Assembly: GCF_004368405.1 (NCBI RefSeq)
Contig: NZ_SBJH01000001.1
Span: 24,266-88,265 of the forward strand
DNA: 64,000 bases
Direction: 5' to 3'
From: Olivibacter sp. XZL3
GTDB lineage: Bacteria; Bacteroidota; Bacteroidia; Sphingobacteriales; Sphingobacteriaceae
The notes beneath the pieces were generated by a model, which saw nothing but the letters and a program-made list of their open reading frames with translations, did no database searches and had not been told where the DNA came from. Both the position numbers and the translations under genes were made by a program. Shown piece by piece: positions 1 through 64,000 of this stretch (the first letter of the stretch is position 1; each line of letters starts with the position of its first letter).

Positions 1-382
1 CAGAGATATCTCGATTCCGTTACACTACACTCGATATGACGTTGGAGGTCTTTTTAGACACCCTCTTTCCTTATAACGTTGTCTAACGCTTTTTGTTGTA
101 TCATTGATCTTCGTTGCCATTCGTCTTTTGCTCTACGCTCGTTAGCTTGGCAAATAAGCTCAAATAGGTCTGTTTAGCTGCCGATTGCTGCCTTCACAAG
201 CCTAGGCCATTCGCGTCCTTCGGAACGTGGCTGCCTGTTCGCAAGGACTCTCCGTTCTGCCGAAAATCCGCCTTGGCTGATTGCGGGTTGCAAGTGGAGG
301 CACTAGCATTGTAGCAACTAGGCACAGCGGGAGCTTTTTTTGTTAATTTTTTCGCGGTGAAAAAAAGTAACTATTAAAAGAG
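1..382. other. Gene-free left edge with dispersed-repeat-like sequence
   Basis: No convincing coding frame is seen. The first 45 bases have the wording of the short intergenic repeats (GAGATATCTCGATTCC ... CTCGATATGACG) that I know from Bacteroidota genomes. Positions 192-216 share a gapped 25-base word with the other long gene-free stretch (near 59,780-59,804). The end adjoining kduD is AT-rich and could hold its transcription terminator, but I see no clean hairpin followed by a T-run. Confidence 0.4.
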
Positions 383-1153
383 TTATCTCCCCATCCAACC
401 ACCGTCGACCGTAAGAATGGTACCATGGACATAATTTGCGGCTTCGGATGCCAAAAAGACAACCGGTCCTTTAAAATCCTCGGGATCTCCCCATCTACCT
501 GCCGGAATTCGTGCGAGGATCGATTGGCTCCTTTCTTGGTCGGCCCGCAATGCAGACGTATTGTCGGTGGCGATATAACCCGGAGCTACTGCATTCACAT
601 TTACACCGCTGCCTGCCCATTCATTGGCAAAGGCTTTTGTAAGCTGCCCGATAGCGCCTTTAGATGCCGCATATCCGGGCACATTGATGCCGCCTTGAAA
701 CGTCAGTAAGGAGGCTGTAAATATGATTTTCCCACTGCCCCTTTGCACCATATCTTTTCCAAACTCTCTGGTAATGATAAACTGAGCCGTTTGATTGATG
801 GCGATAATTTCGTCCCAATAGGCGTCTGGGTGCTCGGCGGCGGGCTTTCTCAGAATATTGCCCGCATTATTGACAAGGATGTCTATACCGCTATGAGCGG
901 CTTTCACCTCATTTACAAATTGATAGACTGCATCGCGCTTTGAAAAATCGCATTGATATGCATAGAATTTACGGCCCAGTGCCGTTACTTCCTTCGCTAC
1001 CTGGCTATCTGCCAATTCAAGACTAGCAGAGACGCCGATAATATCTGCGCCCGCTTCCGCCAAGGCTACGGCCATTGCCTTTCCAATTCCTCTTTTACAG
1101 CCGGAAACAAGTGCCAGTTTTCCGGTTAGGTCAAATTTATCTAGTATAGACAT
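383..1153 (-). CDS. kduD: 2-deoxy-D-gluconate 3-dehydrogenase-type SDR (KduD)
   Basis: Short-chain dehydrogenase of 256 residues, the usual KduD length. It is expected to reduce 3-deoxy-D-glycero-2,5-hexodiulosonate (DKII) to 2-keto-3-deoxygluconate with NAD(P)H, the step after KduI in unsaturated galacturonate breakdown. The Rossmann glycine motif GCKRGIG is near residue 18, NNAG near residue 95, and the catalytic Tyr-Lys pair is in YAASK near residue 160. It ends with the SDR-typical VDGGW. It is the last gene of a minus-strand block, 3 bases after the DUF4861-type gene and downstream of kduI. The KduD call over other SDRs rests on both sequence style and the kduI neighbour. Cytoplasmic. 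Confidence 0.9.
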   Translation of the reverse strand: MSILDKFDLTGKLALVSGCKRGIGKAMAVALAEAGADIIGVSASLELADSQVAKEVTALGRKFYAYQCDFSKRDAVYQFVNEVKAAHSGIDILVNNAGNILRKPAAEHPDAYWDEIIAINQTAQFIITREFGKDMVQRGSGKIIFTASLLTFQGGINVPGYAASKGAIGQLTKAFANEWAGSGVNVNAVAPGYIATDNTSALRADQERSQSILARIPAGRWGDPEDFKGPVVFLASEAANYVHGTILTVDGGWMGR

Positions 1154-1156
1154 ATC

Positions 1157-2305
1157 TTAATTTATTGAAACACGTAGTGGGTTGTTTACTTTTTCCTTAT
1201 AAGTGCTCAGATATTGTTCCCATTCCTGTGCATTAACGACTTTGCCGGCTTTATCCCAGGCACCGCCATTATAATACACCAAAGGTTCGTTCGCCGTAGC
1301 GCTAAAATGGGCGAGCAGCTGTCCTTCACCTTCGCTTACATGTACTAAGTCTTTTTGTCCGATTACAGCGACCCCCAAGGTGCCGTCGGCTCCATGAGTA
1401 GGTTCCCAATAGGCCGCAATACCCTTTTCAAGGTTTTTTATTAGCTGGCCGCCATTCTCTTTGCGGAGTGCAATACCAGCTACCAGTGGAAGTTCTTCCG
1501 TTCCATTGTATTGATAAACAGCTTCTACTTTATTCAATTGCGACCCCGCATCAAGCGAAATAGTTTTGATAACAGACACCTCTTGCCCATTGACCTCCCA
1601 GGGCTCATAAGTTAATTGGAAGGTAGTACGTAAAGGGCCGTTATCGAGTATCTGGTGATCACGGTAGTGCTTCGAATAAACGATGTGTTCGTCTGCATAA
1701 GGCGCGATGTCTCCAGCGCCCAATGTCATGCCAACAGCATAATAATCGAGCCCGTCACCATGATCTTTGTGGTAGTCGCCCGTTTTATACCATTCGTCGA
1801 TGACTAACTTATCCGTCCGTTTTGCCCATATATCCAGCCCCTGCGCATCATCCGGTCGCCCTTCCAATGCCTTTCCATACATGCGAAAGGCAATTTTATC
1901 GTTTTCCCAAGCAAAGTCGTCATACCGCTCCGGCACATATCGTGCAAAGGTTTTGGACTTTACCGCCGCGGGTTCGCCTTCGACCAAGTGTAGTGTCAGT
2001 TTTCCGTTCGCGGGAACTTCCGCCCAGATCAGCACGTTCACGACGCTATCGCTTCCCAGTTTCTCCAATTGATAGGCATATTCTTTCCCCTCGTCGTCAA
2101 GCAATTTGAAGGCCTTGCCATCCCGTTTATTGGCAAGGAGTTCAAGAAACTCCCGATAGGGCACACTTGCCAGCTCGGCACGATCGACCGCCAGTGTATT
2201 GGATATGACCAAGCTTTTGTTCTGTTTATCACCGCTATTGCACGAAAGTAAACCAAAGGCTATTATGAGCGTAGCAAGCCATCTATGTCTTTTGTTCATC
2301 GGCAT
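1157..2305 (-). CDS. DUF4861-type lipoprotein of the pectin block
   Basis: Protein of 382 residues with an N-terminal hydrophobic stretch ending in LLSCNSG, a lipoprotein signal with the acylated Cys near residue 22. The body resembles the DUF4861 family, which I know from Bacteroidota pectin-utilisation loci and whose enzymatic role is not settled. It is rich in beta-strand-like segments, and a DYHKDHGDG stretch near residue 180 could bind a sugar or metal. It lies between kduI and kduD with very short gaps, so it is very likely co-transcribed. A role in handling rhamnogalacturonan or unsaturated uronate oligosaccharides in the periplasm is inferred from context only. The ATG at 2299 (third residue) is an equally possible start. 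Confidence 0.7.
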   Translation of the reverse strand: MPMNKRHRWLATLIIAFGLLSCNSGDKQNKSLVISNTLAVDRAELASVPYREFLELLANKRDGKAFKLLDDEGKEYAYQLEKLGSDSVVNVLIWAEVPANGKLTLHLVEGEPAAVKSKTFARYVPERYDDFAWENDKIAFRMYGKALEGRPDDAQGLDIWAKRTDKLVIDEWYKTGDYHKDHGDGLDYYAVGMTLGAGDIAPYADEHIVYSKHYRDHQILDNGPLRTTFQLTYEPWEVNGQEVSVIKTISLDAGSQLNKVEAVYQYNGTEELPLVAGIALRKENGGQLIKNLEKGIAAYWEPTHGADGTLGVAVIGQKDLVHVSEGEGQLLAHFSATANEPLVYYNGGAWDKAGKVVNAQEWEQYLSTYKEKVNNPLRVSIN

Positions 2306-2327
2306 TGAATTTTATTACTTGGCAAGT

Positions 2328-3170
2328 TTATTTGAGTGCTGTAATGGCACAACCGTCCATGTCGCCATAATCCATATTCTCGCCTGCCATTCCCCATATA
2401 AAAGTATAATTTGAGGTAGCGGCACCTGCATGTACCGACCATGGTGGAGAAATCACGGCCTGTTCATTTTGCATCCAGATATGTCTGGTTTCCTGCGGTT
2501 GCCCCATAAAATGGCACACTGCCTGCCCTTCGGGTACCTCGAAATAGCAATAAACTTCCATACGACGATCATGTGTATGTGCCGGCATGGTATTCCAAAC
2601 GCTTCCGGTTTTGAGTTCCGTCATGCCCATCTGAAGCTGGCAGGTGTCTACCACGCCTGCAACCAGTAATTTGTTAATCACCCGATGATTCGCTGTTTCC
2701 AGACTGCCCAATTCAACGATCTCCGCATCAGCTTTGGTGACCTTCTTCGTAGGATAGGCATGATGCGCAGGGGCCGAGTTTATATAGAATTTAGCCGGCT
2801 TATTGTCTTCTTTACTACTAAAAAGCACCTCTTCATTGCCTTGACCGATATACATCGCTTCTTTAAAGTCAATATCGAACGATTCCCCGTTCACTGTGAC
2901 GGTACCCGCGCCACCGATATTAATCAATCCAAGCTCGCGGCGCTCCAAGAAATACGGTGCCTTCAACGCATCGATCGTCTCTAGCCGCACCACTTGTCCG
3001 ACAGGCATCACGCCGCCCGCAATGTATCGATCGTAATGCGTGTACACCAAGGTGACCTTGTTCTCTTCAAACAACTTTTCGATTAAGAAATTACTTCTTA
3101 GGGCTTCGGTGTCCATGTGCTTTGTCTCTGCTGGACTTGAAGCATACCGGGTTTCGTACGTAGTGCTCAT
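2328..3170 (-). CDS. kduI: 5-dehydro-4-deoxy-D-glucuronate isomerase (KduI)
   Basis: Cupin-fold isomerase of 280 residues, matching KduI length. It converts 5-keto-4-deoxyuronate, the product released from unsaturated galacturonides, to DKII, which KduD then reduces. The zinc-site residues are visible as HTHDRRMEVY near residue 198 and a final His in PPWSVHAG near residue 245. It starts the kduI - DUF4861 - kduD run. A LacI-type palindrome lies 71 bases upstream of its ATG, in the gap after the fucosidase gene, so it probably has its own regulated promoter. Cytoplasmic. Confidence 0.95.
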   Translation of the reverse strand: MSTTYETRYASSPAETKHMDTEALRSNFLIEKLFEENKVTLVYTHYDRYIAGGVMPVGQVVRLETIDALKAPYFLERRELGLINIGGAGTVTVNGESFDIDFKEAMYIGQGNEEVLFSSKEDNKPAKFYINSAPAHHAYPTKKVTKADAEIVELGSLETANHRVINKLLVAGVVDTCQLQMGMTELKTGSVWNTMPAHTHDRRMEVYCYFEVPEGQAVCHFMGQPQETRHIWMQNEQAVISPPWSVHAGAATSNYTFIWGMAGENMDYGDMDGCAITALK

Positions 3171-3240
3171 TATTTCAGTTTTATTCTATTTCTTTAATTG
3201 GCTCTTTGAAGGGCTAATATACAAGAAAATAGTAAAAGGC

Positions 3241-3252
3241 GCAAACGTTTAC
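3241..3252. promoter_or_regulatory. LacI-family operator-like palindrome upstream of kduI
   Basis: The 12 bases GCAAACGTTTAC contain the perfect 8-base palindrome AAACGTTT, the core shared by LacI/GalR-family operators. It sits in the kduI upstream gap and a LacI-family gene lies in the same block. A related site is at 5994-6005. Binding is inferred. Confidence 0.6.
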
Positions 3253-3261
3253 ATACTATGT

Positions 3262-4614
3262 TTACTTCTTCATTTCTACTTTGAGCACTCGGATAGCGCT
3301 GTCGAAAGAAGCTTTAGCGGGTAACTGAATCATTAGTCCCGCCGTTCCATCCTCGGTTAGACCGAGTTCCTCTCCGGTTTCCAATAATTGACAGCGCTGA
3401 ACCTTATCCGCAGCAATAGGGAGTTTGACGGTATTGTCAGCCCGTTCTTCCATGACGTGTACATAAAGGATTCGCTGATTATTAACGTTCTTCTGGGTAA
3501 GCACGACTCCCTTGTCGGCTTCAAGCCCGTCCACCGGTTGGGTTGCATAAACCGCTTCGCTATGGGTAAGCATCCATGCGCCCATTTCCCGCAGTCGCCG
3601 AACTGCCGGAAGAGGCAGTGCCCCATCCGGCTTGGGACCGACGTTAAGTAAATAGTTTCCGCCCTTGCTCGCATTACTCACGAGGTACCGTAACATTTGT
3701 CCAGCCGATTTCCAATTAAAATCGCCCCTGTGCCAGGCCCAGGTATGATTCATTGTTGCGGGAGTTTGCCAAGGCTTCTCGAGCAATTCTTTTGGATAAC
3801 TGTTGTCCATCATTTCTAAAAAGTCGATTTCTTCACCGGGGTTATGCATAGCAATCCGGCCATTGATCAAACATTTTTTACTCAATTTGCGCACTAATGA
3901 AATGAGCTCGTCCCTCCTGGCCGGGTTAATCAAGTCCTTCGCTTCCTCATCCCAGGTATCGAACCACAACAGATCCGGATCATAACGTTCTATAAGTTCC
4001 TGTACCTGTGGCAAGCTCTTTTCCTTCCAGTATTTTTCGAAGTCCCGACTTTCCCTAGCGGGCTTCCAATACGGAATTGCGCCCTGCGGGTGCTCCCAAT
4101 CCTGCCAATGCGAATAATAAAATCCGTATTTCAAACCATATTTTTTGCAGGCGTCCACTAATTCCCCTAGTATGTCCCTTCCTTTGAGCGGCGTTGCTGC
4201 TATATCATAATCAGACACCTTGGAGTCCCAAAGCGCAAAGCCATCGTGGTGTTTAGCGGTGATCACGAAATATTTCATACCGGCGTTCTTCGCTTCGCGG
4301 ATCCAGTCTTCTGCATTGAAACGAATGGGATTGAACTGCTTTGCTAAGGCTTGGTAAACGGCATCTGGAACTTCCAAACGCTGCTGTATCCACTCTGCGT
4401 ACCAGCTTTTTCCATTTGGCAAGGTTGTATCAGGCATCGTTCTTCCGTTGTAAGTACCTCCCAATACACTGTAAAGCCCCCAATGCACAAACATACCGAA
4501 CCTAGCCTCTTTAAACCATTGCACTTTATCGTCGACGGATTCCGGCACCTGTTGCCCTACAGACGACTGCTGCAGGGAAAAGAAAAGGAGCAGGACACTA
4601 AAAAATTTCTTCAT
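3262..4614 (-). CDS. Alpha-L-fucosidase, GH29
   Basis: Secreted glycoside hydrolase of 451 residues that should release terminal L-fucose from plant or host glycans. An N-terminal signal peptide (about residues 1-20) directs export. GH29 landmarks are present: WFKEARFGMFVHWG at residues 33-46, the His pair in AKHHDGF at 121-126, and LLWFDTW with the candidate nucleophile Asp at residue 219. The C-terminal part is a shorter beta-rich domain. The ATG at 4614 is preferred over an in-frame TTG at 4620. It lies between GH88 and kduI in a pectin block, which suggests a fucosylated plant polymer such as rhamnogalacturonan, but substrate cannot be read from sequence. Periplasmic or outer-membrane facing. 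Confidence 0.92.
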   Translation of the reverse strand: MKKFFSVLLLFFSLQQSSVGQQVPESVDDKVQWFKEARFGMFVHWGLYSVLGGTYNGRTMPDTTLPNGKSWYAEWIQQRLEVPDAVYQALAKQFNPIRFNAEDWIREAKNAGMKYFVITAKHHDGFALWDSKVSDYDIAATPLKGRDILGELVDACKKYGLKYGFYYSHWQDWEHPQGAIPYWKPARESRDFEKYWKEKSLPQVQELIERYDPDLLWFDTWDEEAKDLINPARRDELISLVRKLSKKCLINGRIAMHNPGEEIDFLEMMDNSYPKELLEKPWQTPATMNHTWAWHRGDFNWKSAGQMLRYLVSNASKGGNYLLNVGPKPDGALPLPAVRRLREMGAWMLTHSEAVYATQPVDGLEADKGVVLTQKNVNNQRILYVHVMEERADNTVKLPIAADKVQRCQLLETGEELGLTEDGTAGLMIQLPAKASFDSAIRVLKVEMKK

Positions 4615-4679
4615 TATCAATAGGGTGTTAATTTCAATACAGCGGTTTCATGATTTCTATAGAAAATCGCAAAAACGGA

Positions 4680-5873
4680 TTATAGATACCAGTCCTTATA
4701 GCGTTTCAGTGCTTCTAAGAAGTAGTAATCTGCATAAATGATTGGCCGGTCTATTTCAGAATCTAACGGAAATGCCCCGGTGCTGTGCTGCAATAGGAAG
4801 CCCGCATTTTCTCCCTTTTTAGAGCGATAGGCCTCGCTTGCCAGCGAACGCAGCATTTGCTCAGCGCTTTTAACATATTGCTCCTTTTTCTGGCTGTCTA
4901 CATACTGTGCCAGTTCCAATAATGCGGACGCAATCAAAGCACCGGCGGAGGCATCGCGTACTGCATAGGGTATAAAAGGAGCATCGAAATCCCAATACGG
5001 TATTTTGTCTGCCGGTAGATTGGGGTGATTTAGGATAAAATCTGCGATACCGGCTGCTTGCTTCAAATAGGCTTCATCTCTCGTATCTCTATACATGAGC
5101 GTATAGCCATATAGTGCCCAGCCTTGTCCCCTGGCCCATGCGGAGCTGTTGGCGGCACCTTGCCAGGTCGCCTTACGCCGAACTGTTCCGTCCTCGGGAT
5201 TATAATCTACTACGTGGAACGAGCTGAAGTCGGGCCGAAAGTGATGCTTCAACGTTGTGTTTGCATGGGTAATCGCTATTTCCTTGTAGCGCTTACTGCC
5301 TCCCTGATCGCTCACCCAGTTTAACATCTCCAAGTTCATCATGTTGTCGATAATCACCGGGCATTCCCAATACTTGTTTTTGTTCCAGGACTGGATTGCA
5401 CCGATTTGCGGGCGGTAACGCGTGGCTAATGATGCTGCGGATTGAAACAGGACTTCTTTATAGGCTTGTTCACCTGTAATCCGATAAGCGTTGCCAAAAC
5501 TGCAGAACATCATAAAACCCAGATCGTGATTCCCCGTAAAGGTTTTGTTCGGTTCTATCAATTTCAACGTGCGCAAAGCCTCCTGCTGAATAACCTTATC
5601 TTTTGTCTGCTCATAGATCAGCCATAATGAGCCGGGATAAAACCCGCTACACCACCATTGAATATCCCGCACATCAACCTTCCCTGTTTTTGGATCGACA
5701 TGTTGAGGAAGTTTATCAGCGGGAATGCGCTGCGCCAAAATTTTATATTGCTCGCGGGCGAATTCAAAGTTCTCTTGAATAAGCTTATGCATGTCGCCGT
5801 TCTGCGCGAAAGCTTGAACAGATAACACAAGCGCCCACATAAGGGCAACGACAGACCGGGTTAGCTTTGCCAT
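4680..5873 (-). CDS. GH88 unsaturated uronyl (rhamnogalacturonyl) hydrolase
   Basis: Secreted glycoside hydrolase of 397 residues with a signal peptide ending near residue 23 (VQAFAQ). GH88 enzymes hydrate the double bond of the unsaturated uronic acid left by lyases and release 5-keto-4-deoxyuronate, which is the KduI substrate. The family hallmarks are WWCSGFYPGSLW near residue 72 and two candidate acid Asp residues in NHDLGFM (near 115) and IIDNMMNLEML (near 175). It is the first structural gene after the LacI regulator, and the operator-like site 5994-6005 lies in its upstream gap. GH88 is favoured over GH105 by overall motif style; the exact glycan is unknown. Confidence 0.88.
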   Translation of the reverse strand: MAKLTRSVVALMWALVLSVQAFAQNGDMHKLIQENFEFAREQYKILAQRIPADKLPQHVDPKTGKVDVRDIQWWCSGFYPGSLWLIYEQTKDKVIQQEALRTLKLIEPNKTFTGNHDLGFMMFCSFGNAYRITGEQAYKEVLFQSAASLATRYRPQIGAIQSWNKNKYWECPVIIDNMMNLEMLNWVSDQGGSKRYKEIAITHANTTLKHHFRPDFSSFHVVDYNPEDGTVRRKATWQGAANSSAWARGQGWALYGYTLMYRDTRDEAYLKQAAGIADFILNHPNLPADKIPYWDFDAPFIPYAVRDASAGALIASALLELAQYVDSQKKEQYVKSAEQMLRSLASEAYRSKKGENAGFLLQHSTGAFPLDSEIDRPIIYADYYFLEALKRYKDWYL

Positions 5874-5993
5874 AGTTCTGTTGGTTAATAGCCTGAGCTC
5901 GAATACTCTTTATGATCTCAGGTTACTAGTTCTTTGTCCTGAGAGAGCGCCAAAATAAAAGAAATATGTGTCAATTACAATCGGCAACACTAC

Positions 5994-6005
5994 ACAATCG
6001 TTTGC
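5994..6005. promoter_or_regulatory. Second LacI-type operator-like site, upstream of GH88
   Basis: ACAATCGTTTGC is an imperfect copy of the palindrome at 3241-3252 (on the other strand GCAAACGATTGT against GCAAACGTTTAC). It lies between the end of the LacI gene and the GH88 start, 121 bases upstream of that ATG, so it could control the GH88-fucosidase part of the block. Confidence 0.45.
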
Positions 6006-6011
6006 ATAAGA

Positions 6012-7046
6012 TCAAGTGGTCATCCTTCGGACTAAGGTTACGGGCACAATTTCTTGTGTATGGTTGATCGCACGCAATGATCGATCTTTGAGAAGATCAA
6101 TTAACTTTTGGGCTACTCTACTGGCCATCTCAACAGGGTGTTGATCAATCGTTGTAACAGGAGGCGAAATAATAGATGCCCGTGGGTCGTTCGAATAACC
6201 GATAATTTTCAAGTCATCGGGAATTTTGATGCCTTGTTCCCGCGCAAACTCTACCGCGGCCAAGGCCGTTGTGTCGTTCGAAGCAAAAATACCATCCGGC
6301 TTGTCTTTCTCCGCAAATATCTGTCGCAAACTATTCCAGGCATTTTCTGCCGTTAGCTCCTGATAAAAACACCATTTTTTATTCAGTTTTATGTTGGCCT
6401 TGCCTAAAGCATGGAAAAAGCCTTCTGTTCGTTCCTTGTAGATACTACAGGACAACGGGCCCGAGATATAAGCAACTTTTGTACAACCGGTTTCGACCAG
6501 GTGATTTCCGGCCAATAAACCACCGCGATAATCATCTCCTTTAATAATATGGGCATCAAAATCCTTCGTAGGCACCCGATCGTAAAAGATTAAAGGAATA
6601 TTTTGCTTGGTAAACCCTTCGAAGTGTTTATAATTCTCAGTGTACAAGGCGAGCGAAACGACCAATGCGTCCACGCGTGAGGAGTATAAGGTGCTTGCCA
6701 GTTTCTGTTCGATGGACTCCGAATCGTTCGATTGGCAGATCATCAAGCTGTAACCTTCATCTTGCAATCTATTCTGCAAAGCGGTAATGAAAATGGCGTG
6801 AAAATACATGGAAATCCGTGGCACAATCATGCCAATGATATTCGAGCGCTTATTTCTTAGGGACGAAGCCATGCTATTATGGCGGTAGCCCAACTCCTCG
6901 GCTTTTTCCTTTACGCGTTTGCGGGTAGCTTCGCTTATGCGTGGATTGTCGTTCAAAGCCCTAGACACGGTAGCCGCCGAGACACCTAGAGCCTCCGCGA
7001 TATCCACTATACTGATTTCCGACTTTTCGGGCTTATGTTGTCTCAT
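6012..7046 (-). CDS. LacI-family transcriptional regulator
   Basis: Regulator of 344 residues, standard LacI/GalR length. The N-terminal helix-turn-helix is clear (IVDIAEALGVSAATVSRALN, residues 13-32), followed by the hinge ending in MASSLRNKRS and a periplasmic-binding-protein-like sugar-sensing domain (IIGMIVPRIS onward, with IFASNDTTALAA near residue 250). It lies immediately upstream of the pectin genes on the same strand and is the obvious candidate to bind the two operator-like sites. Whether it acts as repressor or activator and which sugar acid it senses is not visible. It starts 30 bases after the CoA-binding protein gene and may share its transcript. Confidence 0.93.
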   Translation of the reverse strand: MRQHKPEKSEISIVDIAEALGVSAATVSRALNDNPRISEATRKRVKEKAEELGYRHNSMASSLRNKRSNIIGMIVPRISMYFHAIFITALQNRLQDEGYSLMICQSNDSESIEQKLASTLYSSRVDALVVSLALYTENYKHFEGFTKQNIPLIFYDRVPTKDFDAHIIKGDDYRGGLLAGNHLVETGCTKVAYISGPLSCSIYKERTEGFFHALGKANIKLNKKWCFYQELTAENAWNSLRQIFAEKDKPDGIFASNDTTALAAVEFAREQGIKIPDDLKIIGYSNDPRASIISPPVTTIDQHPVEMASRVAQKLIDLLKDRSLRAINHTQEIVPVTLVRRMTT

Positions 7047-7076
7047 AAAACCTAAACATACAGATTAAATTTATCG

Positions 7077-7433
7077 TTAGTATTGGCCAATACTTAACAG
7101 TACCAATGTACAGGCATAAACCGGTTCGATGCCGTTGGCCTTCGCCAATGCAACCAGCTCTTCATTTTCTGTACCGGGGTTAAATATAATACGTTTAGGC
7201 TTAGTTTTCATAAGGTAATCATAATATTGCTCTTGCAGCTTCGGCCCGATATACAGGGTAACCGTATGAACGTCGTGCAGAGGCTCGCCCGGCGGCAGAA
7301 TTTCAGCACCGGCTACCACGCCCTTTTTTATACCAATGTTGACGATTTCATGGCCGGCCGCTACCAAGCGGTTTGCCGCTAAATAAGCGTATCGCGCCGG
7401 ATTGGTCGTTGCTCCTAGAATAAGTGTTTTCAT
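7077..7433 (-). CDS. CoA-binding domain protein (YccU-like)
   Basis: Small cytoplasmic protein of 118 residues made up of one CoA-binding (succinyl-CoA-synthetase-like Rossmann) domain. The nucleotide-binding start MKTLILGATTNPARYAYLA and the IIFNPGTENEE segment near residue 85 fit the family. Proteins of this size are widespread but their role is not established. It lies between the flavin dehydrogenase and the LacI gene, all on the minus strand. The 73-base gap upstream contains a degenerate repeat (7445-7473). Confidence 0.8.
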   Translation of the reverse strand: MKTLILGATTNPARYAYLAANRLVAAGHEIVNIGIKKGVVAGAEILPPGEPLHDVHTVTLYIGPKLQEQYYDYLMKTKPKRIIFNPGTENEELVALAKANGIEPVYACTLVLLSIGQY

Positions 7434-7444
7434 ATTTGTTGCTC

Positions 7445-7473
7445 GTTATGAGTTGCCAGTTGTGGGTTACCAG
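7445..7473. repeat. Degenerate intergenic repeat, copy 1
   Basis: A 29-base stretch centred on GCCAGTTGTGGGTTACC matches 11148-11176 with five mismatches. Both lie in short intergenic gaps and neither is coding. Confidence 0.5.
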
Positions 7474-7506
7474 CCCCTTCACTTTACTACTACCTAGCTA
7501 TAGGCC

Positions 7507-9054
7507 TTACGCCCTACTCCCTATTCTACTAACACAATTCATGCCATCAATGGCTGCCGACACAATCCCTCCAGCATAACCCGCTCCTTCTCCGCAGGGA
7601 TACAGTCCTTCAACCTGTGGATGCTGCAAGCTTTCTTTATCTCGCGGAATTCGTACGGGCGAAGAAGTTCTGGACTCGACCCCTACCAGCACGGCTTCAT
7701 TGGTATAATAGCCTGGCATCTTTTTCCCAAAAAGCGGTAGCGCACCTTTAAGCGCCTTGTATACAAAGTTAGGAAGCACCTCTGAAAGCTGGACCGATTT
7801 CAAGCCCGGCTTATACGAGTTTACAGGGAGATCGCTTGACAATCTCCCTTCTACAAAGTCGACCATCCGCTGCGCCGGCGCCACCAGTCGCCCGCCACCC
7901 AACACATAGGCTTTCTGCTCGACCGACTGTTGGAAAGCGAGTAAGGCAAAGGGATTCGTCGCAGCGCCCGGCACGTCGGTTAGATTGATCTGAACCACTG
8001 TCCCGGAGTTTGCGTAAGGGTTGTTCCTTTTCGATGGCGACCATCCATTCACCACCACTTCACCTTCGTCTGTTGCGCATGGCGCAATGATTCCGCCAGG
8101 ACACATACAGAAGGAAAACACTCCCCTTCCCCCTATTTGCTCTACCAGACTATAATACGCCGGCGGTAAATGCTCGTTTCTAACGGAGCAATGGTATTGC
8201 GCACGATCTACAATTTCCTGCGGATGTTCAATACGGACACCCAACGCAAATGGCTTTGCTTCCAAGGACCATCTTTTTGCTTCAAAGAGGTGAAAAATAT
8301 CCCGTGCCGAATGGCCTGTTGCCAATACCACGTACCTGCCGGCAATCTCTTCGCCTCCCTCCAATACGATGCCCTCGATCCGCCCTTGCTTTGTAAGCAT
8401 GTCCACCACCTTTGCATCAAAACGAATCTCTCCGCCGTGCGCTATTATCGTTTCCCGAACAGCTTCAATAATATGCGGCAGTTTATTGGTACCGATATGA
8501 GGTCGCGCATCCACGAGAATATCCGGGGTGGCGCCGTGATCCACCAATATTTGCAAAACCTTTTGTACATCACCTCTTTTATTCGAACGGGTGTATAATT
8601 TTCCATCCGAATAAGTACCGGCTCCACCTTCGCCGAAACAATAGTTCGAATCCGCATTAACGATCCCTTCCTTATTAATCAAGGCCAAGTCCCTACGTCT
8701 TTCTTTTACCCGTTTTCCGCGCTCCAGCACAATCGGTTTGAAGCCCAGCTCCAGGCACTGCAAGGCAGCGAATAGGCCAGCAGGTCCTGCTCCGACGATG
8801 AGGACAGCTTCGCCTTTAGAAACATCGCGATATGAAAAAGGTTGACTTTCCAGCGGTGCCACTTCGTCGATGTAAACCATCAGGCGCAAGCGATATACCA
8901 CTTTTCGTCCGCGGGCATCAATTGATCGTTTTTTAATATGAAGCGCTTGAATGCGTTTAGGAACCAGTTTTAGTGCCTGGGCGGCTTGTTGCAACAGGAA
9001 GCTTTCGTCCGAAATCTTCTCCGGGTCTATGGCTATTTCGATTTCTTTTTGCAT
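7507..9054 (-). CDS. FAD-dependent dehydrogenase (NAD(FAD)-utilising, HI0933/YhiN-like)
   Basis: Flavoprotein of 515 residues. The FAD-binding dinucleotide fold is at residues ~85-115 (VGAGPAGLFAALQCLELG with ERGKRV), followed by DSNYCFGEGGAGTYSDGK and a C-terminal CGEGAGYAGGIVSAA segment that closes the FAD site. The substrate of this long Bacteroidota family is not known. The reading frame stays open to 9171, but the ATG at 9054 is preferred. A TACCTTTG -7 element lies at 9093-9086 just upstream of it, and the 39 extra residues are unlike the family. It is divergent from lemA. Confidence 0.85.
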   Translation of the reverse strand: MQKEIEIAIDPEKISDESFLLQQAAQALKLVPKRIQALHIKKRSIDARGRKVVYRLRLMVYIDEVAPLESQPFSYRDVSKGEAVLIVGAGPAGLFAALQCLELGFKPIVLERGKRVKERRRDLALINKEGIVNADSNYCFGEGGAGTYSDGKLYTRSNKRGDVQKVLQILVDHGATPDILVDARPHIGTNKLPHIIEAVRETIIAHGGEIRFDAKVVDMLTKQGRIEGIVLEGGEEIAGRYVVLATGHSARDIFHLFEAKRWSLEAKPFALGVRIEHPQEIVDRAQYHCSVRNEHLPPAYYSLVEQIGGRGVFSFCMCPGGIIAPCATDEGEVVVNGWSPSKRNNPYANSGTVVQINLTDVPGAATNPFALLAFQQSVEQKAYVLGGGRLVAPAQRMVDFVEGRLSSDLPVNSYKPGLKSVQLSEVLPNFVYKALKGALPLFGKKMPGYYTNEAVLVGVESRTSSPVRIPRDKESLQHPQVEGLYPCGEGAGYAGGIVSAAIDGMNCVSRIGSRA

Positions 9055-9085
9055 ATTGTATTGCTTGGTTGTTATCCAAGATGCA

Positions 9086-9093
9086 CAAAGGTA
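9086..9093 (-). promoter_or_regulatory. Bacteroidota -7 element for the FAD dehydrogenase
   Basis: TACCTTTG on the minus strand matches TAnnTTTG. It predicts a transcript start near 9082 and a leader of about 28 bases before the ATG at 9054, which decides that start over the longer frame. Confidence 0.6.
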
Positions 9094-9157
9094 TGAAATT
9101 TCGCCGTCAGTTCCGTTGAAGAGAGGACGAGCGTGGACGAAAAAACAAGGCTTGGCA

Positions 9158-9189
9158 TTGGCGAATAACAAGCATTTTATCTAAGTTTG
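9158..9189 (+). promoter_or_regulatory. Promoter of the lemA cluster
   Basis: A TTG at 9158-9160 is followed after 21 bases by TAAGTTTG at 9182-9189, the Bacteroidota -33/-7 arrangement. The -7 box sits in a 16-base word (9174-9189) found identically before two other genes (38,132-38,147 and 41,375-41,390). Confidence 0.7.
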
Positions 9190-9228
9190 TTACCCAAGTA
9201 AGAATGATATACATTAAAAGTAAAGACA

Positions 9229-9810
9229 ATGATTAAAAGATTTATTTTTGGATTAGTTGGCTTATTGGCCACTTTATCGTTGAGCTCATGTGGCTACAAT
9301 AGCATGGTTAAATTGGATGAAAATGTTCAATCCAAATGGGCCGAGGTAGAAAACGCATACCAGCGGCGGGCTGATCTGATTCCAAATCTGGTCAATACCG
9401 TAAAAGGTGCCGCAAACTTTGAACAGCAAACATTAACAAACGTAGTGGAGGCTCGGGCCAAAGCTACATCGATCAATATCGACCCATCGAATCTCACCCC
9501 GGAGGCCATTAAACAATTTGAAGATGCCCAAGGTGCACTCACCGGATCATTAAGTCGCCTTATGGCAGTAGCAGAAAACTATCCTGAACTCAAGGCTACA
9601 GAAAATTTTCAGGGCTTGCAGGCCCAATTAGAGGGTACGGAAAACAGAATTGCCGTTGCACGCCGTGGCTTCAACGAGGCGACACAGCAGTACAATTCGA
9701 CCATCCGCTCCTTTCCGAACAATTTAATGGCGGGCATCTTTGGTTTCAAAGCAAAAGGCTATTTTACCGCGCAAGCGGGTGCAGACAAGGCTCCTGAGGT
9801 TAAATTTTAA
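9229..9810 (+). CDS. lemA: LemA family lipoprotein
   Basis: LemA family protein of 193 residues, a normal length. A hydrophobic N-terminus ends in LSLSSCGYN, a lipoprotein signal with the Cys near residue 21. The family core is plain: WAEVENAYQRRADLIPNLVNTVKG at about 37-60, and a long helical hairpin with VARRGFNEATQQYN and a GFKAKGYF end. The function of LemA proteins is unsettled; they are helical, envelope-attached and often sit beside TPM-domain genes, as here. A hairpin follows the stop, so readthrough to the TPM genes may be partial. Confidence 0.93.
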   Translation: MIKRFIFGLVGLLATLSLSSCGYNSMVKLDENVQSKWAEVENAYQRRADLIPNLVNTVKGAANFEQQTLTNVVEARAKATSINIDPSNLTPEAIKQFEDAQGALTGSLSRLMAVAENYPELKATENFQGLQAQLEGTENRIAVARRGFNEATQQYNSTIRSFPNNLMAGIFGFKAKGYFTAQAGADKAPEVKF

Positions 9811-9823
9811 CAAGATATAGCGT

Positions 9824-9858
9824 AAGCCCATCCGATGTAGCGACTTCGATGGGCTTTC
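9824..9858 (+). terminator. Hairpin after lemA
   Basis: AAGCCCATC and GATGGGCTT form a 9-base stem around a 15-base loop, followed by a weak T-rich tail. It stands between lemA and the first TPM gene and could be an attenuating terminator rather than a full stop. Confidence 0.5.
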
Positions 9859-9895
9859 ATTTTAAGCGGGCACAACCGCGTAAAACCGAAAAAAG

Positions 9896-10333
9896 ATGAA
9901 TATTTTCAATAGCGAAGAGCAGGAGCATATCGCCCATGCGATTGGTTTGGCCGAGGCGAATACTTCTGGCGAAATCCGCATCTGTGTAGAAAAACGCTGC
10001 GACCAGGATGTGCTTTCCCGCGCGGCGGAGTGTTTCAACAAGCTCGGTATGCACAAAACCAACCTGCGCAACGGCGTACTGATCTACCTTTCTGTTGACG
10101 ACCATAAATTTGCCATTATAGGCGACGCCGGTATCAACAGCAAGGTAGAACCTGACTTCTGGGACACAACAAAGGATAAGATGTTAGTTCATTTTAGACA
10201 GGGCGATTTAGTGGCAGGTCTCATAGCAGGCGTTGAGTGTGCGGGCAATAAGCTTAAAGCCTTATTCCCCCGCGAGCACGACGATGTCAACGAACTGCCC
10301 AATGATATTGTGTTTATGAACCGCCAAAAATAA
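9896..10333 (+). CDS. TPM-domain protein without signal peptide
   Basis: Protein of 145 residues covering one TPM domain (Tlp18/Psb32/MOLO1 type). Readable landmarks are EANTSGEIRICVE near residue 22 and HKFAIIGDAGINSKV near residue 71. It has no signal sequence or membrane helix, so it is probably cytoplasmic or on the inner face of the membrane, unlike its neighbour. The order LemA - short TPM - long TPM is common in Bacteroidota. The molecular role is unknown; related domains have been described as phosphatase-like, which cannot be judged here. It is 10 bases from the next gene. Confidence 0.8.
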   Translation: MNIFNSEEQEHIAHAIGLAEANTSGEIRICVEKRCDQDVLSRAAECFNKLGMHKTNLRNGVLIYLSVDDHKFAIIGDAGINSKVEPDFWDTTKDKMLVHFRQGDLVAGLIAGVECAGNKLKALFPREHDDVNELPNDIVFMNRQK

Positions 10334-10343
10334 AGCCAGCAAC

Positions 10344-11132
10344 ATGAGAGTTTACCAAACTTTGTTCTTTTCTTTTATACTCTTTCTATCAACTTACGTA
10401 CAGGCGCAAGATTTTCCGCCACCTTCTAAGACGTTGGTGACCGACTTCACCGGAACCTTAACAGGATCACAACAGCAGCAGCTGGAGCGCAAATTGGTGG
10501 CCTTTGCGGACACTTCGTCTACGCAAATAGCCGTTGTGATGATGCGATCGGTGGGCGACTACGATATTGCGGATTATGGCGTTCGGTTGGCACAGCAATG
10601 GGGAATAGGAACAAAAGGAAAAGACAATGGAATCCTGTTGCTTGTTGCAAAAGAGGATCGGAAGGTAACCATTCAAACCGGCTATGGCGTTGAGGGGGCC
10701 GTTCCAGATGCGATTGCTTTTCAGATTATCCGTAATATCATCACACCATCCTTTCGGGCAGGCGATTATTTTACAGGCATTAACCGGGCAACCGACGCTC
10801 TAATTTCCTATACGAAAGGGGAATTCAAAGCGGAGCCACGGAAGAATCGCGGAGGTGGCGGTAGCAGTGGCCTCATTATCACCGTTATTATAATCGCCGT
10901 TATCATCAGTCTGTTAGCGGGCAGAGGCGGCGGTAAAGGAGGTGGCGGACAAGTTATCGGTGGCCGCGGGGCGTCCGACCTGTTCTGGCTTACTATGTTA
11001 AGCGGCATGGGACGTGGAGGAAATCGCGGCGGTGGCTTTGGTGGCGGAGGTAGCTTCGGCGGCGGTGGCGGTGGCTTCGGTGGTTTTGGAGGGGGAAGCT
11101 TTGGTGGCGGAGGCTCCAGTGGAAGCTGGTAA
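10344..11132 (+). CDS. TPM-domain membrane protein with Gly-rich tail (YgcG-like)
   Basis: Protein of 262 residues: signal peptide to about residue 21 (VQAQDFPPPS), TPM domain to about residue 155 (QIAVVMMRSVGDYDI, TIQTGYGVEGAVPDA), one transmembrane helix (LIITVIIIAVIISLLAG near 178-194), then a Gly-Ser-Phe-rich tail ending in GSSGSW, the usual tail of this family. The domain faces the periplasm with the membrane helix behind it. It partners LemA and the shorter TPM gene. The Gly-rich DNA is low-complexity and gives long false frames on the other strand. Confidence 0.88.
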   Translation: MRVYQTLFFSFILFLSTYVQAQDFPPPSKTLVTDFTGTLTGSQQQQLERKLVAFADTSSTQIAVVMMRSVGDYDIADYGVRLAQQWGIGTKGKDNGILLLVAKEDRKVTIQTGYGVEGAVPDAIAFQIIRNIITPSFRAGDYFTGINRATDALISYTKGEFKAEPRKNRGGGGSSGLIITVIIIAVIISLLAGRGGGKGGGGQVIGGRGASDLFWLTMLSGMGRGGNRGGGFGGGGSFGGGGGGFGGFGGGSFGGGGSSGSW

Positions 11133-11147
11133 CCCTATTAGTTGGGA

Positions 11148-11176
11148 GTTATCAGCTGCCAGTTGTGAGTTGCCGG
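11148..11176. repeat. Degenerate intergenic repeat, copy 2
   Basis: Matches 7445-7473 over 29 bases with five mismatches. The rest of this 104-base gap shows no promoter or hairpin I would trust. Confidence 0.5.
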
Positions 11177-11236
11177 TTAGGCTGAGCAGAAGACAGTATG
11201 CAGTAGAAAACAGCACTTATAACTAATTAGCAAAAA

Positions 11237-11638
11237 ATGTTAAAAAGAGATTCTTTGACTGCACAAATGCAACAGTTAAGTCATACGCTGGCGAAGGTAA
11301 AAAGACTCATAGTGGAAGATCAGGAGCCTAAGGCCTTGGAGGAGGTGGCCTACACCTTGGGACACTATTATGGCACTTCCCAGAAAGAATTGGTCGCAAT
11401 GTCGACCGATCTGTTTATCGATCGAATCCGCGAGCAAGCCTATAAGGCGGAAGAATTGAATATGTTAGCCGCTTTTTTAGACGAGCTTGCGGGGCTTGAT
11501 GAGGAGGAGGAAACAAGGAGAAATTTATGGGCCAAAGTTATTGCACTTTACGATTTCATTGAAGCGGAGTTTCAAACGCTTTCTTTCGATCATATCGCAA
11601 GAAGAAATATTTTAGTCAGAGCACTCGGTACCGATTAG
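11237..11638 (+). CDS. Unrecognised helical protein
   Basis: I do not recognise this 133-residue protein. It has no signal peptide or membrane helix, is rich in Leu, Glu and Ala, and looks wholly helical, with an acidic run (LDELAGLDEEEETRR) near residue 87. The start ATG follows an A-rich stretch, typical of translation starts in this phylum. It follows the TPM gene after 104 bases and precedes the esterase after 46, all on the plus strand, so it may be in the same transcript. Codon use looks like that of its neighbours. Confidence 0.65.
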   Translation: MLKRDSLTAQMQQLSHTLAKVKRLIVEDQEPKALEEVAYTLGHYYGTSQKELVAMSTDLFIDRIREQAYKAEELNMLAAFLDELAGLDEEEETRRNLWAKVIALYDFIEAEFQTLSFDHIARRNILVRALGTD

Positions 11639-11684
11639 TTACTCGGACGAGTGCAGACGCCCTCTAACTAACTTTATAAACTGT

Positions 11685-12611
11685 ATGAACCTAAAAATTA
11701 ACATGTTGATCCTTTCGTGCATAACCTGTCATTTGCTAAGCGCACAGACCGGTGGTTTTCAACCCATCTATCCGAACGGAAAGATTCCCAACGAACGACC
11801 AGATAAAATCGAGCTAAAAGAAGTCAGCGAAATAGGCAGCGATGGCATCGAACGTATATCGGCGGTCAGCGTCCCTGCCATGAAGTATTATGCACCAAAC
11901 AAAAGTAAAAACAAGGGAACGGCTATTATCATCTGCCCTGGCGGCGGCTATGGAATTTTGGCGATGAGCCATGAAGGGCATGAAATCGGAAAAAAGTTCG
12001 CTGAAAACGGCATAGCGGCTTTTGTACTCAAATATAGGCTTCCGAATGATGCCATCATGGCCGATAAAAGTATCGGTCCCTTACAAGATGTGCAGCAGGC
12101 TTTCAAACTTATCCGGGAGCAGGCCACGACTTACGGTATTAACCCCCAAAAGATCGGCATTATCGGCTTTTCTGCCGGCGGACACTTGGCTTCATCGGCC
12201 GGCGTACATTACCGCGATGTAAAAATCGACCATACAACAAAAACCAGTCTACGACCAGACTTTATGCTGTTGATCTATCCTGTCATCAGTATGGATAGCC
12301 TTATCACCCACGCCGGGTCGCGTAACAATCTACTGGGGAAGGCGCCGGAAGACGACTTGGTAAGGTATTTTTCCAGTGAAACGCAAGTCACCGCAGATAC
12401 CCCTCCGACCCTACTGGTACACGCGGAAGATGATACCGCAGTTCCGATTGCCAATAGCAAACGTTTTTACGAAGCCTTACAAAAGCAGCATATCCCTTCT
12501 AAACTGATCACTTATCCGCAGGGTGGGCATGGCTTCGGCCTGCATAATAAGACCACGAAAGACGCGTGGTTTGATCATGCTTTGACCTGGTTAAAGGAAA
12601 TGGGATTTTAA
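11685..12611 (+). CDS. Secreted alpha/beta-hydrolase esterase
   Basis: Protein of 308 residues with a signal peptide (about residues 1-20, ending LLSAQ) and an alpha/beta-hydrolase fold. The oxyanion motif is PGGGYGIL near residue 87, the nucleophile Ser is in GFSAGGHL near 164, the Asp in HAEDDTAVP near 247, and the His in GGHGFG near 282. It resembles acetyl-xylan esterase/BD-FAE-like enzymes of Bacteroidota that deacetylate plant polysaccharides, but an assignment beyond carbohydrate or short-chain esterase would be a guess. It converges on the arginase-fold gene 20 bases away. Confidence 0.85.
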   Translation: MNLKINMLILSCITCHLLSAQTGGFQPIYPNGKIPNERPDKIELKEVSEIGSDGIERISAVSVPAMKYYAPNKSKNKGTAIIICPGGGYGILAMSHEGHEIGKKFAENGIAAFVLKYRLPNDAIMADKSIGPLQDVQQAFKLIREQATTYGINPQKIGIIGFSAGGHLASSAGVHYRDVKIDHTTKTSLRPDFMLLIYPVISMDSLITHAGSRNNLLGKAPEDDLVRYFSSETQVTADTPPTLLVHAEDDTAVPIANSKRFYEALQKQHIPSKLITYPQGGHGFGLHNKTTKDAWFDHALTWLKEMGF

Positions 12612-12631
12612 ATGGTTTGGCGGCAACCTGA

Positions 12632-13813
12632 TTAGGAAAGCTTCTGGAAGGTTCGCCACCAAAGGTCAGGCATTTCACCGTCCACGGCCAACAGATAATC
12701 CTCATAGCTGCAAGGGACCAAATGAAAGCGTTCGTTGACCGACTTTGTATTGGGATAAGGCACTTGCATCCACCAGCGATCTGTCTTTTTACTTTTTATG
12801 AATATCAGCTCATAACTGTCATCGTTCAACGAAGCCCGATAAATCACATAAGAAGATTTTGGCTGCAAAGGGAAATCCTTTTTCCGATTGTAGAAGCCAT
12901 CAATGAAATACCAAATCATTTGTGCCAATAAGGTAGCCGTTTGTCCGTTTTGGTCAAAGGCTGGATTAAACTCGTAAAAACCGATGGAGCTGAGCTTATC
13001 GCTCATACCGGCATATCTACAAAGTTGGCAAGCTTCTTCGCCATAAAAGCCATTGGGCGTTGCATTGGCATTGGCACAGGCATCCGGCGACCGGATCGCA
13101 CTGATATCAAAGCTCAATAAATCAGCGTTTCTGATCACAGGCTCCGCCTGATCGGTTCTTCCGGAAAACAAACCTAAACGATAGGAGTCAAAATACAACT
13201 TATCCATCACCTTTAAACTCTCTTGACTCACATAGTAGGTTTGATAACCTATGTTGCTATAGTTGAACAAGTAATTCGGTTGATGGAGTAATATCTTCGT
13301 AAGATAGGTTTGCGACGAGGCTTCACTTTCATTGTCGATGCTTTCATCCAGGTCAAAGTGTGAATCGATCACCACCAAATCCACCTTTTGTTCCAGTTTT
13401 TCGTAGCCTTGAAACTGCGCATAGGTTAAATCCTGGCCGCCGCCGATAATAACAGGAACCACGTTTCGCTTTATCAGTTCTTCAACGACCGTTTTCAGTG
13501 CCGCATAAGTATCGCTTACCTGATTACCTGCCTTTATATTCCCGAAATCTGCCACGCGCAGGGGGTATTCGCCGCGGTGCAAGCTATAGAGCTTTTCACG
13601 CACATAATTCGGCGCGAGTGCACAACCTTGATTAGCGACTGCCCGCCGATCTTCTGCCACGCCGATGATAGCCAAATCAAAAGGCTCTTCATTCTGATCT
13701 GGAAATTCCGTTTCAAAAGCTTTGATATGGGCACCGAGTTGGCTGGTTAAAAATCCGTTTGCCGGAGTTAATTGCTGAACATCAATAGGCGAGAAAAAAT
13801 CGATCAATGACAT
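12632..13813 (-). CDS. Arginase/formimidoylglutamase-fold protein with altered metal ligands
   Basis: Cytoplasmic protein of 393 residues with an arginase/ureohydrolase fold; Bacteroidota members of this length are usually labelled formimidoylglutamase. The Asp-His-Asp strand is kept (IDSHFDLDE near residue 152). The first ligand motif GGDHS reads GGGQD near residue 127, replacing His by Gln. The third motif, normally SxDxDxxDP, reads SFDISAIRSPD near 230, replacing one Asp by Ser. The binuclear Mn site may therefore be incomplete or rebuilt. No hut (histidine degradation) genes are nearby to support the usual name. Homologues in the phylum seem to share NANATPNGFYGEEACQ, so it is a family trait and not local decay. 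Confidence 0.75.
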   Translation of the reverse strand: MSLIDFFSPIDVQQLTPANGFLTSQLGAHIKAFETEFPDQNEEPFDLAIIGVAEDRRAVANQGCALAPNYVREKLYSLHRGEYPLRVADFGNIKAGNQVSDTYAALKTVVEELIKRNVVPVIIGGGQDLTYAQFQGYEKLEQKVDLVVIDSHFDLDESIDNESEASSQTYLTKILLHQPNYLFNYSNIGYQTYYVSQESLKVMDKLYFDSYRLGLFSGRTDQAEPVIRNADLLSFDISAIRSPDACANANATPNGFYGEEACQLCRYAGMSDKLSSIGFYEFNPAFDQNGQTATLLAQMIWYFIDGFYNRKKDFPLQPKSSYVIYRASLNDDSYELIFIKSKKTDRWWMQVPYPNTKSVNERFHLVPCSYEDYLLAVDGEMPDLWWRTFQKLS

Positions 13814-13916
13814 GAAAACAGGATTACGCTAATGCTATTTATTTTAAGATTGTGCAAATATCCATTTATTAACTTACTTTTGAAAGTATTAATGATCAAT
13901 CTATAGGAATAAGACG

Positions 13917-14882
13917 GTGATATTAGTTACTGGTGGAACAGGTTTTTTAGGTTCAACGCTTCTTAGGCATTTACTGGCCGACGGAAATAAAATTCGGGCG
14001 ATTAAGCGTCAATCTTCGACCGTCCCTCCGGATCTCTTGGATCATCCAAACCTCCAATGGTGGGAGGCAGATATCAGCAATTACTTCGAACTCGAAGACG
14101 CTTTCACCAACGTTACAGCGGTTTATCACTGCGCGGCGATGATTTCTTTCGAACCGCGTGATAAAAAGAAAATTATCAGCATCAACCGGAATAGCACGGC
14201 ACATATTGTCAATCTATGTATACAATACGGCGCCCGTTTGTTATACGTTAGTTCGGTAGCCGCCATTGGCAAACCCAAACCTTCGCAAAAGATGGCAGAT
14301 GAAACCGATCTGTGGGAGTTTGACGGCACCCAACACGGCTATGCAATTTCTAAATACGAAGCAGAAATGGAGGTATGGAGGGGAACTGTCGAAGGTTTGG
14401 ATGCCGTTATTATTAACCCTTCGCTCATTATTGGCCATCAAAGCGGACCGGAAAATACAGGGGCAATTTTTAAATTACTGAAAAGTGGACTCCGTTATTA
14501 TGCCGGCGGTAGTGTAGGCTTAGTAGATGTAGAAGATGTTGCCAGAGCTGCCATCATTTTAATGAACAGCAAAGACATACAGGCTGAGCGCTTTATCATC
14601 AACAACCAAAACATGAGTTACCAACAGCTGTTTAGCGTCTGCGCCACTTACCTTGGCCGGCCGGCCCCGAATAGATTGGCCACCCGAAATATGCTCGGGA
14701 TTGCTTGGCGGGCAGCAAAAGTGCTGTCGTGGTTTACAGGCAAACAACCCGGCTTAACGCGGGATACCGCACGCGCTGCTTGTGAAAAACAAGCGTATTC
14801 AAATGCGAAACTAAAGGAAAAGGTAGGTTACGCTTTTAAGCCGATTGACCAGACACTAAAAGAAATTTGCGCGCATATTTAA
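13917..14882 (+). CDS. NAD-dependent epimerase/dehydratase (extended SDR)
   Basis: Extended short-chain dehydrogenase of 321 residues. The NAD-binding motif VTGGTGFLG is at residues 4-12 and the catalytic Tyr-Lys pair is in YAISKYEAE near 142. It is of the dihydroflavonol-reductase/3-beta-HSD-like type, and the substrate cannot be told. A GTG start is required, since the Rossmann motif begins three codons later and no upstream ATG is in frame. It precedes the SerB-like fusion by 61 bases on the same strand and could share its transcript. Confidence 0.85.
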   Translation: MILVTGGTGFLGSTLLRHLLADGNKIRAIKRQSSTVPPDLLDHPNLQWWEADISNYFELEDAFTNVTAVYHCAAMISFEPRDKKKIISINRNSTAHIVNLCIQYGARLLYVSSVAAIGKPKPSQKMADETDLWEFDGTQHGYAISKYEAEMEVWRGTVEGLDAVIINPSLIIGHQSGPENTGAIFKLLKSGLRYYAGGSVGLVDVEDVARAAIILMNSKDIQAERFIINNQNMSYQQLFSVCATYLGRPAPNRLATRNMLGIAWRAAKVLSWFTGKQPGLTRDTARAACEKQAYSNAKLKEKVGYAFKPIDQTLKEICAHI

Positions 14883-14943
14883 GCCCGCATGAGATAGATC
14901 CTTTACGATTATTGACATAAAAGAAACAAATCCCTGCATCGCA

Positions 14944-16236
14944 ATGAAAAACTATTACATCATTGATTTCGACAGCACTTTTACACAAGTTGAAGCACTT
15001 GATGAGTTAGCCCGGATTTCCCTTGAACATCATCCGGCGAGAGAATCGATTTATACAGAGATAGAAAGGCTCACCAACGCCGCTATGGAAGGAAAGATAT
15101 CTTTTCGTGAAAGTCTTGCCGGCCGTGTTAAACTGCTTGAAGCGAACAAATCGCACCTGGAAAAACTAATTAGTATTCTAAAAAAGAAGGTGTCCTCCTC
15201 TTTCTCCAGAAATCGCGTTTTTCTGCGGGAACACAGCGATGATGTATTGATCGTTTCCGGAGGTTTTAAAGAATTTATCACACCCGTGGTAAGGCCTTAC
15301 GGTATAAAGACCGAAAATATTTACGCTAACACCTTCGTTTTCGATGACGAAGGAAACATCATTGGTTACGACGAAAACAACCCTTTATCGGATGAGGGAG
15401 GAAAGGTGAAGTTGCTCAAAACGATGAAGCTCGACGGTACTATTCACGGGATCGGCGATGGCTACTCCGATTTTCAACTAAAAGAATCGGGGTTGATTGA
15501 AAAGTTTTATGCCTTTACGGAGAACATAGAACGCAAATCGGTATCGGAGAAAGCGGATCATATTACGCCCAGTTTAGACGAGTTTTTATATGTTAATCAC
15601 CTTCCTAGGGCCATTTCGTATCCTAAAAACCGTATTCTCTGCCTTATTGTGGGCGATGTACCTGAGATTGCCACGCATTTACTCCGACGCGACGGCTTTT
15701 CGATCCGTCAGAAGGAAACGTTGGAAGCTAAATACGTTAAAGATATCGGTATGCTCCTATTGGCCAATGGTACCTTTATTACAGATGAACAGCTGTCTCA
15801 AGCTGAAAAGCTGAAAACGATTGGCTACCTGGGCAACAGTAAAGGCTATATTAATCGGGAACTGTGTAACGAGATGGGTATCGTTTTATTTGACGACAAA
15901 AAGAACAAGAAGCGAAACGGCGAGTTTATTCCGAAAAGGATGGCCGATTTCATTAACAAAGGTGATACCGTAATGAGTCGCAATTTTCCGAACATGCAAT
16001 TACCTCGAATGCATCAAGCCCATCGTCTCATCCATATCCATAAAAATGTACCGGGCATTATGGCGCAGATCAACCATGTTTTTGCCCAGCACCATATCAA
16101 CATAGTCGCGCAGTTTTTAATGACCAAGGGAAATATTGGCTATGCGATTACAGATATCAGTAAAGGCTATGACGACTTGCTCCTTAAAGAATTAAGACAG
16201 ATTACAACCACGATAAAATTGCGGATTTTATATTAG
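14944..16236 (+). CDS. serB: Phosphoserine phosphatase fused to a SerA remnant with ACT domain
   Basis: Protein of 430 residues. Residues 1-215 form a HAD phosphatase of SerB type that should release serine from phosphoserine: DFDST with D8 and D10, SGG with S105, K154, and GDGYSD with D172 and D176. Residues ~229-317 resemble the N-terminal part of D-3-phosphoglycerate dehydrogenase SerA (TDEQLSQAEKLKTIGYLG; MGIVLFD). Residues ~335-430 match the SerA C-terminus and ACT domain (NFPNMQLP; HRLIHIHKNVPGIMAQIN; ending IKLRILY). The SerA NAD-binding Rossmann domain and its Arg/Glu/His catalytic residues are missing. The ACT domain probably gives serine feedback control; this is inferred. Confidence 0.88.
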   Translation: MKNYYIIDFDSTFTQVEALDELARISLEHHPARESIYTEIERLTNAAMEGKISFRESLAGRVKLLEANKSHLEKLISILKKKVSSSFSRNRVFLREHSDDVLIVSGGFKEFITPVVRPYGIKTENIYANTFVFDDEGNIIGYDENNPLSDEGGKVKLLKTMKLDGTIHGIGDGYSDFQLKESGLIEKFYAFTENIERKSVSEKADHITPSLDEFLYVNHLPRAISYPKNRILCLIVGDVPEIATHLLRRDGFSIRQKETLEAKYVKDIGMLLLANGTFITDEQLSQAEKLKTIGYLGNSKGYINRELCNEMGIVLFDDKKNKKRNGEFIPKRMADFINKGDTVMSRNFPNMQLPRMHQAHRLIHIHKNVPGIMAQINHVFAQHHINIVAQFLMTKGNIGYAITDISKGYDDLLLKELRQITTTIKLRILY

Positions 16237-16241
16237 AAAGA

Positions 16242-16268
16242 GGCCGTCTATCACTTTTTAGACGGCTC
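16242..16268. terminator. Bidirectional hairpin between serB fusion and TlpA-like gene
   Basis: GCCGTCTA pairs with TAGACGGC around an 8-base AT-rich loop, placed between two convergent genes. The T-richer tail is on the minus-strand side. Confidence 0.6.
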
Positions 16269-16277
16269 CATTCATAT

Positions 16278-17405
16278 CTATTGCAGTATTTCCGCCAGCT
16301 TGGTATGCAAATCTTCGCCACGGAGATTCTTGGCAATAATCTTACCCTGCGGGTCTAACAAAAAGTTAGCAGGTATACCGCGAACACCGTAGAGTTGAGC
16401 AGCGGCATTATTCCAGAATTGGAGATCAGAAACCTGGGTCCAAGTTAAGCCATCATCATTAATTGCTTTAAGCCAAGCCTCTTTGCCATTGGATCGATCT
16501 AGGGAGACTCCTAATACCGTAAAATTCTTATCCTTATATTTATTAAAAGCAGCCACTACATTCGGGTTTTCCTGTCTGCAAGGCCCACACCAACTAGCCC
16601 AAAAATCGATAAGCACATACCTTCCCTTAAAGGATGAAAGTGCAACGGGCGTACCGGTCGTATCGTTCATCGTAAACTCCGGGGCCTGCGAGCCTACGCT
16701 CGTCCCTTTCGCGACATTCAACAATTCACCATATGCTGTACCTATTTCAGTTGCCTGCACTTCCTGCGACAGACTGCTGTACAGCTCTTGGGCGCGCTCA
16801 TAATCCCGGCCCGGATCCACGGTCGAGCGTAGGGTATACAGACTTACCATCGAGTTGGGTTTACTCTTGATAAAGTCGGCAGTAATTTGCATTTGCTTGT
16901 TTTGCAATCCCTCATAAAGCTGTTGAAAATTCTTCTGAAACGCCTCGGAACTTCTTTCTTCATCCGAAGCGCCATAATAAAGCGCCATCATCTGTGCTTG
17001 ATCGGCTTTCAACACATCCATTGCCTTATTGAGGGCCGCCTGATCGACGTTTAGTGGCGTACCGCCCAATGTAGCGCGACTCAATGAATCGGCCGACTGA
17101 ACGGTAATCGTTCCCTTTTCGAGGAAGATGGGGAGCATATCAGGTGCTTCAAGCTGCATTACGGGCTCCCCTTTATGCGCCATTACCAACACTGCGTTTA
17201 TGGGATTTTGCACCGTTCCTTTAAAGGAAAAGGCGCCGTTTACCAGATCACTGGAATCGAGCTGATTAGCCCCATTCAAGCGATATGACACATAGGCTTT
17301 GGCCGGTGCGCCCAAGTTTCCTACCTTTCCTTTAATTTCATATTCCTGTTGTGCATTTGCCAAAGATGGCAAAACCAGTAACGCACCGATAATAAATTGT
17401 TTCAT
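16278..17405 (-). CDS. TlpA-like thiol-disulfide protein with DUF4369-type N-domain
   Basis: Exported protein of 375 residues with a signal peptide ending near residue 19 (LANAQQ). The N-terminal half looks like the DUF4369 beta domain common in Bacteroidota. The C-terminal half is a thioredoxin-fold redoxin (VGSQAPEFTMNDTTG, then FWASWCGPCRQE near residue 275) with the active CxxC. It should reduce disulfides or act in cytochrome or oxidative-stress maturation in the periplasm; the partner is unknown. The ATG at 17405 is preferred over an in-frame GTG at 17411 because the signal peptide begins directly with MKQF. Confidence 0.88.
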   Translation of the reverse strand: MKQFIIGALLVLPSLANAQQEYEIKGKVGNLGAPAKAYVSYRLNGANQLDSSDLVNGAFSFKGTVQNPINAVLVMAHKGEPVMQLEAPDMLPIFLEKGTITVQSADSLSRATLGGTPLNVDQAALNKAMDVLKADQAQMMALYYGASDEERSSEAFQKNFQQLYEGLQNKQMQITADFIKSKPNSMVSLYTLRSTVDPGRDYERAQELYSSLSQEVQATEIGTAYGELLNVAKGTSVGSQAPEFTMNDTTGTPVALSSFKGRYVLIDFWASWCGPCRQENPNVVAAFNKYKDKNFTVLGVSLDRSNGKEAWLKAINDDGLTWTQVSDLQFWNNAAAQLYGVRGIPANFLLDPQGKIIAKNLRGEDLHTKLAEILQ

Positions 17406-17646
17406 GTACACTTGTTTTTATGTAGGATACCAGCTGACAAAATCATTGCTAAGCGGCCTACGTTAGCATAAAGTATGTTAGTCGACAGGCAGCTCCGATA
17501 AGGAGTATACCTATTACAAATGTAACATTAAAATTAAGGAAGGGAAACTTCCTTTCTTTCATCGTTGAAATTTAGCCAACATGTTACAAGTAGTTATCTT
17601 TTTTTCCTAAATTGCGCGGGCATACAACGTATATAATATTTTCACC

Positions 17647-18711
17647 GTGGCACATCCTTACGAAATTAAAGTGGAGTTAACGAAAGACTCACAATTAGCA
17701 AAGGTTGACTTCAACAACCTTAAATTCGGGCAGATTTTATCTGACCATATGTTAGTGGCTGATTACGACGATGGCGAATGGAAAGAAGTCAAAATTGTCC
17801 CTTATGCTAACCTCAGTCTGAACCCAGCTACGTCCGCCTTGCATTATGGACAGGCTATTTTTGAAGGTATTAAGGCCTATAAGTTTGACGATGGTCGTGT
17901 AAGCATTTTTAGGCCCGACAAAAATCTCGAACGTTTCAATAAATCTGCTGTCCGTTTAGAGATGCCAGAAGTCCCTCAAGAGATTTTCATTGACGGATTA
18001 AAAAAGCTGATTGACATTGACCGCAATTTTGTGCCGTCAGTTGCTGGCGCTTCCCTTTATATCCGTCCCTTTATGTTCGGTACGGAGCCGGCTTTAGGCG
18101 TCCATCCTTCAAAATCTTATAAATTTATTATTATTACAGGGCCGGTTGGCGCCTACTACAACAAGCCTTTACGTGTAAAAGTGGAAACCTATTTTACGAG
18201 GGCTGCATCAGGCGGCGTAGGGTTTTCAAAAAATGCGGGCAATTATGCGCTTTCGCTCTATCCTACGAGGCTTGCACAAGATGAAGGTTTCGATCAATTG
18301 ATCTGGACCGACGCAAAAGAGCATAAGTATATTGAAGAAGCTGGCACGGCCAATCTGGTTTTCATGCTTGGCGACACCTTAGTGACTCCGGGATCTGACA
18401 CCGTTTTACAAGGCGTTACCCGCCATAGCATTATGGACCTAGCAAAAAGCTGGGGAATCAAAACGGAAACACGGAATGTAAGCGTGCAAGAACTTATCGA
18501 TGGCATCGAGTCCGGTAAGGTGAGCGAAGCTTTTGCCGCCGGTACCGCCGCTACTTTAACCCCCATTTCGGAAATCGGTTATGAAGGCAAGATCTATAAA
18601 TTAAGTGATCCGGCAACCCGAGCGTTTTCCAACAAAGTACTCGATTATCTCAACCAGCTTCGTTACGGCAAGGTTGACGATCCTTTTGGATGGAACCTGA
18701 TAATAGGATAA
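17647..18711 (+). CDS. ilvE: Branched-chain amino acid aminotransferase
   Basis: PLP enzyme of 354 residues, the length of the long (type II) BCAT group. It transfers the amino group between glutamate and the 2-oxo acids of Val, Leu and Ile. Readable marks are ALHYGQAIFEGIKAY near residue 60, the PLP Lys in SKNAGNYALS near residue 200, and IEEAGTANLVF near 238. The GTG start at 17647 is needed to keep the normal N-terminus and lies in an AT-rich leader. No other ilv or leu genes are in the window. It ends 47 bases from the convergent AsmA-like gene, separated by a 12-bp hairpin. Confidence 0.95.
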   Translation: MAHPYEIKVELTKDSQLAKVDFNNLKFGQILSDHMLVADYDDGEWKEVKIVPYANLSLNPATSALHYGQAIFEGIKAYKFDDGRVSIFRPDKNLERFNKSAVRLEMPEVPQEIFIDGLKKLIDIDRNFVPSVAGASLYIRPFMFGTEPALGVHPSKSYKFIIITGPVGAYYNKPLRVKVETYFTRAASGGVGFSKNAGNYALSLYPTRLAQDEGFDQLIWTDAKEHKYIEEAGTANLVFMLGDTLVTPGSDTVLQGVTRHSIMDLAKSWGIKTETRNVSVQELIDGIESGKVSEAFAAGTAATLTPISEIGYEGKIYKLSDPATRAFSNKVLDYLNQLRYGKVDDPFGWNLIIG

Positions 18712-18723
18712 TATGGTAGTTTG

Positions 18724-18753
18724 TCGATTATGGCGGCTCTGCGCCATAATCGA
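18724..18753. terminator. Perfect 12-bp hairpin between ilvE and the AsmA-like gene
   Basis: TCGATTATGGCG pairs exactly with CGCCATAATCGA around a 6-base loop. It lies between convergent genes, so it most likely ends both transcripts, though there is no long T-run on either side. Confidence 0.7.
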
Positions 18754-18758
18754 TAAAT

Positions 18759-20534
18759 TTACTTTTCTTCCTTCTCCTTCTTTTTATTAAAAATCCCTCT
18801 AAAAAATTTTTTCACTTTTCCGACGGCTTTATCTGCCCCTTCTGCCGTGTTGGTCAATAACGCTTCGCGCTTTTTATCGATTCCCACGCTGGCTTTAACA
18901 CCTTCAAACAGGCTCTTCCACAAAAAATTAAAAAAAGAAGCCGTTAAAGGCCGTTTATAATTGATCGGCCCCGGATGAAACTTTTCATTTGCATCTGGAT
19001 TACTATCATTGATTAAGAACTTATTTGCTAGTATAGAGACCATCCCCTTTTTGGATTTAGCGCCATCGCTGTCCTGAACGATAATTTTAACTGCTAATTT
19101 CCGGTAAAAGAAGTCGACCCTACCGACTGCTCTGTATTCATCGGCTTTTACATTGAAACGAAGTCTATCAAAGTAACCGGAAGCGACCTCAACCATCGCC
19201 AAAGGCTTTGTTAAAGGGTTCAGGGCCGTTGCGTTCATGGCCGTCAGCGAACCGTTGTAGGTAAAAGCGCCACGTTTATCAAGCATATCGAACTGAAAAT
19301 TTATGTGGAGCTTGCCATTGTTCATAAACTTTGAATGAATATCTGCTGTCATATAGGGATTGCTTACCAGCGCAAGCGAATCGTTCGTTACGTGACGGAA
19401 TGTGGCACGGGTATCATTGAAAGTCACCCGCCCCGTCTGTCCGCTTTTTTGGTTATATTCCAGGTAGCTAATCAACGTCTCCTTTAAAGTGAGGGTATCT
19501 ATTTTAATCGGGAAGGCCAGCTTTCTTAACTCCTGGTGCGGGAATTTACCGACTTTTTCAGTTGCCTTTTTCTTAGGATAACTCGTATTCTTATAAATTT
19601 CGACTCTTGATTTACCCAAAACCACTTGTCCGGCATACAGTTTTTGTTGCTTCAAGAGCTTAGGCAAGTCGATTTCGTTAATACTGATAGTATCGAAAGC
19701 CAGCTCAAAACGCTCCTGTGCTACACCGGCTTTCTTATAAAAGTCCACCTTGTTATAACGAGGCATAAGCTGCAATCCACTCAGGACGATTTTTCTATCG
19801 GCCGATGTGAATTGAATCCCTTTTAAATCAATATAGTACAAGCTATCTCCGGTTGCGATACGGTAATCGTCCATTTTAAAATCAACGGAACGTGCGTTGT
19901 AAAAACGCGCGCTATCACGCTGTGACGTCGAATCCACCCGCAGATCCGCAATATTGATATTCACATTCTTCAGTCGGGTAGTCTTTTCTTTCTCTTCATT
20001 CCGATTCGTATAGGCGACATTTACATTTTCAAATGCGATATGATCTATTGTTAGTTCATTCACTATTTTGGAAATTTTCTGGTATAAGGTGCGTCTATCT
20101 TTTGATTCGATGGTGTCATTATAGGCCTGCGTTTGATTGACTACCTTAATATCGGGGTTTTCCACAACGATTTCATCAATATTGAGTTTTCTTTCCGTGT
20201 AAATCCGCTTAGGATGAAAGTTACGAACTGCCACCTTCGCTACCGAAACGTCGTACAGGTTATCGGGCGCCTTTCTGTTCGCTTTCAACTGATTATATAC
20301 GTTGGTGTCGGGCCTGAGTTTAAAATTATATAGATAGGCGTTTCCGGTAACCATGTTAAAATCCAAATCATCATATGACACTTGATACAAGCTATCGCTG
20401 GAGTCCAAGACAATGGCATGTATGCGTTCATTTAAAATTGGTTTCCAGTGGTTCCCCAGATACCATACGCCGGCGATAATGACTAGCACCAGTGTCACCA
20501 AAATACCGATTACCCACCTCCAAAACGGTTTCAT
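18759..20534 (-). CDS. AsmA-like membrane-anchored envelope protein, copy B
   Basis: Protein of 591 residues with one N-terminal membrane helix (WVIGILVTLVLVIIAGVWYL) and a long beta-rich body. It then has a short conserved C-terminal module (PGPINYKRPLTASFFNFLWKSLFEG) and a Lys-rich end. The layout resembles AsmA/TamB-type proteins, which form beta-rich lipid-bridging structures between membranes, but I assign no family with certainty. It is 66 bases downstream of its paralogue 20,601-22,259 and shares its domain order and C-terminal module. The body would lie in the periplasm. A role in outer-membrane lipid or protein traffic is inference. Confidence 0.65.
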   Translation of the reverse strand: MKPFWRWVIGILVTLVLVIIAGVWYLGNHWKPILNERIHAIVLDSSDSLYQVSYDDLDFNMVTGNAYLYNFKLRPDTNVYNQLKANRKAPDNLYDVSVAKVAVRNFHPKRIYTERKLNIDEIVVENPDIKVVNQTQAYNDTIESKDRRTLYQKISKIVNELTIDHIAFENVNVAYTNRNEEKEKTTRLKNVNINIADLRVDSTSQRDSARFYNARSVDFKMDDYRIATGDSLYYIDLKGIQFTSADRKIVLSGLQLMPRYNKVDFYKKAGVAQERFELAFDTISINEIDLPKLLKQQKLYAGQVVLGKSRVEIYKNTSYPKKKATEKVGKFPHQELRKLAFPIKIDTLTLKETLISYLEYNQKSGQTGRVTFNDTRATFRHVTNDSLALVSNPYMTADIHSKFMNNGKLHINFQFDMLDKRGAFTYNGSLTAMNATALNPLTKPLAMVEVASGYFDRLRFNVKADEYRAVGRVDFFYRKLAVKIIVQDSDGAKSKKGMVSILANKFLINDSNPDANEKFHPGPINYKRPLTASFFNFLWKSLFEGVKASVGIDKKREALLTNTAEGADKAVGKVKKFFRGIFNKKKEKEEK

Positions 20535-20600
20535 AAACGTGCTCGATCTATTTATATATTCAATGCTAACCTAAATGCACAAGAAAAGTTTGATTGTTCG

Positions 20601-22259
20601 TTAAATCTCGGGCAGTCCTAAATTACGTTTTAACCCGGAATAAAGGGCTTTCCACATCAGGTTAAAAAAAGTATTTTCTTGCGGATGTTCATAATAATGG
20701 CGTGCAATACGGGCGGGTTCATTCTTTTGCGACGGGTTATCCGTCTTTATGGCCAGCCAGTTAATGAATAAAGAAAGCACTCCTTTCTTTTCCAATTTAC
20801 CACTACGAACGTCTAAAGCTGCAACTTTCAAATCGTTATAATACATCTCAGTTTCAACATCGGCGCCGTACCTGTTCGCTTTTATATTAAATTGCAGGGC
20901 TTTAATATAACCTTTCTCAGCACGCGCCAGGGTGATCGGCTCCAATAACTGATTGTAAAAGGGGGCAGGAGCGCCTTCTAGCGCGCCTTTGTAAGTGAAG
21001 GCCCCGTTCCTGTCGCTCATGTTGAAGTGTAGATCCAGTGTCAGCTTTGGCTTCCCCAAGAAATAAGTCGACAAATGCCCGCTCACCCAAGGATTACGCT
21101 TTAGCTCTCGCTTATCGTTACTCACATGCCGAAAGTTGGCATTCAGGTTCTTAAAGAAAACTAAACCGGCCCTACCTGATTTTGGATTCAGCTCTTTATA
21201 ATATACATCCGTATTACGAATAAACACATCGCCTATGGTAATCGGCAGTTTTAGTCGCTGAAAAGCAAGCGCGGGAAAGTTATTCGAGGCCATCGTGGTC
21301 TTTTCCGGCATACCTTTATCAGCATATACGCGCACAACTGCATGGTTAATCACAAGGCTGTCGACCCCGAGGCTTCCTTGTTCCAGCCATTCATTAAACC
21401 CTACTCCGAAGGCTTCTATTTTCGGAAAAAGCAGGTCATACCGGTCTTGTTTATATTTCAGCGACTTCGACCACTGCGCCTCTGTGTACTTCGGCAGAAC
21501 GGCAAAAGAATCTATACGAATCCGCCCTTCATCACTCGAAACCACTAAGTTTCCTAACTGAAACCGGTATAAGCGCTCGCTGCTTAGGTAGGTCACGCCT
21601 TTACCGTATATACGGAACTTTTCCACAAACGGAACGGCACTCGAATCCGCACGCCCGCTGCGGCGTTGGCCGAGCGAGATATTGCTGGCATAGGCGTCTA
21701 TATTCTTCAGCCAGGCGCCCTGCTTCGTCTGCATGTCAACCGTGCGGTATTGAATTGATTGTACAGTGGTTTCACTGATCGTTATTCTGTTTTTGATGTT
21801 TTGAAGCTGTTCCTGTAAGGACTTTTTTTCTCCGGCCTTATGTGGAAAGATAAAGCGTGTAATAAGAGGTTCGGTTATTAGGAGATTGGAAATATGCAGC
21901 TCTTTGCTCCATAGAAATTGAAGCAAGCCAAATCCACTTATATCAATTTTCTTCGCGGTTACCTCGAATAGCGTTCCAATCCCTTCGGCCTGCAATCGGC
22001 CGAGTCCCATTGTATCTGGAATCAATTGGATTTCCGTTGCGATCAACTGTCCTTTAAACAGGTTTACTTCGGCCGTTTTAAAACGAATCTCATAAATACC
22101 CTTACTTTCCTCTTTAACAGCGGCCTGCAAGGTGGGGGGCACTTTACGTTCAATGATCCGTTCGGCGATGAAAACCACTATCAAAAGGGTTGCGACGGTA
22201 AAAACCGTCCACAACCCTATTTTCATGCTCCTACTCTTTCCTTCTTTTATTTCTGGCAT
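20601..22259 (-). CDS. AsmA-like membrane-anchored envelope protein, copy A
   Basis: Protein of 552 residues: short cytoplasmic start, one membrane helix (IGLWTVFTVATLLIVVFIAE near 14-33), then a beta-rich periplasmic body. It parallels copy B: ELNPKSGRAGLVFFKNLNANFRHVSND against EYNQKSGQTGRVTFNDTRATFRHVTND (shortened here), and a C-terminal ENTFFNLMWKALYSGLK module. The two clearly arose by duplication. No enzyme motif is visible. The upstream gap to miaB (22,260-22,491) is AT-rich and must hold divergent promoters. Confidence 0.65.
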   Translation of the reverse strand: MPEIKEGKSRSMKIGLWTVFTVATLLIVVFIAERIIERKVPPTLQAAVKEESKGIYEIRFKTAEVNLFKGQLIATEIQLIPDTMGLGRLQAEGIGTLFEVTAKKIDISGFGLLQFLWSKELHISNLLITEPLITRFIFPHKAGEKKSLQEQLQNIKNRITISETTVQSIQYRTVDMQTKQGAWLKNIDAYASNISLGQRRSGRADSSAVPFVEKFRIYGKGVTYLSSERLYRFQLGNLVVSSDEGRIRIDSFAVLPKYTEAQWSKSLKYKQDRYDLLFPKIEAFGVGFNEWLEQGSLGVDSLVINHAVVRVYADKGMPEKTTMASNNFPALAFQRLKLPITIGDVFIRNTDVYYKELNPKSGRAGLVFFKNLNANFRHVSNDKRELKRNPWVSGHLSTYFLGKPKLTLDLHFNMSDRNGAFTYKGALEGAPAPFYNQLLEPITLARAEKGYIKALQFNIKANRYGADVETEMYYNDLKVAALDVRSGKLEKKGVLSLFINWLAIKTDNPSQKNEPARIARHYYEHPQENTFFNLMWKALYSGLKRNLGLPEI

Positions 22260-22471
22260 ATATTGTCATTATCGCGCCTTAAGAGTAGGCTAAACGATGT
22301 TATTGAATAGGTTTGATATTATCTCAGTCGATAAAAACAGATCTAAAGATAAAAATCTCTTTTAATTAACACCAAATCAGCGAAATTGTTCATTAAGCAC
22401 CAAGAGCACGCTAAATTCGCCCGACCACAACACTTAGCTGACAAACTGTCACAAAAACCAAAATTTATTTG

Positions 22472-22479
22472 TAGTTTTG
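22472..22479 (+). promoter_or_regulatory. -7 element of miaB
   Basis: TAGTTTTG fits TAnnTTTG and lies 12 bases before the miaB ATG, predicting a leader of under ten bases. No clear -33 TTG is at the usual distance. Confidence 0.5.
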
Positions 22480-22491
22480 TAGCCTTAAATC

Positions 22492-23931
22492 ATGGCTATG
22501 ATCGAGACAGAAATGAGTTTAAAAGAACATGACGAGTCGCGCCAAGGAGAGGCGGTTATGTTAGGTGATAAGGAAAAAGCGAGCGGACGCAAATTATATA
22601 TTGAGAGTTATGGCTGTCAAATGAACTTTGCGGACAGCGAAATCGTTGCGTCTATACTATTAGACAAGGGTTTTAGCACGACTTCTGACTATAAGGAGGC
22701 AGATGTAGTTTTTATCAACACCTGTTCCATCCGCGAAAATGCGGAGCAGCGCGTGCGAAATCGTCTAAAGGAGTTCGAATCTGCTAAATCGAAAAAGCCA
22801 GGAATGATCGTAGGCGTTTTAGGCTGCATGGCTGAGCGCTTAAAGTCGAAATTTTTAGAAGAGGAAAAGCTAGTTGACGTGGTGGTAGGTCCCGATGCTT
22901 ACCGCGATTTGCCGAACCTAATTGAAAAAGTAGACGACGGTACGAGAGCGGTTAATGTATTGCTTTCCCGCGAAGAAACCTATGCGGATATCAATCCGGT
23001 GCGACTAAATACCAACGGTGTCACCGCATTTATTTCCATTATGCGCGGTTGCGACAATATGTGTTCCTTTTGTGTGGTACCCTTTACCCGTGGAAGGGAA
23101 CGCAGCCGCGACCCCTATTCCATTGTTCAGGAGGCGCGGGATCTTTTCAACGCCGGCTATCGGGAGGTTACTTTGTTAGGACAGAACGTTGACTCTTACA
23201 AGTGGGCTCCACAAGGGGATGAAGCCGGAGTAGATCGTACACCTATCACCTTTGCCAAGCTATTGGAGATGGTGGCTGCGGTTGATCCCTTGCTGCGGGT
23301 GCGCTTTTCTACGTCCCACCCCAAAGATATTACCAATGAGGTGCTCTATAGTATTGCCAAGCATGAGAACATCTGCAACTATATACATTTACCGGTACAA
23401 TCCGGAAACAGTAGGGTATTGGAGCTGATGAACCGCACTTATGACCGTTCATGGTATATGGAGCGCGTGGATGCCATCAAACGCATTATTCCAGATTGCG
23501 CTATATCCACCGATGTGATTACCGGCTTCTGCAGCGAAACGGAGGAGGAGCATCAGGATACCCTTTCGATGATGGATTACGTTCAATACGACTATGCCTA
23601 TATGTTTGCCTATTCGGAACGCCCTGGAACGCTTGCCGCCAAGCGCTATCAAGATGACATTCCGGAAGAAGTGAAGAAAAGAAGGTTGACAGAAGTGGTC
23701 GAAAAGCAACGCGCCCATAGCTTGTTCCGCTTACAGCAGCAGGTAGGCAAGACGCATAAAGTGTTGATTGAAGGCTTTTCGAAGCGATCTGACAAGGATT
23801 ATTGCGGACGAAACGATCAAAATGCGATGGTCGTTTTTCCGGTGGATAATCGCTATAAAGTAGGCGACTATGCCTATGTGCTGGCCGAAACGTGCACATC
23901 AGCTACCTTGATCGGTAAGATTGTTGATTAA
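22492..23931 (+). CDS. miaB: tRNA-2-methylthio-N6-dimethylallyladenosine synthase (MiaB)
   Basis: Radical-SAM methylthiotransferase of 479 residues that adds a methylthio group to i6A37 of tRNAs reading U-starting codons. Domain order is complete. The N-terminal MTTase domain has three cluster Cys (SYGCQMN near 41, NTCSIREN near 77, LGCMAER near 111). The radical-SAM core has GCDNMCSFC near 185, and a TRAM domain is at the C-terminus ([11 protein letters not shown]). The first 30 residues are a variable leader, so ATGs at 22,498 and 22,513 are also possible starts. It is followed by a sigma-54 activator gene after a gap that may contain a partial hairpin. Confidence 0.96.
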
Positions 23932-24047
23932 CAAAAAGCGATTCCAACGCTCTTTAAAGAGTAGCAGACTACTTTAGAGCTGGTCATTTTTTCATCCATA
24001 AAAGCGAGAAGCCAAGCTTTTTGGAGCAAAAAATATTAGTAGAACAA

Positions 24048-25286
24048 ATGGATATACAAGATATAAAAAATAGATTTGGTATTATAGGCAATTCGCCTTT
24101 ATTGAACAGGGCTATCGATGTCGCTAGGCAAGTAGCTCCAACCGATATCTCTATTTTAATCACCGGCGAAAGCGGTAGTGGGAAAGAGGTGTTTTCGCAC
24201 ATTATCCATCAACTGAGCAGTCGCAAACACGGTGCTTTCATTGCTGTAAACTGCGGTGCTATCCCAGAAGGCACCATCGACTCCGAACTATTTGGGCACG
24301 AAAAGGGGTCCTTTACCGGCGCCCATGAAGCAAGAAAAGGCTATTTTGAAGTGGTAAATGGCGGGACTATTTTCTTAGATGAGGTTGCCGAATTGCCCCT
24401 GAGTACCCAAGCACGTCTGTTGCGTGTCCTTGAGTCAGGAGAATATTTACGGGTAGGCTCTTCGAAAGTACAGAAGACCAATGTGCGCGTAATAGCAGCC
24501 ACCAATGTAGACGTTTACGAGGCTGTAAAGGCTGGTAAATTCAGGGAGGATTTATATTACCGTTTAAACACCGTTCCTTTACGTATTCCTCCCTTACGGG
24601 ATCGAAGAGAAGACATTCACTTACTTTTCAGAAAGTTTGTGGCCGACTTCACCGATAAATACAGAAGTCCGAGCATACAGCTTACCGACGACGCACAGCA
24701 ATTGCTGAGCAATTATAATTGGCCGGGAAATGTAAGGCAGTTGAAAAATATTGCCGAGCAAATAGCCGTCCTTGAAAAGGAAAGGCTCATTACCTCCCAA
24801 ATATTGCAAACCTATCTTCCTGCCGAGCGGACCAGCACATTACCCATGCGCTTGGAAAACAAAAGCGGCGAGGACTTTTCCGAAAGGGATTTGCTCTATA
24901 AGGTATTGTTCGACATGAAGAAAGACATGGTCGAATTGAAAAAATTGGTCGTTGAATTATTAAAAAACGGCATTAATGCAAATACGATTTCTGATAATTC
25001 CCCGTATTTAAATCAACTATATAGGGAAGTACAGCCTTCGTCGACGAGCAGTAATGAGAGCTTTTCGCCGCTGACAATCCACCAACCGGCTGCTAATAAA
25101 GAAAATTTCGAAATAGCGCCGCATGCGGAAGAAGTGGAAGAATCCTTATCGCTTGTCGAAAAGGAATCCGATTTAATCAAACGGGCGTTAAAAAAGTATA
25201 AAGGGAAGCGTAAACTGGCGGCTCAGGAATTAGGAATTTCTGAGCGTACTTTATATCGGAAGATCAAGGATTTGAATTTAAGTTAG
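24048..25286 (+). CDS. Sigma-54-dependent Fis-family activator, no receiver domain
   Basis: Transcription activator of 412 residues. The AAA+ domain starts almost at once: Walker A GESGSGKE near 43, GSFTGA (the loop that touches sigma-54, in place of GAFTGA) near 90, Walker B GGTIFLDEVAEL near 112, and the WPGNVRQL sensor segment. A linker of about 100 residues leads to a C-terminal Fis-type helix-turn-helix (KRKLAAQELGISERTLYRKI). No N-terminal sensing domain is present, so control must come through another protein or expression level. The ATG at 24,048 is chosen over an in-frame TTG at 24,021 because MDIQDIKNRFG is the conserved start. It sits upstream of lptE in an arrangement common in this phylum. 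Confidence 0.92.
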   Translation: MDIQDIKNRFGIIGNSPLLNRAIDVARQVAPTDISILITGESGSGKEVFSHIIHQLSSRKHGAFIAVNCGAIPEGTIDSELFGHEKGSFTGAHEARKGYFEVVNGGTIFLDEVAELPLSTQARLLRVLESGEYLRVGSSKVQKTNVRVIAATNVDVYEAVKAGKFREDLYYRLNTVPLRIPPLRDRREDIHLLFRKFVADFTDKYRSPSIQLTDDAQQLLSNYNWPGNVRQLKNIAEQIAVLEKERLITSQILQTYLPAERTSTLPMRLENKSGEDFSERDLLYKVLFDMKKDMVELKKLVVELLKNGINANTISDNSPYLNQLYREVQPSSTSSNESFSPLTIHQPAANKENFEIAPHAEEVEESLSLVEKESDLIKRALKKYKGKRKLAAQELGISERTLYRKIKDLNLS

Positions 25287-25316
25287 GACAACGCTGAATT
25301 GTTAGCAAGTAAAAAG

Positions 25317-25823
25317 ATGTATAGAGCTGTTAGAGTATTATTTTTATTGGTCCCATTTTTATTAACGCTTCAGTCATGTGGCGTATATAAGCTGAATGGC
25401 GCCTCCATTCCTGAAGGAATGAAGACCTTCGATGTGCAGTTTTTTGAAAACGCTGCGCCTATTGTTGTTCCTTATTTAAGTCAGCAGTTTACGGAAGCGC
25501 TAAAAGAACGTATTCGTAGCCAATCAAGATTAAGCCAGGTAACCTCTGAAGGCGATGCTATTTTCGAAGGGCGCATTACCGGTTATGCCATCACTTCAGC
25601 CGCCGTAGGCGGAACGAACGATCGTGCGCAAGCCAATCGCCTGTCTATCACGGTAAGTGTTAAATATGTAGATAACATTAAGCCCGACAATAGCTTTGAA
25701 CAGAGTTTCACCCGATATCAAGATTTTCAGGGCACCGTGCAATCGCAGGAGCAAGCACTGATAGAAGCGATTAACCGACAATTAACCGAAGACATTTTTA
25801 ACCGAGCTTTTGCCAATTGGTAA
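25317..25823 (+). CDS. lptE: LPS-assembly lipoprotein LptE (Bacteroidota type)
   Basis: Lipoprotein of 168 residues with a signal ending TLQSCGVY, the Cys near residue 21. It should plug LptD in the outer membrane and help place lipopolysaccharide. The Bacteroidota LptE pattern is plain: GASIPEGMKTFDVQFFENAAP, LSQQFTEALKERI, and the C-terminal ALIEAINRQLTEDIFNRAFANW (split here). The ATG at 25,317 gives a normal signal peptide; the frame also allows a TTG at 25,299. It is 30 bases from the sigma-54 activator and its end overlaps the possible TTG start of the next gene, so these form one transcript. Confidence 0.9.
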   Translation: MYRAVRVLFLLVPFLLTLQSCGVYKLNGASIPEGMKTFDVQFFENAAPIVVPYLSQQFTEALKERIRSQSRLSQVTSEGDAIFEGRITGYAITSAAVGGTNDRAQANRLSITVSVKYVDNIKPDNSFEQSFTRYQDFQGTVQSQEQALIEAINRQLTEDIFNRAFANW

Positions 25824-26881
25824 GCGTAACATCGTCTACAGTGGAGCATCAATCGTTATTACGGCATAAGTTTAATGGATTCCTTGCAGATCCGACCCAA
25901 ATTAAACGAGAAGATTTGGCGTCGCTTTTGCGCGCCTATCCCTATAGCCACATACTATGGTTTTTAGAAGCTAAACGCTGTGCGCAAGAAGACGGCGATC
26001 AGCAGCGTATTTTCAACAAGGCCTGTTTGTTTGCATCCGAGCCGGAACAACTTTATAATTTCGTTTATAACCCTCCCCTCAACGACTTTACATTAAGTCA
26101 GGATGATGCCGTGGCTAAATTGGATCAGGTATTGGGACAGGAACGTTCGCCGGAAGATACCGCCCCGGAGCAGTCGGTTTACGAACATATTGACTTAGCA
26201 GAGGAAATAGCGGCCGAGGAGGATCTCGCCGTTTCCACGATAGAAGAAGAGACCAGCCCGCTGGAAGAGACTTCTGAACGTCTTCTTAACGACAATACCG
26301 AGCCTATTTCAGCGGAGATAGAGACTCTCCCCTCCCATGAAGCGGAGACAGAGACGCGGGAAGATGTTTCAAAATACGATGATGATTTAATGCCCTACAC
26401 CTTTGTTTGGTGGCTCCACAAAACGCGCTTGGCATATGCAGACACTTATCAGCCTTATGCTTCAAAGAGAAAACCTTCTTTAAAAAAGATTACCAACGAT
26501 CTTAGCGACTTGGTTTTAGATCAACAGATCCGGGAGAATATTTTTCATCTGCAAGAGCCAGAAGAAAAACTGAATATTCAGGAAAGCAGAACGATCACCT
26601 TTAAAGTACCGAGAAAAACAGACGAGATTATTGAGCGCTTTATTAAAGAAGAACCACAGATCCGTCCGCCACAGGCCAATAAAATAAGCCTCGAAAACAA
26701 AGCAAGGCAGAGCGCCGAAGATCAATCCTCTTTTGTTTCGGAGACACTCGCCCAAATCTATGTAGAACAGGGACTTTACCACAAGGCAATTGACACTTAC
26801 CTGAAATTAAGTTTGAAATATCCCGAAAAAAGTGTTTATTTTGCCGACCGTATTAAAGAGTTAGAGAATAGAATTAATTAA
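25817..26881 (+). CDS. TPR-like protein between lptE and secG
   Basis: Protein of up to 354 residues without signal or membrane helix. Residues ~20-95 are a helical domain (REDLASLLRAYPYSHILWFLEAKRC, split by family-like Leu spacing). The middle (about 115-190) is strongly acidic and low-complexity, and the C-terminus has a TPR-like pair (SETLAQIYVEQGLYHKAIDTY). The start is uncertain: TTG at 25,817 overlaps the lptE stop by 7 bases, and GTG at 25,841 would give 346 residues. The position before secG is conserved in related genomes as far as I know. The function is unknown; a protein-interaction role in envelope assembly is inference. Confidence 0.7.
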   Translation: MVSVTSSTVEHQSLLRHKFNGFLADPTQIKREDLASLLRAYPYSHILWFLEAKRCAQEDGDQQRIFNKACLFASEPEQLYNFVYNPPLNDFTLSQDDAVAKLDQVLGQERSPEDTAPEQSVYEHIDLAEEIAAEEDLAVSTIEEETSPLEETSERLLNDNTEPISAEIETLPSHEAETETREDVSKYDDDLMPYTFVWWLHKTRLAYADTYQPYASKRKPSLKKITNDLSDLVLDQQIRENIFHLQEPEEKLNIQESRTITFKVPRKTDEIIERFIKEEPQIRPPQANKISLENKARQSAEDQSSFVSETLAQIYVEQGLYHKAIDTYLKLSLKYPEKSVYFADRIKELENRIN

Positions 26882-26893
26882 CCACATAAAGAA

Positions 26894-27259
26894 ATGTATA
26901 CATTACTTATCGTATTAACCATCTTAGCCTGCGTGCTTTTGGTATTTATCGTTTTAATCCAAAACCCGAAAGGGGGCGGTTTAGCTTCTGGTTTTGCCGG
27001 GTCAAACAATCTAATGGGCGTACAACGTACCGGAGATATTTTAGAAAAGGGAACTTGGGGCTTGGTTATAGCGATCATGGTCTTTTCTCTGTTACTGAAT
27101 GTTACCAATCCGGGCACCGGCCTTGGAAGCAGTCCCGGTTCGGAATTACAGAAGCAGATTACTCCTACCGCTACACCGTCGGCTCCTTTACAGCAGCCAT
27201 CGGCAACGCCGACCGCTCCGGAAGGGCAAAAGCCAGCATCGGTAGATACAACGAAATAG
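26894..27259 (+). CDS. secG: Preprotein translocase subunit SecG
   Basis: Inner-membrane protein of 121 residues with two membrane helices (YTLLIVLTILACVLLVFIVL and a second near 54-74), separated by the SecG signature NPKGGGLASGF near residue 27. It assists SecYE in protein export. After residue 75 there is a Pro-Thr-Ala-rich tail, longer than in E. coli but usual in Bacteroidota. It follows the TPR gene by 12 bases and is closed by a strong terminator. Confidence 0.94.
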   Translation: MYTLLIVLTILACVLLVFIVLIQNPKGGGLASGFAGSNNLMGVQRTGDILEKGTWGLVIAIMVFSLLLNVTNPGTGLGSSPGSELQKQITPTATPSAPLQQPSATPTAPEGQKPASVDTTK

Positions 27260-27283
27260 ATCTGTAAAGGAATTCTCACAGAA

Positions 27284-27310
27284 GGGGCATGCAAAACATG
27301 CCCCTTTTTT
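27284..27310 (+). terminator. Intrinsic terminator after secG
   Basis: GGGGCATG pairs with CATGCCCC around a CAAAA loop and is followed by six T. This is the cleanest terminator in the window and separates the lptE-secG transcript from groES. Confidence 0.9.
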
Positions 27311-27483
27311 GCTGACAAATATTCAGCTAAGCTGACAATTGGGAAAGCTGATTTTATTCCGAAACGGCAGTCGGAATGAAAAAATGACAACAAAAATAGC
27401 CATTTCATTTTTGGCACAATTCATGACCAGATATCCCCGGAAACGTTAATCTAATATAAAAAACAATAATATTCAGTACAATT

Positions 27484-27759
27484 ATGGCATTAAGTATTAA
27501 ACCGATTGGAGACAGAGTAGTAGTAGAAGCTGCTGCTGCTGAAGAGAAAACTGCGTCAGGTATCTACATTCCTGATACCGCCAAAGAGAAGCCGCAACGT
27601 GGAACCGTTGTTGCTGTTGGTGAAGGAAAAAAAGATGAGCCTATCACTGTAAAAGTAGGTGACCAAGTGCTATACGGTAAATATGCTGGTACAGAGATAA
27701 CCTACGACGGGCAAGAGTATTTAATTATGCGCGAATCCGACATCTATGCGATCATCTAA
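27484..27759 (+). CDS. groES: Co-chaperonin GroES
   Basis: GroES of 91 residues with the usual start ([11 protein letters not shown]), the mobile loop ([18 protein letters not shown] near 20-37) and the end ESDIYAII. It caps the GroEL ring during folding. It is 105 bases before groEL and follows the secG terminator. I see no CIRCE repeat in the 173-base leader; control is probably by a phylum-specific heat-shock promoter that I cannot pin down. Confidence 0.97.
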
Positions 27760-27864
27760 TCGTATAGTTTTTTTTAGAGTAGATTAAAACGATCATTAAC
27801 CCTTAAAAGAGCGTATAATTAAAAGAACATGAATTGTTGTACGCAATTTTAAACTTACAAAACT

Positions 27865-29502
<1,638 letters not shown>

Positions 29503-29514
29503 TATAGATCATTC

Positions 29515-29561
29515 CCAATAAAAAAGCCGTGGTATAAACATACCATGGCTTTTTTTATTGG
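29515..29561. terminator. Bidirectional terminator after groEL
   Basis: A long stem pairs CCAATAAAAAAGCC...GGTA with TACC...GGCTTTTTTTATTGG around a small AT loop. The A-run on one arm and T-run on the other let it end both groEL and the convergent minus-strand gene. Confidence 0.85.
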
Positions 29562-29631
29562 AATCTGCAAATAGCCCTTAGGCATATTCCCTTTATTAAT
29601 CTAATGTAGTGGTTAAGCCCGAACAGATAGC

Positions 29632-30120
29632 CTAGTAGGTTTCGCTATCCGGCGGGATACCGAAATTATACTCTTTACGGCTGCGTCTTGATGGGGTGCT
29701 CTTTTTTGTGGACTTCCTTATCCAAGAGGTAATGCTCTCTATGGTTTCAGCAAGCCTTTCTTTGTTCACCAAACCGGCAACCTGCGATGAAAGCAATCCC
29801 ATTAAAATTCGCTTGAAATAGCCCGCTTTCCTAAAGAAAACACGATTGACGAGAAAAGGGAGCCCTATGCGTAAACCCTTTGTCAACCAATCATCGTGAT
29901 AAGACTGTTGATTGCTACCGATCTTATTCAGCAAGGTGGATGGATTGGGAATAAAGCCGGAGATCCTTTGAAAAAAATGAATAGGCTTACTTACCTTATT
30001 CTTTAATATGCCGAATTGATGTTCTAAATACGCTTCCTGTTGCATTTTTATAGCTTTTAACCGTACGATTTCAGCTTGCAACTCCTCTATATTACTTATG
30101 TTGTTCTTCATTGTCGTCAT
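29632..30120 (-). CDS. Unrecognised protein downstream of the holin-X-like gene
   Basis: I do not recognise a family for this 162-residue protein. It starts with a coiled-coil-like helix (NISNIEELQAEIVRLKAIKMQQEAYLEHQ, split), has a basic middle with a moderately hydrophobic stretch near 90-120 (GLPFLVNRVFFRKAGYFKRILMGLL, split), and ends in a Ser/Arg-rich tail. It looks like a soluble or membrane-surface protein. Its ATG overlaps the end of the upstream membrane-protein gene by 29 bases (a second ATG at 30,111 overlaps by 20), which implies translational coupling. Context suggests an envelope-stress role. Confidence 0.7.
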   Translation of the reverse strand: MTTMKNNISNIEELQAEIVRLKAIKMQQEAYLEHQFGILKNKVSKPIHFFQRISGFIPNPSTLLNKIGSNQQSYHDDWLTKGLRIGLPFLVNRVFFRKAGYFKRILMGLLSSQVAGLVNKERLAETIESITSWIRKSTKKSTPSRRSRKEYNFGIPPDSETY

Positions 30121-30469
30121 CTTTACGTAAACCGATTAAAAACTTGATAAAAAAATTGGCAAACATTTTTTTGACTGCTCGCCTAAAAATTGCCAAAAGC
30201 AAAATAAGCGCAATGAAAAACAATCCAGTAACAGCAAAACCCAGCGCATAACTATCTAGCAGCTCCCCGATAAAACAAGCAAGTGCTATACTTAGATAGA
30301 ATATAACAAAAAAGCCGAACAACATGCTTATAACGCCAATAGCGATTCCGGGGAGAATCTTGGAACCGCGCCCGACGATTTTTAAATAAGCTAAGTCAGC
30401 ATAATTTTCGACATACTCTTTTAGCTTTTGGATAACGCCCTTAATTGAAAATGTATCTTTTTCTTCCAT
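30092..30469 (-). CDS. Holin-X-like (phage holin superfamily III) membrane protein
   Basis: Protein of 125 residues: an amphipathic N-terminal helix (VIQKLKEYVENYADLAYLKI), then two membrane helices (about 43-68 and 73-97), and a charged C-terminus (RKDDDNEEQHK). This is the layout of the family named putative actinobacterial Holin-X, common in Bacteroidota beside YtxH genes and not phage-derived as far as known. It sits in the inner membrane. The downstream gene overlaps it. The role is unproven. Confidence 0.75.
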   Translation of the reverse strand: MEEKDTFSIKGVIQKLKEYVENYADLAYLKIVGRGSKILPGIAIGVISMLFGFFVIFYLSIALACFIGELLDSYALGFAVTGLFFIALILLLAIFRRAVKKMFANFFIKFLIGLRKDDDNEEQHK

Positions 30470-30530
30470 AGGTAGTATCTTTCCATTATAGATGCCTTAA
30501 CAACACCTATAATGGATGTTTATTTTATAT

Positions 30531-30800
30531 TCATGCATGCTCTTCCAAGGCTTCTTCTACGCTTGCTTCACCTTTATTTACTTTCGATTTAACGGTAGAT
30601 ACCAAGCGTTCCTTTAAGTCGTTAAACTGCTCGACTTGTTCAGCGGTACGTTCCTTGATCGCATCACCTAAATCTTTCAAGGAGTCACTTAATTTGTCTC
30701 TTGTGTCAGCGCCTTTCTCAGGTGCAAATAAGATTCCCAATGCTGCGCCGGCAGCCAGACCTGCTAATAAAGCAGCTACTATTTTTCCATTATCGTTCAT
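30531..30800 (-). CDS. YtxH domain protein
   Basis: Protein of 89 residues starting with one membrane helix (IVAALLAGLAAGAALGILFAPEKG), the hallmark of the YtxH family, followed by a charged helical tail that may form a coiled coil (DKLSDSLKDLGDAIKERTAEQ). Members are induced by stress in other bacteria, but their activity is unknown. The ATG at 30,800 is preferred over an in-frame TTG at 30,809. It is the first gene of the YtxH - holin-X - unknown trio. Confidence 0.85.
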   Translation of the reverse strand: MNDNGKIVAALLAGLAAGAALGILFAPEKGADTRDKLSDSLKDLGDAIKERTAEQVEQFNDLKERLVSTVKSKVNKGEASVEEALEEHA

Positions 30801-30902
30801 AACGTTCAAAAAATTAATGTTATTTAAAATTAATAATTTAAAAGGCTACCTGAAGCGACCTTTTATATATACAAAACACAAAGCAAACAGTTTGCCAACC
30901 TA

Positions 30903-31946
30903 TCAATTATCGTCGATTTTTTTCGCCAACCGCATCTCTGCAAGTTTATTGGTTTCATAGATCTTGATAGCGATCAAGAAATAAGAAAGCAATAGCGGTC
31001 CGAATACCAGCCCCATAATCCCGAACATTGGAATACCGATAATTACACCAATAATGGTAATGATGGGATGGATGTTTCCTACCCGCTTGGCAATAACCAA
31101 CCGCAACACATTGTCGATATTAGACACCAAGAGCAAGCCCCACAACAACATGGCGGCTGCATTAAAGGTATCGCCGTCGATAAATTTGATTATACAAGCA
31201 GGAATAAAAACCATCGGCGCACCCACCACAGGAATAAAAGATAAAATCACACAGATAACGCCCCAGAACAAAGGATCGGAAAAACCGAACATCCAATAGC
31301 CAAGCGCTACGGCGCTACCCTGCACCAAGGCGATGAAACCCTGGCCCAATACATTCGAATAGGTAATGTTTCTCAGCTCAATACCGAAACGGATTGCATT
31401 TTCATCTGGAAAGGGCGAATAGCGAAGCATCCCTTTCTCAAATTCTCTGCAACTGACGAATAAGAAATAAAGCAGAAAATACATAACTGAGACATCGAGC
31501 AGTATATCGGCAGCTCCACCAAGAATAGAGGTCATCAAATTGCCTGCATACGCCAAGCCTCTTTGTAGGTTGCTTGTTATCAAATCCGGCTGTTGTAATT
31601 TATCGCCTAAAAACCTGTTAATCTCATTAATTACGTGTTGAATCTTTTCCGGATGTCTGGTGATTTCAATCACTCGCTTCGCAATCATATTAATGAGCCC
31701 ATAAAAAGGGAATACAATCATAAAAAAGGAACTCACGATGATCAGGATAGCGGCAAGCGATTTCCGCCATTGCAAACGTTCGGTCAAATAAAGATTGAGT
31801 GGTCTGAAGATCGTGTACATGATCAAGGTAGCCAAGAGAGCGCCAAAAATGCCTCTGAGCGAATACAAGATAAAAGCACCCAGCACCACAATAATCATCA
31901 AGGTGATGTTATTACGTTGTTTTTGATCGAATAAAGCTACAGCCAT
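30903..31946 (-). CDS. AI-2E family transporter
   Basis: Inner-membrane protein of 347 residues with about seven or eight predicted helices and the family's C-terminal pattern (VGNIHPIITIIGVIIGIPMFG, PIVGAPMVFIPA-like GAPMVFIPACIIKF). Members include exporters of autoinducer-2 and other solutes as well as Na+/H+ antiporters, so the substrate is open. The ATG at 31,946 is preferred over the upstream one at 31,982, which would add a Phe-rich start unlike the family. It ends 94 bases before the YtxH gene. Confidence 0.85.
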   Translation of the reverse strand: MAVALFDQKQRNNITLMIIVVLGAFILYSLRGIFGALLATLIMYTIFRPLNLYLTERLQWRKSLAAILIIVSSFFMIVFPFYGLINMIAKRVIEITRHPEKIQHVINEINRFLGDKLQQPDLITSNLQRGLAYAGNLMTSILGGAADILLDVSVMYFLLYFLFVSCREFEKGMLRYSPFPDENAIRFGIELRNITYSNVLGQGFIALVQGSAVALGYWMFGFSDPLFWGVICVILSFIPVVGAPMVFIPACIIKFIDGDTFNAAAMLLWGLLLVSNIDNVLRLVIAKRVGNIHPIITIIGVIIGIPMFGIMGLVFGPLLLSYFLIAIKIYETNKLAEMRLAKKIDDN

Positions 31947-32094
31947 ACCTTTGCAAAATAAAAAGTAAAAGGTAATAATCAAAAAGTAAGCGTAAAAAGT
32001 CGTTGGCTGCGCTGACCACCTCGCCCTATTACCATTAAAATATCACAATAGTTAAAATATTTCATATAAGTATGGTATTTTAAATTATTCGTTG

Positions 32095-32102
32095 TATTTT
32101 TG
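32095..32102 (+). promoter_or_regulatory. -7 element of the YkuD_2-type transpeptidase gene
   Basis: TATTTTTG fits TAnnTTTG and predicts a transcript start near 32,106, giving a leader of about 80 bases to the preferred ATG at 32,188. Confidence 0.4.
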
Positions 32103-32187
32103 TGTCACACAATAATTTAGGGCAATTTGCGTTTTGATGAGAAACGGCAACATTTGTCCTAATGCAAACCAGAAAAGTGGAAAATTT

Positions 32188-33018
32188 ATGAAGTTAAAAA
32201 AGAGCCTTTTAGTGCCCAGCGTTATTTTTTTGTTTTTGGCCGTCATTATAAGCTCCAGCTGGCGATCGATCCATCCAACCGAACCTGTAAGCATTAATGC
32301 ATCTGAAGAAAAAAAAGCAGGAAAATCTCACTCGATTTTATCTAGCACATTTTCATCTGTTTATGAGCATATTCAAAAATATGCGCCCACGTTAGACAGT
32401 ATCGTTTTCAAACAAGCCTATATTGGTTATTTAAACTTAAGAGAGCAAGGCAAAACAGAATCGCCTATTATCACGATCGTTGACCTGAGCATCCACAGCA
32501 GCAAACCTCGTATGTGGATTATTGATGTAGAACAGGACAGCTTGCTGTTACATACTTTTGTTGCGCATGGCCGCGGAAGCGGCATACAAGAAGCGAAGCT
32601 GTTTTCAGATCGTCCAAACTCCAACCAGAGCAGTATTGGCTTTTACCTAACAGGGGAAACCTATCAAGGAAAACACGGGCGGTCGTTAAGACTGGATGGA
32701 CTCGATCAAGGCTTCAATACAAACGCCCGCGCTAGAGGTATTGTATTGCACGGCGCATCGTATGTTGGCGCTAACATATTAAAAGCGCAAGATCGGATGG
32801 GTGTAAGCCAAGGTTGCCCGGCAGTAGCAGAACCCCTAAAAGATCAAATCATTGATTTTATCAAAAACAGATCCGTTCTATACATTTACGGAAACTCTGC
32901 AAAATACCATTCGGCTTTTCTGAATGAGCAAATCGCAACGCAAAGCTTGATGGCTGCGTTGGAACCCCAAACCGAAGACTCTACCTTATTAACAGAAGCT
33001 GGCAACGGCTTACTGTAG
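32188..33018 (+). CDS. Murein L,D-transpeptidase catalytic domain family protein (YkuD_2)
   Basis: Exported protein of 276 residues with an N-terminal signal or anchor helix (SLLVPSVIFLFLAVIISSSW). The catalytic region holds the His in IVLHGASYVG near 192-201 and the Cys in SQGCPAV near 212, the pattern of the YkuD_2 family, which acts on peptidoglycan stem peptides. The ATG at 32,188 is preferred because the signal peptide starts there; the frame is open back to 32,134. Its last 9 bases overlap the 3' end of the other L,D-transpeptidase gene on the opposite strand. Confidence 0.88.
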   Translation: MKLKKSLLVPSVIFLFLAVIISSSWRSIHPTEPVSINASEEKKAGKSHSILSSTFSSVYEHIQKYAPTLDSIVFKQAYIGYLNLREQGKTESPIITIVDLSIHSSKPRMWIIDVEQDSLLLHTFVAHGRGSGIQEAKLFSDRPNSNQSSIGFYLTGETYQGKHGRSLRLDGLDQGFNTNARARGIVLHGASYVGANILKAQDRMGVSQGCPAVAEPLKDQIIDFIKNRSVLYIYGNSAKYHSAFLNEQIATQSLMAALEPQTEDSTLLTEAGNGLL

Positions 33019-34431
33019 CATCCGATACAACACAGAATCGAGCTTATAAACGTCCGGATAAAACGTTAAATTGGAAGAAGAATCAAGCTTGCAGGTTAGG
33101 TAATCCAAGACGACCGGGACCTGCGGCTTTAAACTAATCGTCTTTGCTTTTGGTTCATCGCTTGACATTTCCTCTTTTATAAGCTCGTACTCTTCGCCAT
33201 CGCCGAACAAAGCATAGGCTAAATCCAACGGTTTCTCCACCCGCACACAACCATGACTGCTCGCGCGCATCGCTCGGCTGAAGGTTGCCTTCACGGGTGT
33301 GTCGTGTAAATAGACGCTGCTTCCGTTATTAAAAAGAAACTTAATGAGACCCAGCGAGTTTGTATCCCCTGGCTGCTGTTTAAAGCTATAAGGAAGATTC
33401 GCTTCGCTATATGCCGACCAGTCAATGGTATCCGGATCAGCTACCTTGACACCGTTTTTATAAACGTCCATACCATGATTGGCTAAGTAATATCTATCCT
33501 CTTTTGCTTGCGCCAGTATCTCCTTTTTTGCGATGCTTGTCGGAATATTCCAGATGGGATTCACCTGAACGCTGTGAATTTTACTGAGCAGCATGGGCGT
33601 TTCGTGGCCATCCGCTTTGCCTACCACCACCTTCATACTTTGCTCTACTTGTCCGTTACGTATAACATACAATTCATAAGCCGGAACATTTACATATATG
33701 AGGTGCGCACTATCCACCGGGTATTTCCAACGCAAACGCTCCATATTGGCAACTAAAGCGGCCTTATTGGCAGCGTCTCCTTGGCCCAAGGCATTTTGCA
33801 AGGCTTTATAAGTCGCATTTTTAGGCTGAATACTATCCAGATAACCTATCAGGTTATTTACATTCAAGACTTTAAAGAAAGCTGTGCTGTCCGGTCGGTC
33901 GACAGGAATATAATAGCGAGGCAATGCTTTTCTCGGGTTGACCACACCGTATTCCAACGCAAAGCTATATTGCGTCAGCGCTTCAGCGGCTAACAACTCG
34001 GCCTGGGTGATACGCTCATATGCATCTCCTACTTTACGTACCTGCTCTTTATCCGCCAAACGCGCAAACGCATCCGACACCGCTTTCGCTTTATTAGCTT
34101 GCCCGGACAGCCCATGTTCGTCCATCTTCGCCAAGTAGTCTATAAAGCGGGCGAGAGAGGAATCCGCATAAAACTTATTGATCAACACCGGCTCGAAATT
34201 GTGGGCCGTATAGAATTGGGTTAAGTACTGCGGGTTCTTAAATGATTTTGCATTTGCTTCCAGATAGCTTTTAAAATAGGAATGTAGGGAGTCGGCGTGT
34301 ACCTTTTTGTATACTTTATTTTCGGTTTCCTTAGAAAGCATCTCACCCACCGGCGTAGCAGAACGTGTACAACCGATCAATAAGAGCAAGAATAAAAAGT
34401 AGATGGATTGTTGGAATGAAATTTTACACAT
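33010..34431 (-). CDS. L,D-transpeptidase with YkuD domain (YcbB-like)
   Basis: Protein of 473 residues with a lipoprotein signal (FLLLLLIGCTRS, Cys near 21). The long N-terminal half contains a helical scaffold-like domain seen in YcbB-type enzymes. The YkuD catalytic core begins near residue 240 (HLIYVNVPAYELYVIRNG) and carries His in VYLHDTP near 376 and the nucleophile Cys in SHGCVRVEKP near 395. It forms 3-3 cross-links in peptidoglycan or attaches proteins to it. It is oriented tail to tail with the YkuD_2-type gene and overlaps it by 9 bases. Confidence 0.9.
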   Translation of the reverse strand: MCKISFQQSIYFLFLLLLIGCTRSATPVGEMLSKETENKVYKKVHADSLHSYFKSYLEANAKSFKNPQYLTQFYTAHNFEPVLINKFYADSSLARFIDYLAKMDEHGLSGQANKAKAVSDAFARLADKEQVRKVGDAYERITQAELLAAEALTQYSFALEYGVVNPRKALPRYYIPVDRPDSTAFFKVLNVNNLIGYLDSIQPKNATYKALQNALGQGDAANKAALVANMERLRWKYPVDSAHLIYVNVPAYELYVIRNGQVEQSMKVVVGKADGHETPMLLSKIHSVQVNPIWNIPTSIAKKEILAQAKEDRYYLANHGMDVYKNGVKVADPDTIDWSAYSEANLPYSFKQQPGDTNSLGLIKFLFNNGSSVYLHDTPVKATFSRAMRASSHGCVRVEKPLDLAYALFGDGEEYELIKEEMSSDEPKAKTISLKPQVPVVLDYLTCKLDSSSNLTFYPDVYKLDSVLYRMLQ

Positions 34432-34484
34432 ATATCAACAGGCTTACAGTTACCTTCGCGGTATAAATGCATAAACCATGCCGA

Positions 34485-34982
34485 TTATTCTATGATGTTC
34501 GCAGGGAGTACGCAGATCCCTACATCGCTCACGCCCTTTAACGGATTGTCGCGCATATTTTGCTCTATCTTGAAATAATAAGTTCCCGTATCGGAAAAAT
34601 GATAATTCGCATGATAGCTAATCTGATAGCTATACAAGCTACCTGCTCCCTTACCCAGCCAACGGCCGTCCTTATCAGCCACTTTCAATCCCACCCGCTT
34701 CGTCGTGAACTCATTCTGTTTGGCGTGGCGCTGGTGCACCAAGACGAACAAGTCCGAGTAGCGGTAGTTGGACGTTAACCGTAAATTGACCTTCAAGGTA
34801 TACGGTATCTGATTATCCTTTACGTTGACTTTAAATTCGGGCGTAAAGGCATAGTTCCATGATTGATTTGGTACCGGCCTAAATTCGTCCAACAATACGC
34901 CGTTACTACACGAAAGGACACAAAGGCTAGTCATCATCATATAAAAAATGCGCCTAACGATATCCTTTTTAAGAACTTTCAT
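34485..34982 (-). CDS. gldH: Gliding motility lipoprotein GldH
   Basis: Lipoprotein of 165 residues with signal end LCVLSCSNG (Cys near 21). The GldH family marks are visible: WNYAFTPEFKVNV, LRLTSNYRYSDLFVLVHQ and YYFKIEQNMRDNPLKGVSDVG. In flavobacteria GldH is part of the gliding machinery; many non-gliding Bacteroidota also keep it. The frame is open to 35,057, but the ATG at 34,982 fits the signal peptide and overlaps the end of ricT by 14 bases, implying coupling to ricT. Confidence 0.9.
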   Translation of the reverse strand: MKVLKKDIVRRIFYMMMTSLCVLSCSNGVLLDEFRPVPNQSWNYAFTPEFKVNVKDNQIPYTLKVNLRLTSNYRYSDLFVLVHQRHAKQNEFTTKRVGLKVADKDGRWLGKGAGSLYSYQISYHANYHFSDTGTYYFKIEQNMRDNPLKGVSDVGICVLPANIIE

Positions 34983-36354
34983 TGCCAGCGGCACCTCCAT
35001 CCTTATTCGTCTTTTTTCCGCGGTATCTTTTTCGGTTATTCCTAGCTTTTTGCCCATTGCCAGCGGCCTTCGTTCCTTCCTTTTCTGTATTCGGTTTTTC
35101 GTTGGGAGCCCGATTTTCTCTTTTTGCAGCAGGTTGAGCTTTCTGTGACAACTTCTGCTCGGTCACAACAGTACGGTCTGAACCGGCTTGCTTGGACTCG
35201 GCAGTCTGTTGTTTATTTTTATTTCGTTTTCTGGCAGAAGAACGTTTTTTCTTTTTCCCCTTCTCGTCCAAACGTGTCAAGCTATCCTGTCCAACCACAT
35301 TTTCATAATCATAGGTAACGGGCTTAACAACGGTTGCCTCTTCTTTCAGCTCCACAAGATCTTCGGGCTTCACACCGTTTTTATTGCCGCTGGCGATCAA
35401 CCGCACTTGTTCGATCTCCAGTGGTATCCAGTTTTCGTCCCCGGGATAAGAAAACCACATCAACCGTCTGAATATATCCGTCTTTTGTAACCGCGCCGTA
35501 CCCCTTTTTGTCTCTAATCGATCAATATCATTGGGAATATCCTTCAAGGCGTCCATATACGTATCTAACTCGTAATTCAGGCAGCACTTAAGCTTTCCGC
35601 ATTGTCCGGCGAGCTTGAGCGTATTCAATGAGAGGTTCTGATACCTAGCTGCAGCCGTTGAAACCGTTTTAAAGTCGGTTAACCAGGTCGAGCAGCAAAG
35701 TTCTCTGCCACAGGAACCAATACCGCCCAAACGGCTTGCCTCTTGTCTCATCCCGATCTGCCGCATTTCGATACGTATCCGAAATGCTTCGGCCATCTTT
35801 TTGATAAGTTCTCTGAAATCTACCCGGCCCTCTGCCGTATAGTAGAAAGTAGCTTTGGTTTTATCTCCTTGATAATCTACGTCGCTCAGCTTCATGGAAA
35901 GCCCTAAATCGAGTGCCAGCTTACGTGCCCGGTGCATCGTTTCCCATTCAAGATCCTTTGCAGCCTGATACTTATCCATATCATTGCCAGTCGCTTTCCT
36001 GAAGATCTTCCTTTCTACTTTTGCCGGGTCGACCTTATTCTTTTTAAGCTGTAAGCGAACCAGCTCGCCCGTGAGGGACACAAAACCGACATCGTAGCCA
36101 CCTGTTGCTGTTTCTACGGCGACAGGTTCGCCCATCTCCAGATAAAGATTCTCGTGGTTGATATAAAAATCTTTTCTTGAACCTTTAAACCTGACTTCTA
36201 CAATGTTAAACGGTATATAGTTTGTTGGCATATCCATGTGGCTTAGCCAATCGTAAACATCCAACTTATTACATCCATTCGTCATGCATGAACCGTTGCT
36301 TTGGCAACCTGCAGGGGCACAACCTCCTCCGGATGAACAATTATCACATCCCAT
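34969..36354 (-). CDS. ricT: RicT/YaaT (PSP1 domain) protein
   Basis: Protein of 461 residues. A Cys-rich head (seven Cys within the first 29 residues) precedes the PSP1 core. The core carries the iron-sulfur Cys motifs CGRELCCSTW near 213 and CGKLKCCLNYE near 252. In Bacillus, RicT with RicA and RicF supports RNase Y maturation; in Bacteroidota RicT stands alone, so its partners are unknown. After residue ~370 comes a long Lys/Arg/Asn-rich disordered tail that could bind RNA. It lies between holB and gldH on one strand. Confidence 0.92.
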   Translation of the reverse strand: MGCDNCSSGGGCAPAGCQSNGSCMTNGCNKLDVYDWLSHMDMPTNYIPFNIVEVRFKGSRKDFYINHENLYLEMGEPVAVETATGGYDVGFVSLTGELVRLQLKKNKVDPAKVERKIFRKATGNDMDKYQAAKDLEWETMHRARKLALDLGLSMKLSDVDYQGDKTKATFYYTAEGRVDFRELIKKMAEAFRIRIEMRQIGMRQEASRLGGIGSCGRELCCSTWLTDFKTVSTAAARYQNLSLNTLKLAGQCGKLKCCLNYELDTYMDALKDIPNDIDRLETKRGTARLQKTDIFRRLMWFSYPGDENWIPLEIEQVRLIASGNKNGVKPEDLVELKEEATVVKPVTYDYENVVGQDSLTRLDEKGKKKKRSSARKRNKNKQQTAESKQAGSDRTVVTEQKLSQKAQPAAKRENRAPNEKPNTEKEGTKAAGNGQKARNNRKRYRGKKTNKDGGAAGNESS

Positions 36355-36391
36355 ATTATATATATATTGAGTCCCGTCTGCGCGGGAGCGT

Positions 36392-37504
36392 TTAGTGTTT
36401 AAATAACAAAACTAGTTGCAAAGATACATCTAAAAATAAGATTTTAGGATTCGCGTTGCGTTCTACATAATAGCTCGTCTTCTCAAAGATGCTAACGCAG
36501 GCTTCCAGTTTAGCCGTTTCGTAAAGTGGACTGAACTTTTCTACGAAGGACAATTCCGCTTCAGGAAGGTGTACCAACGCCTTTGCCCCTTCTTTATAAA
36601 GCACAACGTCGCGCATCATTTGGATAGCGTAAAGTAAGAAACTTTTTTGATTTTCACGTCCAAGCTTCGATAAATCTTCTTCTACTATTTGCATAATGTC
36701 TAACACTTTCCCTCCAAAACAAAAGCGCAACCACTGCACAAAAAGTTGAAAATATCCTCCCCCTTCGTCCGACAAGAGTGACAAGGCCTGTTGCATATTC
36801 CCTTCGCTGATATACGCCAATTGCGCTGCCCGTTCGCGCGATAGTCCCTTTTCTTCGACTAAAAATTCTGTTAAGCTAGGCTTATCGATCGCTTTGATCT
36901 TGACCAGTTGCGTTCTTGAGATGATGGTGTTTAAAAGTTGATCCTGATTCTGGGTAACCAACAAAAACAAGGTGTTGGCCGGAGGTTCCTCAATAAGCTT
37001 TAACAGGGTATTCCCCTCCTTGTCCAAAAATTCAGGCAACCACATGATTAAAACCTTATAAGAGGCTTCAAACGCTTTTAAGCTTAATTTCTGAATGATG
37101 TGATGACATTCTGCAATATTGATATTAGCTTGCTTATTCCCGGCATCCAGGCTGTTTCGCCAGCTATCCAGGTTGAGGTAAGGGTTTTTCAGAAAGCTCG
37201 TTCTCCACTGTTCAATAAAGGTGCTGGCTGTATCTTCTTTATGCGATGCAAAAAAAGGATAAGAAAAATGCAGATCGGGATGAATGAGCTTCGTGTATTT
37301 TCTGCAGGAGCTACAGCTTCCACAGCTGTCGTTCTCTTGTTTGTTTTCACAATTGATATATTGTGCATAAGCAAGGGCTAAAGGCAAGCTTCCACTTCCC
37401 TCAGGCCCCAGAAAAAGCTGAGCGTGACTAACCCGATTCTCTTTTACGGTATTGATCAGGTGTGCCTTTACCTGCTCCTGTCCTACTATATCTCTAAATT
37501 GCAT
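36392..37504 (-). CDS. holB: DNA polymerase III delta-prime subunit
   Basis: Clamp-loader subunit of 370 residues. It starts with the conserved FRDIVGQEQVKAHLI, has a zinc-binding four-Cys module (CENKQENDSCGSCSSC near 53-68) and the SRT-type arginine motif in IISRTQLV near 195. The P-loop is degenerate: GPEGSGSLPLA near 33 lacks the Lys-Thr, as expected for a delta-prime subunit that does not hydrolyse ATP, so dnaX is unlikely. It is upstream of ricT by 37 bases and divergent from ruvX. Confidence 0.92.
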   Translation of the reverse strand: MQFRDIVGQEQVKAHLINTVKENRVSHAQLFLGPEGSGSLPLALAYAQYINCENKQENDSCGSCSSCRKYTKLIHPDLHFSYPFFASHKEDTASTFIEQWRTSFLKNPYLNLDSWRNSLDAGNKQANINIAECHHIIQKLSLKAFEASYKVLIMWLPEFLDKEGNTLLKLIEEPPANTLFLLVTQNQDQLLNTIISRTQLVKIKAIDKPSLTEFLVEEKGLSRERAAQLAYISEGNMQQALSLLSDEGGGYFQLFVQWLRFCFGGKVLDIMQIVEEDLSKLGRENQKSFLLYAIQMMRDVVLYKEGAKALVHLPEAELSFVEKFSPLYETAKLEACVSIFEKTSYYVERNANPKILFLDVSLQLVLLFKH

Positions 37505-37586
37505 GTCTCTCTCTTTTGTCGATTTCTATCCCGAGCCGTCGTTCTATATTGCGCAACCGCAGAGGCTAAAATAACCTAGCTTTCTG

Positions 37587-37594
37587 TATCTTTG
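37587..37594 (+). promoter_or_regulatory. -7 element of ruvX
   Basis: TATCTTTG fits TAnnTTTG; predicted leader of about 23 bases before the ruvX ATG. Confidence 0.55.
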
Positions 37595-37620
37595 CTACAA
37601 AAATTCAAAAATAACAAATT

Positions 37621-38034
37621 ATGCGGATAATGGCTTTTGATTACGGCACAAAGCGCATCGGTATTGCCGTGACCGATCCTCTACAGATCATTGCGACCGC
37701 TTTGATTACCATTCATCCCAAAGATGTTATTGAATACTTAAAAAAGTATTTATCGGCAGAGCAAGTACAAACTTTTGTTATCGGGATGCCAAAACAAATG
37801 GACGGCTCGGATTCTCAATCAGCCAGTCATGTAAAAGGATTTATACGTTTGCTGAAAAAGACATTCCCTCAGGTGCCGACGGTGACCATCGACGAGCGGT
37901 TCACCTCAAAAATGGCCTCTGCAAGCATCGCAGCAAGCGGACTCAAACGTTCAAAAAGACAAGACAAAAGCTTGATCGATGCCATTTCAGCGGTCATCAT
38001 CTTACAGGATTATCTTAAAACAACGCAACATTAG
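37621..38034 (+). CDS. ruvX: Putative pre-16S rRNA nuclease / Holliday junction resolvase YqgF
   Basis: RNase-H-fold nuclease of 137 residues. The first metal Asp is in MAFDYGTKRIGIAVTD, the second acidic site in VTIDERFTS near 94, and the final Asp in KSLIDAISAVIIL near 122. The family processes the 5' end of 16S rRNA in E. coli and is also named RuvX. It is single-domain and cytoplasmic. It is divergent from holB. Confidence 0.93.
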   Translation: MRIMAFDYGTKRIGIAVTDPLQIIATALITIHPKDVIEYLKKYLSAEQVQTFVIGMPKQMDGSDSQSASHVKGFIRLLKKTFPQVPTVTIDERFTSKMASASIAASGLKRSKRQDKSLIDAISAVIILQDYLKTTQH

Positions 38035-38131
38035 GTTGTAAACTTTAAGCATTCGAAAACTGACGGCTGATAGCTAATACTAAGTCCTAAATTGGATCCA
38101 AATTTGTTTTTTGTTTTCAGGAAAACCGCGT

Positions 38132-38147
38132 ATTTTATCTAAGTTTG
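38132..38147 (+). promoter_or_regulatory. Extended -7 promoter word, O-methyltransferase
   Basis: ATTTTATCTAAGTTTG contains TAAGTTTG and is identical to 9174-9189 and 41,375-41,390. Only four bases separate it from the ATG at 38,152, so the transcript is predicted to be leaderless or nearly so. Confidence 0.65.
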
Positions 38148-38151
38148 CTTC

Positions 38152-38787
38152 ATGGAGATAATGGACAATCTGCTAAATGCTTATCTAACCACTACTTGTG
38201 ATGATGAGCCTGCACTTTTGAAACAAATCAATAGGGAGACCCATCTTAAGGAAACCCAACCGCATATGCTATCCGGGCATTTCCAAGGTCGTTTTTTGAG
38301 TTTCATTAGCCATCTATTAACTCCCAAACGGATATTGGAAATCGGCACCTTCACGGGATATGCAAGCCTTTGTTTAGCAGAAGGGCTTGCTCCGGACGGA
38401 ATACTACATACCATTGACATCAACGAAGAGTTGGCCGACCGTGTTCAGGGCTATTTCGATGCCTCGCCCTTGGGTTCCAAAATACAATACCATATTGGCG
38501 ATGCGCTGTCCATTATACCCACATTGGAAGAAACATTTGATCTGGTATTTATTGATGCAGATAAGAAAAATAATTTAGCCTATTTTGAACTCTTATTAGA
38601 TCGGGTAAGAACAGGTGGCCTTATTATGATTGATAACGTGTTATGGAAAGGAAGGATTCTGGATACGGCACCCGACAAGCAAACGGAACAGTTCCTTGAA
38701 CTCAACAAGCGGATCGCGCAGGACAAACGAGTCCAGAAGCTGATCTTACCCATTCGTGATGGTATATTTCTCATTAGAAAGCTTTAG
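38152..38787 (+). CDS. Class I SAM-dependent O-methyltransferase (CCoAMT-like)
   Basis: Methyltransferase of 211 residues of the caffeoyl-CoA/catechol O-methyltransferase family. The SAM motif is ILEIGTFTGYASLCLAEGL near 62, followed by LHTIDINEE and the metal-binding Asp in VFIDADKKN near 133 and MIDNVLWKG near 158. The substrate in bacteria is unknown. The second ATG at 38,161 could be the true start if the first is too close to the transcript start. It is followed after two bases by the first glucosaminidase gene. Confidence 0.88.
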   Translation: MEIMDNLLNAYLTTTCDDEPALLKQINRETHLKETQPHMLSGHFQGRFLSFISHLLTPKRILEIGTFTGYASLCLAEGLAPDGILHTIDINEELADRVQGYFDASPLGSKIQYHIGDALSIIPTLEETFDLVFIDADKKNNLAYFELLLDRVRTGGLIMIDNVLWKGRILDTAPDKQTEQFLELNKRIAQDKRVQKLILPIRDGIFLIRKL

Positions 38788-38789
38788 CA

Positions 38790-39467
38790 ATGAAGATTGT
38801 CCGGTTTTTTACAAGTGCATTTTTACTTCTTTTCGTTTCGCAATGTAGCTTGGCACAGGGAAGCGCGCAAGCCTACATAGCAGCCCATAAAGATTGGGCG
38901 ATCCAAGCAATGGAAAACTTTGGTATTCCAGCCAGCATCGTCTTAGCGGTGGCCATGCATGAAAGCGCCAACGGAAGCAGTAAGGTGGCGGTCCACCTCA
39001 ACAATCATTTTGGCATCCGGGGCGTAAACAACAACAAAGAGATCCGGTCGTCCTATAAAGGCTACGATAGCGTAAAGGCCTCTTATGATGACTTTATCAC
39101 ATACCTCAAAACGCGGAAACAGTTCCAGTCGCTTTTTGATAAATACAGCGCTTACGATTATCGTTCTTGGGCGTACGGCATCATGCACGGCGGTTATGCC
39201 GGCAGTAAGACCTGGGCTGCCCACATCATCGCGGTTATTAAAAAACACCAACTTTTTATATTCGATAATAGACCGCCCGACTATGTCGAGCCCCAAACTG
39301 CCAGCGCGAATGGATCGCCCATGGCAGGCGATCAAACGTATACGGTGAAAAAAGGGGATACCTTAAGCGCTATTGCACAAAAACACAACACCTCGGTTAG
39401 AAATATCAAAATGAAGAATCAACTGCGGAATGACCGATTAAAAATCGGTCAACTTTTAAAAATTTAA
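38790..39467 (+). CDS. Secreted glucosaminidase (GH73) with LysM
   Basis: Exported peptidoglycan hydrolase of 225 residues: signal peptide to about residue 22, a GH73-like N-acetylglucosaminidase domain (catalytic Glu in AVAMHESANGSS near 50; NNHFGIRGV near 70), and one C-terminal LysM repeat (YTVKKGDTLSAIAQKHNTS near 183) that binds the glycan chain. It follows the methyltransferase gene by two bases and precedes a paralogue by 14 bases, so the three are one transcript. It probably opens the wall during growth or envelope insertion. Confidence 0.92.
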   Translation: MKIVRFFTSAFLLLFVSQCSLAQGSAQAYIAAHKDWAIQAMENFGIPASIVLAVAMHESANGSSKVAVHLNNHFGIRGVNNNKEIRSSYKGYDSVKASYDDFITYLKTRKQFQSLFDKYSAYDYRSWAYGIMHGGYAGSKTWAAHIIAVIKKHQLFIFDNRPPDYVEPQTASANGSPMAGDQTYTVKKGDTLSAIAQKHNTSVRNIKMKNQLRNDRLKIGQLLKI

Positions 39468-39481
39468 CCCACGGTTTTTAT

Positions 39482-40372
39482 ATGGATAAGCGTCTCTATA
39501 CATTTCCATTATCATCGGTCATATACCTCTTCCTCTTTTCTATTTCATTGGGTTTAACTTCGTGTTTACCCAAACAAAAGGTATTGCAAAGCTCGAAGTC
39601 GCGCCAACAGGCGCCCAACGGAAACGATCGGGAAGGCCTTTCGCATAATCATCCCCACCGTCCCAGCGGTAATCCGAGCGCTATCAGTGTCTCTGCACAA
39701 GACTATATAAGTCGCTATAAAGCGATCGCCATCCAAGAGATGAATACCTACGGAATCCCGGCAAGTATTACGCTCGCCCAAGGTCTTTTGGAATCGGCAA
39801 ATGGCAACAGCACATTAGCGCAGGAAGCCAATAATCACTTTGGCATAAAATGCACTTCCGACTGGAAAGGAGCCTCGTTTTTTAAGGACGATGATGCGAT
39901 TAACGACTGCTTTCGGGTATATCGTTCACCAGAAGACTCTTTTCGGGACCACTCCGAATTTCTATTAAGAAAACGATATGCGGCCTTATTTGAATTGGAT
40001 AAAGACGATTATACCGGATGGGCCCATGGACTCAAAAAGGCCGGGTATGCCACCAATCCCCGGTACGCAGAACTATTGATAGACTTGATTGAACGTTATG
40101 GTCTATATGAATACGACCGTGGAGAAAAGGCTCCTGAGAAAATACATCGGGAAGAGCGGGTGTTAACTGAAATCGCACACAATAATCCAGATGAACCCGA
40201 AAAGGCAGAAGCCAAACCGCCTGTGGAAATGAAAATACATGAAGTAAAACAGGGAGACACCATCTTCAGTATCAGCAAGCGCTATGGATTAAGCACCGTG
40301 GAGCTAAAAAGCCTTAACGGCTTGGACAACGATAGCCTCGTAGTAGGGCAACTACTTTTGGTATCAAAATAA
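39482..40372 (+). CDS. Glucosaminidase (GH73) lipoprotein with LysM
   Basis: Paralogue of the preceding gene, 296 residues. It has a lipoprotein signal (LGLTSCLPKQ, Cys near 28), a linker of low complexity, the GH73 domain (Glu in LLESANGNS near 106; NNHFGIKC near 118) and one LysM (HEVKQGDTIFSISKRYGLS near 250). It differs from its neighbour by membrane anchoring and a charged linker before LysM, so the pair may cut the wall at different depths. Confidence 0.92.
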   Translation: MDKRLYTFPLSSVIYLFLFSISLGLTSCLPKQKVLQSSKSRQQAPNGNDREGLSHNHPHRPSGNPSAISVSAQDYISRYKAIAIQEMNTYGIPASITLAQGLLESANGNSTLAQEANNHFGIKCTSDWKGASFFKDDDAINDCFRVYRSPEDSFRDHSEFLLRKRYAALFELDKDDYTGWAHGLKKAGYATNPRYAELLIDLIERYGLYEYDRGEKAPEKIHREERVLTEIAHNNPDEPEKAEAKPPVEMKIHEVKQGDTIFSISKRYGLSTVELKSLNGLDNDSLVVGQLLLVSK

Positions 40373-40433
40373 TGTTATCGATTAAGGCTATTTAGGCGTA
40401 TAGGCATTGTTAAAAAGTGCAAAATGCTTTTCA

Positions 40434-41240
40434 ATGCCCGCACGCATTCCTATCTTTGTTAACTTGAAAATTCTTGCAACCATAATCGTTTTGCTGTTCA
40501 TTTCTACCTTCTTTGCCCAGGCACAAGAGCGGGAGGGCATTGTGTTTGACAGCTATACCAAGCAGCGGATAGCACGTGTTTACATATACAACACAGCAAA
40601 TGATGCGATGAAATATAATAACAAGCGAGGCGAATTTGCGATTGAAGCAAAGCCGGGGGACACGCTGGTTGCTATCGTTAAAGGCTATCATGCAGATACA
40701 TTGGTGGTCAAAAAAGACCCTGTTATTGTGTTTAACCTAAACCGCTCGACCATTTGGCTAGACGAAGTAAGCATTATTGCGAAGCGTTCTCCGGCTGAAA
40801 TACTGGAACAGCGGAAGCAGGAATACAGTTCAGCGTACCGGAACGGGAATCCGGGCAGCCTCTTGTCGACAGGCCCGACGGGGGCAGGATTGAGCATCGA
40901 TGCACTTTATTCCCTGCTCAGCAGGCAAGGAAGAAACGCCCGCTTTTTGCAAGAGCTGATACAACGAGAATATGAAAATAACGTCATTGATGCTCGATTT
41001 ACGCAAGCGGTGGTAAAACGGCTAACCAATTTAACAGGCGTTGCATTGGAGGATTTTATGCAACAATACCGACCATCTTACCGCTTTATCTTGCAAGCGA
41101 ACGATTATGAACTAGGGAAATACATACAAAGCTCATACAATATGTATCGCAAAAATCCCAGTGCCTACCGTTTACAACCTTTGCCGCGCGTGCAGCCTAA
41201 GAAAGAAGAAGTGAAGATTGAGCGATTGGATTCCAATTAG
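40434..41240 (+). CDS. Exported protein with carboxypeptidase-regulatory-like domain
   Basis: Protein of 268 residues with a signal peptide (ILATIIVLLFISTFFAQAQ). Residues ~25-95 form a beta-sandwich like the carboxypeptidase regulatory or TonB-associated N-domain (REGIVFDSYTKQRIARVYIYN, shortened here). The rest is helical and basic with a Pro/Lys tail. It is not recognised beyond this. The ATG at 40,434 is preferred to an in-frame TTG at 40,407 since it starts the signal peptide. It lies between wall hydrolases and the DUF3078 gene. Confidence 0.7.
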   Translation: MPARIPIFVNLKILATIIVLLFISTFFAQAQEREGIVFDSYTKQRIARVYIYNTANDAMKYNNKRGEFAIEAKPGDTLVAIVKGYHADTLVVKKDPVIVFNLNRSTIWLDEVSIIAKRSPAEILEQRKQEYSSAYRNGNPGSLLSTGPTGAGLSIDALYSLLSRQGRNARFLQELIQREYENNVIDARFTQAVVKRLTNLTGVALEDFMQQYRPSYRFILQANDYELGKYIQSSYNMYRKNPSAYRLQPLPRVQPKKEEVKIERLDSN

Positions 41241-41358
41241 AGGCACTATTATTGCTTGGTGAAAGCTGATAAAATAAATCAGAAAAGGCTAAGCAGGCAA
41301 CTTCCCGATGGTATAACACAGCGACACTTTGCCCAGGACAAGTTTCAGCGATTATACG

Positions 41359-41390
41359 TTTGGCATATAAGATCATTTTATCTAAGTTTG
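41359..41390 (+). promoter_or_regulatory. Promoter of the DUF3078 gene
   Basis: TTTG at 41,359-41,362 and TAAGTTTG at 41,383-41,390 are 20 bases apart. The -7 side contains the 16-base word found also at 9174 and 38,132. Predicted leader about 73 bases. Confidence 0.7.
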
Positions 41391-41466
41391 CAGTTTGGAT
41401 TGGAACCTATAAACAGGTATATATTTACCATGGGCAAACACCAGCGTTAACAATAAAACTATTCTG

Positions 41467-42483
41467 ATGAACGTACGACATTTACTTGTTGCATTTTTTC
41501 TCACGGGCGCATTTTTTTTAGCTAACGCTCAAAATTATGATCTAAATGATCTCCGTCAGGCTCCACCAAAAAACAGCTTACCTGTACGGTCTCCGCAGAT
41601 GAGCATACATGATGTAGAAGTACAAGATCCCAATTTGAATTTAAAGGTAAATTATTGGCGTAATTGGACTGCTTTTGGTATTAACGCGAATCAAGCCTCT
41701 TTCAGCGACAACTGGCAAAACGGAGGGGTGAATTCGATTGCCGTAGGTCTGACTTTTAACACTAAATTCGACTATACCCGGGAAAACAAGAATTTCACCT
41801 CCGAATTGGATCTAAAATATGGAAAGGTCAAAAACAGGGATCAGCTGGCCAGAAAGGCGAATGACCGGATATTATGGGATAATAAATATGCCATTAAATT
41901 CGCCAAAAAATGGTCCTTCTTCGCTTCATTGACATTTGAATCCCAATTTGACAAGGGATATCAATATGGAACGGGGTCGCAGGGCCAGGACAGTATCTTC
42001 AAAAGAATATCGAACTTTTTGGCACCCGGTTATTTAACTGAATCAATCGGTTTGGAAGTACTTCCCTTTACCGGTCTTTCCATTCGTTTCGGTACCGGTA
42101 CAGCGCGGCAGACATTTGTGATGGACGATTTGGTGCTCGTCCCAGATGATCCGAATAACCCAGGAGCAGATTACAAACGATTCGGCGTCGATTGGCCAAA
42201 GACCTTCCGCAATGAACTGGCATTTCAAATTGTGGCCAATTTAGACCGCAACCTAAGCGAGAACATTAACATCAAAGCACGTTATGCTTTCTTTGCCAAC
42301 TATGGACAGTGGGGAGATGCCAGTCATCGTTTAGATGCTACACTAACGGCCCGCGTATCCCGCGTAATCAGCGTCACCTTAAACGGCATTGGATTATACG
42401 ACCCTCTACAGGAAGAAGCTGGCGGTCGATTACAAACTGCGCAATCCCTCGCTATCGGTATTCTTTATAAATTCCCTCGATAA
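41467..42483 (+). CDS. DUF3078 outer-membrane-type protein
   Basis: Exported protein of 338 residues with a signal peptide (LTGAFFLANAQ). The DUF3078 signature WTAFGINANQASFSDNW is near residue 68, followed by alternating aromatic strands (TSELDLKYGKVKNRDQLARK, shortened in sense) typical of a small outer-membrane beta-barrel, and it ends with a strand (LAIGILYKFPR). Function unknown. Its stop codon overlaps the ATG of the amidase gene (TAATG), so the two are translationally coupled. Confidence 0.85.
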   Translation: MNVRHLLVAFFLTGAFFLANAQNYDLNDLRQAPPKNSLPVRSPQMSIHDVEVQDPNLNLKVNYWRNWTAFGINANQASFSDNWQNGGVNSIAVGLTFNTKFDYTRENKNFTSELDLKYGKVKNRDQLARKANDRILWDNKYAIKFAKKWSFFASLTFESQFDKGYQYGTGSQGQDSIFKRISNFLAPGYLTESIGLEVLPFTGLSIRFGTGTARQTFVMDDLVLVPDDPNNPGADYKRFGVDWPKTFRNELAFQIVANLDRNLSENINIKARYAFFANYGQWGDASHRLDATLTARVSRVISVTLNGIGLYDPLQEEAGGRLQTAQSLAIGILYKFPR

Positions 42484-43346
42484 TGTGGAAAGTTGTTTAT
42501 TTAGTATATACAGGAGCAGCGATACTCTTAATGAGCTCCTGCGCCTCAAAAAAGCAATTTGCCGAAACCAACAAGGTGTATGAAAAGCAAGTCGAGCAAT
42601 TAGCGGAAGTTATTAAACAACCCTTACCAACACCACACGCCATGGCTGCTGCCGGCTTACCTTCGCCTGGACTGGAGGGACAGCGGACAGATTTTGAATG
42701 GGTAGGCACCGTTAACTTCAATATGCGTAAGCCCAACTTCGTCGTTTTACATCACACGGCGCAAGACAGTATACAACAAACACTACGCACCTTTACCTTA
42801 GAACGAACACAGGTTAGCGCCCATTATGTGATCGACAAAACCGGTAAGGTCTACCAATTACTGAACGACTATTTGCGTGCCTGGCACGCCGGCAATGGCC
42901 GATGGGGGTCGGTTACCGACGTAAATTCGGCTTCAATCGGTATTGAGCTTGACAATAACGGACTTGAGCCCTATAGCGAAATACAAATCGCCAATTTACT
43001 CAGCTTACTCGACACCTTGAAAACCAACTACAAGATTCCGACCGAGAATTTTATTGGCCACGGAGACATTGCCCCGGGCAGAAAAGTGGACCCCGGAGTT
43101 AATTTTCCATGGAAACGTTTGGCAGAAAAAGGCTTTGGTTTATGGTATGACGACATTTTACAGACGCCCCCTCCGTCCTTCAATCCCTTGGACGGCTTAC
43201 GGATCTTGGGCTATGATACGCGCAACGCAACGGCCGCTATTCTGGCTTTCAAACGACATTATGTTCCCACCGAGACCACCGAAGAGTGGACTCCTTTCGC
43301 ACTCAGTGTACTCTACAATCTCTATATAAAGAAAACGACCTTATAG
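42483..43346 (+). CDS. N-acetylmuramoyl-L-alanine amidase lipoprotein (Amidase_2)
   Basis: Lipoprotein of 287 residues (LLMSSCASKKQ, Cys near 20). The zinc amidase fold shows His in FVVLHHTAQDS near 84, SAHYVIDKTGKVYQL near 112, AWHAGNGRWG near 137 and the final His/Asp in IGHGDIAPGRKVDPG near 190. It cleaves the bond between muramic acid and the stem peptide, probably of turnover fragments, like AmiD of E. coli. It is coupled to the DUF3078 gene and ends a wall-enzyme cluster. Confidence 0.92.
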   Translation: MWKVVYLVYTGAAILLMSSCASKKQFAETNKVYEKQVEQLAEVIKQPLPTPHAMAAAGLPSPGLEGQRTDFEWVGTVNFNMRKPNFVVLHHTAQDSIQQTLRTFTLERTQVSAHYVIDKTGKVYQLLNDYLRAWHAGNGRWGSVTDVNSASIGIELDNNGLEPYSEIQIANLLSLLDTLKTNYKIPTENFIGHGDIAPGRKVDPGVNFPWKRLAEKGFGLWYDDILQTPPPSFNPLDGLRILGYDTRNATAAILAFKRHYVPTETTEEWTPFALSVLYNLYIKKTTL

Positions 43347-43359
43347 GCAGAGGAGAACA

Positions 43360-43396
43360 GTTAGTAGTGAAAATCGTAAACAGTTTCACTACTAAC
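43360..43396. terminator. Perfect 13-bp hairpin between amidase and glnS
   Basis: GTTAGTAGTGAAA pairs exactly with TTTCACTACTAAC around an 11-base loop, between two convergent genes. Confidence 0.75.
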
Positions 43397-43414
43397 TATT
43401 CCCCAATCATGATG

Positions 43415-45088
43415 CTAGCCCGGTTTTTTCGATTCTTTGGCCCAGGTATCCCGTAAACCAACGGTACGATTGAACACCAAGCGTTCTGACGTTGAACGGG
43501 TATCTAAAGTAAAGTATCCTTTCCGAATAAACTGATATCCTTTCCCTGGTACGGCACGCAATAAATCAGGCTCTATATAGACCGTCTCCAGGATCTCCAA
43601 GCTTTCAGGATTAATCGACTCCTTAAAATCGCCGGTAGTCGCCAAAGGATTCTCACTCTTGAATAAGCGATCGTAAAGCCTTACTTCCGCTGTCTTCGCA
43701 TGTGGAACACTGACCCAATGGATCGTTCCTTTTACCTTTAGGCCGCTAGTATCTTCACCACTTTTGGAATTTGGAATATAACTACAATGTATCTCTGTGA
43801 TATTGCCAGTTTCATCCTTTACGAAGTCATCGCATGTAACAATGTAGGCATGTTTTAACCGTACGCTTAAGCCAGGCCCCAAACGGAAGAACTTCTTCGG
43901 CGCATCTTCCATAAAATCTTCACGTTCTATCCATAGTTCGCGACTGAAAGGAATATCCCTTCCCCCTTCACCTCCTTCGACTTCCGGATTGTTCTCGCCA
44001 TACAAAATCTCTTCCTTTCCTTCGGGATAATTCGTGATGATTAATTTCACCGGATCCAGTACGGCCATTCTGCGCCAAGCCGTTTTATTCAGATCTTCGC
44101 GGATGCAAAACTCCAACAAGCCAACATCGATTACGTTTTCCCGCTTTGCTACACCAATTCGCTCACAAAAATTACGAATACTCTCCGGCGTATACCCTCT
44201 TCTTCTTAAGCCGCTGATAGTAGGCATTCGAGGATCATCCCATCCCTCCACATGCTTTTCGTTTACCAACTGAAGTAAGCGGCGTTTGCTCATTACCGTA
44301 TAGGTCATATTCAAACGTGCAAACTCATATTGCTTAGAAGGGAAAATACCAATGTGTTCGATTAACCAATCGTATAAGGCCCGGTGTGGTACAAACTCCA
44401 ATGTACAGATGGAGTGCGTAACGCGCTCGATTGAATCGCTTTGTCCATGCGCGAAATCATACATTGGATAAATGCACCAAGCATCACCCGTGCGATGGTG
44501 ATGTGCATGTTTAATGCGATAGAGCAATGGGTCGCGCAGGTGCATATTGGGGTTTGCCAAGTCAATTTTTGCTCGGAGCACCTTGCTCCCGTCCGGATAC
44601 TTTCCTTCCTTCATTTCGGCAAATAAACGAAGATTTTCTTCGACAGAGCGGTCTCGATAAGGAGTCGGCGTACCCGGCTCCGTGGGCGTACCTTTACTGG
44701 CCGCAATCTCTTCGGGCGTACTATCATCCACGTATGCCAGCCCTTTTTCAATGAGACCTACGGCATAACCATAAAGCGTTTCGAAGTAGTCGGACGTATA
44801 TAGCTCTTCTGCCCATTCGAAACCTAACCACTTAATATCATTCTTTATGCTCTCTACGTATTCGACGTCCTCGGTGACGGGGTTGGTATCGTCAAAGCGC
44901 AGGTTTGTTTTACCCTTATACTTTTGGGCTAATCCAAAGTTCAGGCAGATTGATTTTGCATGACCGATATGTAGGTAGCCATTGGGTTCGGGAGGGAATC
45001 TAGTTAAAACCCTACCGTCATTTTTTCCATTACGTATATCTTCCTCAATAATTTCCTCTAGGAAATTCAATGATTTATCTTCATTCAT
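43415..45088 (-). CDS. glnS: Glutaminyl-tRNA synthetase
   Basis: Class I synthetase of 557 residues, normal length. The HIGH motif is [15 protein letters not shown] near 34, the KMSKS-equivalent is VMSKRRL near 268, and the C-terminal anticodon-binding beta-barrels are present. It charges tRNA-Gln directly, so the organism need not rely on GatCAB for Gln. The ATG at 45,088 is chosen; the frame's TTG at 45,097 lies inside the -7 promoter box (45,102-45,095), so the predicted transcript begins within a few bases of the ATG. Confidence 0.96.
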
Positions 45089-45094
45089 AAGGCA

Positions 45095-45102
45095 CAAACT
45101 TA
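45095..45102 (-). promoter_or_regulatory. -7 element of glnS
   Basis: TAAGTTTG on the minus strand, six bases from the ATG at 45,088; predicted leader about three bases. Confidence 0.55.
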
Positions 45103-45173
45103 GCTAAATTTCTCAGATGAAACAGCATGCCAAACATTTTTCCATCGCGCTCTTCGTTTTTGATAAAAACAAG

Positions 45174-45198
45174 AAAGGCTGCCCTCTGGACAGCCTTT
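45174..45198 (-). terminator. Terminator after the cold-shock gene
   Basis: AAAGGCTG and CAGCCTTT form a stem with an inner CC/GG pair. On the minus strand it is followed by a T-rich tract. It lies just past the stop at 45,222. Confidence 0.75.
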
Positions 45199-45221
45199 AT
45201 ACGATTTATATTATTACTATC

Positions 45222-45413
45222 CTAGATAACTTTAACATTTACCGCATTTAAGCCCTTCTTTCCCTGCTCAACCTCGTAAGATACGTGATCATTTTCACGG
45301 ATAGAATCGATTAGGCCAGATGAATGTACGAAGATATCGCCTCCACCAGCATTTGGAACGATGAAACCGAAACCTTTCGTTTCATTAAAGAATTTTACTA
45401 CTCCTTCTTGCAT
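45222..45413 (-). CDS. Cold-shock protein (CspA family)
   Basis: Single cold-shock domain of 63 residues with both RNA-binding motifs (KGFGFI near 13 and DIFVHSSG near 26). It binds single-stranded RNA or DNA and melts secondary structure. It has a TACCTTTG -7 element (45,452-45,445) and its own terminator, so it is monocistronic. A DEAD-box helicase gene lies directly upstream on the same strand, a pairing that fits RNA unwinding in the cold. Confidence 0.95.
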   Translation of the reverse strand: MQEGVVKFFNETKGFGFIVPNAGGGDIFVHSSGLIDSIRENDHVSYEVEQGKKGLNAVNVKVI

Positions 45414-45444
45414 TGTATTGTATTGAAATTTATTAATAATATAA

Positions 45445-45452
45445 CAAAGGTA
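45445..45452 (-). promoter_or_regulatory. -7 element of the cold-shock gene
   Basis: TACCTTTG on the minus strand; a TTG lies about 24 bases further upstream. The predicted leader is about 28 bases, short compared with the long regulatory leader of E. coli cspA. Confidence 0.6.
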
Positions 45453-45521
45453 CGGAATATTAATCTAAGATTTTCTCAATAAATCATTTATTTATAAAAT
45501 CTTAACAACAAATTAGCCTAG

Positions 45522-46772
45522 CTATTTCCGAGTTTGCTGATTGGCAGGCCTAAATCGGCGCTTTTTCCGGCTTTTTGCCACAGCCGTCTTTTCCGACTTT
45601 TCTTTTAGTGGTCTTTTTGGAGTTGGTACTGCAACAAAGGTGTCACTAGCAGGAAAAGGATGGCTATTTATTACCGGGATTACTTGATTGATTAAGTTGT
45701 TGATGCTTTGCAGATACGGACGTTCTTCCAAATCACAAAAGGAGATTGCTTTGCCACTAGCCCCAGCCCTGCCCGTACGCCCAATACGATGCACATAGGT
45801 TTCCGGCTCGTTTGGTAAATCAAAATTAATCACAAACTTGAGCTCTTCGACATCGATTCCGCGAGCCGCAATATCGGTTGCAATAAGTACCTTTAAGGCA
45901 CCTCCTTTGAACGCTTGAAGCGCATTTTGCCGCGCATTCTGAGACTTGTTACCGTGTATAGCCGCAGCCTGTATATTTTGCTTGGCCAGAAATTTAACCA
46001 AGCGATCCGCCCCATGCTTCGTTCGGGTAAAGATCAGGACATGGTCTTTCACTTCATGTTGCAATAAGTGTAAGAGCAGCTTCGGCTTATTCGCTTTGTC
46101 CACCGCATACACTTCTTGTGCAACTTTTTCTGCAGTTGAAGAAACCGGAGTCACTTCCACGCGCTCCGGATCTTTGAGCAAGCTATTCGCCAGCTTGGTA
46201 ATCTCCGGCGGCATAGTAGCTGAAAAAAACAAGGTTTGTCGCTTTGATGGAAGAAGTGCTACAATTTTTTTAATGTCGTGTATAAATCCCATGTCCAGCA
46301 TCCGATCGGCCTCATCCAACACAAAATACGATACCTGTTGCAAGGTAAGTACACGTTGGCCGATCAAATCCAGCAGGCGTCCGGGAGTAGCCACTAACAC
46401 ATCAATACCTTTTTTTAAACCATTAATTTGGGTGTTGATGTTGACCCCACCGTAAACCACCTGATGTTTCAATGGTAAAAACTGACCATAAGCAGCGATG
46501 CTTTCATTGATTTGTATCGCCAGTTCCCTGGTGGGTGCCAAGATTAACGCTTTCACCTCTTTTTGATTGCTGCGCTGCTCGGTTAAGCGCTGTAAAATAG
46601 GCAATATAAATGCGGCAGATTTACCGGTGCCTGTTTGCGCACAACCGAGTAAGTCTTTACTCGAAAGTACGATCGGAATAGCTTGGGATTGGATGGGCGT
46701 CGGGTTTTCGTAGCCCTCCTTATTTATTGCCTTTAGTAAAGGCTCAATAAGGTTAAGTTCTTTGAATGACAA
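45522..46772 (-). CDS. DEAD-box RNA helicase (RhlE-like)
   Basis: ATP-dependent RNA helicase of 416 residues. Motifs in order: the Q motif [14 protein letters not shown] near 19, Walker A AQTGTGKS near 46, PTRELA near 80, DEAD near 153, SAT near 184, and [10 protein letters not shown] near 332. A basic tail ([10 protein letters not shown]) follows. It should act in ribosome assembly or RNA decay. The only fitting start is TTG at 46,772, giving [13 protein letters not shown], the conserved beginning; no ATG is in frame upstream. A TACTTTTG element at 46,809-46,802 fits this start. Confidence 0.93.
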
Positions 46773-46801
46773 AATATGTGAGATAAGTAAAATTACTTCT
46801 G

Positions 46802-46809
46802 CAAAAGTA
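46802..46809 (-). promoter_or_regulatory. -7 element of the DEAD-box helicase gene
   Basis: TACTTTTG on the minus strand, 29 bases before the TTG start at 46,772. Confidence 0.5.
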
Positions 46810-46834
46810 ACATTAATTTCAGGAATCGTTAAAT

Positions 46835-46866
46835 AAAAAAGCGGATGTCTTAGACACCCGCTTTTT
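46835..46866 (-). terminator. Terminator of the amidohydrolase pair
   Basis: AAAAAGCGG/CCGCTTTTT and TGTC/GACA form a long stem with one A-C mismatch and a TTA loop; on the minus strand it ends in a T-run. It begins right after the stop of the 430-residue protein. Confidence 0.85.
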
Positions 46867-46868
46867 GT

Positions 46869-48161
46869 CTACTTCTGACCGTATTTATACTCATATCGCT
46901 CGAACAACTGCTTATGCAAATTCTCCAAGCTGATATCGCGTCCCACAATAAACGCCTTCTCTATTTGGTTCCCTTTCATATCGAGCGCGTCTCCTGCCGA
47001 AATAAACAGGTTTGCGTCCTTACCTTTCTCCAAACTGCCGGTCGTTTGGTCGACCCCTAAAATTTTGGCCGTATTGAGCGTAATGGTAGCGAGCGCTTTC
47101 TCCTTATCTAAACCGAAAGCCGCGGCCGTGCCAGCCATAAAAGGCAAATTCCGTTGCTGCCAGAAGCCGTCCATTCCGTAAGCTACGAGCAGCCCGGCGT
47201 CCGACAATAATTTCGCCTGTTTATAAGGCAAGTTCACATCGTCATCATCGTTGCTTGGCAAAGAATGCGCCTGATGAATAATAATGGGGATTTCATTTTC
47301 CTTTAGGAAAGAGCTAACCAGATGCGCATCTGCGCCGCCTACCAATACTGGTTTTAGACCAAAGGCGCCGAAGAACTGTACCGCAGCAATGATGTCGTTC
47401 TTTTTATCGACATGTACCATAAGCTTCTTAGTCCCATCAAACACTTTACGGAAGGCCTCCAGGCGACCATTGAATACGGCAGGGTTATCAACCTCGCAAT
47501 AAGCCTTAGCATCCTTCAATAGGTCGGACAATATACCACGCTCCTGCTGGATACGTTCCTTTTGTGCCGCCTCGTTAGTTGCCCCGAAGCGTGAATAGCG
47601 GATACTGGGCCAATTAATATGGATGGCATCATCGGTTTTGTAAGCGGCATCCTCCCAATTCCAGGCATCCAGTTGGACGACAGACGACTGCCCTGTGACC
47701 AGCCCTCCCTCTGGTGTCACCTGCGCCAACAAAACACCGTTGGAGCGAAGCGTATTAATCACTTTCGAATCCGTATTGTAAGCAATCAAAGCCCTCACAT
47801 GTGCGTTGTTTTCGCCTACTTCTGTGTTATCAAGCGTTGCCCTTACCGATTCCACTTCCACCAACCCCAAATTGGTAACCGGGGCAATAAAACCCGGATA
47901 AATATGTTTACCCTGTGCATCAATGCTCTGTGCGGCGGCCGGAGCGCCTGCCCCCTCGCCTACATAGGTAATCTTGCCTTGATCAAATACGATTGTTCCA
48001 TTGGGTATGACTTGTCCATTGCCTACATGGATAGTGGCGCCCTTTATACTAATGGCCGATGTTTGCGCTTTTGCCGGATAAACAGTTGGCTGCGCTTGTA
48101 GATAGCACCCAATCGACAAAAACAAACTTAAACTACTTATATATTTTAAAATTAACTGCAT
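46869..48161 (-). CDS. Amidohydrolase-fold protein lacking the HxH metal motif
   Basis: Exported protein of 430 residues with a signal peptide ending near residue 23 (YLQAQ). The composite amidohydrolase domain is recognisable from IYPGFIAPVTNLG near 93 and the C-terminal ATITLNTAKILGVDQTTGSLEKGKDANLFI region (shortened here). At the place where active members have HxH after PGLID, this protein has APVTN, and the later metal His and Asp are not obvious. It is probably a non-catalytic or changed-function partner of the 1001-residue protein, whose gene ends 8 bases upstream. Confidence 0.85.
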   Translation of the reverse strand: MQLILKYISSLSLFLSIGCYLQAQPTVYPAKAQTSAISIKGATIHVGNGQVIPNGTIVFDQGKITYVGEGAGAPAAAQSIDAQGKHIYPGFIAPVTNLGLVEVESVRATLDNTEVGENNAHVRALIAYNTDSKVINTLRSNGVLLAQVTPEGGLVTGQSSVVQLDAWNWEDAAYKTDDAIHINWPSIRYSRFGATNEAAQKERIQQERGILSDLLKDAKAYCEVDNPAVFNGRLEAFRKVFDGTKKLMVHVDKKNDIIAAVQFFGAFGLKPVLVGGADAHLVSSFLKENEIPIIIHQAHSLPSNDDDDVNLPYKQAKLLSDAGLLVAYGMDGFWQQRNLPFMAGTAAAFGLDKEKALATITLNTAKILGVDQTTGSLEKGKDANLFISAGDALDMKGNQIEKAFIVGRDISLENLHKQLFERYEYKYGQK

Positions 48162-48169
48162 AATTCGTA

Positions 48170-51100
48170 TTAGTTATGGTTGACGTCCTCGTTATTATCG
48201 CCTGAGAGTGTTTCGCAGTGATAAACCATCGTTGTTTTCTCCGTGGCCTTTTGCGTAGCATTCCCTTTCCCTTTTTCTTCCAGTGATTTTGCTATAAGAC
48301 GGGCCTTCTCTTTTTGTTGCAGGTCGCGCAATTTTTGATCTTCCTCCACGTCCCAGTACTTGACGCCGTCAACAAAAGTCTTCTCGGCCCGTGCATAGAT
48401 CGTTAACGGATTGTCGCTCCACACAACCACGTCGGCATCCTTGCCTACCTTTAAACTGCCGACTCTATTATCGATATGTAGCATCTTAGCCGGATTGAGA
48501 GTCACCAATTTCCAAGCCTCTTCCTCTGTTAAACCGCCATATTTAATCACTTTTGCGGCCTCTTGGTTTAATCGACGTGCCATCTCGGCATCGTCCGAAT
48601 TAATCGCTGTTACAACGCCCTGCTTCTCCATTAAATAAGCATTGTAGGGTATCGCCTCTTGCACCTCCATTTTATAAGCCCACCAATCGGCGAAGGTCGC
48701 CCCCGCGATGCTTCTTGCTGCCATACGATCGGCGAGCTTGTAACCCTCCAAAATATGCGTAAACGTGTTGATCTTGAAGCCAAGGCTATCCGCTAAGTGC
48801 ATGAGCATGTTGATCTCCGATTGAACGTAGGAGTGGCAGGTAATAAAACGCTTATTATCCAATATCTCTACCAACGCGTCCAATTCTAAGTCGCGGCGCG
48901 TATTACTGCCCTTCATAGCCAATTTCGCTTTATACTCCTTTGCACGGGTAAAGGCATCTACGTAAACCTGTTCCACGCCCATTCTGGTTTGTGGAAAGCG
49001 TACGCGCGCAATATCGCCCCAATTACTCTGCTTTACATTTTCACCGAGTGCAAATTTTATGAAGCCGTCACTACCGCCAAACTTAAGTTCTTCCGGTGAT
49101 TTACCCCAACGTAGTTTGATCAGTTGAGATTGTCCGCCAATGGCGTTTGCCGACCCGTGCAATATATGTGAACTTGTTACGCCACCCGCCAATTGTCGGT
49201 AAATATTAACATCTTCCGAATTAATAATATCGCCGATACGTACTTCTGCCGTAACCGACTGCGTTCCCTCGTTTATTCCTCTTGAAATAGCAATATGTGA
49301 GTGTTCGTCGATGATACCTGCCGTTATATGTTTACCGCTTGCATCGACCACGGTGGCACCGCCTCCACTTAGATTCTTTCCTATAGCCTTTATTTTTCCG
49401 TCAGCGATCAAAACGTCTGCGCCTTCCAATATTCCCTCTGCTTCGTTTGTCCATACCGTCGCATTCTTTAGCAAAATAGCGGTCGCCTGAGGCGCTTGCT
49501 CGTAGCCGAAAGAAGCGAAAGGATAAATAATCTTTCCGAGCTCCAGAGGCTTATCCCCTGCGTTCTTCTCCGCTTTTTGGGTATAAGCACCGGTATAAGA
49601 GGCCGACCAAGCAGTGCTGCTGCCGTCCTCGCGATTCACTTCGCCTTTTAACTGAAGCGGCTCGGTAGCCATTACGTAGGCACTGATGCGGTAACTTTTC
49701 TTAGCACCTTTCGGATTGAAACTGAGGCTCAGTAAATCGCCATCTACCACTAAATTCACTTTTGTTTTGGTGGTGTCATCTGCTTTGCTGATAAAAGCCT
49801 CGTATTTTCCAGGCTTTCCGCCTATAGCCAACTTGGCCGGACCAAAATCATCGATGGTGCTTGCGTATTCGCCTCTCAGATCTTTGCCGGCTCCTTGGTT
49901 AGCGACGTACTTGTCGCCTTCAACCCAGTTTTCATAAATGATGTTTCCCTCTTTGAACAAACTGTCGGACGTAATGATAAAACTCGCCAATTTGCCTTTT
50001 TCCAAGGTACCCAATCGGTCGGTCGCCCCTAAAAATGCCGCAGGTGTTTCTGTCAAAGCCCTTAGCGCGGCATCCTCGCTTAATCCGTATTGGATTGCCT
50101 TCCGTACATTAGGCCAAAAATCACGGACATTGTCTAAGCCACTCGCCGTTAAGGCAAAAGAAATTCCCTCTTTTTCCAAAGTGGCAGGATTGCTAGCGGC
50201 TAGTTCCCAATGTTTCAGTTGGGCCAGCGACAGTTTGTTCGCTTCATAAGGATCTTCTACATCGTAAGCTTTTGGAAAGTTCAATGGCACTACCAAGCTG
50301 GCACCCGTTGCTTTGATCTCCTTAATACGTTGGTAATCATTTCCGCCGGTTTTGATTATGTATTGTTTGCCGAATTCCTTTGCTATTTTATCAGCTCTTA
50401 AGACGTCTAATACATCGTTCACTTCAAAGAACTGTGGTAAGGACTGCCATTTATTGAAGGCTTCCAAGGAAATATTGAATTCCTTTTTCTGCTGCTGATA
50501 CCATTGAGCATCATAATAAGTTTGTCGCAGCAATGCAATACTCCCCATTAAGGAAGCCGGATACGATGTCTTAGCAGAACCTTTATCAAATGAGTAATGT
50601 GCTGCCGCATCCGGGATAATGACGACCTCGTTATCGCTGTTTGTATTCAGTGCGACCACCGCGCTACTTCCACGTGCTATACCGTCTTTAACCAAGGTTT
50701 GTACCGCTCCAAAGCCGATCTTTTTTAATTGTTCGGCTTGTTTCTGATCATGGGTAAATACATCGATAGCACGGGTTTCCGGACGTACCGCTTCATTCCA
50801 CGCGTAGGGGCCGTTCTTCGTGGAAGTTAACACTTGTGCGGCTCTTCCAAAGGAGCGGGTTTCCTTAGCTTCGCCCGGCACGCCATAAGTAGTAAAAGGA
50901 TCGATCAGCGATGGATAGATAAATTTACCCGCTAAATCGATGGTTATATAGCCCGCGGGAACTTTTTGTCCGGCTCCAACGGCCTCAATAACCTTATCGT
51001 TTACTAGCAAGGTTCCATTTTTGATGCTTTGCCCTGCTTTTGTTATGATGTTCGCATTGACAAACGCATATTTCTTCGGACGTTTATCATGTGAACCATT

Positions 51101-51175
51101 AACAGGAAAGGTTTCCTGGCCTTTCAGAAAGTAAAAACTAAAAAAGAGCAGGCAAAAGGGTAAGATTTTTCGCAT
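48170..51175 (-). CDS. Double amidohydrolase protein, only the second domain with a metal site
   Basis: Exported protein of 1001 residues with a signal peptide (LLFFSFYFLKGQ) and two amidohydrolase domains. Domain 1 (about 30-430) reads IYPSLIDPFTTYG where HxH is expected, so it looks inactive. Between them is a beta-rich insert (about 450-570). Domain 2 (about 590-975) keeps ITAGIIDEHSHIAI near 640, CHSY, FTHILEG and NSDDAEM, a full metal set of imidazolonepropionase-like hydrolases. Substrate unknown; a cyclic amide or peptide in the periplasm is plausible. It is the first gene of the pair. Confidence 0.88.
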   Translation of the reverse strand: MRKILPFCLLFFSFYFLKGQETFPVNGSHDKRPKKYAFVNANIITKAGQSIKNGTLLVNDKVIEAVGAGQKVPAGYITIDLAGKFIYPSLIDPFTTYGVPGEAKETRSFGRAAQVLTSTKNGPYAWNEAVRPETRAIDVFTHDQKQAEQLKKIGFGAVQTLVKDGIARGSSAVVALNTNSDNEVVIIPDAAAHYSFDKGSAKTSYPASLMGSIALLRQTYYDAQWYQQQKKEFNISLEAFNKWQSLPQFFEVNDVLDVLRADKIAKEFGKQYIIKTGGNDYQRIKEIKATGASLVVPLNFPKAYDVEDPYEANKLSLAQLKHWELAASNPATLEKEGISFALTASGLDNVRDFWPNVRKAIQYGLSEDAALRALTETPAAFLGATDRLGTLEKGKLASFIITSDSLFKEGNIIYENWVEGDKYVANQGAGKDLRGEYASTIDDFGPAKLAIGGKPGKYEAFISKADDTTKTKVNLVVDGDLLSLSFNPKGAKKSYRISAYVMATEPLQLKGEVNREDGSSTAWSASYTGAYTQKAEKNAGDKPLELGKIIYPFASFGYEQAPQATAILLKNATVWTNEAEGILEGADVLIADGKIKAIGKNLSGGGATVVDASGKHITAGIIDEHSHIAISRGINEGTQSVTAEVRIGDIINSEDVNIYRQLAGGVTSSHILHGSANAIGGQSQLIKLRWGKSPEELKFGGSDGFIKFALGENVKQSNWGDIARVRFPQTRMGVEQVYVDAFTRAKEYKAKLAMKGSNTRRDLELDALVEILDNKRFITCHSYVQSEINMLMHLADSLGFKINTFTHILEGYKLADRMAARSIAGATFADWWAYKMEVQEAIPYNAYLMEKQGVVTAINSDDAEMARRLNQEAAKVIKYGGLTEEEAWKLVTLNPAKMLHIDNRVGSLKVGKDADVVVWSDNPLTIYARAEKTFVDGVKYWDVEEDQKLRDLQQKEKARLIAKSLEEKGKGNATQKATEKTTMVYHCETLSGDNNEDVNHN

Positions 51176-51387
51176 AGTGCATACTTAAATTAGAAAATAA
51201 AAAGTTAAAATCGCCAAAAAGTACATCCATCCACTGGAATTCTTGTATTTTTTTTTAAAAAAATAGCTTAAGGCAAGTTTTTCACTAAAATAGCTTTTTT
51301 TAATTAAAAAAAGTGCTTTCATTCTATTTCCATAAGAATGTTACTTTTTTTGCAGCCAAAAGCGTTAACTTAGCTAAAAACATCCGT

Positions 51388-51789
51388 ATGGAACACCCAT
51401 TTATACAATCGGTTCATCACATTGCCATTATTTGTTCCGATTACACGCGATCAAAAGAGTTCTACACAAAAGTGCTCGGATTTGACATACTCGCAGAAAC
51501 ATACCGCGCAGAGCGGCATTCCTACAAACTGGATTTATCGTTAAACGACTTCTATATCATCGAACTATTTTCCTTTCCAGCCCCTCCTAAGCGCATCAGT
51601 CGACCGGAAGCATGTGGGTTGCGGCATTTGGCTTTTGCCGTTGATAACTTGGAAAGCGCCATTGATCATTTGACACGGCATAGGATAGCAACGGAACCGA
51701 TTCGCATTGACGAACTTACGGGGAAGCGATTTACCTTCTTTGAAGATCCGGATGGGCTGCCACTTGAATTTTACGAAACCGGCAGCTAA
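51388..51789 (+). CDS. VOC-family (glyoxalase-like) protein, YaeR/SMU1112c type
   Basis: Single vicinal-oxygen-chelate protein of 133 residues. Metal ligands can be read as His in VHHIAII near 9, His in LRHLAFAVD near 74 and Glu in PLEFYE near 127. The family is near glyoxalase I and fosfomycin-resistance proteins, but the substrate of this group is unknown. The ATG at 51,388 is preferred over 51,313, as the extra residues would come from a low-complexity A/T-rich leader. Confidence 0.85.
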   Translation: MEHPFIQSVHHIAIICSDYTRSKEFYTKVLGFDILAETYRAERHSYKLDLSLNDFYIIELFSFPAPPKRISRPEACGLRHLAFAVDNLESAIDHLTRHRIATEPIRIDELTGKRFTFFEDPDGLPLEFYETGS

Positions 51790-51876
51790 TTGTCATGCCA
51801 GTGAAATAAAGTATAAAGGTGACCAAACACATCATTTAGGGTGATTGTTATCACAACACGCATGATCTCAATACCT

Positions 51877-51884
51877 TAACTTTG
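51877..51884 (+). promoter_or_regulatory. -7 element of the HdeD-like gene
   Basis: TAACTTTG fits TAnnTTTG and predicts a leader of about 31 bases. Confidence 0.5.
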
Positions 51885-51918
51885 ATATCGTACAGAAATT
51901 CATCTTATATTACTGAAC

Positions 51919-52488
51919 ATGGCAACATTCATGCAAGAAATCAAACGTGAGGTCAAAAACTGGTGGCTTTTCACGATCATTGGCGTTCTATTATTGATCG
52001 CCGGGCTCTACACGATTTCCAATCCTTTAGCAAGCTTTCTCGGCTTATCGGTATTTTTTGGAGGACTTATTTTTCTCAACGGAATCATGGAGTTATCGTT
52101 TGCCTTGGGAAATCGCAGGCGCCTACACCACTGGGGCTGGACGATAGCCGCCGGTATCCTCGACATTATACTCGGTTTCGTCCTACTCTTATATCCGGGT
52201 CTCTCCATGAGCATCCTTCCCTTCTTGGTGGGCTTCTATGTATTATTACTTGGGGCTTCATTGAGCAGCTATGCTTTTCAACTTAACAACTTAGCGGTGA
52301 AAGGCTGGGGCTGGATTTTGGCGGGCGGGATTTTAACCATTCTGTTTGGCTTAAGTATGATTTTCAACCCCGTTATCGGCATTGCAACGATTGTCGGTTG
52401 GACCGCCTTTGCGTTCCTTATAGCGGGCGTAGTAACAATTGTTTTCTCGCTACAACTTAAACGGATCAAGGATCATACAGAAGTTTAG
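51919..52488 (+). CDS. HdeD/DUF308-family membrane protein
   Basis: Inner-membrane protein of 189 residues with six predicted helices in pairs, matching HdeD (DUF308), a family linked to acid resistance in E. coli. Repeated Gly-Trp segments (HHWGWTIAAGILDIILG and KGWGWILAGGILTILFG) show an internal duplication. It is followed after 47 bases by dps, so the two may belong to one stress transcript. Confidence 0.88.
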   Translation: MATFMQEIKREVKNWWLFTIIGVLLLIAGLYTISNPLASFLGLSVFFGGLIFLNGIMELSFALGNRRRLHHWGWTIAAGILDIILGFVLLLYPGLSMSILPFLVGFYVLLLGASLSSYAFQLNNLAVKGWGWILAGGILTILFGLSMIFNPVIGIATIVGWTAFAFLIAGVVTIVFSLQLKRIKDHTEV

Positions 52489-52535
52489 CTGAAAGGCGGT
52501 AACAGATATTTGATAAACGATAAATAAACACAATC

Positions 52536-53027
52536 ATGGCACTGGTAAAAACTGCAAAAATTGACATTGGCATCTCTGAAGACAATCGCCAAACGGTAGC
52601 GAACAAACTGAATCATTTGCTTGCCGACGAATTTATCTTGTATACCAAGACCCGCAAATTTCACTGGAATGTGAAGGGCATACACTTTCACGACCTTCAT
52701 CTATTTTTTGAGTCGCAGTACAAAGAGCTTGCGGAGATCATGGACGGTGTAGCGGAGCGCATCCGTAAACTGGGCCATTATTCGCTGGGCACCTTACAAC
52801 AGTTCCTTAGCGAAACCGATCTCTTGGAACATACAGACGATGGTTCTTCTGCGGAAGTGATGATCGAAGCACTTTTAGAAGATCATGAAACCATTATTCG
52901 CGAAATTCGTCGGTCGATTGATCCTATTCAAGATGACTATAAGGATGCAGGCACCGCGGATTTCTTGACCGGCCTGATGGAGCAACACGAGTCAATGGCG
53001 TGGATGTTGCGCGCTATGCTTCAATAA
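52536..53027 (+). CDS. dps: Dps-family DNA-binding ferritin
   Basis: Dps protein of 163 residues with the ferroxidase-site residues of the family: FHWNVKGIHFHDLH near 44 and FFESQYKELAEIMDGVAERI near 60 (His and Asp/Glu ligands). It oxidises and stores iron as a 12-mer and protects DNA from peroxide. The N-terminal tail is short, so DNA binding may be weak. It follows the HdeD-like gene and is closed by a long hairpin. Confidence 0.94.
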   Translation: MALVKTAKIDIGISEDNRQTVANKLNHLLADEFILYTKTRKFHWNVKGIHFHDLHLFFESQYKELAEIMDGVAERIRKLGHYSLGTLQQFLSETDLLEHTDDGSSAEVMIEALLEDHETIIREIRRSIDPIQDDYKDAGTADFLTGLMEQHESMAWMLRAMLQ

Positions 53028-53035
53028 AGGAATGC

Positions 53036-53087
53036 TAGCTGTCTAAAATGTAGGTCAGGTAATCAAATGATCTAATTTAGACAGCTA
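53036..53087. terminator. Hairpin between dps and cbpM
   Basis: TAGCTGTCTAAA pairs exactly with TTTAGACAGCTA over a 28-base loop between convergent genes; probably terminates both. Confidence 0.6.
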
Positions 53088-53092
53088 CTATA

Positions 53093-53389
53093 CTACCACC
53101 CTTCTTCATGCAACCTCAGTCGGTTTTTCAATAAGCCGATTTCCGCTTGCATAGTCCTTATTTTTTTTACTAGATGACGCATGGCATCGATGCCTTCCAC
53201 ATTAATATGCAAATCGTAATGCCATTGCCGAAACTGCTCCAAATCCCGTAGTTGGTCGGCATCGATATACCACTCATTCGCCTCTATTCTTACCTCAATC
53301 AGACCTTCTTCGTAGAGCGCACGGATAAAGGTCTCCTCAACGGCACTTTGCGTACAATAGTCTTTAACCAAAATCAATGTGGTTCCCAT
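53093..53389 (-). CDS. cbpM: Chaperone modulator CbpM
   Basis: Small MerR-like protein of 98 residues that in E. coli binds the J-domain of CbpA and limits it. The winged-helix start (CTQSAVEETFIRALYEEGLIEVR, shortened) and the C-terminal helix IDAMRHLVKKIRTMQ fit the family. It follows cbpA by 7 bases on the same strand, the standard pairing. Confidence 0.85.
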   Translation of the reverse strand: MGTTLILVKDYCTQSAVEETFIRALYEEGLIEVRIEANEWYIDADQLRDLEQFRQWHYDLHINVEGIDAMRHLVKKIRTMQAEIGLLKNRLRLHEEGW

Positions 53390-53396
53390 GTATTTT

Positions 53397-54326
53397 TTAT
53401 TTAGTATTCAAATTGGCTAACTGTTTAAAAAGTTGGCGTTGTTCGTCGTTTAAGTCTGTCGGTATTTTTACTTGGTAAGTTACAATAAGATCTCCAAATT
53501 GACCTTCGCTTTTATAAACGGGAAAGCCCTTTCCTTTTAACCGTACTTTCATACCATTCTGGGTTCCGGGGCCGACCTTCAACTTAACCTTCGAGCTTAG
53601 TGTGTCGACCATCACTTCACCTCCTAATACCGCTGTATACAAGTCAATCTCTCGGGTCACGTACAAGTCGTCCTTTAACCGCTTAAAGACGGGATCGTCA
53701 CCAATTACAAAAGTAATATAGAGGTCGCCCGCCGGACCATTATTAACGCCGGGGCCTCCCTGCCCTTTTAACCGAATTTCCTGTCCGTTTTCTACACCGG
53801 CGGGGATGGTAATACGAAGCTTCTTTCCATTCACCGTCAGTGTCCGTTTATGGGTTTCCGCTGCCTCTCGCAAACTTAGCTGAAGCTCGGCGCGGTAGTC
53901 CTGCCCTTTAAATTGGCTCCGACTCCTCCGCCCACCTCCTCCGAACATAGAAGCGAAGAAGTCGGAAAAGTCATCGGAAGAAAAATCGCTCGCCGAATCC
54001 GCAAAACCGCCTTCGAAAGGATTTTGATTGCCAAAAGGGTTTCCCCGGGCATATTGGTCGCCCCCAGGCTGCGACTGCCGCGCCTGCTCATAAGCTTCCG
54101 CATGCTTCCAGTCTTTACCATACTGATCATACTTTTTCCGTTTTTCCGGATCGCTCAATACTTCATTGGCCTCATTCAATTCCTGAAACCTCTTTTGCGC
54201 TTCTTTGTCATCTGGGTTTAAATCGGGATGCAGCTTTCGGGCAAGCTTACGATATGCCTTTTTTATGTCCTCTTGAGACGCATTTTTTTCAACCCCCAGT
54301 ATTTTGTAATAGTCGATATATTCCAT
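53397..54326 (-). CDS. cbpA: DnaJ-class co-chaperone CbpA
   Basis: J-domain protein of 309 residues: J-domain with HPD ([10 protein letters not shown] near 33), a Gly/Phe-rich linker ([13 protein letters not shown]), and two C-terminal substrate-binding beta-domains. The Cys-rich zinc module of DnaJ is missing, which makes it CbpA rather than DnaJ. It stimulates DnaK. The ATG at 54,326 is chosen since [12 protein letters not shown] is the usual start; the frame extends to 54,401 without family support. Confidence 0.94.
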
Positions 54327-54516
54327 AACTAAACTTAACGTAGGTACAGCTATGCCCGCCTTTTTGTTTGGGTTTTGAGCATGAATTTTCTTTACGCTCA
54401 TCCGAGAAGGCCATTGTTCCAGAAGCGCTGTCGCCCCGCTGCATAGCTGTTTCGAAGGAATAAAAGGCCTAGTCCATGGAATGGTGACAAGGCTAGGTAG
54501 TAATCCGGAAAATCAT

Positions 54517-54524
54517 TAAATTTG
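54517..54524 (+). promoter_or_regulatory. -7 element abutting the MBL hydrolase start
   Basis: TAAATTTG fits TAnnTTTG and ends five bases before the ATG at 54,530, predicting a leader of about two bases. Confidence 0.5.
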
Positions 54525-54529
54525 CGCAC

Positions 54530-55360
54530 ATGTCGCTTTTCGTCACCTCAATTAATTCTGGCAGCAACGGTAATTGTTACTATATCGGTAACGGTGACGA
54601 AGCTGTTTTAATTGATGCGGGGATATCGTGCCGTGAGATAGAACGGCGCATGGCCCGCTTGGATTTACCGGTGCAAACGATAAAAGCCATCTTTATATCA
54701 CACGAGCATAGCGACCATATAAAGGGTTTATGCCGACTGAGTTTAAAATACCGTATCCCTGTATATATAAATCGGCAAACCTTGGCGGCAACCCGCTTCT
54801 CCATACCAACGGAGCAGCTCCATCTATTTCATTCGTCGGATCCCATTCAGATTGGTAGTTTCCAGGTCACTCCCTTTGCAAAATACCACGACGCAGTGGA
54901 TCCTTACAGCTTTGTCGTAGAGGGAGGAGGCGTGCGGATAGGCGTTTTCACGGATTTAGGCCAGGTATGTGAGCGTGTGCAATATCATTTCAGCCGATGT
55001 CACGCCGTCTTTTTGGAAGCAAACTATGATGAAGAGATGTTGGAGAGCGGTCGCTATCCCTACTTCTTGAAAAACCGGATTCGCGGTGGTCATGGGCACC
55101 TTTCAAATCGAGAGGCCTTAGCGCTCTTTTTAAACCATCGAACTGAGCAACTGAGTCACCTCTTTTTATCGCATTTATCAAAAGACAACAATTGTCCGGA
55201 ATTGGTTGCAACGCTGTTTTCAGCACATGCCGACGGTGTAAACGTGTCGGTCGCTTCGCGCTATGAGGAAAGCCCTATCTATGAAATAAAACAGTGGTCA
55301 AGGGAACCTGCAAAACTCACTCATCCCGAAATTCTGCTTTCTCCCAAGATTCTTTCTTAA
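54530..55360 (+). CDS. MBL-fold metallo-hydrolase (YycJ/WalJ-like)
   Basis: Metallo-beta-lactamase-fold protein of 276 residues with the HxHxDH motif in SHEHSDHIKGL near 61, the Asp in GVFTDLG near 144 and HLSNRE near 190. In Firmicutes YycJ is a 5'-to-3' exonuclease linked to cell-wall control; in Bacteroidota the role is unknown. Its last 44 bases overlap the end of the convergent ABC permease gene. Confidence 0.88.
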   Translation: MSLFVTSINSGSNGNCYYIGNGDEAVLIDAGISCREIERRMARLDLPVQTIKAIFISHEHSDHIKGLCRLSLKYRIPVYINRQTLAATRFSIPTEQLHLFHSSDPIQIGSFQVTPFAKYHDAVDPYSFVVEGGGVRIGVFTDLGQVCERVQYHFSRCHAVFLEANYDEEMLESGRYPYFLKNRIRGGHGHLSNREALALFLNHRTEQLSHLFLSHLSKDNNCPELVATLFSAHADGVNVSVASRYEESPIYEIKQWSREPAKLTHPEILLSPKILS

Positions 55361-56996
55361 AATAGTGCAATAGGAGAAAGAAAGTTCCGGCGGCCAATAT
55401 CATGAGTATCCAAACCAGCCATTCATATTTTACAACTAAATAATGCCCAAAACCAATAGCGCTTATTAAGCCTATAAGCAGTAAATTGGCCAGAAACCGG
55501 CCTTCTGTTTTTTTAATCGGTTGACTAAAAGGATAGCCTGTTACCGTAAACAAACAAATGAGAATGGCTGCTATTCCGCCTACGGCCATCGATAGAAGCA
55601 CATCGTTTATTACCGAAGGGCCGATAAAAGCAAGACCTAAAGCAGCGAACACAGTTGTAAAAGGCAGATAAAATTTAACGAAGGCTGCTTTCAGCACACC
55701 CGACATGAGCAATCCCGGTTGTTGGACAGGCGCTACAAAATAAATCCAAGCTGCCTTATATTTCTCACTTTGGGTTATAAACTGAAATACTGTCAACAAG
55801 GTAAACAAGGAAAAATAAAAGATAAACAGATAACTGTGCTGTGCCAGGGCGTCATCCCACCTTTCGGCCCAAGACATACCGGCATTGCCCTTATTACGGA
55901 CAAAAAACATAAAGAAAAAGTAAACAGCAACGTAGGCTATCGAAGGGTATACCTTGATTTTAAATTCGCGGGTACGAGCTGTAAGCCGCCAAACCAAGCC
56001 AAAGCCCGCATTTTCCAATGAACTGGTAGTTAGCACCGCAGCCATCCTATCGCCAAGGCTGTATCGCGACGGGCGCACCTCTTCCTTTGGCATTACTTCG
56101 TCACTCGTTTGCAAACTGGCCAGCATCGCATTAAACCCGGAGGTGAACTTTCCGACCATTAGCCATAGGGCCAATAGCGGACTTAACACGGCCATCAGTG
56201 ATAGCGAGCAGGCCAATAAAGACCAGTGACCTTCACCGATTTCCTGCAATCCGCTGATCCAGGCACTAGGCGTAAGCCACAGCCAAGGAGTAGCCGTAAA
56301 ATCAAGCTGCTGTACCAAGGCACTCTCCAGTAGGGTAGGCATTGTATAATACAAGGCAAAAATAAGCACAGAAAAAAAAATCTGTAAATAAGCGACAATA
56401 TCTTTAAATCGCTGTAGGGAGACTAATCGCATGGCGACCAGATAAAATAAATTTACGAATAACACAGAAAGTATGGTTGCGATCATCATCTGAGCAACGA
56501 AAATAAAGCCTGCCAATCCGCCTCTACTGACAGTCGTAAAAAGCAGGCCGGGTAATGCCAAACCGAGCGCTTGCTTAAATACACTTATACCAATGTGCAA
56601 GATTCGGCTCATTGAGAGCGTGCGATCGTCCACCGGCCGAGGTAATAGGATGAAGTTATCCTTACTGTCCAAAAGAATAACAGAAAAGTCGGCGATTAAA
56701 CTCAAACAGAGCATGGACATAAACATCCCAAAGTAAATCGTAAAGGACAGGTAGGACTGGCTAATCGAAAAAAGGAATAAAAGCAACACACAGCCCATCA
56801 CCATGAGCAATAAAAAGTTGATCCAAGAACTGTAATTGCTTTCCTTTTTAGCTTTACCGCCAAAAGCGGTCATCGGTCTTCGATCGTCCATTAACAGTTT
56901 GGTGCGAAGAATGACTTCCAATTGTGCCGTATTGCACCCTATTTTACGATAGAGGGGGCTAAAAAGCAATATAAATCGAATGATGAAATTATTCAT
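55317..56996 (-). CDS. ABC exporter permease
   Basis: Membrane protein of 559 residues with roughly twelve predicted helices and a charged central loop (about 290-330). It pairs with the ATPase gene 38 bases upstream and forms an ABC-2-like exporter; no substrate is visible. The ATG at 56,996 is preferred to an in-frame TTG at 57,011. Its 3' end overlaps the MBL gene on the other strand by 44 bases. Confidence 0.8.
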   Translation of the reverse strand: MNNFIIRFILLFSPLYRKIGCNTAQLEVILRTKLLMDDRRPMTAFGGKAKKESNYSSWINFLLLMVMGCVLLLFLFSISQSYLSFTIYFGMFMSMLCLSLIADFSVILLDSKDNFILLPRPVDDRTLSMSRILHIGISVFKQALGLALPGLLFTTVSRGGLAGFIFVAQMMIATILSVLFVNLFYLVAMRLVSLQRFKDIVAYLQIFFSVLIFALYYTMPTLLESALVQQLDFTATPWLWLTPSAWISGLQEIGEGHWSLLACSLSLMAVLSPLLALWLMVGKFTSGFNAMLASLQTSDEVMPKEEVRPSRYSLGDRMAAVLTTSSLENAGFGLVWRLTARTREFKIKVYPSIAYVAVYFFFMFFVRNKGNAGMSWAERWDDALAQHSYLFIFYFSLFTLLTVFQFITQSEKYKAAWIYFVAPVQQPGLLMSGVLKAAFVKFYLPFTTVFAALGLAFIGPSVINDVLLSMAVGGIAAILICLFTVTGYPFSQPIKKTEGRFLANLLLIGLISAIGFGHYLVVKYEWLVWILMILAAGTFFLLLHYFKKESWEKAEFRDE

Positions 56997-57034
56997 GGGA
57001 TATATTTTCAATGTGGGCTAGCTCACATTTTAAA

Positions 57035-57811
57035 TTACTCAAAAGCCGACATGATATTCGCAGCACTGCCCGAACTTTCTGCGTGACCAGTGAGTTTTGC
57101 AAAAATATGCTCAAGGGAGTTACCATGATCGGCTTTCAGTTGTTCAAATGTGCCATTCGCTACGATACGTCCCTTATTGATCAATAAGATCCTATCCGAG
57201 ACTTTTTCTACCACATCCATCATATGCGAGCAGTAAAAAATGGTCTTTCCCTCCTTAGCTAGCAAGGATATGAGTTCCTTAACAATAATCACGGCATTCG
57301 CATCTAAACCCGACAAGGGTTCGTCAAGAATAAGTATTTTCGGATTATGAATAATACCGGATACCAGCAACACTTTTTGTTTCATCCCTTTAGAAAAGGT
57401 ATCCATCCGTTTATTGAACGATTCACCCAGCCCGAAAGCAGTTAACAGTCTTGTCGCTCGCTCCGTTATTACAGATGCATCCATCCCATACAGTTTGCCA
57501 ACAAAGTCGAGGTATTCTAAAGGGCTTAACACGTCGTACAGCTCCGCGTTCTCCGGCACATAGCCCATAATCGCTTTAATAGGCAACACTTGGTCTTTTA
57601 AGTGCATTTGATCAATAGTGATGTTGCCTTCGAAATCCTCAATGAGTCCGGTCAGAATTTTAACCGTTGTTGATTTACCGGCGCCATTGGGGCCAATGTA
57701 ACCGATTACTTCACCTGGATAAATTTCAAGGTCAATCCCTTTCAAGACCTCTTTATCGCCATAACTTTTATGAAGATTCTGTATCCGTATGATAGGTTCA
57801 TATTGGTTCAT
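57035..57811 (-). CDS. ABC transporter ATP-binding protein
   Basis: ATPase of 258 residues: Walker A GPNGAGKST near 38, signature FSKGMKQK near 140, Walker B ILILDEPLSGLD near 158 and the switch His in CSHMMD near 195. It is of the ABC-2 exporter class, paired with the following permease. The signature departs from LSGGQ but FSKGM is a known variant in this class. Confidence 0.93.
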   Translation of the reverse strand: MNQYEPIIRIQNLHKSYGDKEVLKGIDLEIYPGEVIGYIGPNGAGKSTTVKILTGLIEDFEGNITIDQMHLKDQVLPIKAIMGYVPENAELYDVLSPLEYLDFVGKLYGMDASVITERATRLLTAFGLGESFNKRMDTFSKGMKQKVLLVSGIIHNPKILILDEPLSGLDANAVIIVKELISLLAKEGKTIFYCSHMMDVVEKVSDRILLINKGRIVANGTFEQLKADHGNSLEHIFAKLTGHAESSGSAANIMSAFE

Positions 57812-58023
57812 TCTTCAAGTTTCTTGTTTATAAAAAGCAAGATAACAAATTCTTGACGTTCTTGTAAACTTTTCAAGGCAGAAAGCAAGACTTAGCAAAA
57901 AAAAGGAAGGTATCTAATTCAGATTTCAGACTTTTTTCGGCGGAACCTGTAACACCAAGAATGCTACTCTCTTTTTATCGCGGATTGTGAGGTTTAACTT
58001 TGTTTCAGACACTTAAAAACTAA

Positions 58024-58314
58024 CTATAAAAGTCCCCAGATATAGAAACCTGCAAACAAAAATTCAAAAACCAGAATGATATTGAAAAACAAATTCCTTC
58101 GATGAACAAGAAGAAATCCGATAGCCAAGACCGTGAGAGCGATTAAGAAAAAGTTGAATCCTTTGGGGCTGACAAAGCCGGGAATATATTGACGATAATG
58201 CTCCATACGTCCCACATAGCTTGTAAACTTTCTAAATGTGTTTATCCACAATGCAAGATAAATCCCATTCAGCATTAGGGAGGTTAAAGCTAGTAGTTGT
58301 ATTATTTTTTTCAT
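58024..58314 (-). CDS. Small three-helix membrane protein paired with the Cys-rich lipoprotein
   Basis: I do not recognise this 96-residue protein. Hydropathy gives three membrane helices (about 5-25, 53-71 and 75-96) with a short basic-aromatic loop (TSYVGRMEHYRQYIPGF) between the first two. Its ATG lies 6 bases after the stop of the Cys-rich lipoprotein gene, so they are one transcript. No gene follows on this strand for 213 bases. A protective, anchoring or export role for the upstream product is possible but unproven. Confidence 0.7.
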   Translation of the reverse strand: MKKIIQLLALTSLMLNGIYLALWINTFRKFTSYVGRMEHYRQYIPGFVSPKGFNFFLIALTVLAIGFLLVHRRNLFFNIILVFEFLFAGFYIWGLL

Positions 58315-58320
58315 AACTAA

Positions 58321-59337
58321 CTAACAACTAGCTTCTGGTTCACAGCCCCATAGGCAATACCAATCGTCACAACACCAACAAATGATATCATGAGCTAAAC
58401 ATAAGCCTGCAGATAACCAACAACAGCCGGAATAATTACCGCAACAACCGATATCACTGCCACTTGGTCCATCTTGACAATCGGGCTCTTCTGTATAGGC
58501 GGTGGCGTCCAGTCTTCCAGTAATGGAAGAAGAGCTAGTTGTTCTCGCTCCTTTATAAAAGGCATTATACTTCGCGACTCTTGCCTGGAAGCTTTTTTTT
58601 GTTTCAAATAATCCATATAGCCTATCTATAGAAATTTCATCTTCACTCGCATGCGCACGTATATAGTCGGCTATCTTTTCGATTTCGTCTTTTCGATCAG
58701 TTTTCACATTCTGCACAATGGCAAGCACAGCCTTAGTATTAATTTTAAGGTCTTCTTGACAAAAGAAAGGACCCTTGTTTACGTAATAAGCAGGATCCGG
58801 AGTGCAGTTACACTCTTCGCCGTTCTGAAGACTTCTGTTAACCACATTCAATACCGCGTTGTGAAAATAGATGGATTGGGCCAACGGGGAAGTTTTTATA
58901 ATTTCTTTAGATGACAGAATCTTTCTGCCAAATATTTCATACTGTCCAGTGATATACCGTATCTCTTCAGTCGTAAATGTAGATAACAACTTATTTGCTT
59001 GCTCAACGACCTTATTATGAAGATCGAATTTAAAGCCGTCCAGATTTTCATCCAAAATAAAATCGGTCTCGACCTGTTCACCTCCTTTGCCTGATATTAA
59101 TTTAGATGAAGTACGGCCATTATCTGTCTCCGCAGAGTAAGCAAATGAAACGATTCCCATATTTATGGACGCAGAGAGCTTATCCGAGCTGGTTATTGTC
59201 AGACTCACATCGGTTTCATAATTTGTTTCTGCCGAAATATTACGGCCGTCCGCACGATTTGATGTTTTTTGGCAAGAAACACATAAACAAAACAAAATCG
59301 TTGTAAAAATAATTCGAATAGGTCTAAATGTTTTCAT
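58321..59337 (-). CDS. Lipoprotein with 12-cysteine C-terminal tail, unrecognised
   Basis: Unrecognised protein of 338 residues. The start has a signal-like stretch ending CLCVSCQKT (likely lipoprotein Cys near 22). Residues ~30-280 look like a mixed domain with a short Cys patch (EECNCTPDP). The last 54 residues hold 12 Cys (287, 298, 299, 305, 306, 313, 320, 322, 323, 328, 332, 338), including GCCGNYSGCC and CLAHDIICWCC, and the chain ends on Cys. CLAHD recalls the His-Asp pair of phospholipase A2, but spacing differs and I do not assert it. Base use looks more AT-rich than in neighbours. Two direct repeats lie in the upstream region. Confidence 0.75.
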   Translation of the reverse strand: MKTFRPIRIIFTTILFCLCVSCQKTSNRADGRNISAETNYETDVSLTITSSDKLSASINMGIVSFAYSAETDNGRTSSKLISGKGGEQVETDFILDENLDGFKFDLHNKVVEQANKLLSTFTTEEIRYITGQYEIFGRKILSSKEIIKTSPLAQSIYFHNAVLNVVNRSLQNGEECNCTPDPAYYVNKGPFFCQEDLKINTKAVLAIVQNVKTDRKDEIEKIADYIRAHASEDEISIDRLYGLFETKKSFQARVAKYNAFYKGARTTSSSSITGRLDATAYTEEPDCQDGPSGSDIGCCGNYSGCCWLSAGLCLAHDIICWCCDDWYCLWGCEPEASC

Positions 59338-59903
59338 ACACGAATATTTTTACCAGAAAGTTAGTATTTTTTTCGTAAAAAAATCGTTTTAAACAAAAAA
59401 AATCGTTTTGTTTGGCATATTTTCGTTAAATCAATATTTCGTTATCTGAAAAGACATTAATTTATTAACGACGTATATCCGATACGAGCACTTTCTTTTC
59501 AAATCTATTTTAAAATTGATTATCTTATCTTGGAATAGCCTTATTTACGATCATTGTCTGTTGAAAGAACGTTGTAATGAATACTCGAGCAGCAATTTCC
59601 TATGTAAGTCTAAAAAAATAAGGTTTCATTTAGCTAATCCTTCTAAGAGCCCTCGTGACTTCCTTTATTGGCATTTGTTATGCGGGTACGCATAAGGGCT
59701 TCAGCAGAGGCAAAGCGGATTGAGCAAGAGACGCCGACTGCGCCATCGACGCTTTGTATCAAATCTACCACAGGCTTCACAAGCCTAATTTATTCGCGTA
59801 TGTTTGTTTCTAAGGAGTTCATGAACTCATCGTTACGCTCTTCGGTTTTGTCCAGCTATTGACTAAGCAAATCTGGTCGCCTGCGCGGCGAAAGAGCGCA
59901 CAA
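59338..59903. other. Long gene-free stretch: promoter repeats and dispersed element
   Basis: The left 130 bases are very AT-rich and contain the direct repeats at 59,377-59,409. From about 59,640 to 59,890 the sequence becomes GC-richer and has the look of a conserved non-coding element: hairpin AGGCTT-CAC-AAGCCT (59,773-59,787 region), and a gapped 25-base match to 192-216. A 64-codon frame at 59,668-59,862 shows no protein features and I do not call it a gene. Confidence 0.45.
59377..59409. repeat. Direct repeat upstream of the Cys-rich lipoprotein gene
   Basis: AAAAAAATCGTTTT occurs at 59,377-59,390 and again at 59,396-59,409, a 19-base period (about two helical turns), 40-72 bases upstream of the ATG at 59,337. 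It could be a regulator site. Confidence 0.5.
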
Positions 59904-61613
59904 CTAAAGCCCATCACCATATTTAAAAAAGCTATTGACGGTTACTGGCAACCTGCCACTTGCTTTTAATTGACCTGTAATCAATTTAGCAACGGCCCGC
60001 TGGAAGCTGGCATCGTTTTGATAAGCTACTACGAGTGCACCGGCATCTTCTAAACCCGGAAATGCGGCAATGCTATAAGGATTTGCAAAGACATTGAATA
60101 CGGCATTTTTGCCAGCCAGCTCGCTAATAAAGAGATTGACTTCCTGACTATAATTCAACTTGCTTTGCGGCCGCAATCGTTGGTCGTGCACGGCTACGAG
60201 GACCTGCTTATAATTTTTAAGTTCATCCGCCACTTTAGCGACTTCAGCACCCGTTGCCTTTGCCGGTAATACAAAATGTAAACTGTTTTCAAAATGGGCG
60301 CCTAACAGTTGCTGAAAGGTACTCAATTCATCAACGCCAATGCTTACTAATGCTGTTCTTTCCGTTGGCTTTAGCTGTCTGATTAAGCTATCTCCCTTCA
60401 ATAGTGTAATGGCGGCATCGGCCAATTGCTGATTCAGCGCTCTTGCCTGTTCGTTGTTAAGGTCTTGATACAGATTCTCTGTGGCTGTTACCTGCCACTG
60501 GTTCAATCCTAACCAGTATTTAGCAGCCAAGATCTTCTTGACCCGAGCATTGATATCATTCCAAGAGAGCCGGTCTTTTCGAATCGCTTTTCTCACTTTC
60601 TTAATAGCACGTTTACTGTTTTCCGACAGCTCCAAAACGTCGTTTCCCGCTATAATGGCCCGCACATCGGCTTCGCCATTCTGAAAATATTTGACCACGC
60701 CCTTCATATCCATGGCATCGGTAAAGGTAAGGCCTCTAAAACCCATTTTTTCTTTCAAGATACCGGTAATGACGTTCTTTGAAAGCGAAGAAGGCAGGTT
60801 GGCGGTTGTATCTAAGGCCGGGATATTCATATGTGCCACCATCACTCCAGACGCTCCCTGCTTAATCAGTTCACGGAAGGGGTACATCTCAAGCGAGTCT
60901 AAACGGGCTGTTGTAAAGTTCAAACTCGGCAGGTCGTAATGAGAGTCTACGTCAGTATCTCCGTGCCCCGGAAAATGTTTCAGCGTGATGATAAGGCCGG
61001 CGTCCATCATTCCCTTCATGTAGGCACCTCCTTTTCGGGTCACATTGAACTTGTTTTCACCAAAAGAACGGAAGTTGATAACCGGATTGTTAGGGTTATT
61101 GTTCACATCGACGTCCGGCGCGAAATTGATGTTCAGACCAATTCGCTTAAAATGACGGGCCACTTCCTGCCCCATTTCGTAAATGAGCTGTTCATTTTGC
61201 ACAGCGCCTAAAGCCATTTGATAAGGAAAAGAAACAGTGGAATCCATCAAGCGCATTCCCAGTCCCCATTCCCCATCTAAGGCCATCAACAAAGGGACTT
61301 TCGAAAGTTGTTGATACCTGTTGATAAGATCAGCATGCCTATGTGGGCCACCCTGAAAAAGCACTACACCGCCCAACTTTTGCTTTTTAATTACTTTGGC
61401 GACCGAATCGCTATAAGCATCCCCTAAGTTCGTGTGCGCGCGAACCATGAACATCTGCGCTATCCGCTCCCTTTTATTTAGTTTCTTGAAAACAGAATCT
61501 ACCCATTCATGTTCTTGATTAATAAAGTCAATAAACGGGGTATGCGATTGAGCAGAAAGTTGGCGCGAAACGGTCACAACTAGCAAAAGAATCAGACAGG
61601 CTTTTCTTAACAT
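59904..61613 (-). CDS. GH3 beta-N-acetylhexosaminidase-like enzyme, copy 2
   Basis: Exported glycoside hydrolase family 3 protein of 569 residues with a signal peptide (LLLVVTVSRQLSAQ). The NagZ-type acid/base loop is intact: KHFPGHGDTDVDSHYDLP near 210, and the nucleophile Asp is in FTDAMDMKGV near 300. A second alpha/beta GH3 domain follows and lacks the serine-hydrolase extension found in many Bacteroidota GH3 proteins of double length. It should act on muropeptides or chitin-like oligosaccharides in the periplasm. It lies 127 bases downstream of a close paralogue. Confidence 0.9.
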   Translation of the reverse strand: MLRKACLILLLVVTVSRQLSAQSHTPFIDFINQEHEWVDSVFKKLNKRERIAQMFMVRAHTNLGDAYSDSVAKVIKKQKLGGVVLFQGGPHRHADLINRYQQLSKVPLLMALDGEWGLGMRLMDSTVSFPYQMALGAVQNEQLIYEMGQEVARHFKRIGLNINFAPDVDVNNNPNNPVINFRSFGENKFNVTRKGGAYMKGMMDAGLIITLKHFPGHGDTDVDSHYDLPSLNFTTARLDSLEMYPFRELIKQGASGVMVAHMNIPALDTTANLPSSLSKNVITGILKEKMGFRGLTFTDAMDMKGVVKYFQNGEADVRAIIAGNDVLELSENSKRAIKKVRKAIRKDRLSWNDINARVKKILAAKYWLGLNQWQVTATENLYQDLNNEQARALNQQLADAAITLLKGDSLIRQLKPTERTALVSIGVDELSTFQQLLGAHFENSLHFVLPAKATGAEVAKVADELKNYKQVLVAVHDQRLRPQSKLNYSQEVNLFISELAGKNAVFNVFANPYSIAAFPGLEDAGALVVAYQNDASFQRAVAKLITGQLKASGRLPVTVNSFFKYGDGL

Positions 61614-61740
61614 ATCAATTAGTAAAAACCAAACATAAAGATAATTGCTGTTTTATGCAACCGGATTATAGCCAAGCAAGAGCAATAGCTCTCGTTTATG
61701 CAATTCCATTGGATAAAAACGCAAAAACAGGCCCTAAAAG

Positions 61741-63447
61741 CTATAATCCATCTCCATATCTAAAGAAGGTATTAACTGTGACTGGCAGTTTTCCGCTTGG
61801 CGTCAAGCTGCGTAAGATAACTTTCGCCCCGGCCCTTTGCAGCTCATCGTCGTTTTGATAGCCGACCACCATACTTTTACAGGCCTCAATACCGGGCATC
61901 CCTGCCAAGGCATAGGGATTAGCGAAGACGCAAAAAATACTATTCATATTCGCCAACTCGTTAATGAACAAGCGAACGGTACCACTGAAATTAATTTTGC
62001 TTTGCGGGGATTTCCTTACATCATGAAGCGCCACAATAATTTGCTTATAGCGAATCAATTCAACAGATACTTTGGCGATATCATTTGGTTTGGCATCGGG
62101 TGCAATAACAAATTTCAACGCATTATCGAACTTGCTTTCCAACTCGTTCTGAAAGGTCGTCAATTCGCGGTCGCCTATACTGATAATCGCTGTACGTTTC
62201 GTATAATCGATTGCGCGGATTAGGCTATCGCCCTTCAATAAAGTGACCGCCGCATCGGCGAGGCTTTGCTTCAATTTTTTTGTTTCTGGCCGATTCAATT
62301 CTCTATAGAGCCCATTAAGCGGCACTACTTGTCTTTTGTCTAAACCAAGCCACAGTTTTGCCGCCAGAATTTTTTTCACTTTGGCGTCAAGTTCTGCCTG
62401 GCTAATTCGCTTGTCTTTAATGGCTTTAGCCACCATGGATATCGCTCTTTTCGTGTTTTGAGATAACTCCAGGATGTCGTTTCCGGCGATAACAGCTCGC
62501 ACATCAGCCTCTCCGTTTCTGAAGTACTTGACCACACCGTTCATGTCCATGGCATCCGTAAAGACCAATCCTTTAAAGCCAAGATCCCTTTTAAGGAGCC
62601 CATTAATTGCCAAGGGCGACAGTGAAGAGGGCAGATTGGGCGTTTTGTCTAAAGCCGGGATATTCATATGCGCCACCATGACGCCCGATGCGCCCTCCCG
62701 GATCAATCGCCTAAAAGGATATAATTCAAGCGAATCAAGTCGGGCCCGACTAAAAGCTAACTGCGGCAAATCTTTATGTGAATCAACTTCGGTATCGCCG
62801 TGGCCTGGAAAATGTTTTAAGGTAATCAGGATATGTTCATCCATCATACCCCGCATATAAGCACTCGCTTTGCGGGTAACGTTTTCCTTATTTTCGCCGA
62901 AGGAGCGAAAATTAATGACGGGATTTCTCGGGTTGTTATTTATGTCCACTACCGGCGCAAAATTCACGTTTAAGCCCAGTCGCTTAAAGTCCTTTGCAAT
63001 TTCGCGTCCCATGTTGTACAAAAGCCGTTCGTCCCGAACAGCCCCTAAAGTCATTTGGTAGGGATAAGACACGGTGGAATCACCTAAGCGCATGCCGAGG
63101 CCCCATTCGCCATCCAGTGCCATCAGTAGTGGCACCTTGGCGCGCGCCTGATAAGCGTTTATGGCAGCAGCATGCCTGCGGGGGCCTCCCTGAAAGAACA
63201 CCACTCCACCCAGTTGCTCGTCCGAAATTACTTTTGCTACTGAATCGATATACCGCTGGCCTAAATTAGTATGGGCCCTTACCATAAAGAGTTGCGCAAT
63301 CTTTTCATTTTGACTTAAGCGATTAAACATCGAATCCACCCAAGGATGAGCAGCGTGGATAAAGCTCGAAAAATCCGCTTGCTGTTGTGCAGACAGGCGC
63401 AAAAGCGGCAAGAAAAATAGATATAGCAGTACCAGTTTTTTAACCAT
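61741..63447 (-). CDS. GH3 beta-N-acetylhexosaminidase-like enzyme, copy 1
   Basis: Paralogue of the downstream gene, 568 residues, aligning over the full length with high similarity (for example KHFPGHGDTEVDSHKDLP and FTDAMDMNGV). It has a signal peptide (LFFLPLLRLSAQQ) and both GH3 domains. The start ATG is buried in an 8-bp hairpin with an upstream 8-codon mini-ORF (63,478-63,452), so its translation may be limited. The two copies probably share a transcript or at least a function. Confidence 0.9.
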   Translation of the reverse strand: MVKKLVLLYLFFLPLLRLSAQQQADFSSFIHAAHPWVDSMFNRLSQNEKIAQLFMVRAHTNLGQRYIDSVAKVISDEQLGGVVFFQGGPRRHAAAINAYQARAKVPLLMALDGEWGLGMRLGDSTVSYPYQMTLGAVRDERLLYNMGREIAKDFKRLGLNVNFAPVVDINNNPRNPVINFRSFGENKENVTRKASAYMRGMMDEHILITLKHFPGHGDTEVDSHKDLPQLAFSRARLDSLELYPFRRLIREGASGVMVAHMNIPALDKTPNLPSSLSPLAINGLLKRDLGFKGLVFTDAMDMNGVVKYFRNGEADVRAVIAGNDILELSQNTKRAISMVAKAIKDKRISQAELDAKVKKILAAKLWLGLDKRQVVPLNGLYRELNRPETKKLKQSLADAAVTLLKGDSLIRAIDYTKRTAIISIGDRELTTFQNELESKFDNALKFVIAPDAKPNDIAKVSVELIRYKQIIVALHDVRKSPQSKINFSGTVRLFINELANMNSIFCVFANPYALAGMPGIEACKSMVVGYQNDDELQRAGAKVILRSLTPSGKLPVTVNTFFRYGDGL

Positions 63448-63480
63448 GGGTTTATCTTACATCAAAAATAATACCCATGG
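63444..63480 (-). promoter_or_regulatory. Start-codon hairpin and mini-ORF before GH3 copy 1
   Basis: On the minus strand CCATGGGT (63,480-63,473) pairs with ACCCATGG (63,451-63,444), which contains the GH3 start codon. The first arm also holds the ATG of an 8-codon frame (MGIIFDVR) that stops 4 bases before the GH3 start. Confidence 0.45.
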
Positions 63481-63511
63481 CTTAACTTTTCAAAAAGAAA
63501 GTATATTGACA

Positions 63512-63946
63512 CTAATTTTTATTTCGGACAAGCCGATTGTCTGCCGTGTCGTGTTTATCCCTCAAGAGCACCAGCACCAGGGCGCATAAGATGGCAACAC
63601 TTACCCATACCGCAGCGTACGGATTTAGCACGTCTTTCGCGAGATCTCTAAAGAGCAGGGCCATTAACACAACAGGCATTTGCAAAATACAGGCAATACG
63701 TACGTAGCTGCCCGTAAACAGCGCGATCGCACCAAAAATGTGCGCCACGATGATGGTATGGACCAATACGCTCATTAAGATGGCTACTGGGACTGAACTG
63801 TTCATCATGATATCCGTAAAGACGTGGATATTTGCGATAAACTCAAGTCCTTTCCAAAGAATTACGAGAGAAAGCACGATTCTGGTTATTTCCAGCCAAA
63901 GCGGGTGATGCCTCTCTGCCCTATGGGATACGTGATGGCTTAGCAT
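63512..63946 (-). CDS. DoxX-like small membrane protein
   Basis: Inner-membrane protein of 144 residues with four predicted helices (about 19-38, 50-72, 77-100 and 108-127) after a His-rich cytoplasmic start (SHHVSHRAERHHP). The layout suits the DoxX/DoxD-like group of small quinone- or thiol-linked membrane proteins, but no signature residue decides it. It lies 64 bases upstream of the GH3 pair on the same strand. Confidence 0.55.
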   Translation of the reverse strand: MLSHHVSHRAERHHPLWLEITRIVLSLVILWKGLEFIANIHVFTDIMMNSSVPVAILMSVLVHTIIVAHIFGAIALFTGSYVRIACILQMPVVLMALLFRDLAKDVLNPYAAVWVSVAILCALVLVLLRDKHDTADNRLVRNKN

Positions 63947-64000
63947 AGCATTCAGTTTTAATTGTTTATAAAATAAGTTAGCTTTAACGTAATATTAAAG

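Follow-up and report, generated by a model that had tools for sequence, protein, structure and literature searches.

A cysteine-rich lipoprotein tail and a three-helix membrane partner as a candidate toxin-immunity unit of Bacteroidota

SitA of myxobacteria is a lipoprotein toxin with a C-terminal toxin part and an immunity gene directly downstream (PMC5562445). SitA C-termini vary on related N-termini, and a dedicated secretion apparatus is unneeded; the toxin parts are nuclease domains acting in the cytoplasm, transfer relies on outer-membrane exchange, and some loci have an upstream SitB (PMC5562445). The halocin C8 precursor ProC8 (283 amino acids) consists of an N-domain and a 76-residue C-terminal peptide that is released as the bacteriocin; export is by the Tat route, and its own N-part (HalI) provides immunity (PMC11509114). 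Bacteroidetocins are disulfide-bonded peptide toxins of Bacteroidota, 42 amino acids long, with four cysteines and a 15-residue double-glycine leader. They are encoded together with a transmembrane protein, a thiol oxidoreductase and a peptidase-ABC exporter, and the transmembrane gene gave no immunity (PMC6671954).

We analyzed a gene pair in a 64,000-nucleotide stretch of the Olivibacter sp. XZL3 genome, the whole of which is referred to below as the window. The two ORFs are separated by a spacer of 6 bp and encode a 338-residue lipoprotein-like precursor and a 96-residue protein with three hydrophobic segments (Table 1). A sequence-only reading of this DNA had pointed to a Cys-terminal tail with 12 Cys in the last 54 residues and to a three-helix membrane gene 6 bases downstream, and both were confirmed in the minus-strand ORFs. 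The precursor ends in ...DCQDGPSGSDIGCCGNYSGCCWLSAGLCLAHDIICWCCDDWYCLWGCEPEASC and starts with a signal peptide and, as assigned by reading the sequence, a lipobox-like CVSC followed by Q (C22). The region before the tail, previously described as Cys-poor, does have few Cys but is not free of them (C176, C178 and C193, all three conserved in many relatives). Base composition sets the locus apart from its neighbours, as had been noticed, with 33-40% G+C in genes and flanks against 44% in the window: 39.7% in the 338-residue gene, 35.7% in the 96-residue gene, 36.9% in the 566 bp upstream and 33.5% in the 212 bp downstream, compared with 44.4% over the window and with 45.3% and 42.1% in the upstream and downstream neighbours, respectively. 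The 566-bp upstream region is single copy in its own genome, apart from one weak 58-bp match, and was rejected as a repeat or IS remnant.

Table 1. Features of the gene pair and its surroundings, in window positions.
Feature	Position	Strand	Basis
338-residue lipoprotein-like precursor	58321..59337	minus	ORF list (ATG), AlphaFold model, homologues
Parts of the precursor: signal peptide with lipobox Cys, residues 1-22; N-domain, residues ~45-270; linker; Cys-rich tail, residues 285-338			
Cys-rich tail, residues 285-338, 12 Cys; candidate toxin/effector module	58324..58485	minus	23-tail alignment, Cys parity
96-residue three-helix membrane protein, candidate immunity protein, type 1, C-terminus ...IWGLL	58024..58314	minus	ORF (ATG), homologous and orphan partners
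2,092-bp AT-rich interval holding the pair, from GH3 (NagZ-like) gene to ABC-transporter ATPase gene	57812..59903		Synteny
Upstream intergenic region of the pair, 566 bp; promoter region and unexplained non-coding DNA	59338..59903		

Neither protein of the pair scored above the cut-off in Pfam, NCBIfam or PADLOC. A putAbiC hit (PF16872, E 0.056) fell under the cut-off, was obtained for the window protein only, and was taken as chance.

We interpret the pair as a bacteriocin-like toxin-immunity unit of a new family, with a probability that we put at about 65%. Layout, linkage, co-variation, cassette switching and mobility all fit a bacteriocin-like toxin with its immunity protein; they are described in the following paragraphs.

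The same tail was identified in 24 further genes from about 20 Bacteroidota genomes. A search of related genomes found it in G038, together with a decayed tail fragment in G019; a two-row tail profile added G351 and G069, and a scan of 84,980 species genomes yielded 24 tail loci, essentially all in Bacteroidota. The 25 distinct tail genes examined include the window gene and tandem copies at L019 and L033; L025 and L027 are the same gene and were counted once. An Alistipes locus (L038) was discarded as a frame artefact, with only 10 matching residues within an unrelated ORF. The tail core, CCGNY-x-G-x-C-x6-C-x2-HD-x2-C-x2-C...C...C, is invariant, and the alignment of 23 tails has 15 invariant columns (G293, C298, C299, G300, N301, Y302, G304, C306, C313, H316, D317, C320, C323, C328 and C332). 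The tail is not a chance sequence, because these Cys, Gly, Asn, Tyr, His and Asp residues recur in about 20 other genomes.

A search of the tail against protein databases, suggested in the first reading, led to no known family: the 23-row tail profile matched no PDB sequence at E-values up to 10, and single tails gave nothing beyond single chance matches in Pfam and NCBIfam. Literature searches limited to open-licence papers found no published description of the tail. The family of tail pairs looks like an undescribed one, matched by no curated protein family. In the absence of a Pfam or NCBIfam model and of a PADLOC match, annotation pipelines and bacteriocin mining would probably miss it.

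The tail is found on unrelated N-domains, as had been proposed for inspection. When the window protein was compared with the G038 protein, the tail alone aligned (45% identity over 44 residues, E 9e-10). Tail-bearing N-domains are of four kinds: the window kind with the signature C-x-C-x-x-x-P-x-Y/F...F-x-C-QED (A8), a second kind with QDVYEG...F-x-x-N-ED (A9), the L021 kind and the G038 kind. The window and QDVYEG types may have an F...ED stretch in common, to which hhalign gives a probability of 22%. A lipobox-like Cys could be read near the N-terminus of the window protein and most homologues, two homologues (L017 and L028) have a plain signal peptide, and the G038-kind N-domain has no signal peptide. 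The tail-bearing proteins are small, mostly 297-488 amino acids. The window-kind N-domain was present in only 3 of 395 class genomes, always with this tail and never with another one. Two weak N-domain matches were set aside, L049 as antisense to or overlapping unrelated ORFs and L050 as marginal.

Tandem genes in G038 (L006:1540-4651) are 95.25% identical at the DNA level across 779 nt, a stretch that begins 86 nt ahead of the start and takes in the whole N-domain; beyond it they diverge completely. The first copy has a GCCGNYKGCC tail and, downstream, a type-1 partner whose sequence is 29% identical to that of the window partner over 51 residues (E 0.001); the second has a Cys-rich tail of another sort, and the gene downstream of it encodes an unrelated membrane protein of 117 residues. 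A third N-domain fragment lies after the tandem genes, and this N-domain carries other C-termini in other genomes. Judged from these sequences, the switch is a hallmark of polymorphic toxin cassettes, and we regard it as the strongest single piece of evidence. Cassette switching is established here on the G038 N-domain, which is different from that of the window protein.

Two further observations were made on the G038-type proteins. The second tail with its 117-residue membrane protein is a further, unassigned toxin-immunity candidate. The signal-less G038-type N-domain (also in L058, L059, L060, L061, L064, L065 and L067) represents a broader family in Bacteroidota whose C-termini vary and whose members are often broken, and the G038 copies match no Pfam or NCBIfam model.

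Co-occurrence of the small membrane gene, the other check envisaged in the sequence-only reading, was found for 18 of the 25 tail genes. In these, the next ORF encodes 91-116 amino acids, as a rule with three hydrophobic segments, and is usually no more than 40 bp away and never more than 175 bp. Type-1 partners (window, L016, L017, L018, L023, L024, L028, L029 and L037) mostly end near W-x-L, and type-2 partners have an E-L-x-T-I-P-like motif. Among the sequences compared, similarity between partners correlates better with similarity between tails (Mantel r 0.44, P 0.0002) than with similarity between N-domains (Mantel r 0.23, P 0.013; 18 pairs in both cases, kinship ignored). The residue after Cys313, Leu or Tyr, sorts with type 1 or type 2 (7:1 versus 1:8, Fisher P 0.003, kinship ignored).

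Partners can also occur alone. Lone type-1 partners were found in four genomes (G308, G194, G167 and G191) with no tail detectable at E 0.1, and G308 belongs to the same genus as the tail-bearing G069. Relatives of the type-2 partner are often alone, so that type 2 may serve a more general role and orphan status is weaker evidence for this type.

Seven of the 25 tail genes are partner-less (L015, L019a, L019b, L030, L032, L033a and L033b). Five of these seven encode a C-terminal extension of at least 109 amino acids beyond an internal tail, and the tail therefore need not be a free terminal peptide. Extensions of 109-156 residues follow the tail in genes of L019, L020, L030 and L033, five out of six without a membrane partner, and the extension may replace the partner in those genes. 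The N-domain itself may also act as immunity, above all in partner-less homologues. The partner-less tail gene of L015 (L015:4638-7186) has a four-helix DUF4199-like gene on one side and a glycosyltransferase gene on the other, and may be a further case of insertion into a conserved gene pair.

The window pair is an insertion: the flanking GH3 and ABC-transporter ATPase genes nearly abut in three congeners (about 221, 62 and 60 bp apart in G001, G003 and G004); in the window they are 2,092 bp apart, with the pair in between. A SusC/SusD-like pair occupies the same site in G002. The gene upstream of the pair, a GH3 NagZ-like enzyme, is common to tail-less congeners. The wider region (57035-63447) contains two tandem GH3 NagZ-like paralogues, in an order conserved across the genus, and then the ABC transporter, and the site between the paralogues and the transporter is variable in the genus.

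Related pairs are sporadic across the phylum in the genomes sampled. The tail was present in 5 of 395 class genomes; of another 395 genomes, sampled from the phylum, only that of the window and G019, which is of the same family, were seen to have it. Decayed copies (the G019 tail fragment, an in-frame stop in L023, truncated N-parts in L019 and L035) point to turnover. The pair matched no plasmid or phage records and no viral contig was confirmed, so that we have no evidence for a phage or plasmid vehicle.

The number of Cys residues, counted from 26 residues before the core to the protein end, is even in 21 of the 25 tails (P 0.0005 versus a coin toss, kinship ignored). Cys305 is replaced by Pro in three genes (L019b, L020 and L035), all of which also lack an upstream Cys, and at least one upstream Cys is present wherever Cys305 is. 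The extra Cys322 and the terminal Cys338 of the window tail come as a pair, too. Mostly even numbers and loss in pairs favour disulfides over metal. The earlier proposal of a disulfide-rich or metal-binding effector thus gained in its first half from parity and co-loss, and its metal half was not favoured.

The same pattern bears on a reading without antagonism, in which the tail would bind a metal or have a structural part within a surface lipoprotein (for adhesion, binding or stress) and the membrane protein would be an accessory or an unrelated neighbour. The C-x2-H-D-x2-C-x2-C segment could ligate a metal, and both the seven tail genes without partner and the frequently solitary type-2-like ORFs agree with this reading. 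We consider it unlikely, as it is at odds with the paired Cys, with the patchy presence and insertion, with the joint switching of tail and partner, and with their co-variation.

In Pedobacter hiemivivus (L019:52-9606), and in this one genome only, two tail genes, the first without a signal peptide in frame, adjoin a VKOR-thioredoxin-like fusion, a C39-like peptidase ABC exporter and an HlyD-type protein (names assigned from reading the sequences). The VKOR and peptidase-ABC genes of the window's own genome were rejected as machinery of the pair, as they belong to other peptide clusters and are unlinked. That genome also encodes an ATP-grasp and SPASM-like pair with a 74-residue GG-type precursor and VKOR/C39-like proteins (L074, G000:C67), and a lanthipeptide-dehydratase-like gene beside a peptidase ABC exporter (L075, G000:C70).

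AlphaFold predicted the N-domain with confidence, as a five-strand meander followed by helices. The tail was of low confidence in the full model (pLDDT 45-65) and when modeled alone (pLDDT 57), and both models place a helix over or adjoining the C-x2-HD-x2-C segment. In fold searches, no PDB structure matched the full model at an E-value below 0.2, and none matched the poor tail-only model.

The invariant His-Asp pair (H316-D317) is not accounted for by a plain disulfide peptide. Its setting resembles the C-x2-HD motif of phospholipase A2, which we take as a lead only. The tail could then be a very small secreted phospholipase A2-like enzyme directed against neighbours' membranes, and the membrane protein would confer immunity. 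A Ca-loop-like CGNYSG stands before the C-x2-H-D-x2-C helix, the His-Asp and Gly-Asn-Tyr residues are invariant in all aligned tails, and the helix is predicted at the appropriate segment. Solved phospholipase A2 structures are present in the PDB; the tail profile retrieved none of its sequences, no Pfam phospholipase A2 model matched, the fold search was negative (with a poor tail model), and there is no room for the second catalytic helix because only about 20 residues follow the HD. We therefore judge an enzyme of this type to be improbable, somewhat more so than the metal-binding or structural module. A disulfide-rich, pheromone-like signalling peptide with the membrane protein as receptor or export partner would suit a small exported peptide with a linked membrane protein, and orphan membrane genes could be eavesdropping receptors, but it is the least probable reading, given a partner that is a bare three-helix protein of 91-116 residues, no linked regulator or sensor domain, and tandem cassettes with unrelated tails that suit antagonism better.

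For the preferred reading, a toxin-immunity unit, we propose that the precursor would be exported via Sec as an outer-membrane lipoprotein, possibly on the surface or on vesicles; the lipoprotein signal suggests outer-membrane or vesicle display, as for SitA toxins (PMC5562445). The N-domain would carry and present the C-terminal peptide, about 45-54 residues long and held together by five to six disulfides formed in the envelope; the peptide could act after proteolytic release or while still attached. It would attack related Bacteroidota at their envelope, with the inner membrane as the likeliest site, and the three-helix protein in the producer's inner membrane would block it. An antidote that is a membrane protein points to a target within the inner membrane or close to it.

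A broader and more tentative generalization, to which we give somewhat less than even odds, is that of a phylum-wide family of exchangeable, disulfide-stapled warheads of about 50 residues on lipoproteins. They would be delivered in a SitA-like manner, target membranes and be neutralised by tail-matched three-helix proteins, and the His-Asp pair would suggest a catalytic or specific binding site. Lipoprotein-borne, disulfide-stapled warheads may represent a new delivery principle. The units are small and genetically encoded and make a testable prediction, tail-specific immunity, in a phylum about whose antagonistic interactions beyond the gut little is known. If the tail indeed hits Gram-negative neighbours via the envelope, it would be a new antimicrobial scaffold.

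Membership of the pair in the halocin C8, bacteroidetocin or phospholipase A2 groups is not supported. The neighbourhood in P. hiemivivus (one genome) has disulfide-peptide equipment like that of bacteroidetocin loci. Unlike bacteroidetocins, the proteins studied here have a lipoprotein-like signal and 8-12 Cys, a folded domain of about 225 residues instead of a short double-glycine leader precedes the tail, and most tail genomes are without a linked exporter. Size and order of parts are similar to the halocin C8 precursor, but the signal is lipoprotein-like and not Tat-like, and the likely immunity protein is encoded by a separate membrane gene. Halocin and other bacteriocin models in Pfam and NCBIfam gave no match (a comparison via models, not with the HalC8 sequence itself). 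The secreted-peptide/immunity layout suggested at the outset thus stands as regards the absence of a known family, the unrelated N-domains and the partner in 18 of 25 genes, and the link to halocins is one of layout only.

Many polymorphic toxins carry large repeats or VgrG, PAAR or RHS parts, which the present proteins do not have; these are small, and their N-domains and tail match no curated family. The G038 locus resembles polymorphic toxin systems in its constant N-part, exchangeable C-part and matching downstream immunity gene, and in its tandem partial copies and patchy distribution (PMC3482391). A downstream small gene that changes with the C-part is found here as well (18 of 25 genes, the unrelated G038 partners, Mantel r 0.44). 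As in SitA/SitI, there is a lipoprotein-like signal (in the window protein and most homologues), a C-terminal module and a downstream partner gene. In contrast to SitA/SitI, the C-terminal module is small and Cys-rich, the partner is a membrane protein, and the window locus has a GH3 NagZ-like gene upstream of the pair and no sitB-type accessory gene. By analogy, SitA/SitI would be the closest system in principle, polymorphic toxins in genetics, halocin C8 in layout and bacteroidetocins in host group.
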